NCBI GenBank assembly: GCA_031270325.1
Contig: JAISXW010000022.1
Span: 1 to 60,979, forward strand
Direction: 5' to 3'
Source of the DNA: Streptococcaceae bacterium
GTDB lineage: Bacteria; Bacillota; Bacilli; Lactobacillales; Streptococcaceae
DNA length: 60,979 nt
The translations under genes and the position numbers were made by a program. Positions 1 to 60,979 of the stretch are shown here, one piece after another (position 1 is the first letter of the stretch; each line of letters begins with the position of its first letter). Under the pieces are notes generated by a model. The model searched no databases. It worked only from the letters and a program-made list of their open reading frames with translations, and was not told where the DNA came from.

Positions 1-68
1 GTTCGTTCGTTCGTTCGTTCGTTCGTTCGTTCGTTCGTTCGTTCGTTCGTTCGTTCGTTCGTTCGTTC
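1..68. repeat. GTTC tetranucleotide tract, at least 17 copies
   Basis: Seventeen perfect GTTC units (GAAC on the coding strand), truncated by the window edge, lie just after the start codon of the minus-strand gene. A 4-bp repeat inside a reading frame changes frame with each unit gained or lost, the classic arrangement for slipped-strand phase variation. A second tract of 11 units lies at 24404-24447. Confidence 0.95.
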
Positions 69-83
69 GTTTAAGTGAATCAT
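1..83 (-). CDS. 5' end of a phase-variable surface/secreted protein gene (partial)
   Basis: Only the first codons are inside the window; the gene runs off the left edge. An ATG at 83-81 follows an AAAGGA ribosome site by 8 nt and is read as M-I-H-L-N-E-R-T, then into a GAAC tetranucleotide tract. The start, ribosome site and upstream promoter closely match those of the DUF6273-like secreted protein gene at 23179-24477, so this is inferred to be a paralogue. Whether it is in frame cannot be decided because the downstream part is missing. Confidence 0.6.
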   Translation of the reverse strand, partial: MIHLNERTNERTNERTNERTNERTNER

Positions 84-132
84 TCGACGTTTCCTTTGTC
101 AAGTATTTACTGTTGAAAATTATTATAGTTTC

Positions 133-161
133 ATTATATGACTAATTGAAAATGCTGTCAA
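133..161 (-). promoter_or_regulatory. Consensus promoter of the first phase-variable gene
   Basis: On the minus strand TTGACA (161-156) and TATAAT (138-133) are separated by 17 nt: a perfect sigma-A consensus. The same arrangement with similar spacer sequence occurs upstream of the paralogue at 24509-24537. Confidence 0.85.
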
Positions 162-606
162 ATATTTGCTGAACCCGAACCCCTCAATCAGACCGAGTTT
201 GTCGTGTAGTTGTGCAGTGGAGAGCTTTGGCTCAAAACAGCTGTGGTCTCAGATAAGAGTGAGACCTTAGTCTCGACAGTTAGCTCGGAAATAGTAGATT
301 GGAGAGCAGATCACCACGCAGTTTTGAGACAAAGAATTGGAACGGCACTTCCGCTATCATGCGTTTGTGTCATGTGGTTGTTGTGGCGGACAGTCTCTCT
401 AAAAACGAGAGTAGCTATCTTGCTAGGCTACCGCTTTAGCGTTCGTTTGCAAGTCAGCATGACCTGAGAGGCTCATTCCGGACTTCAGCTGGCTGATTGT
501 GACCCTCCCAAGACCATTTGCGGCCTGACAACTTCGGGGGTTGCCAGAAACCCATTGCCTGCAACCTTTTAACGTTCAAGCATTGGAGCAAAATGCCCCG
601 AGGGTC
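162..606. other. Intergenic stretch without a convincing gene
   Basis: An open frame exists on the plus strand at 210-467 but it has no ribosome site and no recognisable family. A short inverted repeat (GGTCTCA/TGAGACC, about 246-266) is the only structure seen. The segment near 190-205 resembles the sequence upstream of the second phase-variable gene (both contain GACCGAGTTTGTCGTG). Confidence 0.5.
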
Positions 607-921
607 GATATAAAAGACCTAACATCAGATATAAAAGACCTGATGTTCGATATCAAAGACCCGACATCAGATATCAATAACCTGATCTTCGGTATAAAAG
701 ATCCAACATCAGATATCGATGACCTGATTGTCGGTATAAATTTCCCGACATCAGATATCAATGACCTGATCGTCGGTATAAATTTCCCAACATCAGATAT
801 CAATGACCTGATCGTCAGTATAAATTTCCCAACATCAGATATCAATGACTCGATAATGGCGTTAAAAGACTCGACTTTGACGCGAAAAGACTCAACTTTA
901 ACAGCAAATTTCCCGCTTGCC
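607..921. repeat. 21-bp tandem array 1 (15 units)
   Basis: Fifteen consecutive 21-bp units. Odd and even units differ in their second half (for example ...ACATCA versus ...TGATCGTC), giving a 42-bp higher-order alternation. Most units start with GATATC or GATATAA. The last three units are degenerate. Because 21 is a multiple of 3 and the unit lacks stops, frames are open on both strands (plus 541-927, minus 576-989), but neither has a ribosome site, so I annotate a repeat and not a gene. Confidence 0.85.
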
Positions 922-1035
922 CAGTGAAGCGCTCGGAAAAGCTCAAGCAAGACTCGATGTTCGCAAGTGTTTGAACTGGTCATGGACATGACGAAAGGAT
1001 AGCCGCATGCCTTTTTGATTAGTAACAGACATCAA

Positions 1036-1072
1036 CAAAAGACGCCAGAGGCTCAAGCTAAGCCTCTGGCGT
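1036..1072 (-). terminator. Terminator after nadA
   Basis: Inverted repeat ACGCCAGAGGCT (1042-1053) / AGCCTCTGGCGT (1061-1072), followed on the minus strand by CTTTTG. It lies about 40 bp beyond the nadA stop codon and closes the nadBCA operon. Confidence 0.75.
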
Positions 1073-1112
1073 GTCAGTATTAATTGATTGCTGATTTTGT
1101 CCAAATCGTTGG

Positions 1113-2267
1113 TCACATCTCAAGCATCCGATCAAGTGCCTTGAGGCTGCTAATCTGAGTTGCTTTGTCGACTGTGATTTGTTGCAGGGTTGAGCCGTTT
1201 TCAATCTCCTCCAAAGTCCATAAAAGATGGGCTAGGCGGATACGATTCATGGTAATACATGAAAAAGCTGTGGGGTCAATCGAGACGATGTCATGATCAG
1301 GAAGGTCACGAATCATCCGGTTGACCAGATTATTGTCTGTCCCGATCGCCCACTTGGTATGGGCTGGACTGGCAGCGACGACGTCAATAATCTTCTTGGT
1401 CGAGCCGTAAAAATCGGATGCCTGTACGACCTCGATCGGACATTCCGGATGGACGATAACCTTTAGGTCGGGGATTTGTTGGCGCAGTTGAGCGATTTGA
1501 TCGACTGTGTATTGCTGATGGACACAGCAACGGCCTTTCCAGAGAATAACCTTTAGATTTTGCGGGTCTTGATTGCTATCATGAGGTAACAACTGGTCTT
1601 TTTTGGGATTCCAAATCGCCATCTCTGCCAAAGGAATGCCGAGTTGAAAGGCTGTATTCCGCCCGAGATGTTGATCTGGTAAAAAAAGGACACGCTGATG
1701 TTGGGCAAAGACCCGTTTCAAAATCATTTCGGCATTACTCGAGGTCACAATCACACCATTGTGATCGCCGACAAATGCCTTGACCTCAGCTGTCGAGTTG
1801 ATATATGTCACGGGGATAACTGGCTCAACATAGGTGGCTTCCAGCAGTTGCCACGCCCGCTCCAACTGCGCCAAATTTGCCATATCTGCCATTGAGCAAC
1901 CCGCCATCGCATCTGGTAGGTAAACTTTTTGATCGGCGGTTGTCAGCATATCCGCCGTCTCAGCCATGAAATGCACCCCACAAAAGATGATGTGCTTGGC
2001 TGCCCGATTGGCTGCGGCTGATTTTGCCAACTGCAAAGAATCTCCGACATAATCAGCAAAGGGAATGATTTCACTTTTTTGATAATGATGGGCTAGGATG
2101 ACCAATTCATCACCGAATTGTTGTTTTTTATCTTGGATTTGACGGCTAATCTCGTCAGCTGTCATCTGAGCATATTTTGCTGGGATAATCATTTGTTTGC
2201 TGATACAAGCCTGACGAGTGCTAGGCTTAGTGGTCACGACCGGCTTAACAGTCTCAATACTACTCAT
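1113..2267 (-). CDS. nadA: Quinolinate synthase
   Basis: Cytosolic [4Fe-4S] enzyme that condenses iminoaspartate (from NadB) with dihydroxyacetone phosphate to give quinolinate in de novo NAD synthesis. The 384-residue product has the family's Cys-containing segments FCGVHFMAET, GRCCVHQQY, HPECPIEV and FSCITMNRIR, which include the cluster ligands. A longer frame reaches 2309, but the ATG at 2267 is preceded by GGGAG and overlaps the end of nadC by 8 nt, so I chose it. Last gene of nadB-nadC-nadA. Confidence 0.93.
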   Translation of the reverse strand: MSSIETVKPVVTTKPSTRQACISKQMIIPAKYAQMTADEISRQIQDKKQQFGDELVILAHHYQKSEIIPFADYVGDSLQLAKSAAANRAAKHIIFCGVHFMAETADMLTTADQKVYLPDAMAGCSMADMANLAQLERAWQLLEATYVEPVIPVTYINSTAEVKAFVGDHNGVIVTSSNAEMILKRVFAQHQRVLFLPDQHLGRNTAFQLGIPLAEMAIWNPKKDQLLPHDSNQDPQNLKVILWKGRCCVHQQYTVDQIAQLRQQIPDLKVIVHPECPIEVVQASDFYGSTKKIIDVVAASPAHTKWAIGTDNNLVNRMIRDLPDHDIVSIDPTAFSCITMNRIRLAHLLWTLEEIENGSTLQQITVDKATQISSLKALDRMLEM

Positions 2268-3111
2268 GGTTACTTTTTTCTCCCTCATTACTATTAAAAC
2301 TAATATCAAAAGCGGTTACGGAATGGGTCAAAGCGCCGAGTGACAGGTAATCTGCCCCTGTATGCGCATAAGTTGCCAGATTGGCAAGGCTAATGCCGCC
2401 AGAAATTTCTGTCAAGATATGGTCTGGCACTAACTTGGTCCACTCAGCGACCTGTTCCGGTGTCCGATTATCAAACATAATAATGTCTGCATTGGCGGCG
2501 ATTGCTTCCAAAAGTTGCGCCTTGGTCTCAATTTCGACTTCGATCTTGACCATTTGACCGATTTGTTGACGAACTTTCTCGACTGCCTGAGCAATGCTAC
2601 CGGCATAGGCAATATGATTGTCTTTGAGCATGACACCATCATAAAGTCCGACCCGATGATTGACCCCACCGCCAATCCTAACTGCTGCTTTATCAAAATA
2701 ACGCAAGCCAGGCGCTGTTTTCCGAGTATCACAGATTTTAATCGTCGGGTCATCTAAGGTTGTGATTGCCTGACGGGTAAAGGTCGCAATGCCACTCATG
2801 CGTTGCATGAGATTGAGAATCACTCGCTCCCCTGTGAGGAGTGTTCGGATAGAACCTGTCGCCCGCCCGATAATCGTGCCTGTTTTGATCTCATCGCCAT
2901 CTGATACCGCTGGCAGAAAGGTCGCCTGTCCGCCCAGAGCATCATAGACGACCTGGGCAATGTCTAGACCTGCAATGACGCCGTCATCTTTAGCGATAAA
3001 GACACCACTAGACTGTTGGTCTTGCTCGAAGATCAAGTCTGCTGACAAGTCGCCACTGCCGATGTCTTCTATCAAAAAAGCCTTGATTTGTTCCTGTGCT
3101 TGTAGGTTCAT
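2260..3111 (-). CDS. nadC: Nicotinate-nucleotide pyrophosphorylase (quinolinate phosphoribosyltransferase)
   Basis: Converts quinolinate and PRPP to nicotinate mononucleotide, CO2 and pyrophosphate. 283 residues, the usual family length. Visible family segments include an N-terminal EDIGSGDLSADL region, CDTRKTAPGLR with PRPP/quinolinate-binding basic residues, GGGVNHRVGL, and the C-terminal barrel segments IMFDN and EISGGI. Starts one base after the nadB stop codon and overlaps nadA, so the three genes are translationally linked. Confidence 0.94.
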   Translation of the reverse strand: MNLQAQEQIKAFLIEDIGSGDLSADLIFEQDQQSSGVFIAKDDGVIAGLDIAQVVYDALGGQATFLPAVSDGDEIKTGTIIGRATGSIRTLLTGERVILNLMQRMSGIATFTRQAITTLDDPTIKICDTRKTAPGLRYFDKAAVRIGGGVNHRVGLYDGVMLKDNHIAYAGSIAQAVEKVRQQIGQMVKIEVEIETKAQLLEAIAANADIIMFDNRTPEQVAEWTKLVPDHILTEISGGISLANLATYAHTGADYLSLGALTHSVTAFDISFNSNEGEKSNHE

Positions 3112-3112
3112 C

Positions 3113-4585
3113 CTAAACTTCTTCCTCCATAATCATATAGTGAGCGCCCAAACTTTCTTTGCGGCGCAAAGCCGCCTGAGCAATCTGTTCAGCGACCAGA
3201 CAAAGATTGGCGGTCTCGATTTGCTGGCGATCTGTGCAGCTTTGATCCAATACCCGATACTGATACTGAGCTAACCAGTCTAAAAATGCTTGAATCTCCG
3301 CTGGTTTCCTGATAATTCCCAAACTAGCTGACGTCTGAGCGACTAATTCTGCTCGCTCGGGCAATCGCAAGCCAGCACTTTTCTGGACCAATTGTTCAGA
3401 GACAATATTGAGAGATGTTGGATGACTCGCTTGATGAATCGCTTCAGCCACACTCTTGGCAAAACTCAACCCCTCCAACAAAGAATTGCTGGCCAAACGG
3501 TTAGCACCATGAACACCGGTAAAGGCGACCTCGCCAACAGCATAGAGGGATTGGAGATTAGTCTGACCAGAAAAATCAGTCTTGACCCCTCCCATCAAAA
3601 AGTGCATACCGGGTTGAATCGGAATCCGTTGGGTTTGCTTAAAAGGAATCTCATTTTTTTCAAGATAAGCTGAAATAGAGGGAAACTGTTGGGTAAAGTG
3701 TGCAACAGTTGAAATATCCAGATAAATCTGATGACCGGCTTGGATATTGTCATAAACGACACGACTGACCACATCACGTGGCGCTAGATCCAGTTTGTTG
3801 GAATAGCCGACCATAATCGGCCGATCCGTCTCGTCAACCAGTCTAGCCCCTGCACCTCTGACAGCTTCTGAGATTAAAATCGGATGAATGTCCTCGCCGC
3901 CATCCAGCAAGCTCGGATGAAACTGTAAAAACTCCATATCGGACAACTGGCAACCTGCTCGTAAAGCCATGGCTAAGCCGTCTCCAGTAATCGACCGATG
4001 ATTGCTAGTATAGGCAAACAAATGTCCGACCCCACCAGTTGCCAAGACAAAGTAATCCGCAAAGATCGTTTGTCTCTGATTCTTGTCGTCCAAATAATTC
4101 AGACCGACCACTTTGCCAGATGTGACGACAAAATCTATCGCCAAAGCGTGCTCGATCCACTTGACAGCTGATAGCTTGCTGTGGATAAAGCTAGTCAGAT
4201 GGCGACCGGTTTGATCTCCTCCGGCATGCAAGACGCGCTTATGTGAATGAGCCCCCTCCAGCCCCATTGCCAACTGACCATTGGCATCGGCATCAAACAC
4301 CATCCCCTCAGCGATTAATTCTTGAATGACTTTTGGCCCTTCGTGAATCATTTTCTCAACCGCTTTTTTGTGATTGCGAAAGACACCTGCTGATAGGGTA
4401 TCGTAGACATGTGAGGCCTCGCTATCCGAATCTTGCAATACGGCAGCCACGCCACCTTGGGCAAACATCGAATTACTGGCGGTCTTTTTTTCCTTACACA
4501 AGATCGTCACTTCTGCCCGATCCTTGAGGTAAAAAGCAGTTGTCGCACCTGCAATACCAGAACCAATAATGACCACTTTTTTCAT
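3113..4585 (-). CDS. nadB: L-aspartate oxidase
   Basis: FAD enzyme that oxidises L-aspartate to iminoaspartate, the first step of de novo NAD synthesis. The N-terminal Rossmann motif IGSGIAGATTAF binds FAD; family segments NSMFAQGGVAAV, GLEGAHSHKRVLHAGGDQTG and the C-terminal GANRLASNSLLEG are present. The frame opens at 4609, but the ATG at 4585 gives a start directly ahead of the FAD motif and follows AAGAAGAG. About 490 residues, slightly short for the family but complete. First gene of nadBCA. Upstream DNA at 4615-4675 has a possible -10 (TAAAAT) without a clear -35 box. Confidence 0.93.
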   Translation of the reverse strand: MKKVVIIGSGIAGATTAFYLKDRAEVTILCKEKKTASNSMFAQGGVAAVLQDSDSEASHVYDTLSAGVFRNHKKAVEKMIHEGPKVIQELIAEGMVFDADANGQLAMGLEGAHSHKRVLHAGGDQTGRHLTSFIHSKLSAVKWIEHALAIDFVVTSGKVVGLNYLDDKNQRQTIFADYFVLATGGVGHLFAYTSNHRSITGDGLAMALRAGCQLSDMEFLQFHPSLLDGGEDIHPILISEAVRGAGARLVDETDRPIMVGYSNKLDLAPRDVVSRVVYDNIQAGHQIYLDISTVAHFTQQFPSISAYLEKNEIPFKQTQRIPIQPGMHFLMGGVKTDFSGQTNLQSLYAVGEVAFTGVHGANRLASNSLLEGLSFAKSVAEAIHQASHPTSLNIVSEQLVQKSAGLRLPERAELVAQTSASLGIIRKPAEIQAFLDWLAQYQYRVLDQSCTDRQQIETANLCLVAEQIAQAALRRKESLGAHYMIMEEEV

Positions 4586-4675
4586 CGTCTCTTCTTTCAA
4601 TTCATTCATTTAGATAATTGGTACTATTTTAACATAAAACAAGGCTAAGCATGAACTATATCTCAATAAAAGCCC

Positions 4676-4703
4676 AAAAAAAGAACCAAATATTCGGTTC
4701 TTT
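4676..4703 (-). terminator. Terminator after ftsX
   Basis: Stem AAAGAACC (4680-4687) / GGTTCTTT (4696-4703) followed on the minus strand by seven T residues. It lies just after the ftsX stop codon and before the nad operon upstream region. Confidence 0.85.
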
Positions 4704-4717
4704 GTGATAGATTGCCT

Positions 4718-5662
4718 TTAGATTTTAAGGAAACGTCTCATTGAGATAACGGAACCAATCGACCCAATGACTACCCCGATAATCACCATTAAAATAATCA
4801 GTTGTGGCACAAAGGTATGCGGGTTGAGCAAGTAGAGCGCTTGCTGCGCCAAAGGTTTTTGCAAGCCGACATAGGCGATCTGATAGACAAAGCCGACTAA
4901 AAGACTCGGCAAGATCGACCCAAGTAAACCGACCCAAGCGCCTTCTAGGAAGAAAGGCCAGCGGATATAACCGTTTTTAGCCCCAACCAAACGCATGATT
5001 TGGATTTCTCGCTGACGAGACAAGATCGTGATCCGAATCGTGTTTGAGATGAGGAAGATAGCAACAAACAGTAACAAGCCCGCTGCAGCAATTCCCCAAG
5101 TTTTAATCACTTTTTCTAGATTAAAAATCTTTTTAGTGTTGGCACCGCCATAATCAGCACGGTCAACACCATCAAGTTTGCTAATGGCTGCAGAAACTTT
5201 GGTCACGTTCTCAGGTTTATCTGCTTCGACGATATAGACATCATACAGCGGATTGCTATCGCCCTTGAACATTTTCCAAGTACTCCCTAAGGAACTTGTC
5301 AGTTTATCCAACTCATTTTCTTTACTCGAATAAGTGACTTTGGTCACATGTGGCACGGCTTTGATTGCATCTTTGACTTTATGATAGTCAGGATTAGGGA
5401 TTCGTTTTGTTCTGTCGTTAGGATCGACAATTTCCTTGTCACTATCATGGGTACTCAATTTCAAAAATGTCGACACGCGGACATTATTCGCCAAGTCTGA
5501 TGCTAATTTGGTGGTATTCAAGATGACTGCCAAAAAGACACCGACCAAAACTAAAGTAATCGTGACAGAAGACACCGCAGCCACTGTCATCCAACCATTT
5601 CTGCGGAGATTCTTGATGGATTGCCACAGGTGTTTTAAAAATGTTCTAATCATCGTAGCCAT
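4718..5662 (-). CDS. ftsX: Cell division ABC transporter permease FtsX
   Basis: Integral membrane partner of FtsE; in Gram-positive cocci FtsEX activates the peptidoglycan hydrolase PcsB at the septum. 314 residues with an N-terminal membrane segment (about residues 20-45), a large extracellular loop (about 50-185) and three C-terminal membrane segments, including the conserved SNTIRITILSRQREIQIMRL stretch. The ATG overlaps the 3' end of ftsE by 17 nt; a second in-frame ATG three codons later is also possible. Confidence 0.95.
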   Translation of the reverse strand: MATMIRTFLKHLWQSIKNLRRNGWMTVAAVSSVTITLVLVGVFLAVILNTTKLASDLANNVRVSTFLKLSTHDSDKEIVDPNDRTKRIPNPDYHKVKDAIKAVPHVTKVTYSSKENELDKLTSSLGSTWKMFKGDSNPLYDVYIVEADKPENVTKVSAAISKLDGVDRADYGGANTKKIFNLEKVIKTWGIAAAGLLLFVAIFLISNTIRITILSRQREIQIMRLVGAKNGYIRWPFFLEGAWVGLLGSILPSLLVGFVYQIAYVGLQKPLAQQALYLLNPHTFVPQLIILMVIIGVVIGSIGSVISMRRFLKI

Positions 5663-6341
5663 ACTCTCCTTCTATTTGGTCACGGACAATCCGTCCGTTT
5701 TCGATTGCGATTACACGATGGTGGAGGGTATTGACGATTTGTGAATTATGTGTCGCCATCAAAATCGTCGTCCCTTGAATGTTGATTTTTTCCAATAAGT
5801 TCATGATTTCCCATGAATTTTCAGGGTCCAAGTTTCCCGTTGGTTCATCCGCAATCAAGACTTTAGGGGCGTTAGTAATCGAGCGGGCAATCGCCACACG
5901 TTGCTGTTCCCCACCAGACAGTTCGTTTGGAAAAGAGCGAACCTTGTGTTTCAAGCCCACGAGGTCCAAGACTTCCATCACGCGTTTTCTGATTTCACGT
6001 GGTCGTTTACCGATAACTTCCATGGCATAGGCGATATTTTCATAAACTGTTTTATTTTGTAACAATTTATAATCCTGAAAGACAACCCCAATCGAGCGGC
6101 GCAACATTGGCACATCACGTTTTTTGATTTTACTGAGATTGTAGCCGGCAACTACGCCTTCTCCCTTATCAAGTCTCACTTCGCGATACAATAATTTGAT
6201 AAAGGTCGATTTCCCCGCACCAGACGGTCCGACAACATAGGCAAATTCGCCTGCTTCAATGTCCACTGAAATATTTCGTAATGCTGTGGTGCCATTATTA
6301 TATTTCTTGGTTGCATTATTTAATTTGATAATACTAGTCAT
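5646..6341 (-). CDS. ftsE: Cell division ATP-binding protein FtsE
   Basis: ABC ATPase that powers FtsX. 231 residues with Walker A GPSGAGKST, the Q-loop VVFQDYKLL, signature LSGGEQQRVAIAR, Walker B VLIADEPTGNLD and H-loop ATHNSQIV, all intact. Lies 43 nt downstream of prfB, in the prfB-ftsE-ftsX order common in Firmicutes, and is probably transcribed from the prfB promoter. Confidence 0.96.
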   Translation of the reverse strand: MTSIIKLNNATKKYNNGTTALRNISVDIEAGEFAYVVGPSGAGKSTFIKLLYREVRLDKGEGVVAGYNLSKIKKRDVPMLRRSIGVVFQDYKLLQNKTVYENIAYAMEVIGKRPREIRKRVMEVLDLVGLKHKVRSFPNELSGGEQQRVAIARSITNAPKVLIADEPTGNLDPENSWEIMNLLEKINIQGTTILMATHNSQIVNTLHHRVIAIENGRIVRDQIEGEYGYDD

Positions 6342-6384
6342 TAGTTTATATGCCTTTCTATATTTATGACAGATGATTTCCAGA

Positions 6385-7482
6385 TTACATTTTCCATTTT
6401 AAATAGGCATCAATAAAGCCATCTAAGTCGCCATCCATGACAGTGTCGATCTGACTGGTTTCATAACCGGATCGGGTATCTTTGACCAATTGGTAAGGCA
6501 TGAAGACATAGGAACGAATCTGAGACCCCCAAGAAATATCAGCTTGATCTCCCTTTAGTTCCTCGACTTCTGCTTGTTTTTTATCGACTTCGAGCTGATA
6601 AAGTTTTGATTTGAGCATTTTCATCGCCAAGTCTCGATTACCGTACTGCGTGCGATCCATTGTAGATGACACAACAATGCCTGTCGGTATATGAGTCAAA
6701 CGGACACCGGTTGAAACCTTGTTGACATTTTGCCCACCTGCCCCTCCTGAACGAAAGGTGTCCATCTTGACATCGGCGTCACGTACCTCGACTTCGATCG
6801 AGTCATCTAATTCTGGCATGACATCGACTGAGGTAAAGGACGTATGCCGACGATTTTGGGAGTCAAAAGGCGAAATCCGAACCAAGCGATGTACCCCTTT
6901 TTCTGAACGTAAGAAACCATAAGCGTTCTTACCTGTGAATTTGAGTGTGGCAGATTTTAAGCCTGCGACATCGCCGTCCTGATAATCAACGACTTCAACT
7001 TTGAACTGATGGGCATTGCCCCAACGTTCATACATCCGCATTAACATGCTGCCCCAGTCCTGTGACTCGGTCCCACCAGAACCAGGGTGGATTTCTAGCA
7101 AGGCATTCATGTGATCATAAGGCTGGTTCAATATCATTTCAAGCTCATAGGCTTGCATTTTACTCGCTAATTTTTCCAGTTCTGTTTCCAGTTCTGCCTG
7201 CATGTCTGCATCAGCATCTTCTTCTAGCATTTCTAACATGACTTCTTGATCTTCAAGCATGGCCTGCATGTTCATGAATGTCTCGTATTTAGCTTTGAGC
7301 TGATTAGACTGTTCCACGACTTTTTGGGCTGCCAAGTTATCGTCCCAAAAACTAGGGTGCGACATATCGTTGTCCAGCAAGGCGATTTCTTCTTCTAACC
7401 GTTCAAGATCGAGGTTTTCTCGAAAAGAGGCAATTTTTTCTGAGTTTTGCGCAATGTGATTGCGAATTTCACTAATTTCCAT
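6385..7482 (-). CDS. prfB: Peptide chain release factor 2
   Basis: Recognises UAA and UGA and triggers peptide release. 365 residues with the SPF anticodon-like tripeptide (in [11 protein letters not shown]) and the GGQ catalytic motif ([12 protein letters not shown]). Most bacterial prfB genes carry a programmed +1 frameshift at an in-frame TGA near codon 25; here the frame is continuous through that region ([10 protein letters not shown], with CTCGAT where CTTTGAC would be), so the autoregulatory frameshift is absent. The ATG lies only 8 nt after a -10 box, without a Shine-Dalgarno sequence. Confidence 0.96.
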
Positions 7483-7490
7483 ACTGTCTC

Positions 7491-7519
7491 ATTCTACCAC
7501 GTTTTCATTTATTTTTCAA
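7491..7519 (-). promoter_or_regulatory. prfB-ftsE-ftsX promoter (leaderless type)
   Basis: TTGAAA (7519-7514), 17-nt spacer, TAGAAT (7496-7491) on the minus strand. The prfB ATG starts at 7482, so a start site 7 nt after the -10 box would leave a leader of 0-2 nt. Confidence 0.7.
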
Positions 7520-7641
7520 AATTTGATTGAATCAGGTCACGACAAAGTCTATTGAGCTAAATCAAACTAGCTTGAACCTTGAGAAAAGCTATGAAATCCG
7601 AGAAAGAAGTGTTTTACTCAGATTTTTCGCCCACAACAAAT

Positions 7642-7685
7642 AAAAAAGGCACACCAAATGCCTAAAACACCAAGAAAATGTGCCT
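7642..7685 (-). terminator. Terminator at the left end of array 2
   Basis: Nested inverted repeats AGGCA (7647-7651) / TGCCT (7659-7663) and AGGCACA / TGTGCCT (7679-7685), followed on the minus strand by six T residues. It would stop minus-strand transcription coming out of the repeat array before prfB. Confidence 0.65.
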
Positions 7686-7722
7686 GAAAACAATTTGTCG
7701 GGAAACAAGGGTGAACTAAAGC

Positions 7723-8247
7723 TGACCATGCGTGGTCTGAAATTGATTAACAGTGGTCTCCTATTGACCATGCGTGGGCTAAATTTGACCAACGGTGGTC
7801 TCCTGTTGTCCGTTCGTGGGCTGATTTTGACCAACGGTGGTCTCCTGTTGACCATGCGTGGGCTAAATTCAAGCAAGCGTGGGTCTTTTTTACCCGTGCG
7901 ACACTCTTTTTCTCCCGTACGTGACTCTTTTGTACCCAACGACACTTCTTTTTTGACCAATCGACACTCTTTTGTGACCAGCGGCGCTTCTTTTTTACCA
8001 GACAGATACTCTTTTGTACTCAATGGCGCTTCTTTTTTGACCGATCGACACTCTTTTGTATCCAACGGCGCTTCTTTTTTGACCGACTGACACTCTTTTG
8101 TACTCGACGGCGACTCTTTTTTGCCCAACGGACACTTTTTTTCATCCGACGCCGCATCTTTTTTACCCAACGGCGACTCTTTTTCGTGCAAGCGAGACTC
8201 TTAATCAGGCATGCGTGGTCTAAAGTTGAGCAACGCTGGGCTTAAAA
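7723..8247. repeat. 21-bp tandem array 2 (about 25 units)
   Basis: About 25 units of 21 bp (one is 22). The left third uses a GACCATGCGTGGGCT/GACCAACGGTGGTCT unit pair and the rest a GACCAATCGACACTC/GACCAGCGGCGCTTC pair, with T-rich junctions; alternate units resemble each other most, giving a 42-bp super-period. Frames are open on both strands (plus 7680-8090, minus 7589-8191), an expected result of a stop-free unit whose length is a multiple of 3. Neither frame has a convincing start. I see no gene between 7520 and 8559. Confidence 0.85.
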
Positions 8248-8328
8248 ATACCCGACAACCAACAACTCACACGTTACATTAGGGGCATTACCTTTTGTTT
8301 GGGAGTAACAGGGTATTTTTGACATAAC

Positions 8329-8362
8329 AAAAGGAAAGCAGTCTCCGCCGCTTCCCTTTCCT
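8329..8362 (-). terminator. Terminator after queG
   Basis: AAGGAAAG (8331-8338) / CTTTCCTT (8355-8362) followed on the minus strand by TTGTT. It is about 200 bp beyond the queG stop codon; the DNA between (8363-8559) holds no gene, only a short inverted repeat ACACACC/GGTGTGT near 8431-8459. Confidence 0.55.
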
Positions 8363-8559
8363 TAACTCATGACACTCATTTCCTGTTTAAACTACGCCTC
8401 TTTCTCCGCCTAGATGTTGGGACAGCGAGGTCACAAACACACCCGACTCTCAAAATCTGGTGTGTCTCTCGTGATTAGAGTCAAAGAGTCTATCACTCTT
8501 TATCTGCTGCTTTACACAGACACGGTCTCGTCAAGACTCACTTTAAATGAATTATTTTG

Positions 8560-9621
8560 CTAGGTTAACCGATCTGACCTTTGCTGCCGCCTCTGAGCAC
8601 GTGATTTGATCTTCGTGAGCGCCCATTGTGCCGCTTCCTGATGGACAGCATTCTCTGACTGAGCTGCAAGTTCTTCTAGTAGCGGAATAGCCGTTTGATC
8701 ATTTAAATTACCTAAAGCATAGATCGCATTGCGTTGCAACACATTTTTTCCCCGCCAAGCGCCAGCAACCTCGCCAAACTTCTCCTTAAATGCCTTGTGA
8801 CTCAACTGAATAAACGGTTGTAACTCAGGATATGCCAAGTCAGGATCAATCATCGTCTGTGGCTCATTGGTCACCCCTTTATTGTATGGGCAAGCAATTT
8901 GACAAATATCACAGCCATAGATGACGGATTTCAACTTCACACGAAAGGCTTCTGGCAGACTACCTGTTGTCTGTGTTTGAAAACTCAAACAACGTTTGGC
9001 GTTCATGGTCGAATCACCATTTAAGGCCTGTGTCGGACAAGAGGTCAAACAGTGTGTGCAGTCGCCACAATCATAAGTCACAGCTTGATCTGGCTCTAGT
9101 TCAAGATTTGTCACGAGTTCCCCCAAAAAGATGTAAGAACCAAATTCTTTTGAAATCACTAGACCGTTTTTGCCAATGAAACCAATACCGGCACGTCTAG
9201 CAACTGCTGTATCGACCAAAGCTCCTGTATCAACCATCGCCTTGTAATCGAAGTCAGCTGTTAAATCAGCAATACGTTGAGCCAAATGCTTCATTTTGTC
9301 TCTTAATATCTGATGATAATCCATGCCCCAACTTGAAGCTGAGAATTTGCCACGTTTAAATTTAGTTTTTTCGGGGATTTTCGGCAAGTGACTCGGATAA
9401 GCCACTGCAATCGCAATGATTGTTTTGGCATTTTCTAGCAACATTGTTGGCTTCAGTCGCTCCTCGATATTTTGATGTTCAAAACCAGAAGCCGTGCCAT
9501 TTTCCTGAGCAAGCTTTAGGGATTCCTCTAAATAAGCAAAATCATCGGCTGTCGTAAAGCCGATTTTTGAAATGCCAATCTCTTTGGCAATCGCAATGAT
9601 TTGTTGTTTCAAGTCAGTCAT
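8560..9621 (-). CDS. queG: Epoxyqueuosine reductase
   Basis: Cobalamin and iron-sulfur enzyme that reduces epoxyqueuosine to queuosine in the wobble position of tRNAs. Two ferredoxin-type [4Fe-4S] motifs are visible (CGDCTHCLTSCP and CDICQIACPY), and the C-terminal third has HEAT-like repeats (LGNLNDQTAIPLLEEL...) typical of the long QueG form. A longer frame reaches 9690, but the ATG at 9621 gives the usual start (MTDLKQQII) and 353 residues. It lies 6 nt from a TATAAT box and has no Shine-Dalgarno sequence. Divergent from the phosphoesterase gene. Confidence 0.93.
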   Translation of the reverse strand: MTDLKQQIIAIAKEIGISKIGFTTADDFAYLEESLKLAQENGTASGFEHQNIEERLKPTMLLENAKTIIAIAVAYPSHLPKIPEKTKFKRGKFSASSWGMDYHQILRDKMKHLAQRIADLTADFDYKAMVDTGALVDTAVARRAGIGFIGKNGLVISKEFGSYIFLGELVTNLELEPDQAVTYDCGDCTHCLTSCPTQALNGDSTMNAKRCLSFQTQTTGSLPEAFRVKLKSVIYGCDICQIACPYNKGVTNEPQTMIDPDLAYPELQPFIQLSHKAFKEKFGEVAGAWRGKNVLQRNAIYALGNLNDQTAIPLLEELAAQSENAVHQEAAQWALTKIKSRAQRRQQRSDRLT

Positions 9622-9633
9622 GCTACTATTATA
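9601..9633. promoter_or_regulatory. Overlapping divergent promoters of queG and the phosphoesterase gene
   Basis: Minus strand: TATAAT at 9633-9628, then 6 nt to the queG ATG. Plus strand: TTGTTG (9601-9606), 17 nt, TACTAT (9624-9629), then 8 nt to the ATG at 9638. The two ATGs are only 16 nt apart and both promoters share the same A+T core, so both mRNAs should be leaderless and the two transcripts are likely to compete. Confidence 0.6.
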
Positions 9634-9637
9634 ACAT

Positions 9638-10513
9638 ATGACACGGACACACAAATTAGCCCTTCTATCTGATTTACATCTGGATGTCAATCATCTTGGG
9701 CAAGACTATGAACAACTTTTAATCCAAACTTTGCAAGCTGAACAAATCACTGATGTCCATCTGGCAGGCGATATTTCAAATGACTTTGAACAGGTCTCCA
9801 AGCCTTTTTTAGCACGTTTATCTGACTCGTTTACGACCTCTTACAATTTAGGCAACCATGACATGCTAGGCATGTCTGAAAATCAAATCATCTCCCATGA
9901 TTTTCAAATTCGATCAGTTGGCAGGAAACGGTTGTTAAGTTTCGCAGGCTGGTACGACTATTCCTTTTGCCCTGAAGTTCCCTTTGACCAACAACTCAGG
10001 ACTAAAAACACCTTTTGGTTTGACCGAAAAATTAATCGTGATGCTGATGATGTCACGATTACCAATCGGAGTTTAGCGACACTGGATCAACTTTTAACAA
10101 CCTATACGCCAGCTGAAAAAGCCAATCTGATCATCGCCATGCACTTCGTCCCTGAACAGCACTTTTTAATGCCACATCCCAAGTTTGTCAAGTTCAATGC
10201 CTTTCTTGGTTCTGAAAAATATCACACCCTTTTCGTCAAACACGGTATTCAAGATGTTGTCTTTGGTCATCATCATCGCCATTATGACAGCTGGATTGAT
10301 GGGGTGCGTTATCAGGCTAAACCTTTAGGCTATCAGCGGGAATGGTCTTTAATCAACGATTATTTAGTAGCTTTCCCAAAATATAGGTCGCTTAACACCT
10401 ACAATCTTCACAAACGTTTCCGACAGCTCAAAAAAACAAAAGAATTTGAGCCTTATTTGCTGGCGCATTTCCCTGAAGAAGTCAGAAGGTCTTTGATCGT
10501 TTTTGGTCTTTAA
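9638..10513 (+). CDS. Metallophosphoesterase family protein
   Basis: Calcineurin-like two-metal phosphoesterase of 291 residues; substrate not predictable. Metal-ligand motifs in order: SDLHLD near residue 11, AGDISND near 44, GNHDM near 73, IAMHFVP near 168 and FGHHHRH near 208. No signal peptide. The ATG is 8 nt from a -10 box with no Shine-Dalgarno sequence. It ends just before the ntdP promoter. Confidence 0.85.
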   Translation: MTRTHKLALLSDLHLDVNHLGQDYEQLLIQTLQAEQITDVHLAGDISNDFEQVSKPFLARLSDSFTTSYNLGNHDMLGMSENQIISHDFQIRSVGRKRLLSFAGWYDYSFCPEVPFDQQLRTKNTFWFDRKINRDADDVTITNRSLATLDQLLTTYTPAEKANLIIAMHFVPEQHFLMPHPKFVKFNAFLGSEKYHTLFVKHGIQDVVFGHHHRHYDSWIDGVRYQAKPLGYQREWSLINDYLVAFPKYRSLNTYNLHKRFRQLKKTKEFEPYLLAHFPEEVRRSLIVFGL

Positions 10514-10515
10514 AT

Positions 10516-10550
10516 CTGACAAACAAGCATTTAAATGGTATAATGCTTGT
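10516..10550 (+). promoter_or_regulatory. ntdP promoter embedded in a 9-bp dyad
   Basis: CTGACA (10516-10521), 17 nt, TATAAT (10539-10544). A perfect inverted repeat ACAAGCATT (10523-10531) / AATGCTTGT (10542-10550) spans the spacer and -10 box, as an operator would. It is not followed by a T-run, so it is unlikely to be the terminator of the preceding gene. Confidence 0.65.
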
Positions 10551-10581
10551 TGAGAACTTTGAATGTTAGAAAGTTGGTAGG

Positions 10582-11112
10582 ATGATGAAAATCCCCAAAG
10601 AAGGCGACTTTATTACGATTCAAAGCTATAAACATGACGGAAGCTTGCATCGTACTTGGCGTGATACGATGGTGCTAAAGACAAACGAAAATTCAATCAT
10701 TGGCGTGAATGACCACACACTTGTAACCGAAAGTGATGGCAGGCGTTGGGTAACCCGCGAACCTGCGATCGTTTATTTTCACAAAAAGTTTTGGTTCAAC
10801 ATTATTGCCATGATTCGCGAAAATGGCATCAGCTACTACTGTAACTTAGCTAGCCCTTACACACTTGACAATGAAGCCCTGAAATATATCGACTATGACC
10901 TTGATGTCAAGGTCTTTGCTGACGGTGGCAAAAAGCTGTTGGATGTCGAAGAATACGAGCGTCACAAACGTCAAATGCACTATCCAGAAGAGATTGATTA
11001 TATCTTGAAAGAAAATGTTAAGATATTAGTCGACTGGATTAACGAAGGTAAAGGACCATTTTCTAAGGAATACGTTGCCATTTGGTACAACCGTTATCGC
11101 CAATTAAAATAA
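10582..11112 (+). CDS. ntdP: DUF402 family nucleoside tri-/diphosphatase
   Basis: 176 residues, close to the normal length of the Firmicute DUF402 family whose staphylococcal member hydrolyses nucleoside tri- and diphosphates. Conserved acidic and aromatic segments ([42 protein letters not shown]) form the metal-binding barrel. Two adjacent ATGs (10582, 10585) follow GGTAGG; the second has better spacing. Monocistronic, with its own promoter and a strong terminator. Confidence 0.85.
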
Positions 11113-11142
11113 GCCCTCAGATGACTGAGGGCTTATTTTTTT
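11107..11142. terminator. Bidirectional terminator after ntdP
   Basis: AATAAGCCCTCAG / CTGAGGGCTTATT with a 4-nt loop, followed by T residues on the plus strand and preceded by A residues, so it can also stop minus-strand transcription. Confidence 0.9.
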
Positions 11143-11186
11143 ATAGCTAGGTAACTTGACTTGGTCGCGTTCGTTCCGCATAAATA

Positions 11187-11768
11187 TCAAAAACAATAGA
11201 ATACACCTAAATCAGCTATATCAGGATCATCATCGCTATCCAAATAAGGATTGATTCCTATTGCGAATTTATAATATTTTTCGGTTCCCATTTCCATTTC
11301 ATAATATTCCAGTTTAATTGGTATAAACTGATTCCCTTTGTATGCGGGAAGAAATTGCAATGTTGAAAAACTATCTCCTTTATCGAATTTATCACTTTTA
11401 TCTAAACCATCATGAGTATACTGCCCTATCCCCAACTCATACATCAAATCAGAATTAGAATAATTAGCGCCATATAGAAACTCTCCAGTATTCCATCCAT
11501 CATATTCCCAATCCTGCCATTCCAAATCACAGCAAAGCGCCAATTTTGTTATAGGTTTTATTGTGAAATTTAATTAAGGAGTTAACATTTTTAAAAATAC
11601 ATTCTTATACTTTTCTTTTTTATAATATTTATCCAGAGAAAATTCTTTATCCATAAACGGACTTTTCAGAAAATTTGATTTTTCATCAATCACTTCAAAA
11701 GGTATTTTCTCCCCGTCACCTTCTATCCAGAAATTTCCTAAAGGGGTCTTTAAAGTTTTGTGTATCAT
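11187..11768 (-). pseudogene. Small A+T-rich gene interrupted by an in-frame stop
   Basis: An ORF starting at ATG 11768 behind a strong GAGGAGAG ribosome site ends after 64 codons at TAA (11574). The same frame continues without further stops for 128 codons to 11187 (ending GVFYCF). Read through, it would be a 193-residue acidic protein rich in Trp, Tyr and Asp. I do not recognise the family. The neighbourhood (low GC, solitary, between unrelated core genes) suggests a horizontally acquired gene now broken by one nonsense change; two separate small genes are less likely since the second half lacks a ribosome site. Confidence 0.55.
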
Positions 11769-11864
11769 AATCAGCTCTCCTCATTTACCTGTATCACTAC
11801 CAACCACTACATAGCGACATACTCCAAAAAAACGAAACATAAGTAAACCATTTACCCTTGCATA

Positions 11865-12746
11865 TCACTTGACTTGTTCCGCAAGTCGTTTCGCCAAGGC
11901 AAAGTTGCCAACCGTCGCAGACGCATTGTTAGCGATACTTGGTACCTGTAAATACTCGGTCAGATCAGGTACTGTGACATAGCCGTTTAGCAAGGTGGCA
12001 AACTGCTGACGCACGCATGCCATCATATGTTCTTGTGCCATGACCCCACCGCCAAAGATGATTTTCTCAGGTCTCAGGGTCAGGGTTGCAGACACTGCGG
12101 CTTGGGCAATATAGTAGGCTTGAATATCCCAGACAGTTGAATCGAGACTGATGTTTTCACCCCTAATCCCAGTCCGTGCCTCAAGTGACGGACCAGCCGC
12201 AAGACCCTCTAAGCAATCACCATGGAAAGGACAACTTCCTGAAAAAGCTAAATCGTCAGGGTGACGTTTGACAAAGGTATGCCCCATCTCAGCATGGGAA
12301 ATGCCACCAATAAAGTCCTCACCTTGGATAGCACCTGCGCCAATCCCAGTCCCGATTGTAAAATAGACGAGACTGTTAAGCGACGGATCCAATATCTTTT
12401 CGCCAAAGGCTGACGCATTGACATCTGTTGTAAAATACAGAGGCAGATCTAATTGTGCTTTTAGGAAGCCAATCATATCAAAGTTTGCCCAATTAGGTTT
12501 TGGTGTGGTCGTCACATAGCCATAAGTCTTAGAATCTAAAGCCACATCAATGGGGCCAAAACTGCCGACTGAAATCGCCACAAGTGATTCGTCATATTGC
12601 TTGAAGAAATCAACTGCTTTTTGTAAGGTTTCTTCAGGTTTATCGGTCGGAAAACTTGTACTTTCAAGAATGACTAGCGCTTCATTACCAATCGCACAAA
12701 CAAACTTTGTCCCACCCGCTTCGATACTACCATATAATTTACTCAT
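11865..12746 (-). CDS. scrK: Fructokinase (ROK family)
   Basis: Phosphorylates the fructose released by sucrose-6-phosphate hydrolase. 293 residues. N-terminal phosphate-loop GSIEAGGTKFVCAIG, catalytic-region DVNASAFGE, and the ROK zinc site with the pattern HAEMGH...CPFHGDCLEGLAAG are visible. ATG 12746 is chosen because of the GGGAGAGAGAAG ribosome site; the frame itself opens further upstream. It follows scrA in the same direction across a 96-nt gap that may hold its own promoter. Confidence 0.93.
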   Translation of the reverse strand: MSKLYGSIEAGGTKFVCAIGNEALVILESTSFPTDKPEETLQKAVDFFKQYDESLVAISVGSFGPIDVALDSKTYGYVTTTPKPNWANFDMIGFLKAQLDLPLYFTTDVNASAFGEKILDPSLNSLVYFTIGTGIGAGAIQGEDFIGGISHAEMGHTFVKRHPDDLAFSGSCPFHGDCLEGLAAGPSLEARTGIRGENISLDSTVWDIQAYYIAQAAVSATLTLRPEKIIFGGGVMAQEHMMACVRQQFATLLNGYVTVPDLTEYLQVPSIANNASATVGNFALAKRLAEQVK

Positions 12747-12759
12747 CTTCTCTCTCCCT

Positions 12760-12802
12760 TGAGCTGTAAAACAACTCAACCTTTCTCTTGTAAACGATTT
12801 TC
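12760..12802 (-). promoter_or_regulatory. Possible cre site and leader hairpin before scrK
   Basis: TGTAAACGATTTTC (12789-12802) matches the catabolite-response consensus except at the last two positions. A hairpin with arms TTGAG.TGT and ACA.CTCAA (about 12760-12780) lies between it and the scrK ribosome site. A TAAAAT box near 12808-12815 could serve a weak scrK promoter. Confidence 0.35.
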
Positions 12803-12842
12803 TTTATTTTAGCATATTTTGTCAGAAACAAGTTCGGATAGC

Positions 12843-14786
12843 TTATAAAGTCGGCTCTGTCAACGCGATAATACTATCGCCAAGCTGCACTTCCTGATTT
12901 TCAATGCCAGTAACTTCTGCATAACTGAGGCTGTTGGTCACAATCACCATGACTGTTGCTTCAAAACCTGCTGCTTTAATTTGGTCAATATCAAATGTAC
13001 CCAGTAAGTCACCCTTTTTCACGACTTGACCTTGGTTAACAGTGGTTGCGAAACCATCACCATTCAATTGAACTGTATCAATTCCGATATGAAGGAGGAC
13101 TTCCGCTCCCTTATCTGTACGAATACCGTAGGCATGTTTTGAATCATTAGTTACAGTCAAGACACCATTTGCTGGCGCATAAATTTTTCCAACTGTTGGC
13201 TCAATGGCGATCCCTTTACCCATGAGACCACTTGAAAAGACTGGATCTTTTGTCTGAGTTAGTGGGAATGTTCGACCCTGAACAGGGGCATAGATTTCTT
13301 CGTCTAAGACACCCTCTGGTGTTGGTGATTCATTGATTTCTTGGGCGACTGTATCTGTCACAGAGATATTAGCAGGAACTGCCAGTTTATTGCGCCCATA
13401 GATGATAGTTGCTGTAAAAGCAATCACGATACTAATCAGAATCCCAACCATAAACATCGGAATTGATTTTGGATTGATGGCAATAAAGCCGATAATTCCT
13501 GCAGGACCAAGAGAGGCGCTTCTAACATTCATGAAGCCCATAAAGGCGGAGCTGATACCAGAAGCTATTAAACCGATAAAGAAAGGAAATTTCAATTTAA
13601 GATTGACTCCAAACATGGCAGGTTCTGTAATACCTAGCATGGCTGAAAAAGCCGATGAAGAAGCTAAGGCTTTTTGTTTCTCGTTTTTAGTAATTAAGAA
13701 AATAGCAAAACAGGCTGCACCTTGGCCCACATTGGCAGCAGATGCTATGGGGAACAAGAAATCTCCCCCTGTTTTAGCAATATCTGCTAATAGGGCTGTT
13801 TCTATAGCAGGAAAAGATTGGTGGAGTCCGGTCAATACAATTGCAGAATAAACGGAACCAAAAATCCCGTATCCGACACCACCCAGTGTATCAACTAACC
13901 AAACCAGTCCTTCTGTCATGCCGTTCGACACTGTCCGAAGGATTGGTCCAACAACCGCAAACGTAACAAAACCTGTAATAATCACAGCTAGCATGGGTGT
14001 AAAAGTAAAATCAATCGCATTTTTGAGATGCTTATGGAAGAATTTTTCTAATGTGGCTAAAATCCAAGCCACTCCAATCACAGGTAAGACTTGTCCTTGA
14101 TAGCCCGCTTGTGCAATTTGTAAGCCAAAGACATCCCAATAAGGCATCTTACCAGTCGCCAACGCTTCAGCAACACCATATCCATTTACCAGACTCGGCA
14201 TCACAAGCATCATACCAGCTGCAGCACCTAAATAAGGATTACCGCCAAACCGTTTCGTCGCTGAAAACCCTATCAAAATCGGTAGAAAGGCAAACGGTGC
14301 TGACGCCATAAGATTAACAATTTCAGCGAAACCTTGAATACCGGGTACCATTTCAACCACAGACTTGGGACCAAACAGCCCTGCACCTGTTAAGACATTA
14401 TTTAAGGCCATTAACAAACCGCCTGCGACTAAGGCAGGAATCAGTGGGACAAAAATATCAGATAACACTTTAATCAGCTTCATCAGCGGATTTGTTTCTG
14501 TATTTGCGAGGTCTTTCAGCTCATCTTTTAAGACTCCTCCCACACCAGTAATCGACACAAGTTCTTTATAAACAGTATTGACATCACCAGGCCCGACAAT
14601 AATTTGATATTGGCCATTGGCTTCAAAAGTTCCCTTGAGATCCCCGTCTTCATCAAGCGCTGCTTGATCAATCTTTGCAGTATCTTTAATAACTAGTCGT
14701 AGACGCGTTGCACAGTGGGCTGCGGCAACAAGATTTTCGTCACCAAGTGCAATAGCAATGCGTTGGGCAACTTCTTTGTGGTTCAT
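12843..14786 (-). CDS. scrA: Sucrose-specific PTS enzyme IIBCA
   Basis: Membrane permease that imports sucrose and phosphorylates it to sucrose 6-phosphate. 647 residues in the order IIB (residues 1-85, active-site Cys25 in AHCATRLRL), IIC membrane domain (about 105-460), and C-terminal IIA (about 500-647) with the active-site His in LLHIGIDTV. The ATG at 14786 follows AAGGAG; upstream in-frame codons lie in the promoter and operator region. Divergent from scrB and followed by scrK. The specificity is assigned from the flanking scrB, scrR and scrK. Confidence 0.92.
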
Positions 14787-14873
14787 AATCCTAAGCTCCT
14801 TAAAATTTTTATGGTGTTCAACCCCGATTCTAAGGGGGAACACTTGAGTGACTATTGTCATCATTTGCATAAT

Positions 14874-14898
14874 TATCAAACGATTGACAACGTTTACA
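14874..14898. promoter_or_regulatory. Second ScrR-like operator overlapping a cre site
   Basis: TATCAAACGATTGACA (14874-14889) resembles the palindromic operator at 14928-14943. TGACAACGTTTACA (14885-14898) fits the CcpA consensus TGWNANCGNTNWCA at every fixed position. The two overlap and sit at the predicted scrA transcription start (about 14898), where bound CcpA or ScrR would block scrA. Confidence 0.7.
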
Positions 14899-14904
14899 TG
14901 AGTT

Positions 14905-14966
14905 ATTATAAAACTTCCAAAAGATAATGTCAAGCGTTTGACAATACAAAAACTTTGCTCTATAAT
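14905..14966. promoter_or_regulatory. Divergent scrA/scrB promoters sharing one operator as both -35 boxes
   Basis: The palindrome TGTCAAGCGTTTGACA (14928-14943) supplies TTGACA to both strands. Plus strand: TTGACA (14938-14943), 17 nt, TATAAT (14961-14966), with the scrB ATG 6 nt later. Minus strand: TTGACA (14933-14928), 17 nt, TATAAT (14910-14905) for scrA. Both promoters are perfect consensus, so a repressor (ScrR inferred) bound to this single palindrome would cover the -35 of both. Confidence 0.85.
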
Positions 14967-14972
14967 TTGACT

Positions 14973-16454
14973 ATGACAACTAAACTAGATTATACAAAAG
15001 CTTGGACTTCTGCAGAACGTTATCGACCTTATGGGCATTACTCTGAGGCGTATGTCGCTGCGCTAGAAACAGCTGTTGCTGCATCACCCTACACAAACAC
15101 CTACCATATTCAACCAAAAAGCGGCTTGCTCAATGATCCTAATGGTTTTTCTTATTTTAACCACCACTACCATTTATTTTATCAAGTTTTCCCTTATGGG
15201 CCTGTGCATGGACTAAAATCTTGGGGCTTGATGACATCGACAGACCTAGTGCATTGGATAGATCAAGGGATTCAACTGCTGCCTGATACAGTTTACGATT
15301 CACACGGGGCTTATTCTGGCTCGGCGCTAGCGCTATCTGATGATGAATTGTTCATTTTCTATACAGGTAATACACGGGGAGCGGATTTTTCTCGCGCTGC
15401 TTTTCAGAATGGTGCCATTTATCATCCAGATGGCAGTCTCAAAAAATTAGATTCCCCTTTACTCACAACGCCACAGGGCTTTACGCAACACTTCAGAGAC
15501 CCGATGATTTTTGATTATCAGGAAAAAAAGTATGCGGTCATTGGTGCACAGACTGATCAGCAGGAAGGGGCGATTATGCTAGCACATGCCACCAACGATC
15601 AGCTCACTTCTTGGGCATACGACGGTCAACTTCACTTCACAGATGCAAACATGGGCTACATGATTGAATGTCCAAATCTTGTATTTTTGGACCAAAAAGC
15701 CGTCCTCTTGTTTTGTCCACAGGGCTTAGAACAGACAATCTGTGACTATCAAAATATCTTTCCCAATATGTATGTTATCGCTGATGACCTTGATGTCGCT
15801 TCGACGTCACTGACTAATGCTAGCCCGCTCCACAATTTAGATGATGGTTTTGAAGTTTATGCCACTCAGGCTTTCAATGCACCGGATGGCCGAGCGCTAG
15901 CTATCTCTTGGTTGGGGCTTCCTGATTTGGATGTCCCCTCTCAAGCAGATGGTTGGCAAGGTATCCTCAGTCTTGTTAAAGAACTTACCTTGAAAAACGG
16001 ACAGCTTTATCAGTATCCTGTTGCTGAAACACTGACCTTACGTCAGGCGCAAGAAAAGGTTATCTTGTCTGCCAAAACACCTGTTCCGGTTCAAAGCAAC
16101 AGTTTTGAGTTGGAAGTCGAGTTGACCAAAGATAATGAACTTTATCTTTTTGCAAATTCAGACAATACTTCCCATGTCTCGATTAAGATTGAGCTAAAAA
16201 ATGGTAAAATAGAACTTAATCGCACAAATCTCCCAATCAAATGGTCAGAGACATACGGCTTGACGCGTTCAACAACCTGTTCAACAACTGCAAACACTGT
16301 AAAGCTGAATCTATTTGTAGATCGCTCATCACTTGAAATTTTTATTAATGAGGGTGAAAAGGTGATGTCCAGCCGAATCTTTACAGCATCTGATCAGACC
16401 TTTTTATTTGCCAAGCATGAGCTTTCGGCAACGATTTGGGCATTAAAAAAATAA
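14973..16454 (+). CDS. scrB: Sucrose-6-phosphate hydrolase
   Basis: GH32 enzyme that splits sucrose 6-phosphate to glucose 6-phosphate and fructose. 493 residues. Catalytic motifs: LNDPNG (nucleophile Asp, near residue 55), FRDP (transition-state Asp), and ECPN (acid/base Glu). The C-terminal beta-sandwich contains the family segment [14 protein letters not shown]. The ORF opens at 14955, but that codon lies inside the promoter; the ATG at 14973 is the first downstream of the -10 box and lacks a Shine-Dalgarno sequence, so the mRNA is probably leaderless. Confidence 0.93.
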
Positions 16455-16491
16455 GGATATGTGAGCGCCAGACGACTCACTGGTTAAATGA

Positions 16492-17454
16492 ATGGCTAAT
16501 CTGAAGGACGTCGCAAAAATCGCTGGCGTCACCCCAACTACTGTTTCCCGAGTAATTAATATGCGTGGCTCTTTGTCACAAGAAACTATTGATAAAGTAC
16601 ATCGTGCCATGCAAGAGCTGCACTACCAACCCAACGCTCTAGCACGTTCTTTGCAAGGAAAACGTTCAAAACTCATCGGTCTTATATTCCCCTCTGTTTC
16701 CTACCCTTTTTATGGCGAGATCATCCATGCCATTGAGTCTAAACTCTTTACACGCGGGTATAAAGCGATCCTTTGTGATAGCGAAAATGATCCTGTCAAA
16801 GAACGAGACTATCTCACCATGCTAATGGCCAATCAAGTGGATGGGATTATTACAAGCTCTCATAATAAAGAAATTCACGAATATGAACATGACAATCTCG
16901 CCATTGTCGCCTTCGACCGCTACTTAGCAGAAGGGATTCCGATTGTTTCTTCTGATAATTTTGCGGGTGGTCAGCTTGCCGTTGCCCATCTCTATGAGCT
17001 AGGATGCCGAAAGATTGCGATGATCGCTGGCTCATATGATACGAAAAGTCCAACACATAATCGGCTACTCGGCTATCAACAAAAACTTTCTGATCTCAAC
17101 CTCTCGCCACTTGTGCATTATTTGACTAAAAATAGCACGCTTGAAGGCAAACGCCAGACAATCTTAAAATTTCTATCGGAGACAGAAACAGACGGCATCT
17201 TTTGCACAGATGACTTAACCGCCTTGATGGTGAAGGACATCGCATCTGAACTGAACTTAAAGCAAATCCAAGTGATTGGCTATGATGGCACGCAACTCAT
17301 TCAGAATTATTTGCCAAGTCTGGCGACGATTGTTCAGCCAATTGATGCCTTAGCCGAGCTCATGGTCACACTATTGATTGAAGAGATTGAAAATAAGGCG
17401 TTCATTCCCGAGAAGCGGTATACTTTGCCTGTCACATTGAAAAAATCGCAATAA
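16492..17454 (+). CDS. scrR: LacI-family sucrose operon repressor
   Basis: 320 residues with an N-terminal helix-turn-helix (NLKDVAKIAGVTPTTVSRVIN) and hinge helix ALARSLQGKRS, followed by a periplasmic-binding-protein-like effector domain. It lies 37 nt after scrB on the same strand and probably controls the scrA/scrB divergent region through the palindromic operators there. The ligand is inferred from context. No strong ribosome site precedes the ATG. Confidence 0.9.
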   Translation: MANLKDVAKIAGVTPTTVSRVINMRGSLSQETIDKVHRAMQELHYQPNALARSLQGKRSKLIGLIFPSVSYPFYGEIIHAIESKLFTRGYKAILCDSENDPVKERDYLTMLMANQVDGIITSSHNKEIHEYEHDNLAIVAFDRYLAEGIPIVSSDNFAGGQLAVAHLYELGCRKIAMIAGSYDTKSPTHNRLLGYQQKLSDLNLSPLVHYLTKNSTLEGKRQTILKFLSETETDGIFCTDDLTALMVKDIASELNLKQIQVIGYDGTQLIQNYLPSLATIVQPIDALAELMVTLLIEEIENKAFIPEKRYTLPVTLKKSQ

Positions 17455-17492
17455 AAATGGTCAGAGAAGGCCATTTTTATTGCGATTTTTTT
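17443..17492. terminator. Bidirectional terminator between scrR and purB
   Basis: An 18-bp perfect stem (17443-17460 with 17471-17488) and 10-nt loop, with T-runs available on both strands. The left arm contains the scrR stop codon, and purB on the other strand ends at 17504. Confidence 0.92.
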
Positions 17493-17503
17493 GCTTCTAT
17501 TGA

Positions 17504-18796
17504 TCACAAGCCGATCCGTTCAAACACTTCATCGACACGACTCGCATAGTAACTGGGATCAAATAGTTCATCAATTTCAGCTGTTGTCAAAACTGAGGTC
17601 ACTTTTTCGTCAGATAGGAGCTGCGGTTTGAAGTCTACTTGATTGTCCCATGAATAAGCGGTTTTAGGCTGTACCAAATCATAGGCTTCCTCACGTGTCA
17701 TCCCTTTTTCAATCAATTTGAGCATGACCCGTTGACTATAAATCAAGCCAAACGTACTGTTCATGTTGCGAATCATATTCTCGGGGAAGACGGTCAGGTT
17801 CTTGACGATATTACCAAAACGATTGAGCATGTAGTTCATCAAAATGGTCGTATCTGGTGTGATAATCCGTTCAGCTGAGCTGTGTGAGATGTCACGTTCG
17901 TGCCATAAAGCAATATTTTCATAAGCAGTCACCGCATGACCACGGATTACCCGTGCCAGACCCGTCATGTTTTCGGAACCAATCGGGTTACGTTTGTGCG
18001 GCATAGCAGAGCTGCCTTTTTGACCTTTGGCGAAAAATTCCTCGACTTCACGTTGCTCAGACTTTTGTAAGCCACGGATTTCAGTCGCCATCCGCTCAAT
18101 AGATGAGGCGATGATGGCAAGCGTTGAGAAGTATTCGGCATGGAGATCACGTGGCAAGACTTGCGTTGAAATCTCTTGCGCTCGGATACCCAGTTTCTCT
18201 GTCACATAGGCTTCCACAAATGGTGGGATGTTGGCAAAGTTACCGACTGCACCCGAAATCTTGCCGGCCTCGACACCTTTAGCCGCATGTTCAAAACGTT
18301 CGATGTTGCGCTTCATTTCAGAATACCAAGTCGCTAATTTCAAGCCAAAGGTTGTTGGCTCAGCGTGGACGCCGTGTGTCCGACCCATCATGATCGTCAG
18401 TTTATGCTCACGTGCCTTATCGGCAATGATGGCAATAAAGCGGTCAAGATCGGCACGTAAGATGTCATTAGCTTGTTTGAACAAATAACCATAAGCCGTA
18501 TCAACAACATCGGTCGAGGTCAAGCCATAGTGCACCCACTTGCGCTCCTCGCCAAGACTTTCAGAAACCGAACGTGTGAATGCCACGACATCATGACGGG
18601 TTTCCTGTTCGATTTCGAGAATGCGTGCGACATCAAACTTGGCATGCTTGCGAATCTTTGCGACATCTTCTTTAGGGATTTCACCCAATTCTGCCCAAGC
18701 TTCATCGGCAAGGATCTCGACTTCAAGCCAAGCTTGATATTTATTTTCTTCTGTCCAGATGGCAGACATTTCGGGGCGTGAATAACGTTCTAACAT
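17504..18796 (-). CDS. purB: Adenylosuccinate lyase
   Basis: Cleaves SAICAR in IMP synthesis and adenylosuccinate in AMP synthesis. 430 residues; the fumarase/aspartase superfamily signature [14 protein letters not shown] is intact, as are the TSTDV and [14 protein letters not shown] segments containing active-site residues. Last gene of the purD-purE-purK-purB cluster, 20 nt after purK. Confidence 0.96.
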
Positions 18797-18816
18797 GATG
18801 AGTTGTTCCTTTTCTC

Positions 18817-19884
18817 TTATAATTTTATCGCACAGTCATCGGTCAATACGGTCACATGACCCATCTTGCGATTTTCCTTAGCTTCGATTTTACCATACAA
18901 ATGCAGGTGGGCGCTGGGATCTGCCGTAACATATTGTTGGGCAGCTGCCACGTCTTGTCCTAAGACTTGGAGCATAACTGCCGGTGCCAACAAGGTTACT
19001 TTTGGCAATGGCTCAGCCAACACGCCTCGGATATGCAGGTCAAACTGTGAAAAATCACAGGCTTCAATCGTGGCATGACCAGAATTATGAGGGCGCGGTG
19101 CGATTTCATTGACCAAAATATCGTGTTCGGTCACAAACATTTCAACACACAAAGTCCCAGATAAGCATAGCGACTGTGCAATTTTCAAAGCCATAGCAGC
19201 CGCTTCTTCTGCCAGATAGGTTGAAATTCGGGCAGGCATAATCGTTTTATCCAGTATATTGTGACGGTGGAGATTTTCACAGACTGGGAAAACCGAAAAC
19301 TCTGTCCCGTTACCTGAGATGATGACCGATATTTCCTTCAGAAAGTCAACAAATGCTTCGCTGACACAGGGCTGAGCGCTTGCCAAGTCTTTTGCCCTTT
19401 CCAAATCTTCCGCAGTCGCCACCACGACTTGACCGTGACCGTCATACCCCCCTGTTGCTGTTTTGACGACATGCTTGTGGGACAGGTCGAGCTTGTCAAG
19501 GTCAGCGGCTGTTTCAATCACTTGATAAGGGGCGACTCTGACACCCACCTTTGCCAAAAATGCTTTTTCAAAGATTCGATTTTGAGCAATCCGCAACAAG
19601 TCTAACCCTTGAGGTAACTTAGTCGCATAAGGCGCCAAAGCATCAGCTGAGACATTCTCAAACTCATAGGTCAAGACATCCGAACGTGCCGCCAATTCAG
19701 CAATCGCTGCTGTGTCATCGTAGGCTGCCACAATCTGCTCCGCTACTTGCGAGGCAGGACAGGTCGGATCAGGGTCAAGGGTCAAGACACGATAGCCTTG
19801 ATAGATAGCTGAGATGGCCATCATCTGTCCTAGTTGACCGCCACCAATAATGCCAATTGTTTTGCTATTCGTCAAGGGCATCAC
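18817..19884 (-). CDS. purK: 5-(carboxyamino)imidazole ribonucleotide synthase
   Basis: ATP-grasp enzyme that carboxylates AIR to N5-CAIR. About 355 residues; N-terminal [13 protein letters not shown] loop, ATP-grasp region with [14 protein letters not shown], and [17 protein letters not shown] near the metal site are visible. Starts with two Met codons and overlaps the purE 3' end by 20 nt, suggesting translational coupling with the next enzyme in the pathway. Confidence 0.95.
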
Positions 19885-20362
19885 TACTTTCTATTGCTGC
19901 TTCTCTTTGATCGTCTCGAAATTTGGTCAAGCGATTCGCCAAATCATCATCTGTAATCGCTAAAATCTGCAAGGCATAAAGACCAGCATTTTGTGCACCC
20001 GCCTCACCAATCGACATGGTCGCCACTGGGACACCACCTGGCATTTGAACGATAGATAGGAGGGAATCCAGACCGTTCAAGGCACGTGATTTGACTGGCA
20101 CACCGATGACTGGCAAGGTTGTCTTGGCCGCTACCATCCCCGGCAAATGTGCTGCACCTCCAGCACCGGCAATGATGACCTCAATCCCTCTAGCTCGTGC
20201 CTTCTCTGCAAAGTCAAACATCAGATCAGGGGTACGATGGGCTGACACAACTTTTTTCTCATAGGCTATCCCAAATAAGTCTAAGACACCGGCAGCTTTT
20301 TTCATGGTTTCCCAATCAGACTTACTGCCCATAATAATCGCTACTTTAGCTGAGTTAAACAT
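19865..20362 (-). CDS. purE: N5-carboxyaminoimidazole ribonucleotide mutase
   Basis: Class I PurE, which rearranges N5-CAIR to CAIR. 165 residues; N-terminal [10 protein letters not shown] loop, SAHRTP, and [11 protein letters not shown] segments of the active site are intact. Overlaps purD by 8 nt and purK by 20 nt in one operon. Confidence 0.96.
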
Positions 20363-21605
20363 TTGCTTTATCCCCGATATCCTTTCTGTAAAAGAGACCT
20401 GTCGTCTCTTGTGCTGTTAATTGTTGGTAAATCTTGTCTTGAGCCTGAGCGACAGTGTCAGCTGTTGTCGCAAGGAGATAGACGCGACCACCATTGGTCA
20501 CGAGCTGACCTCCTTCTGCTGCCACACCGGCGTAATATGTGATGATCTCTCCTGTCGTTTGCTCAGGCACTGGCACACCTTTGACATAAGCACCCGGATA
20601 ACCATCAGATGCCACGACCACGCCTAAGGTCACACCGTCATGACGCCAAGTAAAATCAGGCACTTGATCGGCTAATAAGTCTCGGATATTGACTGCAAAG
20701 TCAGAGGTCAAGCGTGGTAAAATAACCTGTGTTTCAGGATCGCCAAAACGTGCGTTGAACTCAATAACCTTAGGCCCCTCAGCTGTTAGGATTAGCCCAG
20801 CATAGAGAATCCCCGTATAAGACCGACCTTCTGTTATCATTCCCTCAACAACAGGTTTGATAATCGTGGCAACCGCTGTGTCAACGACTGATTGGGGCAA
20901 ATGTGGGACTGGCGCATAAGCCCCCATACCGCCTGTATTTGGCCCCTTATCCCCATCAAAAGCCCGCTTATGATCTTGGGCAGTTGGCATAATATAAAAT
21001 TTGTCGCCTTTGACAAAAGCAAATAATGAAAATTCCTCGCCTGCCAGAAACTCCTCGACAATTACCCGAGACTTACCGAATTTATTCTCCTCTAAGACCT
21101 CACGGGTAAAGTCAATCGCTTCAGCGACAGTTTCAGCGACGACTACCCCTTTACCGAGGGCTAAACCGTCAGCCTTGATGACAATTGGCGCACCTTTTGC
21201 TTGGATATAACTAGCTGCCGCCGCAAAGTCACTAAAGGTTTGATGGTCAGCTGTTGGCACACCGTATCGCTTCATGATTTGCTTGGCAAAGTCTTTCGAC
21301 CACTCTAACTCTGCTGCTGCTTGACTTGGGCCAAAAATCGCCAAACCTGCTGCTTGGAAATCATCAACAATCCCAGCAGCCAAAGCATCATCTGGTCCAA
21401 CAAAGGTATAAGCAACCCCAGCGGTCTGCGCAAAGTCAATCAAATCAGCATGCTGATCAATCGAGAGCGCCACCGTTTCAATCCCATCTAAACGCATGCC
21501 AGCATTGCCTGGTGCAGCATAAACTGTCGTGACCTCTGGACTATCTAGTATTTTTTTAGCAATGGCGTGCTCACGCCCACCCGAACCGATGACAAGTATT
21601 TTCAA
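20355..21605 (-). CDS. purD: Phosphoribosylamine-glycine ligase (GAR synthetase)
   Basis: ATP-grasp ligase joining glycine and phosphoribosylamine. 416 residues; N-terminal [15 protein letters not shown]-binding [16 protein letters not shown], and the metal-binding [14 protein letters not shown] are present. First gene of the purDEKB cluster, preceded by an extended -10 promoter and a PurBox. Confidence 0.96.
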
Positions 21606-21637
21606 GATGATTTGTCCTTTTCTCTCTATTTTGTTTC

Positions 21638-21714
21638 ATTTTATCATGATTTTGAGCAAATATCGTCAAACAGCAGACAAAAAACCGACTGCACGCTTAG
21701 AACGTTCGGTTTTT
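21638..21714 (-). promoter_or_regulatory. purD promoter with PurBox
   Basis: On the minus strand, AAAAACCGAACGTT (21714-21701) fits the lactococcal PurBox AWWWCCGAACWWT with one mismatch. An extended -10 TGATAAAAT lies at 21646-21638 with no good -35. The box centre is about 76 nt upstream of the predicted start site (about 21631), the spacing known for PurR-activated promoters in Lactococcus. An inverted repeat (AAAAACCGA/TCGGTTTTT) overlaps the box. Confidence 0.75.
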
Positions 21715-21959
21715 ATTGACGACTTGCCCACCTATCTCATCAAAATAAAATAGGAAACACAACTGATCGGACTGAAACTAGCAACGCTTGGCTAGGTAAG
21801 CAAGCTATCGGACTTTTTAACAAGACATAATCGCAATGTTTAAGTCCTATCGCAAGACTAACACTGACTTGTCAACGCCAATGCTAATGCTTTTTGCTTG
21901 GCGCTCTCCCTTCCGAAGACAAATTTTAGTCTTGTTTTGATACTGATTGCTCTGATTAA

Positions 21960-22211
21960 GAGCAATTTCCTCTAAATTAGAGGAATGTTTCCCTAAATCA
22001 ACGCAATGTTCCTCTAAATCAGCGCAATGTTTCTCTAAATTAGAGGAATGTTTAGCTTATTAAGTGCATTGTTCTAGCAAATAGGTACAATGTTCTACCT
22101 AAAAGGTAGGATGTTCTAGCAAATAGGTACAATCTTTAACCTATTAGGTAGGATGTTCTAGCTAAAAGGTACAATCTTTAACCTATTAGGTACAATGTTC
22201 CACCTAATAAG
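21960..22211. repeat. 21-bp tandem array 3 (12 units)
   Basis: Exactly twelve 21-bp units. The first five carry CTCTAAATTAG/AGGAATGTTT cores; the last seven carry AATGTTCTAGCAAATAGG cores with alternate GTAC and GTAGG junctions, again a 42-bp alternation. TAG and TAA codons occur throughout, so this array is non-coding. It occupies the intergenic region between the divergent purD and membrane-protein promoters; no gene is seen from 21715 to 22355. Confidence 0.85.
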
Positions 22212-22288
22212 TTGGCAAGCTTCCTTTGGCTCACCACAGAAGCCCGCCTCAGCCTCAGATATGGCTTTATTTCTTACCTTGTTTGTTG

Positions 22289-22294
22289 TATAAT
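22289..22294 (+). promoter_or_regulatory. -10 box of the membrane-protein gene
   Basis: TATAAT with a poor -35 (TTTATT, 17 nt upstream). The ORF starts 62 nt downstream behind AAAGGAG. Confidence 0.5.
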
Positions 22295-22355
22295 GACCAA
22301 TGTAGAGACATTGTAATGATTGTTAATGTGATGATTATGTAAAGGAGAACCTATT

Positions 22356-23060
22356 ATGGAAATCACTTCTAAAGCACAAGCTCATGACTACGTCATCGGG
22401 CAAAACGTCCAACAAAACACTTTGCTGACCAAGGTCAATGGTATTGGCATCAGTGCCACCTTTTTATTCTGGAGCTTCTTTGAGTTCCTGATCGGCATGA
22501 GCAAAAACAGTGAAGGAGTTGAAGTCATTGCTTTTATCCAGCTTATGCTTGGTGTATTCGCCTTAGTTTACGCCTTACATTTGCGACACGACAATGACTT
22601 ATTGATCAAAAACACTTTCTTGACTTTCAGTATTCAACTCGTGCTACTCGCAGCTTTTCTGCAAGGACTTATCTTAATCCTTGCGCTTACGATGCTTCAC
22701 ACAACTTTACCCCTCACCCTATTTTTACTACCGTCTGCCCTCTTCATCCTTGCCTTCTTGGTTTTTTATCTGGTGGTTAAAAACGTCTTTGCCAATATGA
22801 AGCCAAGAGGGAATGCTGCTGCTGGCCAAGCACGGCCTAAGAGTTGGGGCTACTTTGTTATCGTTCTCATCATCGGTACGGCTGTTTCAAAGGGAATCAA
22901 TGGCTCAAAAGCGCTGTCAACTGGCTCTGGAGAGGTATTCGGCGTACTCATATTTGGTGCAGTACTGCTTCTCTTACTGGGTTTCTTACTTGCCTTGATG
23001 TTGACTAAGTACCATGTCGCAAAATCTTGGGATATTGATCTCAACGAACTCTATAACTAA
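22356..23060 (+). CDS. Membrane protein of unknown function
   Basis: 234 residues with six predicted hydrophobic segments (about residues 30-48, 62-78, 90-115, 122-145, 167-182 and 198-218), short charged N- and C-termini, and no signal peptide. I do not recognise the family. A good AAAGGAG ribosome site precedes the ATG and a strong terminator follows. It stands alone between array 3 and the phase-variable gene on the other strand. Confidence 0.7.
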   Translation: MEITSKAQAHDYVIGQNVQQNTLLTKVNGIGISATFLFWSFFEFLIGMSKNSEGVEVIAFIQLMLGVFALVYALHLRHDNDLLIKNTFLTFSIQLVLLAAFLQGLILILALTMLHTTLPLTLFLLPSALFILAFLVFYLVVKNVFANMKPRGNAAAGQARPKSWGYFVIVLIIGTAVSKGINGSKALSTGSGEVFGVLIFGAVLLLLLGFLLALMLTKYHVAKSWDIDLNELYN

Positions 23061-23075
23061 TCCTCTGATCAGGAT

Positions 23076-23118
23076 AAGACAAAAAGCGAACTGCTGACCA
23101 GTTCGCTTTTTTGTCTTG
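23076..23118 (+). terminator. Terminator after the membrane-protein gene
   Basis: AAAAAGCGAACTG / CAGTTCGCTTTTT with a 5-nt loop, extended outside by AAGAC/GTCTT, and ending in a six-T run. The A-run on the other side may also let it act on the minus-strand gene ending at 23179. Confidence 0.88.
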
Positions 23119-23178
23119 ATCTTTTTTTGATAGCTATACTTCAGCTACCTTGATATCAAAGCTGACTGTCCCTTTCCT

Positions 23179-24477
23179 TTACTGAAGTGTCACCACTAAA
23201 GCGGGGCGGACCGGCCGAGTATCGCCCACACCCTTGTTGTTGCTGAAGCCGCCTTCGAAGACATTGCCCGCAAGCGTATAGAAGTTGCCGGCCGACCGAA
23301 GCCAAAAACTATTCGGGGTATTGTCTGGGAATTTTAACAAATCACTGCTGTTACTACCAAATAGCCCCATGGTACTGTTGATGTCGCCATAAGAGAGCGC
23401 AAAGGCATGATCGGAGCCACCTAAGGTCGTTTTAAAGTTGGTATCTTTGTAATAATTAGACCATGTGCCGCTATTGTAAGTCCAAGATAGACTGTTAGTA
23501 GTATTAAACTCTGCTAAAGTCGGATTGTGGAGGTCGACCGCATTGACGTATTGGGCATCAGCGCTATTGGCGATGAAGTGGTCGTAGTAATTGTCAATAC
23601 TGCTTTTGAGCTGGCTAGCCTCATAGCCGTTGGTGCCATCACTAGCGAAATAGGTCGTCTGACTTTCATGGAATTTGATTGCTTTATTAGCTGTATCTGT
23701 TCCACTACTGCCGTCTGAGGACATTTCTTTTTCACTTAAGGCAGCTTTCTTAATAATCAGCGCTTGATAGCCAGGGACGGTGTCGTCAATATCCGGCGCC
23801 AGAATCCGCCAAGTCGCATCCGCAAAGGTAATCTCCTCGCCTGCTTCTGGCGCAACAGTAATCGTGAAATTGGCTGTTCCTGTATAAGTACCAGAAAATT
23901 TCGGTGTCCCGCTTACTGAGAAGAAAAGGTCTTGCGACACATCGTCACCGGTTGCGCCGGCTGATACTTTGACAAAGCGTGTGCCGTCATTTGCCACTAC
24001 ATCACCTGTCGAACCATCTTTATTAACCGTATAGCTGACACCGGTGCTATCACCTGCTGTCGTCAGCTTCCGGCTTTGACCTGCGGCGAGGGCGACCGAC
24101 AGCACATTGCCCGGCGGAATTTTCAAGTCTTCCCCTGTCTTAATTGTCACCCTGCCAGTTGCTGTCCCACTGGCAGATAAGTCAATCTCCTGCGGAATGG
24201 TCACCGTGTACTTCCGATCTGACTCGTAGCTGACAGGGGTTGCCCCAGAGTATCCTGTAATATCATCCGCCAAGACAGGTTGCAAGGTCGTAGGCAGCAG
24301 CAAGCCCACTAAAGCCAAGCCGATCAGGCACTTACCTTTTCCGCCTAAGTTTTGTGCGACTGCTAACAACCGCAGCCGCAACTTAGAAAAAAATAAGTTA
24401 GCCGTTCGTTCGTTCGTTCGTTCGTTCGTTCGTTCGTTCGTTCGTTCAAGTGAATCATCCCCTGTCTCCTTTGTCAA
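23179..24477 (-). CDS. Phase-variable secreted protein with C-terminal DUF6273-like domain
   Basis: 432 residues as an open frame. After the repeat-encoded E-R-T-N region comes a signal peptide (CLIGLALVGLLLPTTLQPVLA, cleavage near residue 70), a beta-rich N-terminal half (about 75-215), and a C-terminal domain ending in FWLRSAGN...RPVRPALVVTLQ, typical of DUF6273. The long frame uses TTG at 24477, which overlaps the AAAGGAG ribosome site. The better-placed ATG at 24458 (7 nt after that site) is in another frame and, with the present 11 GTTC units, meets a stop shortly after the tract. With 9 or 12 units it would read into the secreted protein. So the gene appears OFF, or weakly expressed from TTG, in this sequence. 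Function unknown. Confidence 0.75.
   Translation of the reverse strand: MTKETGDDSLERTNERTNERTNERTANLFFSKLRLRLLAVAQNLGGKGKCLIGLALVGLLLPTTLQPVLADDITGYSGATPVSYESDRKYTVTIPQEIDLSASGTATGRVTIKTGEDLKIPPGNVLSVALAAGQSRKLTTAGDSTGVSYTVNKDGSTGDVVANDGTRFVKVSAGATGDDVSQDLFFSVSGTPKFSGTYTGTANFTITVAPEAGEEITFADATWRILAPDIDDTVPGYQALIIKKAALSEKEMSSDGSSGTDTANKAIKFHESQTTYFASDGTNGYEASQLKSSIDNYYDHFIANSADAQYVNAVDLHNPTLAEFNTTNSLSWTYNSGTWSNYYKDTNFKTTLGGSDHAFALSYGDINSTMGLFGSNSSDLLKFPDNTPNSFWLRSAGNFYTLAGNVFEGGFSNNKGVGDTRPVRPALVVTLQ
24404..24447. repeat. GTTC tetranucleotide tract, 11 copies
   Basis: Eleven perfect units within the 5' end of the minus-strand secreted-protein gene, ten codons after the TTG and three after the ATG. 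Each change of one unit shifts frame by one base. Confidence 0.97.
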
Positions 24478-24508
24478 GTGTTTTCTTGTTTAAAATTATT
24501 ATAGTTTT

Positions 24509-24537
24509 ATTATATGCCTATTTGAAAACGTTGTCAA
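24509..24537 (-). promoter_or_regulatory. Consensus promoter of the phase-variable secreted protein
   Basis: TTGACA (24537-24532), 17 nt, TATAAT (24514-24509) on the minus strand, perfect consensus. About 130 bp around this promoter are similar to 69-205 in the first locus. Confidence 0.88.
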
Positions 24538-24652
24538 GTATTCATCTCACACAAACTCCCTTTAGTTAGACCGAGTTTGTCGTGAGTTTTTACCCAGCAA
24601 CGCCTCCAATCCATCGCTAACCGGTTACCATATTGCTTATTACCTCTCATTC

Positions 24653-24699
24653 ACAAGCAAAACCACTTCATCTCGACTGAAGTGGTTTTGCTTGTTTTT
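24653..24699. terminator. Terminator-like 17-bp hairpin after recD2
   Basis: CAAGCAAAACCACTTCA (24654-24670) / TGAAGTGGTTTTGCTTG (24678-24694). The T-run follows on the plus strand, yet the gene that needs a terminator here is recD2 on the minus strand, so the direction is uncertain. Confidence 0.7.
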
Positions 24700-24714
24700 G
24701 TCAAACATCAAACT

Positions 24715-27093
24715 TTAACCAAAAATCTCAAAGTCCGTGGCTTGCATGCCGATCATGGGATCAATGTTCGGAATCATCTCTGCTGTCAAGATCGCCGGTC
24801 CAGTCTCTGGGACAGGAGAAACCACTCGAGCGACTAGGGCCTGATTTCCCTCCTCTGTCTTGACCTTGTCCTGTCCTGATACACCAAATCTTGCCAACAA
24901 ATTAGTCTTGCGGTTAGCCCCTTGACGTGCAACTGCCGCCTCAAAACTCCGACTTTCCCCCAGCAAAATCAAGGTTTGCTTGGCACGTGTGATGGCGGTA
25001 TAGAGGAGATTACGAACTAACATCCGGCTATAACTCGAGACCATCGGCACGATGACACTGGCAAATTCACTCCCCTGTGATTTGTGGATCGACATGGCAT
25101 AGGCGAGTGTGATCTTGTACCATTCGCCACGTGGGTAGCTGACTGCATTGCCGTCAAAGCTCATGACAATCTCGTCTTGTTTAGACTCAGTGTATTTGGC
25201 TGGGACTAGCTCGGTAATCTCGCCAATATCTCCATTAAAGACGTCCAGAGCAGCCTCATTGACCAGATGGAGCACCTTATCGCCTTGCCGAAAGATCATG
25301 TCTTGAAAAGCAAATTCTAGCCGATCATCTAGTGGATTAAAGAGATTTTGCAGCACTTGATTGATATGATTGATCCCCGCCACCCCCTTATACATTGGAA
25401 TCAGCACTTGCAAATCGAACGGATCGTAACCACGTTTGAGCCATGCTTTAGCGATTTGAGCGATATAGTCTGGGATATTGGCAGCGCTACTCTCAATATA
25501 AGATCGGTCAGCTTTCTTAGCTGTGAAATCAGCGGGTAACTGCCCTTGCTTGATAGCGTGAGCCAGATTAGTAATCGTTGACTCTTGGTCTTGACGGAAG
25601 ATTTTATCCAATCTAACCGTTGATAAGTCAGGCATTTTGAGCAAATCCGCAAAGACTTGACCCGGTCCAACAGAGGGGAGTTGATCTGCATCCCCGACTA
25701 AGATCACAGTCATTGATGGCGGAATCGCTGCGAATAATTTATTGGCCAACCAAGTATCGACCATTGAAAACTCATCAACAATCAAAAGCATCCCCGACAA
25801 CTCCTGACCAAACTCATCTTCTAAATCATCTGAATTGAGACCGAGTTGGCGGTGAATTGTCGCTGCTGGCAAGCCTGTTAATTCTGTCATACGCCGAGCT
25901 GCACGACCAGTCGGTGCGACTTGGACAATTGGAAAGACATCATCTTTATCGCGATTGCTGTCCAACTCCAGCTGGTGTAGCTGCGCATAAGCTTGAATAA
26001 TCCCTTTGATGACGGTTGTTTTCCCCGTCCCCGGACCACCTGTCAGGACAAAAAACGGCTGGGTCAACGCCTGATAGATGGCTGCTTTTTGGAGTGTATC
26101 ATAGTGAATGTCAAGCGCTGTCTCAACTTCTCGGATGATTGTCTCAAATCTCTCTGACGTGATTGCTTCTTCCGACCGCTTGGTGAGTTTTGAAACCCGT
26201 TGATAAATGCCTTCTTCTGCAAAATAAAGCGAGTTTTCAAAGATCTTGGTCTCGTCACCTTGCAGTTTGCCATCTGCCAAGAGCTGATTGAGGTTGGTTA
26301 CGACTTGGTCTGGTAAAATCTCGACATTGCGTGACCCCTCAAGTAAGGCGATCGTCTTGTCTAATAAGTCCTGCGCCTCAATATAAGTATCCCCAAGCTC
26401 CAAGGCTGTCGTCAAGACCGTGTGTCGCAAGCCGGCTTGAATCCGCGCATTGCTCGTCGCTGAAATGCCTTCTTCCTCAGCGATTTTATCAGCTTTTTTA
26501 AAGCCAACTCCCTTGATGTCGATCACCAGTTGATAGGGATTGGCTTTGATGACTGCCAAGGTCTCCTCTTTGTAACGCTCATAAATCTGAAAATTGAGCT
26601 TGCTAGGCAGCTCATATCTGGCAAGTTTCGCCAGTATTTTTTCCATGCCATGATTTTGAGCCAACCTATTGATAAAGTCCGTCAACTTTTTAGCCGACAG
26701 CACCCCAGAGAGTTGATCAGGATGATCCAAAACGCCATCAATTGTATCCTGAGGAAAAATCGCCACAATTTTCTCAGCCGTCTTTTGACCAATGCCTGGA
26801 AAATGGTCGCTAGATAGATACTTAATGAGTCCTGCACCAGAAGTCGGCAGGTCTTTTTCATAGCTTGAAACCTTCAACTGCTCGCCATATTTGGGATGGG
26901 TCGTCAAGTCGCCATAGAATTTATAGCTTTCGCCTTCGACGACATCACCGATAATCCCATTGACCACGATTTCCGAATCAGAAAAAGCGGCATTGGTATC
27001 CGTAATCGCCAGTAAAATGACCTTGTAGAAATTAGTCGGATTACTAAAAAAAATCGCTTCGATCGTGCCTGTGACATAAAGTTTATCTGCCAT
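24715..27093 (-). CDS. recD2: ATP-dependent RecD2-type DNA helicase
   Basis: 5'-to-3' superfamily 1B helicase of the RecD2/YrrC type, acting in DNA repair without RecBC. 792 residues. An N-terminal OB-like region and helix-hairpin-helix segments (FPGIGQKTAEKI, IKGVGFKKADKI) precede the motor: Walker A GGPGTGKTT, Walker B IVDEFSMVD, and late motifs VILVGDADQLPSVGPGQ, AYAMSIHKSQGSEF and LLYTAITRAK. ATG 27093 is preferred over the upstream in-frame codon at 27102. It overlaps the 3' end of the phosphoglycerate-mutase pseudogene. Confidence 0.93.
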   Translation of the reverse strand: MADKLYVTGTIEAIFFSNPTNFYKVILLAITDTNAAFSDSEIVVNGIIGDVVEGESYKFYGDLTTHPKYGEQLKVSSYEKDLPTSGAGLIKYLSSDHFPGIGQKTAEKIVAIFPQDTIDGVLDHPDQLSGVLSAKKLTDFINRLAQNHGMEKILAKLARYELPSKLNFQIYERYKEETLAVIKANPYQLVIDIKGVGFKKADKIAEEEGISATSNARIQAGLRHTVLTTALELGDTYIEAQDLLDKTIALLEGSRNVEILPDQVVTNLNQLLADGKLQGDETKIFENSLYFAEEGIYQRVSKLTKRSEEAITSERFETIIREVETALDIHYDTLQKAAIYQALTQPFFVLTGGPGTGKTTVIKGIIQAYAQLHQLELDSNRDKDDVFPIVQVAPTGRAARRMTELTGLPAATIHRQLGLNSDDLEDEFGQELSGMLLIVDEFSMVDTWLANKLFAAIPPSMTVILVGDADQLPSVGPGQVFADLLKMPDLSTVRLDKIFRQDQESTITNLAHAIKQGQLPADFTAKKADRSYIESSAANIPDYIAQIAKAWLKRGYDPFDLQVLIPMYKGVAGINHINQVLQNLFNPLDDRLEFAFQDMIFRQGDKVLHLVNEAALDVFNGDIGEITELVPAKYTESKQDEIVMSFDGNAVSYPRGEWYKITLAYAMSIHKSQGSEFASVIVPMVSSYSRMLVRNLLYTAITRAKQTLILLGESRSFEAAVARQGANRKTNLLARFGVSGQDKVKTEEGNQALVARVVSPVPETGPAILTAEMIPNIDPMIGMQATDFEIFG

Positions 27094-27701
27094 GCGTGTC
27101 ATTCCATTGTCTCAAAATATATTGCTGCCCGTCATCTTCGACAACGGTTAAGGTATTGTTGTCCAAGCCAACACCACCTGGTCGGAGTTCGCCAATCGGT
27201 GTCCCTGTCAAGAGTTTAATCGAGCTTGACAAGAAAGCCCCATGACTGACCACTAACACCTTGTCATAGTTGTGCGCTCGCAAGCCAGTCATAAACTGCT
27301 GAAAGCGCCGATAAACGTCGCTTAGATTTTCTGCACCGATCGGATTGCCCCAAAACTGTTCGGGATGATGCCGAAAAGCATTCATAATTATCAGGGTCTC
27401 TCTGGATTGCTTCGTCAATCAACATTCCCTCAAAAATCCCCAAACGCCACTCAAACAACTCTGTTTTTTTGATGATCTCACGCGGGTGTTGGTTATGTGC
27501 TGACAAGATTTTCGCCGTATCCACCGCACGTTTGGACGGACTCGAAAAGATGGCATCGAACCGAACCTCTGACAACTCATCTCCGAGCGCTGCAACCTCT
27601 AGCAAGGCCTCGGGCAATAATGGCGAATCGCCCGTCATTCCTTGTAGGCGACGTTCCTGATTCCATTGGGTCTTGCCGTGACGTACAAAATAAATTTTCA
27701 T
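27083..27701 (-). pseudogene. Histidine phosphatase (phosphoglycerate mutase family), frameshifted
   Basis: Two overlapping frames together make one gene: 27701-27264 begins with the catalytic FVRHGKTQWN motif and reads to DPDNYE, then goes out of frame; 27418-27083 supplies the rest (AFRHHPEQFWGNP...VVSHGAFLSS). The join is near 27380, where GAATGCTTTTCGG seems to contain one extra base relative to an expected GAAGCTTTTCGG. Both catalytic His regions survive, so the lesion is recent or a sequencing error. The start overlaps the trmL stop (ATGA) and the end overlaps recD2, indicating an operon. Confidence 0.8.
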
Positions 27702-28216
27702 TTTAATTTGTCCTTTTCATAGGTATGTACCCGCTCTAATCCCTGATACTGCTGCTGTCTCAGGCATTCGTAGATGACGATTGCCGCCGCATTGGACAGA
27801 TTTAAACTGCGGACATGGGCATCATTCATGGGAATGCGCAAGGCTTTTTCAGGATTTTCTCGCATAAAGGCTTCGGGTAGGCCAGTATCTTCTCGCCCGA
27901 ACAAAAAATAGTGATCCATTTGATCGGAATAAAGGCCCGTTTCAGAGTAATCATGTGCTGCAAACTTCGTGATGAGGTGCAGCTTAGCGCCAGCATTAGC
28001 TGCGACATGTGCCAAAAAAGCGGCCAAATCATCGTGGTAGACCAACGTCACCTTATCCCAATAATCTAAGCCAGCCCGTTTGAGATGTTTATCCGTAATC
28101 TCAAAGCCAAAAGGCCGAATCAAATGCAGCTGTGTATTAGTCGCCGCACAAGTCCGGGCAATATTGCCCGTATTAAAATGAATCCGTGGTTGAAAAAGTA
28201 CAATGTGATTGGTCAT
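27698..28216 (-). CDS. trmL: tRNA (cytidine(34)-2'-O)-methyltransferase
   Basis: SPOUT-class enzyme that methylates the wobble ribose of leucine tRNAs. 172 residues from the ATG at 28216; knot motifs [32 protein letters not shown] and [20 protein letters not shown] are present. The frame extends upstream to 28378, but the extra residues are not family-like and lie across the promoter. A TATAAT box is only 10 nt upstream of the ATG, with no Shine-Dalgarno sequence. Confidence 0.92.
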
Positions 28217-28226
28217 AATAGTTCTC

Positions 28227-28255
28227 ATTATAACAAATTTCCCTTGATTTTTCAG
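28227..28255 (-). promoter_or_regulatory. trmL promoter (near-leaderless)
   Basis: CTGAAA (28255-28250), 17 nt, TATAAT (28232-28227) on the minus strand. The predicted start site leaves a leader of about 3-4 nt before the ATG. Confidence 0.55.
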
Positions 28256-28752
28256 AAAGCACAGCCCTCGCCATGCCACGACAAACTTAGTACATTGGCA
28301 AGTCATGGGCATCACTTTGATCGGGGGGGGATCAAAAAGAGCGTGGGCAACAGACAAGCTGAGAAAACGTAGGCTCACAGCTTAGCTGTAAAAGTGAAGC
28401 TTTGGAAGCGGACCCACGCTAGATGAGACAACCCTCGAAACGCAACGGTTCCGTCACCACGCCAATTCGAGCCCAAACTCACAAGGCAAGGAATCCCTCC
28501 CAAGCAAGCCTCAGACAAATTACCATGGTGCTTTGCTCAAATTACCATGGTAGTTTATCTAAATTACCATGGTAGTTTTTCCAACTGCTCTTGACGACTT
28601 ACCCAAAAGCACTTGAGCTTTTCGATGAATATTGAATACATTCTCCAAAACACCTCTCAAGACAAAGGTTCAGAATACAGCAAGACCTGAACAAATGCAC
28701 GGCATAGCTTCGATTCGAAGCAAGACTTGAGCAACCATAGACCAACCATCGA
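28256..28752. other. Intergenic region between trmL and ribU
   Basis: No gene seen. It contains a run of eight G residues (28323-28330) flanked by TTTGAT/ATCAAA, and the short array at 28515-28582. Confidence 0.6.
28515..28582. repeat. 22-bp tandem array 4 (3 units)
   Basis: Three units of 22 bp, each centred on ACCATGGT (28522-28529, 28544-28551, 28566-28573). In the last two units the core extends to the 10-bp palindrome TACCATGGTA. Similar period to arrays 1-3 but unrelated sequence. Confidence 0.8.
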
Positions 28753-28788
28753 GAAAAAAGATGCTTGACTTTTGATAGTCAAACATCT
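28753..28788 (-). terminator. Terminator after ribU
   Basis: GATGTTTGAC / GTCAAGCATC with an 8-nt loop, followed on the minus strand by six T residues. Confidence 0.85.
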
Positions 28789-28815
28789 GTGTTTGTTCAT
28801 GTTTGGGCAGCATCT

Positions 28816-29409
28816 TTACGAGCTGACGTTTGTTTTTTTTGACATTGTTTCTAAAATTGATTTTAAAGCGACAAAAATGATCGCAAAACTGATAGCAAAT
28901 AGCGCACCTTCAATCAAATTGAACGGGATAATCATCGTCACGAGGTACTTGCTAGCACCAAAGATTTGATTGATGTCAAAGTTTGCAAACTTGGCATACA
29001 AGGGGATGGCATAGACAAAGTTAGCGAGCACCATCGCTGCTGTCATGGCAATAGTCGCTAAACTACTGCCGATCACATAAGATTTTGTTGTGCTTTCCTT
29101 TTTGAAAAAGAGTGCAAAAACCAAAATAAAAGTGCCGACAGCCACAATATTGAGCGGTAACCCAATCCATGTGTTGACTCCCTCGTTGTTTAACAAGAGT
29201 TTCAACAAGGAGCGTAAAATCAAAACGATAAAGGCGGTAGGCAAATCAAATAAATAAAGCCCGACCAGAATCGGAATGATTGAAAAGTCGATTTTAAGGA
29301 AATCCGCAGCAGGAATCAAGGGAAACTGAGGGAAAATCATTAAAATAAATGAAATCGCAGCCAGCATGGCAATTAAGACCAGCTTGCGTGTGCGGGTTGA
29401 ATGTGTCAT
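28816..29409 (-). CDS. ribU: Riboflavin ECF transporter substrate-binding subunit
   Basis: S-component of an energy-coupling-factor transporter for riboflavin. 197 residues, six hydrophobic segments, an N-terminal LVLIAMLAAISFILMIF helix carrying the conserved small-residue surface that docks EcfT, and the DFSIIPILVG and LPLNIV segments of the family. The ATG follows AGGAGGTG. The FMN riboswitch upstream supports the substrate assignment. The energising EcfAA'T module is not in the window. Confidence 0.92.
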   Translation of the reverse strand: MTHSTRTRKLVLIAMLAAISFILMIFPQFPLIPAADFLKIDFSIIPILVGLYLFDLPTAFIVLILRSLLKLLLNNEGVNTWIGLPLNIVAVGTFILVFALFFKKESTTKSYVIGSSLATIAMTAAMVLANFVYAIPLYAKFANFDINQIFGASKYLVTMIIPFNLIEGALFAISFAIIFVALKSILETMSKKTNVSS

Positions 29410-29490
29410 TTGGGCACCTCCTAAATATTAGTTTAGAAGACTTGAAAATCTCATCGCTTAGTCTGTTTCAATTTTCTTGTCTCCTCTTTA

Positions 29491-29598
29491 TCCTGACTTT
29501 AACAGTTGGTATCGGAGTTTCACCGATTCGGGCTTGGAATTTTTCCAAGCTTCATGGACTTTACCACCAGTGGGGAAACGACCCCCGCCCTGAAGACA
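29491..29598 (-). ncRNA. FMN riboswitch (RFN element)
   Basis: On the minus strand the conserved RFN blocks occur in order: TCTTCAGGGCGGGG, TTCCCCACTGGTGGT, a variable stem (GCTTGGAAAAATTCCAAGC), GCCCGAATCGGTGAAA, CTCCGATACC and AACTGTTAAAGTC. It lies in the ribU leader, 80 nt before the ATG. No clear T-run terminator follows the aptamer, so control may act on translation; this last point is inference. Confidence 0.93.
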
Positions 29599-29603
29599 TT
29601 ACA

Positions 29604-29637
29604 ATTATAACAAAAGCTGAGCTAAATTGCTCAGCTT
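29604..29637 (-). terminator. rluB terminator abutting the ribU -10 box
   Basis: AAGCTGAGC / GCTCAGCTT (29614-29637, 6-nt loop) followed on the minus strand by TTGTT. The ribU -10 TATAAT (29609-29604) begins within that trailing sequence, so ribU transcription starts directly after the upstream operon ends. Confidence 0.75.
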
Positions 29638-29659
29638 AGTGCTTGACGTGACGGCCGTT

Positions 29660-30373
29660 TCATTTGGAAGCGTTAATCAGTTGACTAACTTCTTTTTTGG
29701 ATAGACGGCGAAACTCTCCCGGCTGTAAGCCGCTTAAATCGAGCGTGCCGTATTGGACACGTGATAATTTTTGAACAGGTAAGCCGACTGCTTCAAACAT
29801 TTTTTTGACTTGATGATTGCGACCTTCGTGAATCGTCAGCTGAACAACAGACTTCTTCGTCGCCGCATCTTGTTTAATGATTTGATAGACGGCTGGCTTG
29901 GTTTTACGACCATCGATTTTGATACCTTGAGTCAGCGGGCGAAGGTTTTCTTTATTGGCCTGACCCTCAACTTTGGCAACATAGACTTTTTCAATCTCGT
30001 GGCGTGGATGTGTCATGAGATTGGCGAACTCGCCATCATTAGTCAACAAAATAAGCCCACTTGTATCCCAGTCTAAACGCCCCACAGGATAGATTCTTTC
30101 AGGGATATGATGGAAAAAGTCCAAAACTGTTTTGCGATCTTTTTCATCTGATACAGAAGAAATCACACCACGTGGTTTATTCAAAATATAATAAACAGGT
30201 TCTTCTTTATAAATCTGTGTGTGTTTGACTTCAACCGTATCATTGGCTTTAACCTGATAAGACAGATCAGTCATGACTGCGCCGTTGACTGTGACTTCTC
30301 CTGCTTGAATCAAGGCTTCAGCCTTACGACGACTAGCGACACCCGCATGTGCTAAATATTTATTAATTCTCAT
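29660..30373 (-). CDS. rluB: Ribosomal large subunit pseudouridine synthase B
   Basis: RsuA/RluB family enzyme that makes pseudouridine in 23S rRNA. 237 residues: N-terminal S4 domain ([19 protein letters not shown]), then the catalytic segment [17 protein letters not shown] with the nucleophilic Asp, and the RNA-binding [16 protein letters not shown] 30373 overlaps the scpB stop region by 11 nt; an upstream in-frame Met at 30415 lies inside scpB. Confidence 0.94.
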
Positions 30374-30941
30374 CCGTATTGGTTTCCTTTTCCTTGAAAA
30401 TATCGACTTCATCAATCGTCATCAGTGCGGCTTCATTGATTTCCGGCAACTCCTCTAAAGTATTAATTCCGATATAATCCAAAAACTCTGCCGTCGTCGC
30501 ATAAAGATTGGGACTTCCCACAACTTCCTTTTTGCCGATGACCTCGATCAGATCAAAGGCTTGGAGGGTTGCCATCGTACCAGATGAATTCACGCCACGA
30601 ATCTGATCCACCTCCAGACGTGTCAACGGTTGCTTGTAGGCCACAATGGCTAAGACTTCTAGGGCTGCTTTGGAAAGGGATTGATTTATAGGTGTTTTAG
30701 CATACTGTTGGAGCAAGTCATGAAAAACTGATTTAGTCGTCAAACGAAATTTCCCAGCAGTTTCTAAAATAGTCAGCGCAGATTCAGGCGCATCTTGGTA
30801 CTTATCCGACAATTTTTCCAATTGTTGCATGACAGCGCTTGGCGTAATATTCAAAAGTCCCGACAAATCTCTAAGTGAGAGCCCCTCTTCTCCTGTGACA
30901 AATAGTAAGGCTTCAAGTTCAGCTGTTTTATTCACAATCAT
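30363..30941 (-). CDS. scpB: Segregation and condensation protein B
   Basis: Kleisin-interacting winged-helix subunit of the SMC-ScpAB chromosome organiser. 192 residues, two winged-helix domains; conserved [27 protein letters not shown] and EIRG-like QIRGVNSSG segments visible. Overlaps scpA by 14 nt and rluB by 11 nt. Confidence 0.95.
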
Positions 30942-31674
30942 CCTCCGATGGTGGTTTGATCAAGAGGATGTCACCAAAAGCATCATCCTGTTGAAAATTA
31001 AGTAAGTGATTTTTGATTAATTCCAGCATAGCTAAGAAAACCGTCACCACTTCATCTAAAGAGCGTGATGACTGAAAAAGTGCTGTAAAATAAACCCTAT
31101 CCTGATCTTGAAACACTTCTAGAATCGTCTTTATCTTATCTTCGACTGAAAACTCATCCGCACTAATCGTGTTATGATGATCTCGAAAGTCAGCTTGTTT
31201 GCGCTGGATCAATGCAGAAAAAGCAAAGTACAAATCCAGAGCATTTTTATCATACAGGAGCGTGACCTGTTCTGCCGCAATCTCAGTTTTACTTTTGGAA
31301 TAAAACAAACTCCGATCAGCATGTTGATGTGCTAGCGACAGGCTCAGCGCCTTATACTTCCGGTATTCATCAATCTGAGCTAGAATTTCTTGTTCGAGGT
31401 CCAATGTTTCTTCTTCAAATGCTTCTGAAACAGTCGGCAATAGCCGGCGAGACTTGATTAAAACCAACTGACTAGCGATGACCAGATACTCTGATGCCAA
31501 ATCAAGCGCCTTATCTTGCATGGCATCCAGATAGGATAAATACTGCGTAATGACTTCAACTAAAGGCACTTCATAGATGTCAACTTTATATTGATTGACC
31601 AAGTGCAGCAATAAATCAAGCGGTCCTTCAAAATCTTGGATTTTAATCTTGATCTCTTCTTTTACATAACTCAT
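30928..31674 (-). CDS. scpA: Segregation and condensation protein A
   Basis: Kleisin that bridges the SMC heads. 248 residues with the N-terminal [12 protein letters not shown] motif, [18 protein letters not shown] helix, and a C-terminal winged helix. It follows the XerD-like gene by 15 nt and overlaps scpB. Confidence 0.95.
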
Positions 31675-31689
31675 TTTATGTACACCTGT

Positions 31690-32421
31690 TTATCTATAAT
31701 ATTTTTCAAGCGCATATACCGATCTCAAGCCCAAATTCTCTGCTAATTCGTAGATAGTCGCTCGCTCTGCCACGCGTCGTAGAATATATTGTTCTCTTAG
31801 TTGGGCAGAACTTAGGTCAGTTGATTTTTTTAATTCATAGTGCAAAAACTGTCGAGATTTTGAAAATAACTCATCCGCATTTTGAATCGGTCTTGCCAAC
31901 CTCGCAAATTTATCTCGAATCGGCAAGATTCGTTTGAGACCTCCGTTTGAGATTGACACAATTTTAAAGTCCCAATTAAAGTCTGTCCATTTTAATTGCT
32001 GGATTTCGGATGGCTTCAAGCCGAATTCTAACATCAATAAGACAATCAAATCCCCGGGATTTTGAATTTGCTGATAATAAGGGCTTAACTCTAATCGCTT
32101 GGCTTGACTTTTTTCTTTATGGGACAGGTCCCGAGACTGATAAGCAGCTGCTTTTAATTCAAAAAACTGATCAAGCTCTCCCTCTTGATAAAGATATTTC
32201 AAAAAGGTATTAATGTGCGTTATTTTTCGGTGCTGAGATGACTTAGCCAAGTTCTGTAATTCAAGCTGAAAGAGATTCAACTGGGTCTGAGTCAAGGTTT
32301 TGCCATCTAAAAACTGAACAAAGGCACGTAAATCATAGAAATAAGCCAGCTTTGTGTTTTCAGACACCTTTTGTCGTGTCTTGATGAAAGTTTTAATCTT
32401 TTTTTCGTTCAATGATGTCAT
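31690..32421 (-). CDS. XerD-like tyrosine recombinase-family protein, catalytic residues degenerate
   Basis: 243 residues. N-terminal core-binding domain (about 1-90) and a shortened catalytic domain. The first catalytic Arg is replaced (GLKPSE where GLRxSE is usual), and the HxxR segment is not evident; only a terminal Tyr (LEKYY) remains. This matches the streptococcal XerD-like group found next to scpA and not the main XerD/XerS recombinase. ATG 32421 overlaps the end of cbpB by 29 nt. Its role is unknown; recombinase activity seems unlikely. Confidence 0.8.
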   Translation of the reverse strand: MTSLNEKKIKTFIKTRQKVSENTKLAYFYDLRAFVQFLDGKTLTQTQLNLFQLELQNLAKSSQHRKITHINTFLKYLYQEGELDQFFELKAAAYQSRDLSHKEKSQAKRLELSPYYQQIQNPGDLIVLLMLEFGLKPSEIQQLKWTDFNWDFKIVSISNGGLKRILPIRDKFARLARPIQNADELFSKSRQFLHYELKKSTDLSSAQLREQYILRRVAERATIYELAENLGLRSVYALEKYYR

Positions 32422-32860
32422 AGTCCTTAGTAAATGTATGGGCAAAGGCGTTGAAGGCTTTGAGGATTTCTTGCCGAGGGATGATACCATAGAGTTTTCG
32501 ACCATCAAGTACAGGTAAAAACGGTTCAAGAACCAGTAAATGCAAGATATCTTCTAGCTGATAATCTTTTTGGAGGGTATTGACCTCTGTATCGACAATT
32601 TCAGAGATAGGCGTTCTATCTGACTTTTCATAGAAAAAATCATGCTGAATCTCAAAATTAATAATATCTGTCCAACCCAGTATGCCCACGAATTCCTGAT
32701 CTTGATTAAGGACAGGAATCTTGGAATACTTATACTGACTTAGGAGAATTTTGGCGTGTGAAATGTTGTGTTCACTCAACAACACAGCCACTTCACTCGC
32801 TGGTTTTAAAAATGTCTCACATTGTTTCATGAGAAAACGTTCAATATGTTGATCAATCAT
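32393..32860 (-). CDS. cbpB: CBS-domain protein (CbpB-like)
   Basis: 155 residues made of a pair of CBS domains, the architecture of the small Firmicute YkuL/CbpB protein that binds cyclic di-AMP and affects (p)ppGpp synthesis. Located, as in other Streptococcaceae, between yfcE-like and xerD-like genes. The symbol is assigned by synteny and length; ligand binding is inferred. Confidence 0.75.
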   Translation of the reverse strand: MIDQHIERFLMKQCETFLKPASEVAVLLSEHNISHAKILLSQYKYSKIPVLNQDQEFVGILGWTDIINFEIQHDFFYEKSDRTPISEIVDTEVNTLQKDYQLEDILHLLVLEPFLPVLDGRKLYGIIPRQEILKAFNAFAHTFTKDYDIIERKKD

Positions 32861-33375
32861 CTACTAACCCTCGGTAAGTCAAACTGCAGCTGAGGGATCG
32901 CCTGATGGGCCAAATCCCGATAACTAATGTGATAATGTGTGGCAGACAGCTCAATCCGAGCATACATTTTGGTCGAATAAGAACCGCGTGGTTGGGCAAC
33001 ACTCCCCGGATTGAGACATAAGACACCATCTTCAACAGTCGCAATTGGTGTATGGAGATGTCCAAAACAAGCAATCCGACATTGATTCTCTTGGGCTGCT
33101 GCCGCTAGTCGCGTCAAACCAAAATTAACATTTTGGAGATGACCGTGAGTCACAAAAATCTTTTCCTGATCTGCTGATAAAACCGCTGTTTCTGGAAAAA
33201 CATCCTCAAAATCACAATTCCCTCTGACAACCGTTATCCCTTGCCATATCGGGTCTGTCGCCTCTAGTTCTGAATCGCCACAATGAATGATGGCGCTCGC
33301 TTTATCCTGATAGGTCGCTTTAATATCTTGGATCACTTTTGATTCACCATGTGAATCACTCATAACAATTATCAT
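32857..33375 (-). CDS. YfcE/MJ0936 family metallophosphodiesterase
   Basis: 172 residues with the compact calcineurin-like metal motifs SDSHG (near 7), HCGDSE, VRGNCDF, VTHGH and FGHLHTP. No membrane segment. The physiological substrate is not evident. Stop overlaps the cbpB start (ATGA), and it starts 7 nt after rdgB. Confidence 0.9.
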   Translation of the reverse strand: MIIVMSDSHGESKVIQDIKATYQDKASAIIHCGDSELEATDPIWQGITVVRGNCDFEDVFPETAVLSADQEKIFVTHGHLQNVNFGLTRLAAAAQENQCRIACFGHLHTPIATVEDGVLCLNPGSVAQPRGSYSTKMYARIELSATHYHISYRDLAHQAIPQLQFDLPRVSR

Positions 33376-33382
33376 AGGTACC

Positions 33383-34309
33383 TCATGATTTCAGCCAGTC
33401 TGGCCACTTCTTTAATAAATTCGCTAAGGCTCTGGCACGATGGGAGACCTTGTTTTTTTGTGCGACTGTCATCTGAGCAGCCGTTCTTCCTGTTGCTTCA
33501 TCAATAAATAATGGGTCATAGCCAAAGCCGTTGTCGCCTTTAGGGATTGTCGCAATCGCACCTAGCCACTCGCCTTCAACGACTAGCGATTCTTTTTCTG
33601 GTGCTGCGACGACCAGTGTTGTATGAAACTTGGCTGTCCGCTTTTCAGGCGTGACTGCTGTACTTGCCAGTTCGTGCAAGAGTTTGGCATTATTAGCCGC
33701 GTCTGTTGCTTGGTCGCCTGCAAAGCGAGCCGACCAGACACCTGGGAGACCACCTAGGACATCTACCATTAAACCACTATCATCCGCCAAGACCATTTCT
33801 CCGGTTAGATCCGAAATGGTCTCTGCTTTCAGTCTAGCATTTGCTTCAAATGTCAGACCAGTTTCCGCAACTTCTGGTAGATTTGGAAACTCATTCAAGT
33901 TCTTTACAGTATAACCGAGTTGACTAAACATTGCCTTAAACTCTTTTGTCTTGCCTTCGTTTCGAGTCGCAATCAAGAGGGTCTTGTTTTGTGGATTAGG
34001 CAGACTGATAGTCTCTGAATGGAGTAACTCCCCTGCCAATGTCACAGTCAAAGCTTCGCCTAACTGATACTCATAGGCTTGAGTGGTTACCTCGCACAAA
34101 ACTTGGAAAAATAAGGCAATGATAGCAGCTGGATTGTCATCTACTGCAATAATTTTTAAGCCATCTGCTGAGGGAAAGTATTTGAAAAAAAGGCTATAAA
34201 GTGGCACTTCGAGCTGATCGCCAAAAATGTTTTCAATCAACAATGTGCGCTGTTGCGGCAGCACATAAGCATATATCGCTAGGGTATCGTGTCTATAGAG
34301 TTTTTTCAT
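33383..34309 (-). CDS. rdgB: Non-canonical purine NTP pyrophosphatase with N-terminal extension
   Basis: Removes dITP, XTP and related nucleotides from the pool. The C-terminal 200 residues are the RdgB/HAM1 enzyme ([39 protein letters not shown]-like [19 protein letters not shown]). About 105 extra N-terminal residues of unknown role precede it, as in other Streptococcaceae. Start overlaps the murI stop codon. Confidence 0.93.
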
Positions 34310-35100
34310 AATCGGATTGTCCTTGATTTAATGGGAATGTTCAGCCAACTTTGAGCAATGTCGTCAAACGCCTGACTGCTCGCTGTCGTGAAAAACTGAT
34401 GTCTCTTACTTAATGTCGTGCGCTCACGGTTGATTTCAAAATAATTGAGTAAGACGGAAATATCTCGTACACATTCTGCTCCACTATCAATGAGTTTGAC
34501 TGTCTGACCCATGACATTTTGAATGATCGGGCGCAACAAGGGATAATGCGTGCAGCCCAAGATTAAGGTATCGACTTGATTGACCATCGGTTTCAAAGTC
34601 TCATACACGACCTTTTTGGCGACACTAGATGCCGATTCATTGGATTCGACAAGCGGGACAAATTTGGGACAAGCTAAAGACATGACTTGCAAGTCTGGCG
34701 ATAACAGCTGAACTTTTTGACGATAGATGTCTGACTTGACAGTCATGGCTGTTCCAATAATTCCAATATGCCCATTATTTGTTGCTTTGATGGCAGCACT
34801 TGCCCCCGGCAAAATAACCCCTAATACAGGAATGTCTAGTTCTTTCTTGACTTCTTCCCAAGCCACAGCTGTCGCAGTATTACAGGCAAAGACGATCAAC
34901 TTCACATTTTTTGACAACAAAAAATTGACAAGTTCCCAAGTAAACTGGCGAATTTGACTCGAGGGTCTGGGACCATAAGGGGCACGTCTCGAATCTCCTA
35001 TATAAACGACTTCTTCATCAGGTAATTGTCGCATCAATTCTTTGACAACTGTCAAACCGCCGACACCTGAGTCTAAAAAGCCAATCGGTCGATTATCCAT
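34306..35100 (-). CDS. murI: Glutamate racemase
   Basis: Provides D-glutamate for peptidoglycan. 264 residues with [11 protein letters not shown], the first catalytic Cys in FACNTATA, the second in LGCTHYPLL, and a [11 protein letters not shown] segment. First gene of the murI-rdgB-yfcE-cbpB-xerD-like-scpA-scpB-rluB run, in which almost all neighbours overlap or nearly touch. Confidence 0.96.
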
Positions 35101-35111
35101 CTGGCTTACCT

Positions 35112-35147
35112 CACAAAAACAAAAGCCGAGAAACTCTCAGCTTTTTT
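35112..35147. terminator. Terminator between yneF and murI
   Basis: AAAGCCGAG / CTCTCAGCTTT type imperfect stem with T-rich flanks on both strands. For the minus strand it would end the yneF-type transcript before murI. Confidence 0.7.
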
Positions 35148-35180
35148 AGGGACAAGTAAAAACCGCCCTTATCTTCTACC

Positions 35181-35417
35181 TTATTTTTTCTTATCCGCTT
35201 GTTTGGCACCTGCACGAATTTGACGTAAGACTTGTTGCACTTGTGTCTCGCTTGGTTTACGTCCCATTGAACTCATCATTGTCCGAACGGCATCTTCGTT
35301 TAATGGTGGGTTTTCAATCAACATCTTTTTCACTTGACGGCGACTCAAAAATAAACCTCCGGCAAAACCACCCATAGCACCAAGGATAACCAATAAAACA
35401 ATAAATAGGATTGACAT
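35181..35417 (-). CDS. YneF family (UPF0154) small membrane protein
   Basis: 78 residues: one N-terminal membrane helix (about 3-24, GAMGGFAGGLFL) and a basic cytoplasmic tail with MMSSMGRKPSETQVQQVLRQI, characteristic of the family. Function unknown. It has its own promoter and is the last chromosomal gene before the prophage. Confidence 0.9.
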   Translation of the reverse strand: MSILFIVLLVILGAMGGFAGGLFLSRRQVKKMLIENPPLNEDAVRTMMSSMGRKPSETQVQQVLRQIRAGAKQADKKK

Positions 35418-35450
35418 TTTGAACTCTCTTCTCTTTTCTTTAGTGATTTT

Positions 35451-35479
35451 ATTATATCAAACTTTACATAATCTGTCTA
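35451..35479 (-). promoter_or_regulatory. Promoter of the YneF family gene
   Basis: TAGACA (35479-35474), 17 nt, TATAAT (35456-35451) on the minus strand; the start codon is 34 nt downstream of the -10 box. Confidence 0.75.
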
Positions 35480-35852
35480 TTTTCAAAATCATCTCAAAAG
35501 AATTGAGCGATCTGACACAGGTTACTGATTTGCTCAATAACTCACTGTTTTGTGAGCAATTTGGTAACCTTTATTATCCTGCTGGTCTATCTGGATAGTG
35601 TCTTTGATACAATGACAAACTGAGTAGGGCAATTTGTAATTGTGCGAAATTGGGTAGGGGAGTTTGTAATAGTATAAGTGAGTTAGAGAGTTTTAGAATA
35701 GGATAGAATTTTAGGATAAAAGAAAAAGGCCTAGCCGAGATTTAGCCAGACCTTTATAACCATAATTTTATGCCTTCGAATGAAGAATTTCATATTTTAT
35801 TTCATCCTTATAATTAAAGTAGCCACTCCCATCACAAACACTTTTTAGCAAC
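35480..35852. other. Probable left prophage junction region
   Basis: No gene seen. It holds nested inverted repeats around 35500-35570 (TTGAGC/GCTCAA and GGTTAC/GTAACC) and two spaced direct copies of a GGG.A(A/G)TTTGTAAT motif at about 35630-35675. A terminator for the recombinase transcript lies at 35722-35757. The attachment site must be nearby because recombinase genes normally lie next to it, but the right junction is outside the window, so the core sequence cannot be defined. Confidence 0.4.
35722..35757 (-). terminator. Terminator after the recombinase genes
   Basis: Imperfect stem AAAGGTCTGGCT / GGCTAGGCCTTT (with G-U pairs) followed on the minus strand by TTCTTTT. Confidence 0.65.
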
Positions 35853-37427
35853 CTAAATCTCAACCTCCGCACCGTCCTTAAACCTAACCACAACTCTCCC
35901 ATCAACCGCTACCGTCATCACCTCCACCAAACTTCTAAACAATTCCTCGTCAAACTTTTCAACCACACCGACCATTTCAAGCTCTGCGATGAACAGTTCC
36001 ATCTGTTCTCGCCTTGCTTGTTTTTGTGTGATATCAAATTTGACTGCCTCAAGTCTGGTGTTGGTTGTGTCGAACCGCTCTACCAAATCATTGTACCGTT
36101 TTTCGTAAGCCACTTGGTCCAGTGCGACTCGTGCATTCTCCTCAATCGCAGAATTTATGCTCTCTGCTAACTCGTTGATCTTACCCTCTAGTTCGTCTTG
36201 CTCCTGTTCTAGTGTTGCCGTGTCAAACAAGATTGCTTTCATTTCGTGATAGTTGTCAATGACCTCTGCTTTCATTTTAACTAGTTGATTGATTGCCTTG
36301 ACAACGATTGCTTTGATTTCCTCATCACTCAAATGCGGTGTCTGGCACTTCTCGCTTTCGTCATATTTGTGGTTACATCGCCAAATACGCTTGCGGTATT
36401 TGCTAGTACTATGCCAAATCTTACTACCATACCAAGAGCCGCAGTCTCCGCATTTAATCTTGCTTGAAAAGATGTTGACTGAAGATAGGCGATTCTTGCC
36501 TTTTGTTCTAACTGCCAATAAGTTCTGAACCATGTCCCATACTTCTGGTTTGATGATGGCCTCGTGGTTGCCTTTAACATAGTACTGTGGAATCTCGCCT
36601 GCATTGACTTTCTTTTCCTTGGTCAAAAAATCTACTGTATAGGACTTCTGAAGGAGCGCATCGCCTTTGTACTTTTCATTTTTTAAGATGCTTTGAATAA
36701 TACCTGAATGCCAAGTTTGTTTGCCGGCAGGTGACAGAATCCCCTCTTCCATCAGTTGTCTTGCAATGGCGTGTGGCGAGAGACCTTTTAAGAATAAACC
36801 GTAAATCTTTTTCACAACTTTTGCTTGTTCCTGATTGACGACTAAATTCCTATCGGGTCCCATATCGTAGCCTAAGAACCGTTTGAAAGGTACGGTTACT
36901 TTGCCATCCGCAAAGCGTTTCCGTTGTCCCCAGACGACATTCTCTGAAATACTGCGACTTTCCTCCTGTGCTAGAGAACTCATGATCGTAATCAGTAATT
37001 CCCCCTTGGAATCCAATGTCCAGATGTTTTCTTTCTCGAAATAAATCTCAACGCCTTTTTCCTTCAGTTGCCTGACTGTTGTCAAGCTATCCACCGTGTT
37101 TCTTGCGAACCTTGAGACACTTTTCGTAATGATTAAATCAATTTTCCCATTTAAGGCATCAGAAATCATCTGTTGAAAACTGATGCGTTTTTTGGTATTG
37201 GTGGCGGAAATCCCTTCATCCGCATACATCCCCGCAAACTCCCAATCTTCTCGACCCTTGATGTAGTTGGTGTAGTAATCAATCTGCGCCTCATAACTTG
37301 TCTGTTGTTCTTCTTGTTCCGTTGAAACACGGGCATAGGCTGCGACCTTACGCTTGGTTAACTGATTGATAGGTGCTTGGTTGAACTTACTGATCGTTGC
37401 TGGAATCGTTGTGACTTTCTTTGTCAT
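35853..37427 (-). CDS. Large serine recombinase (prophage integrase), downstream copy
   Basis: 524 residues: N-terminal resolvase domain with the nucleophile Ser in AYARVSTEQEEQ, conserved ISRFARNTVD and SLAQEESRSISENV segments; then the recombinase domain, a zinc ribbon (CGDCGSWYG...CNHKY...C) and a coiled coil near 400-480. It probably inserts or excises the prophage. Start follows AAAGGAAAACTC. It overlaps the upstream recombinase gene by 41 nt, so both are made from one transcript. Confidence 0.9.
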   Translation of the reverse strand: MTKKVTTIPATISKFNQAPINQLTKRKVAAYARVSTEQEEQQTSYEAQIDYYTNYIKGREDWEFAGMYADEGISATNTKKRISFQQMISDALNGKIDLIITKSVSRFARNTVDSLTTVRQLKEKGVEIYFEKENIWTLDSKGELLITIMSSLAQEESRSISENVVWGQRKRFADGKVTVPFKRFLGYDMGPDRNLVVNQEQAKVVKKIYGLFLKGLSPHAIARQLMEEGILSPAGKQTWHSGIIQSILKNEKYKGDALLQKSYTVDFLTKEKKVNAGEIPQYYVKGNHEAIIKPEVWDMVQNLLAVRTKGKNRLSSVNIFSSKIKCGDCGSWYGSKIWHSTSKYRKRIWRCNHKYDESEKCQTPHLSDEEIKAIVVKAINQLVKMKAEVIDNYHEMKAILFDTATLEQEQDELEGKINELAESINSAIEENARVALDQVAYEKRYNDLVERFDTTNTRLEAVKFDITQKQARREQMELFIAELEMVGVVEKFDEELFRSLVEVMTVAVDGRVVVRFKDGAEVEI

Positions 37428-38796
37428 GAGTTTTCCTTTCTTTCCATTTCTGCTTTGCTAGTATACTGTGTTTTGCTTTTTGCTCATCGGTCCATATTTC
37501 TTTTTGGATGGCACGCATTCTTGCTTTTTGTTCATCCGTCCATATCGTTCCTTTTTTCTTGGGTACCGTATAGGTTCTAATTGCCTTGCGACCATTTTTA
37601 AACACAAACGTCAGTTCATATGATAAAACTTCAATATATTCAATTTCATTTTTGTAACTCTCCTCATCAAACAGTTCTATGCTCAAAACGTCAGCTGCGA
37701 TTGCTCGTAAACTCGGTTCCCTTATCGTTCTGGCTTCACAATGAGATGCACCATATTTGGTTTTGGTGCTACAGTTCCAATAAGACAACCGTCCTTGAAC
37801 AGTCTTTCTGCGTTTTCGATGAAAACTTGCTCCACAGTAGCCACATTTTATAGTGCTCGTAAAGCAAGTCGTATTCAGGCTCCAGTTAGATGTCGCACCT
37901 TCTGCTAATCGTCTAGCCCTCTCTTCAACACAAGCATGCCAAGTCGCCATTGAGATAATCGGTTCATGGTGATTCTCTACTAGGTAAGACGGAAACTCTC
38001 CTTTGTTTCGTTTAGATTTTTTGGTCAGTGGATCAACCACAAATTCCTTTTGTAATTGAAGTGTCCCATTGTAGGTATTATTGAGTAAAATTGAACGAAC
38101 TGACGCACCTTTAAATTCTCCTCCTTTGAAACTCTTAACACCACGTTCTGTCAGGAGTTTAGCAGTTTTCTCTGCTGAGATTTTGTTAAGGTAATTAGCG
38201 AAAATCTCTCTGACAATTTCCGCCTCTTCTGGCACAACAATCAGCTCATCACCCTGCCAACGATAACCATAAAGATTCTGCTTTGAGTTCGGAAGACCTT
38301 GCTTGTAGCGTTTTTGAATCGACCATTTGATGTTGGTGCTCATGCTTTGGATCTCCTCTTGGGCAAATGAGGCAAGGATTGAAAGCATCAACTCCCCATC
38401 TCCTGTTAGTGAGTGGATGTTTTCCTTTTCAAACCGAACCTCAACGCCTAATGTTTTGAGACGCCTGACTGTTTCAAGCAAATCAACTGTGTTTCGGGCA
38501 AACCGTGAGATGCTTTTCGTCAAGATAATGTCAATCTTGCCGTTCTCTGCATCTTGAATCATCTGTTTGAAAGATAATCTGGAACTTGTCGAGCCTCCCG
38601 ATATGCCGTTATCCGAATAGACTCCTGCGTAGACCCACTCTGGATTCTGCTGTATCAATTTAGAATAGTAGCTAATCTGAGCTGACAACGAGTGTTTCGT
38701 TCTGCCTTTATCAACCGACACCCTAGCATATGCTGCAACCTTCAATCGCTGAGTGATTTTGGCTTGTGTCGGCTCGATTCTTTGTATTACTTTCAT
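37387..38796 (-). CDS. Large serine recombinase (prophage integrase), upstream copy
   Basis: 469 residues with the same layout as its neighbour: catalytic Ser in AYARVSVDKG, ISRFARNTVDLLETVRRL, LASFAQEE, recombinase domain and zinc ribbon (CGYCGASFHRK...CSTKTKYGASHC). It lacks the long coiled coil; its C-terminus instead has two copies of an IWTDEQKA motif in a basic, Lys-rich tail. ATG 38796 follows AAAGGAGGA. Whether the two recombinases act as partners, or one for integration and one for excision, is unknown. Confidence 0.9.
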   Translation of the reverse strand: MKVIQRIEPTQAKITQRLKVAAYARVSVDKGRTKHSLSAQISYYSKLIQQNPEWVYAGVYSDNGISGGSTSSRLSFKQMIQDAENGKIDIILTKSISRFARNTVDLLETVRRLKTLGVEVRFEKENIHSLTGDGELMLSILASFAQEEIQSMSTNIKWSIQKRYKQGLPNSKQNLYGYRWQGDELIVVPEEAEIVREIFANYLNKISAEKTAKLLTERGVKSFKGGEFKGASVRSILLNNTYNGTLQLQKEFVVDPLTKKSKRNKGEFPSYLVENHHEPIISMATWHACVEERARRLAEGATSNWSLNTTCFTSTIKCGYCGASFHRKRRKTVQGRLSYWNCSTKTKYGASHCEARTIREPSLRAIAADVLSIELFDEESYKNEIEYIEVLSYELTFVFKNGRKAIRTYTVPKKKGTIWTDEQKARMRAIQKEIWTDEQKAKHSILAKQKWKERKTHDKESHNDSSNDQ

Positions 38797-38853
38797 GAGT
38801 TTATTCCTCCTTTCCGTACCCTATATATCACTCAAATCGATGGATAAAGCAAG

Positions 38854-39003
38854 TCATAAGCCCAATAATAATGGGATTGTTGGCTGATATTTATCAATCA
38901 AGAATTGCTTGATTTTCTTAAATTCTTTCTTGGTAATCACGCCCTTATCAAGCATGGTTTTGGCAGGTGCTAAGCTTAGCTCGTAAAGCATGTCATGAGT
39001 CAT
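38854..39003 (-). CDS. Small SHOCT-domain protein
   Basis: 49 residues; the core LDKGVITKKEFKKIKQFLIDK fits the short C-terminal SHOCT motif. ATG 39003 follows GGAGGTGAGC and overlaps the preceding gene's 3' end. It belongs to the recombinase cassette; function unknown. Confidence 0.7.
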   Translation of the reverse strand: MTHDMLYELSLAPAKTMLDKGVITKKEFKKIKQFLIDKYQPTIPLLLGL

Positions 39004-39421
39004 GATGCTCACCTCCAAACCTATGATTGATGTAACACTCATGTGAACAGAATTTGCGTTCGGAATGTTTGCCTACTTTGAACTCCGTCCCACAAGATTG
39101 GCAAGTGACCGCCCTCCCACGATGCAGGTTTGTACTTCGGTGTTTCCGCCACCAACTATCACGACACTCGCTTGAACAAAACTGGCGTGGTTTCATTTTG
39201 GATTGTTGCTTGATCACTTGATGACAAGCTCGACAAGTGTTGGGTTCTTGGATTGCCGTAGTTTTGCTTTGCTCGCTTATCACCATAGTTCCTGTGAGCT
39301 GATTGCGTTTACAGAATGACTTCACTGTGTCTACTGAAATATTGAGCTGCCCTGCAATACGTTTATAACCTAAACCATCACCCCTCAGTTGTTTGATTTC
39401 TCTTTTCGTTTTTTCTTCCAT
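38993..39421 (-). CDS. HTH and zinc-finger protein of the recombinase cassette
   Basis: 142 residues. The N-terminus (REIKQLRGDGLGYKRIAGQLNISVDTVKSFCKR) is a sigma-70 region 4-like helix-turn-helix; two Cys pairs clusters follow (CRACHQ...FCSSECRDSWW and CQSCGTEF...FCSHECY), each a probable zinc finger. Proteins of this type are often found just ahead of paired serine recombinases in Firmicute prophages. Possibly a regulator or recombination directionality factor; that is inference. Confidence 0.7.
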   Translation of the reverse strand: MEEKTKREIKQLRGDGLGYKRIAGQLNISVDTVKSFCKRNQLTGTMVISEQSKTTAIQEPNTCRACHQVIKQQSKMKPRQFCSSECRDSWWRKHRSTNLHRGRAVTCQSCGTEFKVGKHSERKFCSHECYINHRFGGEHHDS

Positions 39422-39473
39422 AATCCTCGCCTCCGAAATTACTGGCTCAGATTTCCTTAAACCTCCTTAGCCT

Positions 39474-39504
39474 AAAAAAGCCTGCAGGAATTATTCCCAC
39501 AGGC
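39474..39504 (-). terminator. Terminator after the endolysin gene
   Basis: GCCTGTGGGAAT / ATTCCTGCAGGC (one mismatch region) followed on the minus strand by six T residues. It ends the late operon before the recombinase cassette. Confidence 0.9.
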
Positions 39505-39521
39505 CGTTGTTGTTGTTCTAT

Positions 39522-40295
39522 TTAGCGTTTGCCATAATTCGTACCATTGATATAAGCAGCTCGTGCGACCCATGGGCCTTTAGAACCTGAGACAACTTCC
39601 TTGATAGCAGGATTAAACTGTTTCAATAGCGTAATCTCTGCTGGATCAGATAATCTCTTAAACCCGCCTAGTGTAGACCAGTACACATAGTCATCCTTCT
39701 TGTATCCTGCGTGATCATCGATAATTTTAAATAGCCCGTCTGTCATAATAAATTCCTCCTGATTCGGTTGTGTAGCTGGGTTGAGGATTTCTTGTACATA
39801 CTTCACAAGTATATCCACATTCAACCCGCCACAACATTGTGTTTTCGTGATTTCTCCATGGCGGAGTATATGCTTGCGGTCTACTGGGATGCCATACCGC
39901 TGGCACAAATCTGCCACAAGACGTGCACTGTTTTTGATTGTCGCATCTGACACCTGCCAATCAGGCGCACCATTGCTGTTGACGTGCTCGATGCCGATGG
40001 AGCGTGCGTTGATATTTAGAATATTGGGTATATCATTTGCACCAATCCCACCTGCGTGCCATGCCGCATAATTTTCACCCACACAGCCGACAATCTCACT
40101 ATCATTCACCGCATAGTTCGCTGAAGTACTACCCCCGTACCAGGTTGAAATCCCTGTCTGAAAATTTGTTGTTGCCATGTGATGTATCACGATATACTCA
40201 ATTTTCGCTCCCGCACGAGAGCTTGACGGCATCATATTCGGATCTGCCCTTGTAATCAAATCCGAGTAAACATCGCCATTAATTTCTTTTGTCAT
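39522..40295 (-). CDS. Endolysin, N-acetylmuramoyl-L-alanine amidase
   Basis: 257 residues. N-terminal Amidase_2 domain (about 30-170) with zinc ligands in IVIHHMAT, HRHG-like ILRHGEITKTQCCGG and the SIGIEHVN segment. The C-terminal 80 residues (from DGLFKIIDDHAGYKK) look like a small cell-wall-binding repeat domain. Start follows GGCGG. Lies next to the holin, as usual for lysis modules. Confidence 0.9.
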   Translation of the reverse strand: MTKEINGDVYSDLITRADPNMMPSSSRAGAKIEYIVIHHMATTNFQTGISTWYGGSTSANYAVNDSEIVGCVGENYAAWHAGGIGANDIPNILNINARSIGIEHVNSNGAPDWQVSDATIKNSARLVADLCQRYGIPVDRKHILRHGEITKTQCCGGLNVDILVKYVQEILNPATQPNQEEFIMTDGLFKIIDDHAGYKKDDYVYWSTLGGFKRLSDPAEITLLKQFNPAIKEVVSGSKGPWVARAAYINGTNYGKR

Positions 40296-40500
40296 CTTCC
40301 GCCTTCTTTCTACTATAAGTCACGCCAGATACACCTACAACTGCACCTAGAAATGTTTCAATCGCCGTGATCACAATCACTGTTAGCCCTGTATGCGGCC
40401 AATCGACCGCCGTACCGATTGTTCCGACAAATGTCGCAAGCGCTGGCAAAATCGTAATGACGTTCCATTTTAAAACGTCATAAGTTTTATTGTTTATCAT
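40279..40500 (-). CDS. Holin
   Basis: 73 residues, two hydrophobic segments (about 10-28 and 35-55) separated by a short loop, and a charged tail (RKKAEDDKRN), as in the phi LC3-type holin family. ATG 40500 is preferred since it lies behind GGGGG in a longer frame. The stop overlaps the endolysin start. Confidence 0.85.
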   Translation of the reverse strand: MINNKTYDVLKWNVITILPALATFVGTIGTAVDWPHTGLTVIVITAIETFLGAVVGVSGVTYSRKKAEDDKRN

Positions 40501-40504
40501 ATCC

Positions 40505-40792
40505 TCACCCCCTTTCATTGAATAACGTTTTGATGCGCTCATCATGTGCAATTATCATATCGCCGTGCTCATCAAGCCGCTTTTCATGCTTTTTCAATTC
40601 TTCTCGAAGCGACCCTCGCTCAGATTCTGCAATTTCAAGGTCTTTATCCAACATACCTAAGCTAATGTTTACCTCAGCTAAAGTATCCGACATCCTATTA
40701 AAAGTTGCGACGACAGGTCTTACGAAAAAAGCAATTAAGGCGATGACAGCCATGGCTGAACCCGCCCATGATCCTATAACTTCTACCAACAT
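40505..40792 (-). CDS. Phage membrane protein with coiled coil (possible second holin or XhlA-like)
   Basis: 95 residues: one N-terminal membrane helix (VIGSWAGSAMAVIALIAFFV) followed by a coiled coil (about 40-95). This layout is seen in haemolysin XhlA-like proteins and accessory holins. ATG 40792 follows AAAGGAG; the longer frame begins at 40813. Confidence 0.65.
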   Translation of the reverse strand: MLVEVIGSWAGSAMAVIALIAFFVRPVVATFNRMSDTLAEVNISLGMLDKDLEIAESERGSLREELKKHEKRLDEHGDMIIAHDERIKTLFNERG

Positions 40793-40809
40793 ATGTGTCT
40801 CCTTTCCGT

Positions 40810-41103
40810 TCATCTTTCAAGAATTTCTTCTGGTATGATTCCTGCCACGTTTTCAATCGTCACATTCTCTCGTTTTTGCTCAGCACGCAAGTAAACCTCT
40901 TCTATAAACTTTTCAATGTCTGATCGAGCTTCAGCTGATAATTTCTTATCTGTCCCAAAAAGTGTATCAGGGACTTGCCCAGTAACTGAAAAATTAAAAT
41001 TACCATTCTCTGAAATATTGGCACTGTAATACAAGACGTCAGCCCCATTTATTTCCGTTTGCGCTGTGATTGTATCTTGCGAAACCAAGTGTGTGATGGC
41101 CAT
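40810..41103 (-). CDS. Hypothetical phage protein
   Basis: 97 residues, acidic, no membrane segment and no recognised motif. It lies between DUF1617-like and XhlA-like genes in the late operon. Confidence 0.6.
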   Translation of the reverse strand: MAITHLVSQDTITAQTEINGADVLYYSANISENGNFNFSVTGQVPDTLFGTDKKLSAEARSDIEKFIEEVYLRAEQKRENVTIENVAGIIPEEILER

Positions 41104-41104
41104 C

Positions 41105-41518
41105 TTAACCCACCTCTCTTTCTAAAGCATCCAAAAGAAGATCGAATGCCTCTGCTTCTTCTCCGGATAATGTGATGTCGCTTGCTTCCAGATTTTTTAT
41201 AAGATTAGGTAGCCTTTCTTTCAGTTCGACTACATTAATTTGAATCTCTTCATCAAGTAGGATTGCTTTTTCTTGATGAAAACTTTGAGCTGTTTCAGGG
41301 ACTAAAGTGTAGCCACCATCGTTTTCAACCAATTTGCCGTCAGAGTCCTTGACACCGAATTTTTCCAGTAACTCCATCTCCCCAGACGTCATATCTTCAA
41401 TTTTTACCATAAGCAGTGCCTTTAGCTTAGTCCTCACACGACTCGCTTTTGGCTGTAATTCAACTGCCGATAGATAATTCAGTATCGGGATTAATTGCCT
41501 GTTTTTAAAGTTAATCAT
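41105..41518 (-). CDS. DUF1617-like phage protein
   Basis: 137 residues with an N-terminal IPILNYLSAVELQPKASRVRTKL segment followed by an acidic, helical C-terminus, as in the DUF1617 family found after tail-fibre genes in lactic acid bacteria phages. ATG 41518 follows AGGAG; an upstream in-frame Met covers that ribosome site. Confidence 0.7.
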   Translation of the reverse strand: MINFKNRQLIPILNYLSAVELQPKASRVRTKLKALLMVKIEDMTSGEMELLEKFGVKDSDGKLVENDGGYTLVPETAQSFHQEKAILLDEEIQINVVELKERLPNLIKNLEASDITLSGEEAEAFDLLLDALEREVG

Positions 41519-41545
41519 TCTTTTTGTTCTCCTTTTTGTCATCAG

Positions 41546-44500
41546 TTAAACACTCCATGTACTACCTCTCAAAATATCCCCTAGTGAATAATATTTATTA
41601 TCTCTCAAAAAAAATACTTCAGATGCAGTAATATGAATGCCACATTTATTAGTGTCGTCAAGAATACTGACGCCCCCATTTCCGCCTACAGTTCTTCCAA
41701 TGATATTAAGACCCCATGAACTGTTATTAGTTGGCATCATGCCACTCAGACGGATGTCTTGATTAAAGTACACATCATCTGAAAAATGAAACCCCTTCTC
41801 TTTCCCAGACTCTAAATCTCGTGCAAACCAGGTTAATTTTGTCGTGTAATTGGTATCGCTAGCTGCATCTTGATGTGACCATGCTAGATAAGTCGCATCA
41901 TAATCAAGACCAAACCGTAGTCCACGCCAATCACTATGGTCGGTATAACTACTTGCGCCAATATGCCCAATATCTAAATTATTCCGTCGAATTATCAAAC
42001 CTTGAGAATTGATCTGTGTCACGAGTGTACCGTTATCATAATAGCCAATTGTCGTGCCTGTGATTCTAATCGAGCTTAAGGCTGTGATAGCTGTTAGAAT
42101 ATTTGCGGCTAATTTATCAGCTGTGATTGAGCTAGCCGCAATACGTGCAGCTGATAATGTTCCTGTCGTAATCTTGCCTGCATCTAAATTTGCAATTTTA
42201 GCACTAGTAATTGTCGCATCAGAAATCATAGCGTTGATAATATAGCCATTAGCGATTGTGAGTTTGGCACTTGTAATAGACCCCGCCGCAATGCGATCTG
42301 CAGATAAGGTGCCGGTTGTGATTTTTCCTGCATTGACATTAGTGAAATTCCCACTCAATGCATTAATCTTATTAAAGAATCCAGTATCGACAGTAATTTT
42401 ATCGCCTGTGATAGCACCTGCAACCACCATGTTTCCTGACACCATAACTTGCCCACTTGTCGAGCTATAGGGCATGACCTTTGTGCCAAGATTGACCATG
42501 GTACGTGTAAATAGCACCCGCATATTACCACCTACTTGGTAATAAAACCTAGCTTGTACTGCACCAGTTGGTGCGAGAATGTTTTCTAGCTTTTTTTCTA
42601 TCCAAAGAGGGGTTGTCAAGCTATTATGAGCAACGCTACTTGTGGATGTTAAGAGGGTATTATTCGAATCATAGAACCTAATCATGCCATAGGCAGTGCC
42701 GCTTGTGCGATTAGTCAAAGCTATCATAAAACTAAATGAATAATAGGAGCCAGCTTGGACCGGGAATGCTTGATAGAGTTGTGCTGTTGCTGGGGATGGA
42801 TACAATTCTAGGTCTGATGTATCTACTACCGTTGAATCACTTGCACCTCCTTGTGTATCCGTATAAGTTGCACCTCTTAAAAAGGGATTGTTTGGATTGA
42901 CATTAGTCCACCCTTCGTTCCAGACATTTGAGTTGAACTCTGAGTTTTGAATAAGGTTACCTGTCATAGCTAAGGTCAATTTATTTGCGGAGATTAAGAT
43001 GCCCTCACTTGAGAGGTTGATTTGATTCACAATATCATCCTTAGAAACACGCAAATTAATATCTGTTGCCATCTGCGTGATTGCGCTCTCAATCGTTGTG
43101 ACATCAGTCGTCACCCTATCAACTTCTGTTTGATTTGCCTTAAGTTGGATCATCCCAGCTTGTTGGGTAAGACTTGTCTCGGCAGTTATTAAGCGACCGG
43201 TTAAGCCATCAACACTACTTTGACTTGCTTTTAATGCAATCTGCGTTGCGTGTTGGGTAATGGTCGTTTGAAGAGCTGTTGCTGTTGTTTTGACTTCTAA
43301 ACTTGTGACTAAGGCCTGATTGAGTGCCGCATCTAAAACTGCAGTGGAGTAGGTCGCTGTGTTATCGCTATAGGTTGTCGCTACCCGTGACCAGTAGTAC
43401 TTGTCACTGTTCCAAGTTGGTACTGTCACACCCCAAGAACCACCCTCCTGTGCTGTATCAGACGTTGACAGATAAAACTGGTCTTGGACTTTAGTAATGG
43501 TCGGTGCATCAATACCAGAAGTACCAGTCTCACCGGTATCTCCCTTATCTCCTTTACTACCAACATCACCTGTCAACCCTTTCATTGATACCGAGTATGC
43601 AGTCGTTGCGCTATTATCTTGAAGGGTAAAGACCGTCCTTGTCCACAAATACTGTCCAGCACTCAAGCTTGGAATCGTTGTCAACCAAGTTCCTGTTGGA
43701 GTGTTTGTACCGCTCGTACTTACCTGATAAGTGACACTTGAGCTTTTAACAGATTTAGCATGGGCGTTTTGTGCCGTTACAAGCGCCGTGTCCGCATTTG
43801 AAACTGCAGAGTTGGCTTTATCTACCGCATCTGCGGCAGCGTTAATCGTGTCTTCAATTGCCGTTTTGGCATCTTGCATTTGATTCGCTAAGTCCTTACC
43901 CATCTCCTCAGCTTCTTCAGCTTTTTGCTTGGCAATCTCAACCTCAGCTGCCGCCTCTGCTAATTCTTGTTTCACAACCTCCTGGGTTAAATCTGTCATC
44001 AGCGGATACCACTGAGTTACACCCTCTCGATTTTCATAAACCCACATTTCCAGCTTATCGCCATTTTCTTTGTACCAAACGTCTCCTAATCTTGGATTGG
44101 AAGGTAGCGCTGTGCCATAAAAGTTGGTGTTCTTGCCATTTGCGGCAGTTAGTGCATAGTTTGCCTCATCTTGCGCTCTATCGACCTTGACATCGACTTT
44201 TTTGATATCCTTAGCAATATCTGTAAACTTTGGTATGACGTTGCCAAGAGTGATAGAAATATAAGCTTTCGTCATTGGATTATATTGATAGCTCGTCATT
44301 CTCGCTGTAACATAAAATACGTCTTCTTCATGGATTACTTGAACAGTATCGCCAAGATTGATCGTTTCAAGTTGGGCGAACACTTTATATTCTTCCGTAT
44401 TCTCAAGTGGCGCAAAGTTGACTTCATAAGTAGCGACAGGTTTGTCAAGGTTATTGCTATCAAACTCTGCTTGTGCTGATTCTCTAAGTGCCGCATAAGC

Positions 44501-45277
44501 AAGATCAGCTGTTGGATAATCGCCCTCATCTTCACCTACTTTAATATCGTATTTGATGACTTTAATTTTCGGACTCACATATTGATTGATAAGTGGACTA
44601 TCGACATACTTTTCGGGTAAGAACAAGCCATCTGTCCCCTCTGGCATAATCCGAGTCACGATAGACGAATAGTCCACATCAGCTTGATAGCCTGTTAGAT
44701 TTTTCTTGTCTCGAATCTGCACGCCATTGTTCGACCCACGTTGAGTAAGCATTGAGATGTGATAATTATCTCGAACAATCTCTCCTCCCCAACGTGATAA
44801 GTAGCCATTGTCCAGTCCAGCATCAAGTAAGACTTCGACTGGATTTAAGCGTACCAGTCTTGCATTATTGACGCTCGTGATATTGGACGTTCCCGTAAAC
44901 TGATGAGTAAACTGTGTACTAGAAAGCAACTGACCAATTGCTTGTGTACCAGTCTTATTGACAATAAAAGTATCTTCAATCAGATTTTTCGCTAAATCGT
45001 AGAAAATGTGGTGTGCCACAATGTGTAAAAGCATGCCTTGGGCATCACTTCGCTCAATTATCCGAAATAGCTGGTCTGGCATATCTGGAACAGGGGCTTT
45101 GACAATATTTTCTGCTAATAAAAATTTAGCTTTTGAGCCATGAATTGGGTAATCAAAGGCAAAAGAAAATAGCCCATTTAATGTTTCATGGACTATTGGA
45201 GAAATGATATTGTCATCAAGTACACCTAAACCGTTGTGATCAAAGTTTGTTTCATTTTTCTCGTAAATGGTAATCAT
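41546..45277 (-). CDS. Tail-associated protein with prophage endopeptidase-type N-terminus and collagen-like segment
   Basis: 1243 residues. The N-terminal 350 residues resemble Prophage_tail (Tal) proteins that form the tip of siphovirus tails. Further on are a helical region rich in Ala/Lys/Glu (about 430-510), a short collagen-like stretch (GLTGDVGSKGDKGDTGETG), repeated coiled-coil segments (ITQHATQIALKAS, LTQQAGMIQLKAN), repeats of GKITTGTLSADRIAA, and a C-terminal beta-rich domain likely to contact the host. ATG 45277 overlaps the Dit stop (ATGA). Confidence 0.85.
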   Translation of the reverse strand: MITIYEKNETNFDHNGLGVLDDNIISPIVHETLNGLFSFAFDYPIHGSKAKFLLAENIVKAPVPDMPDQLFRIIERSDAQGMLLHIVAHHIFYDLAKNLIEDTFIVNKTGTQAIGQLLSSTQFTHQFTGTSNITSVNNARLVRLNPVEVLLDAGLDNGYLSRWGGEIVRDNYHISMLTQRGSNNGVQIRDKKNLTGYQADVDYSSIVTRIMPEGTDGLFLPEKYVDSPLINQYVSPKIKVIKYDIKVGEDEGDYPTADLAYAALRESAQAEFDSNNLDKPVATYEVNFAPLENTEEYKVFAQLETINLGDTVQVIHEEDVFYVTARMTSYQYNPMTKAYISITLGNVIPKFTDIAKDIKKVDVKVDRAQDEANYALTAANGKNTNFYGTALPSNPRLGDVWYKENGDKLEMWVYENREGVTQWYPLMTDLTQEVVKQELAEAAAEVEIAKQKAEEAEEMGKDLANQMQDAKTAIEDTINAAADAVDKANSAVSNADTALVTAQNAHAKSVKSSSVTYQVSTSGTNTPTGTWLTTIPSLSAGQYLWTRTVFTLQDNSATTAYSVSMKGLTGDVGSKGDKGDTGETGTSGIDAPTITKVQDQFYLSTSDTAQEGGSWGVTVPTWNSDKYYWSRVATTYSDNTATYSTAVLDAALNQALVTSLEVKTTATALQTTITQHATQIALKASQSSVDGLTGRLITAETSLTQQAGMIQLKANQTEVDRVTTDVTTIESAITQMATDINLRVSKDDIVNQINLSSEGILISANKLTLAMTGNLIQNSEFNSNVWNEGWTNVNPNNPFLRGATYTDTQGGASDSTVVDTSDLELYPSPATAQLYQAFPVQAGSYYSFSFMIALTNRTSGTAYGMIRFYDSNNTLLTSTSSVAHNSLTTPLWIEKKLENILAPTGAVQARFYYQVGGNMRVLFTRTMVNLGTKVMPYSSTSGQVMVSGNMVVAGAITGDKITVDTGFFNKINALSGNFTNVNAGKITTGTLSADRIAAGSITSAKLTIANGYIINAMISDATITSAKIANLDAGKITTGTLSAARIAASSITADKLAANILTAITALSSIRITGTTIGYYDNGTLVTQINSQGLIIRRNNLDIGHIGASSYTDHSDWRGLRFGLDYDATYLAWSHQDAASDTNYTTKLTWFARDLESGKEKGFHFSDDVYFNQDIRLSGMMPTNNSSWGLNIIGRTVGGNGGVSILDDTNKCGIHITASEVFFLRDNKYYSLGDILRGSTWSV

Positions 45278-45957
45278 ATCATTCGCCACCTCGCATCTAT
45301 TTCAACTTTTGTAATACCTGTACCAAGCGTTACCTGATTGCTTGACGGGTTGAGAACAGGAAAATCTCCTGTCATGTTTTGGTTTTGAGCGACATTGCCG
45401 TAGTAACACTCCTTGAGTTCACTATCGATTATCAAATAACCATTTAGGATATTCAGCACGATGGCTTTGCCATTAATCGTCAATGTCCTTGAACCTATAC
45501 CATAAACCGTGATTTTTGGTAGGGAATAGATATTCCCATAGCCTTGAACCGTACCACTTGAAGTTCGATTGATGGTGGCAAAGTTGTTCAAATAACGAAA
45601 AGGCGCTGTTGTCACTTCGATTTCAAACTCCCACAGGTTTGAAAGCAACTGAGTTAAACCACTAACCTTGATGTACTTAACTTTGAAATGCACGGTTGGC
45701 TCATTCGTGAAGGTAATCGTCTGGGCGTTTAAGATTTGCGGTAGCACAATATTCCATGTTGTTTTATTAGTTATCGCAGCTTTGAAACTAAAGGAGATAT
45801 CCTCCCAACCTTTAAACAATGTTAAAGTTCCTTCTCGTCCATCAATGGCTAAATCTTCAATCACTCTTTGGCTACTTGGAATGACTGGCACTAGTGTGAT
45901 GCGTAGGCCTAAATCTGTATAAGAATTGATTGCACCGTCTAGTATAAATCCTTTCAT
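45274..45957 (-). CDS. Distal tail protein (Dit)
   Basis: 227 residues with the siphovirus tail component fold: N-terminal part for the hexameric ring and a C-terminal galectin-like region. ATG 45957 follows GGAG; the frame opens 20 codons earlier inside the tape-measure 3' end. Sits between tape measure and Tal, the normal position of Dit. Confidence 0.85.
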   Translation of the reverse strand: MKGFILDGAINSYTDLGLRITLVPVIPSSQRVIEDLAIDGREGTLTLFKGWEDISFSFKAAITNKTTWNIVLPQILNAQTITFTNEPTVHFKVKYIKVSGLTQLLSNLWEFEIEVTTAPFRYLNNFATINRTSSGTVQGYGNIYSLPKITVYGIGSRTLTINGKAIVLNILNGYLIIDSELKECYYGNVAQNQNMTGDFPVLNPSSNQVTLGTGITKVEIDARWRMI

Positions 45958-45970
45958 TCCATTCTCCAAT

Positions 45971-48529
45971 CTAATAAGCAATATTCCGTCGGTTAAGTAG
46001 CGCCAAGTTCTTATCAATCTGTGGGGTTAGCTTACCCACCAACGTCCCATCATCTAGCACCAACTTGATATCCATTGCTTTAAGCAGTGCTGGAAACATC
46101 TCAGTCGTGAGATTTGTCAGTGCATCAACCTTAGCGTTTAGGTCAAGCATCGAAACCGTCCCATCTATTGCCGTATGAATGCCTGTGTTGATATCGAAGT
46201 TTGGCACATCAAGTGATTTTGGGAGTGCATCTTGCATGTCTTGTGTCACACTGTCCATTTCCTTATCAAAACCTACGCCAACACCAAGTGCTAGGTTTTT
46301 ACCAATTTCATCTCGGAACAGAGTAGATGGTGATTTAATGCCAAAGAAACTCTTGATGCTTTTAACCACGCCGCCAAAGAAGCCGGATATCTTTTCATAC
46401 AGCCAAGCGCCCGCATTACTAATTCCATTCCATAAGCCTTTGATTAAGTTCAACCCAATCGTTCCCATCGTGGAGACGTATGCGCCAAATGCACGTGTTA
46501 AGCCACTGATGATTTGGGGTACTGCTCGGACAATTGCGGACACGATTTGGGGCATATTGCGCACTAAAGCTGTGATGAGCTGCACCCCTGCATTGATGAT
46601 TAATGGCATATTATTGACGAGTGTGCCAACAATGCCGTTGATGATTTGAGGCATGGCATTGGCAATCGTTGTGATAATTTGGGGCAACGCACCAATCAGA
46701 GCAACTAACAACTGAATACCTGCTTGAATGATCTGTGGAATAGCACCGATTACCGCATTGATAACATTTTGAATTATCAGAGGTATTGCATTTACAATTG
46801 CTTTGATGATTTCTGGCATGGCACCGACTAATGCCGTTAATAGCTGAATCCCAGTTTTAATGATAATCGGAATGGCGTCAATTAGGAAATCAACTAAACT
46901 CGTGATGATTTTGGGTAAGGCTTCAACCAAAATAGGCAAAGCTGTAATCAGACCTTCAGCCAGTCCCATAATCAACTGTAATGCGGCATCTAGTATCAAT
47001 GGTAAATTCTCAATCAGACTTTGTACAATTGTGATAACCGCTTGGATCGTCGCAGGGATTAATTCCGGTAATGCTTGACCAATTCCTTGAACCAAAGTCG
47101 TAATCAGTTGAAAAGCGGCATCAATAAGCAAGGGTAGATTGTCAATCAAGGTTTGCACGATTGTTAGCACCGCTTGGACGACAACTGGAATCAGTGTAGG
47201 CAAGAGTTCGAGTACTGTCGTCAACACTTGCGAGAATAGTGACGTCACAGTCTCAAGCACCGTTGGCAACAATTCTCCAACAGCTTTAAGCATGGCATCA
47301 ATAGCAGTCGGTAAGGCCTTAACAAGGTTTTCAATCACTGGTGTGATGTTCTTCATTACATTTTGAAAGGCCTCCACCACATTATTCATCAAGCCTTGCA
47401 CATCTGCGTTGGCATTACCAAGACCAGTCATCAGATTTTGAATGCTAGACTGCATGCCTTGAATTGAGCCACCGATTGTTTCGGTCGCCTCTTTTGCGGT
47501 TGTGCCTGTGATACCCATCTCCGTTTGAATGACGTGAATCGCTTCAGTCACATCTGCGAAATTTGACAGGTCGTACTTGACACCTGAAATTTTTTCAGCT
47601 TCTGTGAGCAAGCGTTCCATTTCGGACTTTGTACCGCCAAAACCAATTTTCAGGTTGTCCAACATCCCATAATTACCTTTGGCAAAGCCCTGATAGGCGT
47701 TTTGGATGGACTCAATATCCGTCCCCATCTTATTGGCATTATCGCTCATATCGGTGATGGCTTGATCGGCAACACCAGCCGCTTTTGCGGTATCGCCATT
47801 GAGAGAAGCAATCAGACTTGCCGAGAATCCAGTGACCGTTTCCATATACTCATTGGCAGATAGACCTGCCGTCTTAAAAGCATTCTCGGCAGACTTTTGA
47901 ACCGCTCCTGATGCATCCCCGAAAAGTGTATCCACCCCACCGACTAGCTGTTCATACTCCGAATAAGCGGACACAACTTCTTTACCAAGTTTAACGGCTG
48001 CGGCTCCTGCCGCTAGTGCGACTGCACCCATAGCGACACCGATGCCCTTTAGCACACCGCCTAGCTTTTCAAACCGAGTTCCCGACTTGTCAGCCTCATC
48101 AGCTGTGTCTTTGAGTTCATTGCCTAAATCATCCGTTTTCTTGGTGGCATCAACTTCTTCATTACCCATGCTATCTATCGCTTTTTCATTTTGAGCAACT
48201 TCACGTTCCATACCATTGAGCTGTGCCTTGGCATTATTCAACTGAATCGCCCAGTTTTGGGTGCGCTTGTCATTTTCTCCGAATGATTCCGTCGCATTTT
48301 TTAACGCTTTTTCGAGAGTTTGAATTTTCTCTTTTTGGGCATCAATGGATTTGTTTAAAACTGAATTGCGAGCAGAAACTGCCTGAACCGACTTGTCATT
48401 TTTATCGAACTCTGATGAGACGAGTTTCATCTCAGAGCCTAGTACTTTAAAACTTTGGTTGATTTCACGAAGTGAGTTCTTCCACTCTTTTTCTCCCTCG
48501 ATGCCGATTTTTAAACCAAAATCACTCAT
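45971..48529 (-). CDS. Tape measure protein
   Basis: 852 residues. N-terminal coiled coil (1-150), a soluble region with GFSASLIASLNGD and TEAIHVIQTEMGITGTTAKEA segments typical of TMPs, then hydrophobic repeats of about 37 residues from about 400 to 690 (recurring ALPQII...AIPLII patterns), and a C-terminal SPSTLFRDEIGKNLALGVGVGF motif. Determines tail length. The usual next gene upstream, the tail chaperone, is displaced by about 3 kb of cargo. Confidence 0.93.
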   Translation of the reverse strand: MSDFGLKIGIEGEKEWKNSLREINQSFKVLGSEMKLVSSEFDKNDKSVQAVSARNSVLNKSIDAQKEKIQTLEKALKNATESFGENDKRTQNWAIQLNNAKAQLNGMEREVAQNEKAIDSMGNEEVDATKKTDDLGNELKDTADEADKSGTRFEKLGGVLKGIGVAMGAVALAAGAAAVKLGKEVVSAYSEYEQLVGGVDTLFGDASGAVQKSAENAFKTAGLSANEYMETVTGFSASLIASLNGDTAKAAGVADQAITDMSDNANKMGTDIESIQNAYQGFAKGNYGMLDNLKIGFGGTKSEMERLLTEAEKISGVKYDLSNFADVTEAIHVIQTEMGITGTTAKEATETIGGSIQGMQSSIQNLMTGLGNANADVQGLMNNVVEAFQNVMKNITPVIENLVKALPTAIDAMLKAVGELLPTVLETVTSLFSQVLTTVLELLPTLIPVVVQAVLTIVQTLIDNLPLLIDAAFQLITTLVQGIGQALPELIPATIQAVITIVQSLIENLPLILDAALQLIMGLAEGLITALPILVEALPKIITSLVDFLIDAIPIIIKTGIQLLTALVGAMPEIIKAIVNAIPLIIQNVINAVIGAIPQIIQAGIQLLVALIGALPQIITTIANAMPQIINGIVGTLVNNMPLIINAGVQLITALVRNMPQIVSAIVRAVPQIISGLTRAFGAYVSTMGTIGLNLIKGLWNGISNAGAWLYEKISGFFGGVVKSIKSFFGIKSPSTLFRDEIGKNLALGVGVGFDKEMDSVTQDMQDALPKSLDVPNFDINTGIHTAIDGTVSMLDLNAKVDALTNLTTEMFPALLKAMDIKLVLDDGTLVGKLTPQIDKNLALLNRRNIAY

Positions 48530-48561
48530 GAATTATCGCCTCCTTTCTGTTTTAGGGTACG

Positions 48562-48619
48562 AAAAAAGACCACCGAAGTATAGTGACCCCAAAAGTTAGA
48601 ATCGGTTCAGTAGTCTTTT
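48562..48619 (-). terminator. Terminator-like hairpin after the DUF262 gene
   Basis: AAAGACTACTGAACCG and CGGTGGTCTTT arms, separated by about 25 nt, followed on the minus strand by six T residues. Confidence 0.5.
48581..48600. mobile_element. Possible IS3-family end remnant
   Basis: TAGTGACCCCAAAAGTTAGA resembles the terminal inverted repeat style of IS150-group IS3 elements. No transposase gene and no partner repeat were found, so it is at most a scar. It lies between the tape measure and the DUF262 cargo gene. Confidence 0.3.
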
Positions 48620-48636
48620 GTAATTGTTTTTTCTTT

Positions 48637-50355
48637 TTATATAGTAGCCATCAAGTAATCTATAATTTTATTTTTTCGTATATCAATCAGCTCCTTAGTC
48701 CATTTTTTTGAATCTTGAGTCATATCATAAACCTCCTGCTGATGTTTTAAAGGACTACCATTATAAGTTTTTCTTTTTTCCTCAAATGGTCGGTTACCAA
48801 TTGCTCTATTATGACTTGCTGATAATAACAGATGATTCCCTATTGAATCTAAATACTTTTCTTTAAATTCATCGTCATATTTTGGATAGCCATTTGCTAT
48901 TGGTTCGCCGTTAGTAGGAGTTTGAGGTGCAATATGTTCCAAGTCCGGTGAAATCACGTCATCAAAAGCTCTAGGCTTATAGCCAAGGATTTTTTCGCTT
49001 GATAGATGATTTTCATACAGCCAAAGTAAATATTTACTTACACCCCTGTTCATTGTTTGTTCTAACTTTTCTTTTACTTTATCATCGTTCCAAGAAGCCC
49101 ACCACCAAGATTCATTATCTATATGTTTCATCCATTCAATGTGAGAAATTATAGCATCTACATTTTTTCCAACTTCTGAAAGATCGTCAAATTCTTTAAA
49201 CTTATCATTCAATCTTATCGCCAAATCTGTTTTTCGGTTGGTAAGTCGTTTTCTTAGCAATATATCTCTTAAAGCCTTAGCAAGTTTCCCTTTATTATCA
49301 TCCGAAATGTTGAATCTGTAGGATTTTATTATAAATGGCATCGCTAATGCTATCCCCCCTAAAGATATAAGCTCTTCGAAAGGCCAAATTTTTTTTCGAT
49401 CGTTGCGATAAAACTGAGTTAGATTTTCAAAAGAATTTTCTAGATACTCCGTGAAATTTTTTGAGAATTTAATCGGATCTTCCACTAGCTTAGCTTCAAT
49501 TTTTTTATCGGGTTCCTCAACCTTTAAATTATTGAGAAAAACCTGAACAGCATAACTCAGTATGCTATCTTCATCGAGATAATCTTCAAGAAAAGAGATT
49601 GACTCATATATTCTTTCAAATCTTGACTTAATTTGTTCTATCACTCCAGATTTTACGCTATCATTTTCTTTTGATAAATGTATTTGAAACATCATTTTAG
49701 CTTTTAAAATTTCTAATCTACTTGGACTTTTTCCTCGATTATTTTCAAAAATAAACATTTGAATTGCTTGTGTTTCAGATTCTACTTGAAATGTCGAACA
49801 AGAGGCTTCAGAAATAGCTGAAAAGACTTTTTGCAGATATTCTGCATCTTTATCCCAAAAGTATGCTTTAAATTTATCATACGCTGTAACAATACGTTTT
49901 TGTGAACTGCTTTTTGGATTTATCTTACTTTTATTTTCTTCAAAAATATAATCAATAAAGACTTGATTGTCGTAACTTACTGTTGAAAAATTATAATCAT
50001 ATTCCGTTCCAATAAATTGATTACATTCTTTTTCAATTTCGATTGAATTTTCATTCCGACTTTCAATTACATGAAAAATTGCAGCAGTAGCAATCATAAT
50101 AGTAGTCAACCGTTGTTGACCATCTATGATAGCGTATTTATTCTCCTGGGTTTTTTCAAAAATAAAATGACCAAAATAGTATGGATTCTCCGTTTTACTT
50201 TCTATATATTCCTCAATATCCAATATAAACTGATCGATTTGTTTGATTTTATTATCTCCAACCTCCCATGAATAAGCTCTCTGATAAGATGGAACGTGTA
50301 TTTTATTTCCTGAAACCATTTCTAATATAGTCTGCTTATTACTTGTATTTATCAT
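48637..50355 (-). CDS. DUF262/DUF1524 protein (GmrSD-like, probable antiphage nuclease)
   Basis: 572 residues. N-terminal DUF262 domain with YQRAYSWE (near 20) and the nucleotide-binding DGQQRLTT; C-terminal DUF1524 His-Asn nuclease domain with DLEHIAPQTP and GNHLLLSASHNRAIGNRPF. In the characterised member GmrSD these domains use NTP hydrolysis to drive cleavage of modified phage DNA. Strongly A+T-rich compared with the structural genes around it. It has its own extended -10 promoter, AAAGGGG ribosome site and hairpin, so it is a cargo gene inserted between tail chaperone and tape measure. Confidence 0.85.
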   Translation of the reverse strand: MINTSNKQTILEMVSGNKIHVPSYQRAYSWEVGDNKIKQIDQFILDIEEYIESKTENPYYFGHFIFEKTQENKYAIIDGQQRLTTIMIATAAIFHVIESRNENSIEIEKECNQFIGTEYDYNFSTVSYDNQVFIDYIFEENKSKINPKSSSQKRIVTAYDKFKAYFWDKDAEYLQKVFSAISEASCSTFQVESETQAIQMFIFENNRGKSPSRLEILKAKMMFQIHLSKENDSVKSGVIEQIKSRFERIYESISFLEDYLDEDSILSYAVQVFLNNLKVEEPDKKIEAKLVEDPIKFSKNFTEYLENSFENLTQFYRNDRKKIWPFEELISLGGIALAMPFIIKSYRFNISDDNKGKLAKALRDILLRKRLTNRKTDLAIRLNDKFKEFDDLSEVGKNVDAIISHIEWMKHIDNESWWWASWNDDKVKEKLEQTMNRGVSKYLLWLYENHLSSEKILGYKPRAFDDVISPDLEHIAPQTPTNGEPIANGYPKYDDEFKEKYLDSIGNHLLLSASHNRAIGNRPFEEKRKTYNGSPLKHQQEVYDMTQDSKKWTKELIDIRKNKIIDYLMATI

Positions 50356-50392
50356 TCAAAATGTCCCCTTTACTATAATCATAGATACCTAT

Positions 50393-50401
50393 ATTATATC
50401 A
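50393..50401 (-). promoter_or_regulatory. Extended -10 promoter of the DUF262 gene
   Basis: TGATATAAT on the minus strand (50401-50393), 37 nt before the ATG, with no good -35 box. Confidence 0.5.
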
Positions 50402-50418
50402 CATTAGCAATGTAAATA

Positions 50419-50595
50419 TTACACCCCACCAGGTATCACCTCATCAATAAACAGCTCAACTTTAGGTTTACTGATTCCAGTAAACTGCTTATGACACTCC
50501 CACAAATCCAAAAACAAGCCAAGTGAACATAGCCAGAAATCGTCTGATACCAGGCCCATTTGAACTTTGCCGTAATAGTAAAGGCGAGTAAACAT
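50419..50595 (-). pseudogene. Second, diverged copy of the tail-chaperone T segment
   Basis: An uninterrupted 58-codon frame (from ATG 50595 to TAA 50419) aligns without gaps to the frameshift extension at 51613-51800; by hand count 44 of 57 residues are identical, including LDLWECHKQF and SKPKVE. It lacks the G part and the slippery site, so it is probably a remnant. It and the intact copy are direct repeats bracketing the AbiF-like gene. Confidence 0.75.
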
Positions 50596-50601
50596 TTCTT
50601 C

Positions 50602-50630
50602 TTGTAGTTTCGTGATAATTATGGTATACT
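50602..50630 (+). promoter_or_regulatory. Promoter of the AbiF-like gene and its leader RNA
   Basis: TTGTAG (50602-50607), 17 nt, TATACT (50625-50630). It starts right at the edge of the duplicated T segment and points against the late operon. Confidence 0.75.
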
Positions 50631-50636
50631 GTACTT

Positions 50637-50689
50637 AACAGAACTCGACACGCCTCTCTTTTGATGCGGACCACGTCGAGTCATTTTTT
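50637..50689 (+). ncRNA. Candidate structured RNA upstream of the AbiF-like gene
   Basis: From the predicted start site there is a 7-bp perfect stem ACTCGAC (50643-50649) / GTCGAGT (50675-50681) enclosing an inner CGC/GCG pairing, followed by six T residues (50684-50689). It resembles a short RNA with its own terminator placed between promoter and ORF. A conserved structured RNA has been reported upstream of AbiF-family genes; membership of this sequence in that class is inference. Confidence 0.5.
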
Positions 50690-50708
50690 ATTTATAGGAG
50701 ATAACAAA

Positions 50709-51578
50709 ATGCCTCTTAAACCACAACAACAATCACTTACGATTGACGAACAAATTGAAAATCTTAAAAATCTCAATCTCACGATCCAAGATGAAAATTT
50801 TGCACGTTTATTCTTAAATGATGTGTCCTATTTTCGCTTTATTAAAGCATATAGTCTTGGATTGAAACCCAAAAATGGTAATTACTACAATGGGGTGTCA
50901 TTTGAACATATTGTTGAGTTGTATCGCTTCAATGCAAATTTACGACAAGAACTTCTTCCACATATCGAGCGTGTTGAGATAAATTTACGTGCTCGTATAG
51001 CTAATTATTTTTCAGTCAAATACGGAACACTTGGTTATAAAGATAGTTCCAATTTCACTAATTCGTTTTATCATCAACAATTTATAAACAATATCTCTCA
51101 AGAAATCAATAGAAACAAACGTTCTCCATTTATCAAAAATTATCAAAATAACTATCAAAATGCCGATATCCCATTTTATGCGCTGGTCGAAATTATAAGT
51201 TTTGGAACACTTTCAAAATTCTACAAAAATTTATTAAATGACGATAAAAAGCATATCTCTAAAAGTTATGGTGTCTCTTATAAATATTTTGAAAGCTGGA
51301 TTGAAAGCATTGCCTATGTTCGTAATCTATGTGCACACTACGGTAGGCTTTACAATGCCATTCTTACAAAAAAGCCAATTTTGTATAAGCAATTCAACGA
51401 AGCAGGTATAAGAAACGATAGACTTTTCGGAATCCTTTGTTGCCTAAAAGAACTTGTTCCAGATGATCATCATTGGGATAAATTTGTCAATAATATTGAA
51501 AAGAGCTTCTCAAAATATCCTCATGCCGATAAATTCAAAATGGGCTTCCCCATTAACTGGATACAAATTTTGAAATAA
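50709..51578 (+). CDS. AbiD/AbiF-family abortive infection protein (Abi_2)
   Basis: 289 residues from the ATG at 50709, which follows AGGAG; the frame opens at 50661 inside the leader hairpin. The family hallmark regions are present: N-terminal LTIDEQIENLKN and FLNDVSYFRFIKAYSLGLK, central VELYRFNANLRQELLPHIERVEINLRARI, and the C-terminal HEPN-type RxxxxH motif in RNLCAHYGRLYN, suggesting an RNase. It is on the plus strand, opposite to all phage late genes, with its own promoter and terminator. A prophage cargo gene, probably expressed in the lysogen. Confidence 0.88.
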   Translation: MPLKPQQQSLTIDEQIENLKNLNLTIQDENFARLFLNDVSYFRFIKAYSLGLKPKNGNYYNGVSFEHIVELYRFNANLRQELLPHIERVEINLRARIANYFSVKYGTLGYKDSSNFTNSFYHQQFINNISQEINRNKRSPFIKNYQNNYQNADIPFYALVEIISFGTLSKFYKNLLNDDKKHISKSYGVSYKYFESWIESIAYVRNLCAHYGRLYNAILTKKPILYKQFNEAGIRNDRLFGILCCLKELVPDDHHWDKFVNNIEKSFSKYPHADKFKMGFPINWIQILK

Positions 51579-51586
51579 ATTATCAC

Positions 51587-51615
51587 CCCTCATTTCAGAC
51601 GAATGAGGGTTTTTA
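51587..51615 (+). terminator. Terminator of the AbiF-like gene
   Basis: CCCTCATT (51587-51594) / AATGAGGG (51602-51609) with a 7-nt loop and five T residues. The T-run touches the stop codon of the convergent tail-chaperone extension (51613-51615). Confidence 0.88.
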
Positions 51616-52181
51616 TACCCCACTCGGAAACACCTCATCAATAAACCTCTCAACTTTAGGCTTACTCAACCCATTAAACTGTTTATGACACTCCCATAAA
51701 TCCAAAAACTGCCCTAGTGGACAAAACCAGAAATCATCTGGTGTCATACCCATTTGAACCGTTCCGTAATAACACAGGCGAGTAAATGTCTCCTCATCAC
51801 TTACTCGCCCTGCTTGTTTTTTCCCGTATCTTCACTTTCGATGTATCGAGCTGTCCCTTTGAACATTGCCTCTGTGATTGCCTCTTTGTAGTTGGATAAA
51901 TCAAGCGGTGAGGTTAAAAGTTCCACGTATTCAGTCGTGAGTTCCTCTTTCTTGTCTTTATTTTTGAGATTGTAAATCTTGATGGATTGATTGGCAAGAA
52001 TCGTAATCAGCCAAACAATCTCGTCAAGCGCAAGCTCAAAATTCTCAGACTTGAGCAACTTATCCCCTAGACTATCAAGACCTCCGTAATGTGCAGCGAT
52101 TTCCTTGGTCGCAAGGGTGGTTAAAATCAACTCGTAGTCTTGACCTGCAAGCGAAATCGTGGCACTTCTATCGTTTGTCAT
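51613..52181 (-). CDS. Tail assembly chaperone G-T fusion made by -1 frameshift
   Basis: Reading gpG from 52181, slipping -1 at A AAA AAC (51822-51816) and continuing to TAA 51613 gives a 189-residue fusion. The extension reads QAGRVSDEETFTRLCYYG...FIDEVFPSGV. Such G/GT pairs are the rule for siphovirus tail chaperones that coat the tape measure. The ORF of the extension has no start of its own with a ribosome site. Confidence 0.8.
51801..52181 (-). CDS. Tail assembly chaperone G
   Basis: 126 residues, the unshifted product, ending KNKQGE. Helical protein with a conserved ALDEIVWLITILANQS segment, directly after the major tail protein. It normally makes most of the chaperone, with the GT fusion a minor product. 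Confidence 0.85.
   Translation of the reverse strand: MTNDRSATISLAGQDYELILTTLATKEIAAHYGGLDSLGDKLLKSENFELALDEIVWLITILANQSIKIYNLKNKDKKEELTTEYVELLTSPLDLSNYKEAITEAMFKGTARYIESEDTGKNKQGE
51816..51822 (-). promoter_or_regulatory. -1 ribosomal frameshift slippery site
   Basis: Heptamer A AAA AAC in the gpG zero frame, six codons before the gpG stop; the -1 frame is open for 62 further codons. This is a classic X XXY YYZ site. Confidence 0.8.
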
Positions 52182-52193
52182 TAGGTTACCTCC

Positions 52194-52784
52194 TTAGGTT
52201 GTTTGGAAATTCGGTTCATAGACAGCTGTGTACCAACCAGTGATGATGGCAGTTGCGACACCAGTATCCCCCTCATCCACTTCTGCTTTCCATGGGTGTT
52301 TCCCATTACCGTCTAGTTTGTTTCTGCGCATGACCGTACCCTCAATTGTTGGTGTTGAAAAGGTAATGCTGTCGCCTTTGGTCGCAAGACTCGAGCTTGG
52401 TACGGCAAATTTCACCTTGTAAAGCCAGACGTATTTGTACTTCCCGTTCGACTTCTTAGCACGAAAGCCAATCGCCACAGGTGCACCTCCGTCTTCACTC
52501 GCTGATATCAAAACACCCTTCTTATCGACAACCGCCCCTGTTAAGGCGGCCGCAACTGTTGTGCCAATATTATCAACGCCAAGTGTAATCTTCCCTTCTT
52601 TAAATTCTTTAACGACTTCACTTGCACCATCGTCTGCGTAAAGGGTCGCTTCTGCTAACTCAACAGAAAGTTCCGCAGAGATTGCTTTGGCAAGACTAAC
52701 TGGCGTGCTATAGGTTTCGTCACCTGTTGTCGGTGATTCTGTAATTGGTGCATAGTAGAGTTTATCCAAACCAATTGTACTCAT
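52194..52784 (-). CDS. Major tail protein
   Basis: 196 residues, phi13-type major tail protein: N-terminal GLDKLYYAPITESPTTGDETY, ELSVELAEATLYADDG, and a C-terminal VWLYKVKFAVPSSS. Forms the tail tube. Located between tail-completion genes and the chaperones. Confidence 0.88.
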   Translation of the reverse strand: MSTIGLDKLYYAPITESPTTGDETYSTPVSLAKAISAELSVELAEATLYADDGASEVVKEFKEGKITLGVDNIGTTVAAALTGAVVDKKGVLISASEDGGAPVAIGFRAKKSNGKYKYVWLYKVKFAVPSSSLATKGDSITFSTPTIEGTVMRRNKLDGNGKHPWKAEVDEGDTGVATAIITGWYTAVYEPNFQTT

Positions 52785-53128
52785 GTTATTTCCTCCATTG
52801 TGTAATACTTAGCGACATCAATCGCTGTGTGGTAAAAGTTCGTGTCCAGTTCCAATTCAATAAATCGTCTACCCGTAATTGTGAACCCCTTAGCCAAAAG
52901 TTTGTATATGATTTGCGATTGCTTGATCAGATAATTCCCTTTTGAGAAAAACGAAATCCGTACTTCCTTGATGTCAATTGTAGGTAAGTTATCCGCAAAT
53001 ACCTCAAACTCATCAACGAGTGGTGTTAGGACCGCATAGTTATCTGGTGCCTTGCTAGAAAACTCACCCGTTTCAACAGGCACATTTAAATCGTCTAACA
53101 AAGCATTCAATTCTGCTAAAATGCTCAT
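52781..53128 (-). CDS. Tail terminator/minor tail protein (DUF3168-like)
   Basis: 115 residues in the usual tail-terminator position between the HK97 gp10-like and major tail genes. Stop overlaps the next ATG. Assignment rests mainly on position and length. Confidence 0.65.
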   Translation of the reverse strand: MSILAELNALLDDLNVPVETGEFSSKAPDNYAVLTPLVDEFEVFADNLPTIDIKEVRISFFSKGNYLIKQSQIIYKLLAKGFTITGRRFIELELDTNFYHTAIDVAKYYTMEEIT

Positions 53129-53556
53129 ATCCTTTCCACCTCACTTTCTAGCTTGCTTTTCATCGTCTCAATACAAGATTTTCTAGACTGTCGTTTTGCC
53201 GGTTTCAAGAATGGCTTAGGTGCTTGATTATGCTTGCCATACTCCAAGACATTGGCAATTAGCGCATTTGACTTACCATCACTTCTCGGTTCATCAAAAC
53301 CAACTTTAATATCCCATTCGCCGTTCCTATTTTGGTTCGGCTTGGTCACACCAAGTGCTGACTCGAGTTCTCCAGTTGATTGACTTGAGAACTTTGTACC
53401 TGAACCTATAACCGCAGATAAGTTTGCTTTGACTCTTGATTCGACAACTTCAGCTCCTGATTCTAAAACTCGTGGTAAAATGTCGTCCGTCTTGCTTTCA
53501 AGTTTTGATATCTTGAGTAAGAAGTCATCTGGCATTTTAAACGTTGCTTTAGCCAT
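53125..53556 (-). CDS. HK97 gp10-like head-tail protein
   Basis: 143 residues with ANVLEYGKHNQAPKPFLKPA, the characteristic segment of gp10 family tail-completion proteins. Overlaps both neighbours by a few bases. Confidence 0.85.
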   Translation of the reverse strand: MAKATFKMPDDFLLKISKLESKTDDILPRVLESGAEVVESRVKANLSAVIGSGTKFSSQSTGELESALGVTKPNQNRNGEWDIKVGFDEPRSDGKSNALIANVLEYGKHNQAPKPFLKPAKRQSRKSCIETMKSKLESEVERI

Positions 53557-53887
53557 CTCGACTTGCCTCCATTTTCTCAGCTAGAATTTCCAAATACATA
53601 CTCCGATTGCGGACATTTTCAACTGAGGTAATTTGATACCTATCGTTGTCGCAGATGATGACCATTTCCGTGGTCACTTCAAGTTTTGGGATAAACCTAA
53701 AGCGAAACAGGCAAGTGGCGGTACTAAAGGTCGCTAAATTAATCCATTTCTCAGTTGCGTTTTTATCTTCCTTGTAAGCTCTAACATTTGCGAGCACCAC
53801 ATCTTGTTTGGTCACGAAGCCATCTGAGTCCTTGATGTTCTGCGTTTGAATCAATTTGATAAGCTGAGTCATCTTACCAAAACTCAT
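53549..53887 (-). CDS. Head closure (head-tail adaptor) protein
   Basis: 112 residues from the ATG at 53887, which overlaps the stop of the connector gene (ATGA); the frame opens at 53935. Segments such as ITSVENVRNRSMYLEILAE fit the SPP1 gp16/HK97 gp7-like head-closure family. Confidence 0.8.
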   Translation of the reverse strand: MSFGKMTQLIKLIQTQNIKDSDGFVTKQDVVLANVRAYKEDKNATEKWINLATFSTATCLFRFRFIPKLEVTTEMVIICDNDRYQITSVENVRNRSMYLEILAEKMEASRDG

Positions 53888-54195
53888 ACCGACCACCGCC
53901 TGTCTAGTCGCAACAATAAATTGACTGTTTCCCAAACTTGCTTTGCGGCACTAACGTTATCCGAAAAGAAGCCTCCTGTTGAGCCGTCACGACTTTCGTA
54001 TAAGTGGCTGACAAGCATGATAACTGCTTGTTCAGTAGTTGATGGCATTGGATTATCCGTATAAGTACCAGCCTCTATATGTTGGTAGCTTTCCGCATAA
54101 GAAAGAGCTGTCAAAATTAAGCCTTTGATCAGCTCATCATCCACATCATGTTCCAGTATCAGATTGGCTTTAACTTTCTCAAGTAGCTCACTCAT
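53884..54195 (-). CDS. Head-tail connector protein (gp6-like)
   Basis: 103 residues; the helical pattern ELLEKVKANLILEHDVDDELIKGLILTALSYAESY and the MPSTTEQAVIMLVSHLYESR segment are typical of phage connector proteins that extend the portal. Confidence 0.88.
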   Translation of the reverse strand: MSELLEKVKANLILEHDVDDELIKGLILTALSYAESYQHIEAGTYTDNPMPSTTEQAVIMLVSHLYESRDGSTGGFFSDNVSAAKQVWETVNLLLRLDRRWSV

Positions 54196-54196
54196 A

Positions 54197-55396
54197 CTAG
54201 GCCGCAGCTTTCATCTTCAAGATTTGAACAGCTTCTGGTAAAATCAACTTGCCATCAACACGTTCTTTAGCAAGAAAACCAACCATACCATTACCCGCAA
54301 AGAGTTCTCGTAGTTGGTCGAAACTCCGAACACCACGATCTCCAATGTTGTAGTAGCTGAAGTCTCCAAAAGCAATCGCAGGTTTACCAGCTTCAACTAC
54401 TGGCGCAAAAGCTGAAGTATAAACTGGATAGCCAAGCAAACGATCAGGCTCTCCCGCTTGAACGCTTGGTTGCCATAAATAGGCACCATTGCTATCTTTC
54501 AATTTCCGTAAGAGTGCAATCGTGGCATCGTTTAAGATGAATGCTGCATTCTTACGATAAGGTCGATTCAATGCATAAATCAAATCAATAATCTCATCAG
54601 TCGTGATGGCCGCTTTGTTTGCGGTAGTCACTGCGACTTGACCGCCGCCTGTTGCCGCAAAGATACCTGTTGGTCGTCCTGTACCCGTACCATTTAAGAA
54701 GGCATCTTCTTCCGCATTGGCCAGTGCTTTCGCAAACTGATCCAAGATGTAGCTTTCCAAGTTGAAGGCATTGTCATAGAGTAATTCGTCTGTGATTTTA
54801 ATTGCCACGTGGAGCTTATGGGCATCAAGCAAGATTTGGTCAAACGTCGCATCTCCAAACGATAACGCACCGCCTTCTTCAATCCAAGATGCCGCAGGTG
54901 TTGTAGCTGCGATGTTGATTTTATGTTCACCAGAAGTGGTGATGCTCGTACCTAGCTTTCGCATGATGTTTTCTTCGGTCAAGCCTTGAATCAAGCGACT
55001 GTCATATTCTTCAGGAACGAGATAACCACCCGCCGTATCAACACCTTCTTGAAGGATATTTGAAACGTGTTTGAAATTAGAACGAAGGGCGTTTAAAACG
55101 GCAGTTTTATAGTCACTTGAGCCACGTCCAGTTTTGATTTCTGCTTTATTTTCAGTCATTGGTTGTGATGTCAAGGGCTCACTCGTTGGTTTAGATAGCT
55201 CACGTTCCATTGCGGCCATACCTTGTAGGCGCTCAATTTCTTTAGTAAAATTAGTGACTTTGGTTTCCATTTCGGCATATGTTTTAGCATCTTCGTCAGA
55301 CATGAGTCCGTCTTCATCTTGTTTTGCCTCGACAAATGCCTTAGCTCCGTTCCAAGCCTGTGCACGTTTTTCCATTAATTCTTGAATTTTATTCAT
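54197..55396 (-). CDS. Major capsid protein, HK97 family
   Basis: 399 residues. N-terminal coiled-coil delta domain (about 1-75), removed by the prohead protease in this family; mature fold begins near residue 100 (GGYLVPEEYDSRLIQGL), with AEEDAFLNGTGTGRPTGIF and C-terminal DRGVRSFDQLRELFAGNGMVGFLAKERVDG. Confidence 0.95.
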   Translation of the reverse strand: MNKIQELMEKRAQAWNGAKAFVEAKQDEDGLMSDEDAKTYAEMETKVTNFTKEIERLQGMAAMERELSKPTSEPLTSQPMTENKAEIKTGRGSSDYKTAVLNALRSNFKHVSNILQEGVDTAGGYLVPEEYDSRLIQGLTEENIMRKLGTSITTSGEHKINIAATTPAASWIEEGGALSFGDATFDQILLDAHKLHVAIKITDELLYDNAFNLESYILDQFAKALANAEEDAFLNGTGTGRPTGIFAATGGGQVAVTTANKAAITTDEIIDLIYALNRPYRKNAAFILNDATIALLRKLKDSNGAYLWQPSVQAGEPDRLLGYPVYTSAFAPVVEAGKPAIAFGDFSYYNIGDRGVRSFDQLRELFAGNGMVGFLAKERVDGKLILPEAVQILKMKAAA

Positions 55397-55399
55397 AGG

Positions 55400-56143
55400 T
55401 TAATTCCTCCAATTTTTGATTAAGAAAAGCCGTGACTTAAGGTCTGCGGCTTTGGTTTTTGGTTTCGTTTCTTTTTCTTGTAACTGACAACGTTCACTGA
55501 TGCTGTTCGTGAAGCGTGTGACAACTTTCGCTTGTGTGAAAAGCATGGCTTCCGTTTCATCATTCTCTTCAGTTTGTCCGATAATTTCATCTGCGAAGCC
55601 TAGCTTAACTGCCTTTTTCGCATCCATCCACGTTTCAGCATCCATCATATGTGACAGCTGCACTCTGGATAACCCTGACTTGATTTCATAAGCATTGATA
55701 ATACTCTCTTTGACTTCATCAAGCATGGCGATGGCTTTTTCCATATCAACTTTTTCGCCAAAGGCTAAAGTTGATGGATTATGACACATCATCATGGCAA
55801 CAGGCGACATTTGAACGGTCGTTCCAGCCATGGCAATCACAGAAGCTGCACTTGCGGCTAAACTATCAATCTTGACGGTCACCTTGTGCGGATAGTCCAT
55901 TAACATATTGTATATGCTTGCGGCCGCAAAGACGTCCCCGCCTGGGCTGTTGATGATGACTGAAATATCACCATCACCTGACATCAGCTCATCTCTGAAC
56001 AGTTTCGGTGTCACTTCATCACCTAGCCAACTCTCCGAGCTAATTTCGCCCTCAAGTCTTAACAGACGTTCTTGGCTTTCTTCTTGTGTGGTTTGACTCT
56101 GAATCGTCTGATTCTGCCATTTCCAAAATTTCTTCATCTTCAT
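55400..56143 (-). CDS. ClpP-like (S14) prohead protease
   Basis: 247 residues from the ATG at 56143; a longer frame reaches 56245 within portal. Catalytic Ser in SLAASAASVIAMAG, His in MMMCHNPS, and ISVIINSPGGDVFAAASIYNML of the ClpP fold are present. Processes capsid and scaffold domains during head assembly. Overlaps the portal 3' end by about 90 nt in another frame. Confidence 0.92.
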   Translation of the reverse strand: MKMKKFWKWQNQTIQSQTTQEESQERLLRLEGEISSESWLGDEVTPKLFRDELMSGDGDISVIINSPGGDVFAAASIYNMLMDYPHKVTVKIDSLAASAASVIAMAGTTVQMSPVAMMMCHNPSTLAFGEKVDMEKAIAMLDEVKESIINAYEIKSGLSRVQLSHMMDAETWMDAKKAVKLGFADEIIGQTEENDETEAMLFTQAKVVTRFTNSISERCQLQEKETKPKTKAADLKSRLFLIKNWRN

Positions 56144-57365
56144 TTTCTTCCTCGCTTTCTTTGTTATTTTGATAGGCTGCGCCTGCTTGTTCAATTGGTA
56201 ACATATTGCCATTAAAGTAATATTTTGACCCTGCTCCACCTTCAATTGGATTCAAGTCTTCTAGCTGTCTCACATCATCTGGCGATAAGAAACCGTTCTG
56301 TATCCCAGTTGAGTAGCCTTGCATTCGACTCGCATAATCGCCACGCAATAAACCGTCCACATTGAACTTGATGTAATAGTCTCTTTTCTCCTCTTTTGTT
56401 AATAGCGCTTGGTTCGTAGCTTGTTCAATACGGTTTAACCATGGTTGTAGGGAAAACTTCACAAAATCCAAACTTAAATGCTCGACATTTGAAAAGGTTG
56501 CGTGTTCTAAATCGCCCACCATGTGCAGTGGCACTCGAAATATCCTCGCAATTTCCTCAATCTGAAACTTTCGAGTTTCTAAAAACTGTGCTTGTTCTGG
56601 CGCAATGGAAATCGGCGCATAAGTCATACCTTCTTCTAACACGGCAACCTTTGCGGCATTAGATGAGCCACCAAAGGTTGCGTTCCAGCTTTCTCTTATC
56701 CGTTTAGGGTCTTTGAGTGTCCCCGGATGTTGCAAAACACCACCAGGATTCGCACCATTGGCAAAGAACTTAGAGCCGTACTCCTCGGTTGCAATCGCAA
56801 GCCCTATGGCATTTTTAGCCATGGCAATTGGCGAATAACCAACCAAGCCGTCAAAGCCGAGTCCTGGAATATGCAAGACGTCAGCTTTTGATAGCCTGAC
56901 TTGTCCACTATCAGCTGAATACAGATAGTAGATGGCTTTATGCTCATCACGATTAACCGCCATCTTCTCAGGTAAGAGGGGATAAAGTGCTACTACTTCG
57001 CCTTTCCCATTACGGATGATTTGGGCATAAGCATTGCCCCAAAGCAAGAGATGAGTCATTAAGGTTTCTCGAAATACAAATGATGTCATTTCTGTATTTG
57101 GTTCATCATGCAGCAAGAAATAAAGCGGTTGGTCAACTGCTCGTTCTTTTCCGCCATCTTCTCGGTATTGGTAAAAATGAAGTGGCAATCCTGCGACCGC
57201 CTCCGCTAACACACGCACACAGGAATAAACTGCCGTCATCTGCATTGAGGTTTGTTCGGTGACTGTTTTTCCTGCAGTGGTTGAACCAAACATAAAACGA
57301 TAGGGGTTAAGTATCGTTTTATTTGTCGGTGCTCTTGTTTTAAAAAGTTTGTTAAAGATGTTCAT
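56052..57365 (-). CDS. Portal protein, HK97 family
   Basis: 437 residues. N-terminal LNPYRFMFGSTTAGKTVTEQTSMQMTAVYSCVRVLAEAVAGLP, central GLDGLVGYSPIAMAKNAIGLA and C-terminal GLLRGDYASRMQGYSTGIQNGFLSPDDVRQLEDLNP are hallmarks of the family; the tail is acidic. It is separated from terminase by the AbiH-like cargo gene. Confidence 0.95.
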   Translation of the reverse strand: MNIFNKLFKTRAPTNKTILNPYRFMFGSTTAGKTVTEQTSMQMTAVYSCVRVLAEAVAGLPLHFYQYREDGGKERAVDQPLYFLLHDEPNTEMTSFVFRETLMTHLLLWGNAYAQIIRNGKGEVVALYPLLPEKMAVNRDEHKAIYYLYSADSGQVRLSKADVLHIPGLGFDGLVGYSPIAMAKNAIGLAIATEEYGSKFFANGANPGGVLQHPGTLKDPKRIRESWNATFGGSSNAAKVAVLEEGMTYAPISIAPEQAQFLETRKFQIEEIARIFRVPLHMVGDLEHATFSNVEHLSLDFVKFSLQPWLNRIEQATNQALLTKEEKRDYYIKFNVDGLLRGDYASRMQGYSTGIQNGFLSPDDVRQLEDLNPIEGGAGSKYYFNGNMLPIEQAGAAYQNNKESEEENEDEEILEMAESDDSESNHTRRKPRTSVKT

Positions 57366-57385
57366 GTCTCCTCCTTATGAGTATC

Positions 57386-57413
57386 AAAAAGCACCCATCA
57401 ACTTGATAGATGC
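57386..57413 (-). terminator. Terminator after the AbiH-like gene
   Basis: AGCATCTATCA / TGATGGGTGCT arms (GU pairs) with a short loop and TTTTT on the minus strand, in the 57-nt gap before portal. Confidence 0.65.
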
Positions 57414-57422
57414 TAATTCAGG

Positions 57423-58379
57423 TTAGCGAATTCCATTATTAAAGTTTTTTACACCTAATTTTTTTATTTTTGGTAAATTCTTGGTAACAAAATCAGCACC
57501 ATTCTGTATGCTCCACCGTGCTTCTTTTATGTTCTGGTGACTCGCAAGTTTTTCAATATATGGCATATCAACATCCCCAAAACTAAATCCAAATACATAT
57601 ACATTTGTAATATCATCTAAATTCAATTCATTTAATCTCTTTAATTGTAATTCCTTTCTCGTTATCCTAACGATTTCAGATAAATTATATTCTGCTCCAA
57701 TTAAATTTTCGTTTTCACTTTCATCTTCACTCAAGACTCTTCCATGTCCAAAAATGATACTATCCTTTTTATCAATTGTTCCATGAATATGAATAACTTC
57801 GTCTATAGAATAAATTTCTTCCAAAGTTTTTGTGTAATTAAATGATAAAAACAAATTCTCTGATTCGTCAAATTTATCACGTATTACTTTTTTTTCATAA
57901 ATTTCGTCTAACGATATTTGACTTGCCCACTCCGCAAAATATCTTTTTACATTTTTAAATACTTCAATCCATTTTTCAGAGGCGTCTTCATTCGTTCTTG
58001 AACTTTTCCAGGGATCTTTATCTTCGTCTTTATCAATAAATTCTGGAATATCATTATCCGAAAATTCGGAATAACGAAGACACCCCAAACTATTCTCAAA
58101 GTCATTCCAACTGTCATCCGTAGAATGATCCTGAATAATTTTCAAAATGAATAGAGCACTATCAGAATCACTTACACCACATCCATCCTTACCTGTCGTC
58201 TGTAGGTCAAATGTATTTAGATTCCTTTGTTCTAAATTTTCCAATATATCTTTTTTAAAGTCTGAATAATCCGATTCTTTCCCAATAAATCGATTATATA
58301 AAAATTCTGCGAAATCATAATATCCTGTTTTCAATCCGTGTGCTATATCAAAGCCATTTCCTATAATCCATAAATTCAT
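57423..58379 (-). CDS. AbiH-family abortive infection protein
   Basis: 318 residues. The N-terminal motif IIGNGFDIAHGLKTGYYDF is the AbiH signature; C-terminal LFLSFNYTKTLEEIY, VIHIHGTIDKKDSIIFGHG and VFGFSFGDVDMPYIEKL complete the family pattern. In lactococci AbiH stops phage development by an unknown mechanism. The gene is A+T-rich compared with portal and terminase, and is a self-contained insertion between them, with its own promoter overlapping the terL stop and its own terminator. Confidence 0.9.
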   Translation of the reverse strand: MNLWIIGNGFDIAHGLKTGYYDFAEFLYNRFIGKESDYSDFKKDILENLEQRNLNTFDLQTTGKDGCGVSDSDSALFILKIIQDHSTDDSWNDFENSLGCLRYSEFSDNDIPEFIDKDEDKDPWKSSRTNEDASEKWIEVFKNVKRYFAEWASQISLDEIYEKKVIRDKFDESENLFLSFNYTKTLEEIYSIDEVIHIHGTIDKKDSIIFGHGRVLSEDESENENLIGAEYNLSEIVRITRKELQLKRLNELNLDDITNVYVFGFSFGDVDMPYIEKLASHQNIKEARWSIQNGADFVTKNLPKIKKLGVKNFNNGIR

Positions 58380-58411
58380 TTTTTAATCCCCCACCACACT
58401 ATTTGAGAACA

Positions 58412-58440
58412 ATTCTACTATTTTGCTACAAGAAAAACAA
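58412..58440 (-). promoter_or_regulatory. Promoter of the AbiH-like gene
   Basis: TTGTTT (58440-58435), 17 nt, TAGAAT (58417-58412) on the minus strand. The -35 and part of the spacer lie within the last codons of terL; the ATG is about 30 nt further. Confidence 0.7.
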
Positions 58441-60979
58441 CCCTCGATCATCATAGACGCTTGCCGTATTTGTATTTCCACAACGAATAGCTCTATCCAA
58501 TGCCATAATCGTCGCAATTGCTCCATCAATTTTCTCAGTTGATTTTTCTTTGTCAGCTTTGATATTACCTGCTGGGTCAGTCCTAACGAAGATGTTATCC
58601 ATATTCCAACGCAGCACTGGATGACCGCCATGAGCTAATTTTTCTTCAAGCGTGAGTTTCATCAGCTCTTTAGTCGGTGGACTCATATCCTTAAAGCCTT
58701 GTCCGAATGGGACGACAGTAAAACCCATGTTTTCTAAGTTCTGTACCATTTGAACTGCGCCCCAACGGTCAAAGGCAATCTCTCTGATGTTGTATTTCAG
58801 CCCTAGCTCCTCGATAAATTTCTCAATAAAACCGTAATGAACCACGTTACCCTCGGTGGTTTGGACGTAGCCTTGTTTTTCCCACAAGTCATAAGGGACA
58901 TGGTCACGTTTGACTCGAAGCTCAAGCGTATCTTCTGGAATCCAAAAATATGGCAGAACCACAAATTTGTCGTCCTCATCTACGGGTGGAAAAACCATTA
59001 CAAAAGCCGTCATGTCGGTAGTGCTGGATAAGTCGAGTCCGCCATAACAGACACGACCCTCTAGTTCTTTTTCGTCAAACTTGAACGAGCAAGCATCCCA
59101 CTTGTCCATTGGCATCCAACGTACAGCTTGTTTCACCCATTGATTAAGTCGCAACTGCCTGAAGGAATTCTCCTCTGCTGGATTTTGCTTAGCCGACTCG
59201 CACGCAGCTTTGACTTTTTCCATTGTAATGGTCGCATCAATCGAGGGATTGGCTTTCTTCCAAACTTCTGGGTCTGTCCAATCCTCGGTTTCACTAGCTC
59301 CGTAAATCACAGGATAAAAAGTCGAGTCATGTTTGCGATTCTCAAGAATATCAAGTGATTTTTGATGTTGCTCATAACAAATCGAATGCGTGTCCGTCCC
59401 CGCTGTCGTAATCAAAAAGAACAAGGGTTGTTGTCTCGCATCCCCCGCACCTTTGGTCATGACGTCAAATAATTTTCGATTAGGTTGGGCATGAAGTTCA
59501 TCAAACAAGATGCCGTGACTTGAAAAGCCATGTTTACTGTACGCTTCAGCCGATAAGACTTGATAAAAGCTATTGGTCGGTGTGTAGATAATTCTTTTTT
59601 GGGAGGTTAGAATTTTAACCCGTTTACTCAATGCGGGGTTCATGCGAACCATATCTGCCGCAACGTCAAAAACAATGGATGCTTGCCCTCGGTCTGCTGC
59701 ACAGCCGTAAACCTCGGCACGTTCCTCACCATCACCACAAGTTAAAAGTAATGCCACTGCCGCTGCCAGTTCACTGTTGTGCGTTGGTAAACAAGATTTC
59801 CCAATTAAATATTGGTGGGATGAACTATCAACTTGAATACATTGCATCCCTTTATTTTTAATAGGGATAATTCTATCAATATATCTAAAATGACTTCTTG
59901 TTTGAGGGTTTCTTTCCGTGCTATTCGATTGTTTGCGGTAAAGCCCGCACACTTGAGTATCTGTGAACGAAGTAAACTTGACATAATATAAAGTCTCTCC
60001 TGTTTCAATTCGTCCACACTCATTGCTAAGTTTACTCCAATCCGTTCGTTGAGTAGATTTTGCAGTTGAAATAGAATTTTTAATTCCAAGACTCCAAAGC
60101 AACTCACTCACTGACTCAGAAAGTTGTTTTTCAGTAGAGGTATAAATTGCTTGCCCTTTTACGCCATTCACACAACCATCTGAATCCATCAATCCTTGCA
60201 GTAAACGTAGTCTCTGTTCGTAAGAAGCACGTAAATAATCAATAGGAATTTTCTTTTCATGAAAACTTTTCAATAAGATTGTTCTCAATGCTGGCACTCG
60301 AACAACGATACTGTCTCCAACATTTAACCATGTGCTTTGCACATTATAAAAGCCGACAATATTTTTCAATACGCCTGCTATATCTTCAGTCTTAATTGTA
60401 ATTTCTGGTTTAATCGCATTGCCATTTCCTAACCAGTAACCCATTAAATAAGGTTCAATTGGTAGAGACTTTTCTCCTGTTTTGATTGGGTTGGCAATCG
60501 GTATTCTAAATCGATAGGAGTTTCCATTTTTCGGTAATCGATAAAGCTCTCCAGTTGTCATAATACAATCCCTACGCATACCTCTGGTATATTGACCAGT
60601 CCATTGATGATGTTCACCCGCCTCTATGATTTCTCCATCTTTGAAAACAATCTGATAAGCTTGCTCATCGTAATCAATTTCGCTTTTAGCTACAACATTA
60701 CAAACATTACCATTCTCGTCAAACACCTGATTGCGAACTTTGATTTGTCCCATAGTTGTGTAGCCGCTAGGTGTTGGAATCAAAGTATCTAATGCGACTT
60801 GTTTGCCATTTTTTTTCGGAATTTCAACGTATGCCGTGTTAAATTGACGATAGCCGTTTTCTTTAATCGTACCAAACAAATCTCGGATAATCTTTTCTTG
60901 CCAAGCCAACAGTTTGAATGGTTTGCCATACCATTGACCCTTTGTATGTTTCAACAATTCGATAAAATCGACCGCATAA
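58426..60979 (-). CDS. terL: Terminase large subunit with in-frame intein (5' end outside window)
   Basis: The frame is open through the right edge (YAVDFIELLKHTKGQWYGKPF), so the start is missing; 850 residues are visible. Exteins form a Terminase_1 protein: Walker A PKKNGK|SELAAAVALLL (split by the intein), Walker B GILFDELHAQP, LITTAGTD, and the nuclease domain with YGGLDLSSTTDMTAFV and FDRWGAVQMVQNLENMG. The motor packages phage DNA and cuts it at the end. It must be spliced to work, since the intein divides the ATP-binding loop. Confidence 0.95.
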   Translation of the reverse strand, partial: YAVDFIELLKHTKGQWYGKPFKLLAWQEKIIRDLFGTIKENGYRQFNTAYVEIPKKNGKQVALDTLIPTPSGYTTMGQIKVRNQVFDENGNVCNVVAKSEIDYDEQAYQIVFKDGEIIEAGEHHQWTGQYTRGMRRDCIMTTGELYRLPKNGNSYRFRIPIANPIKTGEKSLPIEPYLMGYWLGNGNAIKPEITIKTEDIAGVLKNIVGFYNVQSTWLNVGDSIVVRVPALRTILLKSFHEKKIPIDYLRASYEQRLRLLQGLMDSDGCVNGVKGQAIYTSTEKQLSESVSELLWSLGIKNSISTAKSTQRTDWSKLSNECGRIETGETLYYVKFTSFTDTQVCGLYRKQSNSTERNPQTRSHFRYIDRIIPIKNKGMQCIQVDSSSHQYLIGKSCLPTHNSELAAAVALLLTCGDGEERAEVYGCAADRGQASIVFDVAADMVRMNPALSKRVKILTSQKRIIYTPTNSFYQVLSAEAYSKHGFSSHGILFDELHAQPNRKLFDVMTKGAGDARQQPLFFLITTAGTDTHSICYEQHQKSLDILENRKHDSTFYPVIYGASETEDWTDPEVWKKANPSIDATITMEKVKAACESAKQNPAEENSFRQLRLNQWVKQAVRWMPMDKWDACSFKFDEKELEGRVCYGGLDLSSTTDMTAFVMVFPPVDEDDKFVVLPYFWIPEDTLELRVKRDHVPYDLWEKQGYVQTTEGNVVHYGFIEKFIEELGLKYNIREIAFDRWGAVQMVQNLENMGFTVVPFGQGFKDMSPPTKELMKLTLEEKLAHGGHPVLRWNMDNIFVRTDPAGNIKADKEKSTEKIDGAIATIMALDRAIRCGNTNTASVYDDRGLFFL
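59776..60801 (-). other. Class 3-type intein with LAGLIDADG endonuclease domain in TerL
   Basis: 342 residues inserted between Lys and Ser of Walker A. Splicing blocks: N-terminal QVALDTLIPTPSGY (position 1 is Gln, not Cys/Ser), block B GEHHQW, block F QCIQVDSSSHQYL, and C-terminal SCLPTHN followed by Ser+1. The Trp in block B, Cys in block F and Thr before the final His-Asn form the W-C-T set that defines class 3 inteins, in which the block F Cys replaces the N-terminal nucleophile. Two LAGLIDADG helices are visible, LMGYWLGNGNA and LLQGLMDSDG; the first has Asn where the catalytic Asp is expected, so the endonuclease may be inactive. Confidence 0.9.

What the first reader, a model, noticed from the sequence alone, without database searches (positions are those of the whole stretch)
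59776..60801. Class 3 intein in the Walker A motif of TerL, with a probably dead homing endonuclease
The sequence shows Gln at intein position 1, Trp in block B, Cys in block F and Thr in block G, with Ser+1: the W-C-T set of class 3 inteins. The first LAGLIDADG motif reads GNGN where GDG is expected, so the endonuclease has probably lost one catalytic acid while splicing residues are kept. Insertion between Lys and Ser of the P-loop makes packaging depend on splicing.
Basis: partly seen in the sequence, partly recalled or inferred. Interest (0 to 1): 0.8.

Follow-up and report, generated by a model that had tools for sequence, protein, structure and literature searches.

The report
Terminase intein with asparagine-variant endonuclease
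A self-splicing insert sits in the ATP-binding loop of a Lactococcus-type prophage's DNA-packaging motor; its built-in DNA-cutting domain, which looked dead because one key acid is an asparagine, shares that asparagine with the relatives read here, which are under strong selection and seem still able to spread.

Summary
The intein is real and exactly placed: 342 aa, minus strand, 60801..59776, between Lys and Ser of the TerL P-loop. Gln1, Trp67, Cys321, Thr340-His341-Asn342 and Ser+1 align with solved class 3 inteins. TerL inteins at this site, and TerL inteins shown to splice and cut, are published (PMC5050341). 'Probably dead endonuclease' does not hold as argued. Asn126 in the first LAGLIDADG motif is in 80 of 80 loci (best 80 of 399) fetched by patterns that cannot see it and in 47 of 47 full-length rows of the first scans, through at least 7 synonymous codon changes; of 34 class 3 inteins read outside the clade 31 have Asp. 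The domain is under purifying selection (median dN/dS 0.079), occupancy is sporadic (3 of 79 readable sites), and in most close pairs the intein is less diverged than its host gene, though not for the window copy itself. Best reading: a lineage of mobile inteins whose LAGLIDADG domain works at the DNA level with Asn/Asp instead of Asp/Asp. Whether it cuts both strands, nicks one, or cuts at all is untested.

The parts
59776..60801 (-). intein, 342 aa, class 3, with LAGLIDADG-fold domain
60802..60979 (-). TerL N-extein, 59 codons present, start lost at contig end; ends in P-loop EIPKKNGK
   Evidence: L. insecticola copy has 86 residues back to the previous stop
58426..59775 (-). TerL C-extein beginning with Ser+1 (SELAAAVA), rest of ATPase and nuclease domain, with stop
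60799..60801 (-). Gln1, non-nucleophilic first residue (Q 42, E 4, L 3, gap 3 of 52 rows)
60601..60609 (-). block B His65-x-Trp67
   Evidence: His65 and Trp67 each in 50 of 52 rows, 2 gaps; one search aligns Trp67 with Trp of 6rix and 6bs8
60730..60735 (-). Gly23->Arg and Asp24->Asn: the only two places where this copy departs from columns at least 95% conserved
60421..60453 (-). LAGLIDADG helix 1 (PYLMGYWLGNG, residues 117-127)
60424..60426 (-). Asn126, aligned with PI-SceI residue 218 (Asp)
60253..60255 (-). Lys183, invariant in the clade and in 17 of 17 Asp-type relatives of the first set
60175..60204 (-). LAGLIDADG helix 2 (LLQGLMDSDG, residues 200-209)
60178..60180 (-). Asp208, aligned with PI-SceI residue 326 (Asp); 88 of 88 clade rows
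59839..59841 (-). block F Cys321, predicted initiating nucleophile
   Evidence: 51 of 52 rows, 1 gap
59776..59784 (-). block G Thr340-His341-Asn342
   Evidence: 50 of 52 rows, 2 gaps
59773..59775 (-). Ser+1, also the P-loop Ser; codon AGT

Best explanation
This is a class 3 intein of a mobile lineage, in the P-loop of a prophage terminase. Splicing: Cys321 attacks the N-splice junction to give a branched thioester (inferred from the class 3 mechanism), Ser+1 takes over the N-extein, Asn342 cyclises, and Lys-Ser of the P-loop is rejoined, so TerL has no ATP-binding loop until splicing is done. Mobility: the inserted LAGLIDADG-fold domain binds the intein-free P-loop sequence of other terL genes and breaks DNA there, and repair copies the intein and some flank. 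In this lineage the domain carries Asn126 where most relatives have Asp, and keeps Asp208 and Lys183, so it works with one changed centre. Shown here: sequence, alignment, conservation of Asn126, purifying selection, sporadic occupancy, intein divergence lower than host-gene divergence in most close pairs of relatives, and an unusual Ser+1 codon. Inferred: splicing, DNA recognition, the kind of break, and that the window copy behaves like its relatives.
Against: No activity was measured. Asn at PI-SceI 218 abolishes Mg-dependent cleavage (recalled, not seen in any call). In pairs chosen by low extein dS instead, intein dS is lower in only 10 of 16. Flanks often share the low divergence, mostly upstream, in L014/L015 downstream, so general phage recombination could have moved some blocks. 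A mini-intein without the domain exists (L034). AGY/TCN at Ser+1 needs only 5 changes on the intein tree.
Confidence: 0.6

Rival explanations
1. The endonuclease domain lost catalysis once, in the clade's ancestor, and has been kept for another job: stabilising the intein, tuning splicing, or binding DNA. Spread then rides on ordinary phage recombination.
For: One catalytic-acid position is Asn throughout; strong selection would fit any retained function; flanks often move with the intein; the window pair shows no excess intein mobility.
Against: A natural mini-intein lacks the domain yet keeps splicing residues and frame (L034); Asp208, Lys183 and the second motif are as strictly kept as Asn126, which a purely structural role does not ask for; low intein divergence recurs in separate clusters.
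Confidence: 0.25
2. One reading: the endonuclease of this copy is decaying or dead through a recent Asp-to-Asn change, as in the late phase of the homing cycle.
For: Asn does replace the expected acid. One class 3 insert outside the clade, L331, has Asn in both motifs and may show what real decay looks like.
Against: The Asn is shared by every clade member with the domain that was read; this copy departs from conserved columns nowhere in the endonuclease domain. Changes seen only in the window against only in L. insecticola (outgroup L037): 8 and 13 of 100 N-splice columns, 11 and 7 of 184 endonuclease columns, 2 and 0 of 40 C-splice columns, no marked excess.
Confidence: 0.05
3. Asn126 is a pro-residue: the Asn126-Gly127 pair deamidates after synthesis and makes the acid, so the nuclease switches on late.
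For: Asn-Gly is kept as a pair (Gly127 in 88 of 88, one with an ambiguous third base); Asn-Gly is the fastest deamidating pair in flexible peptides (general knowledge).
Against: Gly at this place is kept in 17 of 17 Asp-type relatives too, so the pair need not mean anything; the place is at a helix end, where deamidation is usually slow.
Confidence: 0.05

Closest known systems
TerL1-a inteins (PMC5050341, section 9), P-loop Lys|Thr, in mycobacteriophages and a Kocuria prophage; phage Bruin L080 has this site (its cluster is recalled)
   Same: P-loop insertion in TerL; Bruin shows the Trp, Cys and Thr of class 3 and a LAGLIDADG domain
   Different: Bruin has Asp in motif 1 and Thr+1; 29.9% identity to the window intein
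Class 3 DnaB inteins of Mycobacterium smegmatis (6bs8) and M. chimaera (6rix; PMC7664689, passages read)
   Same: Hint fold and class 3 catalytic residues align
   Different: Without endonuclease domain, other host protein
PI-SceI
   Different: Asp at both places, Asn126 here; the place of residue 229 (Asp) is Lys, Gln or Arg here; class 1 splicing (recalled)
TerL1-b intein of mycobacteriophage Baka, shown to splice and cut (PMC5050341, section 10)
   Same: TerL intein in the P-loop region with the class 3 residues
   Different: Site one residue off; GDG in motif 1

Membership tests
class 3 inteins | no Cys or Ser nucleophile at position 1 | tested here: met
   Q 42, E 4, L 3, gap 3 of 52 rows
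class 3 inteins | Trp-Cys-Thr set in blocks B, F, G | tested here: met
   Trp67 50, Cys321 51, Thr340 50 of 52 rows, rest gaps (two of six search patterns held Trp67 or Cys321); same columns as 6bs8 and 6rix
class 3 inteins | nucleophilic +1 residue and terminal Asn with penultimate His | tested here: met
class 3 inteins | Hint fold | tested here: met
class 3 inteins | splicing started by the block F Cys | not testable with these tools
   needs expression
TerL P-loop (TerL1-a type) inteins | insertion between Lys and Ser/Thr of the P-loop | tested here: met
canonical two-acid LAGLIDADG endonucleases | LAGLIDADG fold with two motif helices | tested here: met
canonical two-acid LAGLIDADG endonucleases | acid at the end of both motif helices | tested here: not met
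   Asn126 and Asp208
canonical two-acid LAGLIDADG endonucleases | site-specific DNA cleavage | not testable with these tools
   needs assay
mobile (homing) inteins | sporadic occupancy of a conserved site | tested here: met
   3 of 79 readable sites among the 80 loci kept
mobile (homing) inteins | intein less diverged than its host gene | tested here: inconclusive
   41 of 47 pairs for the clade, but 10 of 16 when chosen by extein dS, and not for the window pair
mobile (homing) inteins | break at the empty site followed by copying | not testable with these tools
   needs a cross or co-infection

The most novel reading that the evidence does not exclude
A large lineage of phage inteins homes with a naturally asymmetric LAGLIDADG enzyme, Asn in one centre and Asp in the other, that nicks one strand of the terL P-loop (or becomes active only after Asn126 deamidates), rather than making the usual double-strand break. 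I recall no natural LAGLIDADG nickase; my searches listed none, in a partial library and judged from titles and starts of abstracts.
Probability: 0.27. Interest if true: 0.75.

Novelty: new variant of a known kind. Interest (0 to 1): 0.5.

Why it matters
Motif-based reading would call this lineage dead, yet it is constrained and apparently mobile. If it cuts or nicks, one of the two catalytic acids of LAGLIDADG enzymes is replaceable in nature, which bears on the shared-metal model of catalysis and offers a natural asymmetric enzyme. If it does not cut, a strictly conserved non-cutting homing domain needs another explanation. Either way the question is a clean in vitro test with many natural homologues and empty target genes.

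Tried and rejected
Compensating acid: residue 182, next to Lys183, is acidic in 97 of 99 clade rows with a letter there and in 2 of 17 Asp-type relatives of the first set; but in a second set of 16 it is acidic in 9. Not specific; rejected.

Parallel origins of Asn: L076 (Acidovorax phage ACF1) and L331 have Asn outside the clade; each is a single locus and L331 lacks the second acid as well, so neither supports a second working Asn lineage.

The first alignment-based scan used the pattern GYWLGNG, which selects for Asn: 47 of its 48 new loci read here hold it. I therefore repeated the scan with residues 200-342 only, whose two patterns cannot see Asn126; its 80 loci overlap the contigs and are the best 80 of 399. 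The 88-row set holds 41 rows; one search repeats the main counts without them. From I left out of the 88 rows the shortened loci and four near-copies (L136-L139).

Relatives outside the clade: 18 loci picked by me from 653 phage records and 17 from two scans (one, L334, has no domain); near-copies not removed.

Intein-free copy in the same genome bin (C37, L061): first 119 bases of the shared stretch identical, then 12 mismatches before the site, then 197 of 270 ungapped matches; Pro instead of Ser+1 and an early end. Both contigs start at the same base, so this may be an assembly branch; no evidence for or against homing.

Direct dating of the window intein: saturated. Tree of class 3 inteins: the 20 clade rows are one group at 100/99, its sister is unresolved and branches are long.

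Full report
What is there. The minus-strand frame 60978..58426 encodes TerL interrupted by 342 residues. The insert starts after ...YVEIPKKNGK and ends before SELAAAVA..., so it separates Lys and Ser of the P-loop. Pfam finds TerL ATPase and nuclease domains on the C-terminal side and LAGLIDADG_3 inside the insert. The window is one whole contig of a genome bin of 1.47 Mb, 70.55% complete. The only one of 59 related genomes with a match is in the same genus, at 78% identity; its contig has the same length as that of Lactococcus insecticola found by name. TerL lacks its start because the contig ends.

The Asn. The profile of the clade's endonuclease part aligns Asn126 with PI-SceI residue 218 and Asp208 with residue 326 (the first segment alone is weak, 8.0 bits, but order, spacing and fold agree). 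A scan with residues 200-342 only gave 80 loci, the best 80 of 399, all with GNG. In the 47 full-length rows plus the window, the codon is AAC in 33 and AAT in 14, at least 7 codon changes on the tree, no residue change. With 41 rows, which was biased towards GNG, it is 60 and 28, at least 13 codon changes and no residue change, as strict as Asp208, Lys183 and Cys321. Outside the clade I read 34 class 3 inteins with the domain: 31 Asp, 1 Glu, 2 Asn (18, 16 of 17). The clade is one group in a tree of 38 rows (100/99). A return to Asp is one mutational step away and was not seen in these sets.

Selection. All 88 frames are open. Nei-Gojobori dN/dS over 74 pairs has medians 0.058, 0.079 and 0.037 for N-splicing, endonuclease and C-splicing parts (pairs are not independent). 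A domain kept open only by the reading frame would be expected to drift much closer to 1. One shortened intein, L034 (151 aa), has lost the domain and keeps splicing residues and frame, so the domain is not needed for an in-frame insert.

Movement. Of 3570 pairs among 85 of 88 genes with enough C-extein, 47 have intein or extein dS under 0.7 and are not near-identical: intein lower in 41, over twofold lower in 27, over twofold higher in none; one pair from each cluster, 10 of 12, some nearly equal. Without the rows it is 13 of 16, 11 and none. When pairs are chosen by extein dS alone, intein is lower in 10 of 16, so part of the effect is choice of pairs. Ten pairs were profiled base by base: L127/L128 and L003/L006 show a step at the 3' junction with near-identical upstream flank, L159/L160 a weaker one, L014/L015 the reverse with the downstream flank alike, others are mixed. 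That fits copying of flank, or recombination of larger blocks. Ser+1 is AGY in 75 of 88 intein-bearing and 24 of 76 empty genes, against 368 of 1329 other Ser codons of the intein-bearing C-exteins; Ser+75 and Ser+131 of the same genes are AGY in 6 and 38 of 88. Parsimony needs 5 changes on the intein tree, so related rows inflate the p-value. It fits flank copying or a site preference of the enzyme.

The window pair does not show this. What is said about movement concerns the clade.

Reading. I commit to a class 3 intein of a mobile lineage whose endonuclease domain functions at the DNA level with an Asn/Asp pair. The kind of break is open. Loss of an acid in one centre makes strand-biased nicking a natural guess, and nicks can promote gene correction (PMC3164693, title and start of abstract in a listing only). 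That Asn or Ala at PI-SceI 218 or 326 stops Mg-dependent cleavage is recalled, not seen. PMC3943268, passages only, states that the two LAGLIDADG centres often appear to share a metal ion, which would make a one-sided change affect both strands and counts against a simple nickase.

This copy. The window intein departs from columns at least 95% conserved only at Gly23Arg and Asp24Asn, both in the splicing part. If anything is worth checking in this copy first it is splicing rate.

Literature. Searches listed no paper on an Asn-type LAGLIDADG lineage or on this clade; I judged from titles and starts of abstracts, except for PMC5050341, PMC7664689 and PMC3943268 as stated.

Noticed in passing
57423-58379, minus strand: An AbiH gene (Pfam E 9e-45) sits between terL and portal. 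tblastn at 1e-5 finds no AbiH in 339 fetched loci, though not every locus reaches the portal. In the L. insecticola-type prophage (L247 3952-4845) the same gap holds another gene with a Fic-like motif (HPFIDGNGRTGR; name recalled), so terL-portal looks like a cargo site.
   Followed up: partly
48637-50355 minus and 50661-51578 plus: A GmrSD-type restriction gene and an Abi_2 gene lie between the tail genes and the capsid gene. With AbiH that makes three defence-like genes in the structural region of one prophage.
   Followed up: no
35853-38796, minus strand: Two overlapping large serine recombinases in tandem (Resolvase, Recombinase and zinc ribbon domains).
   Followed up: no
L061 (same genome bin, contig C37, bases 1-457): Intein-free, early-ending terL start with Pro in place of the P-loop Ser; its first 119 bases equal the window's end and both contigs start at the same base. 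Possibly an assembly branch between two prophages.
   Followed up: partly
L034 3001-3453: Natural 151-residue mini-intein at the same site with the endonuclease domain gone.
   Followed up: partly
L331: Class 3 insert outside the clade with Asn in both LAGLIDADG motifs, a better candidate for a dead endonuclease.
   Followed up: no
L042, L046, L052: Clade members in records titled Alistipes, Actinomycetaceae and Mobiluncus curtisii besides Bacillota, so the lineage may cross phyla; two of the three are bins and could be misplaced.
   Followed up: no
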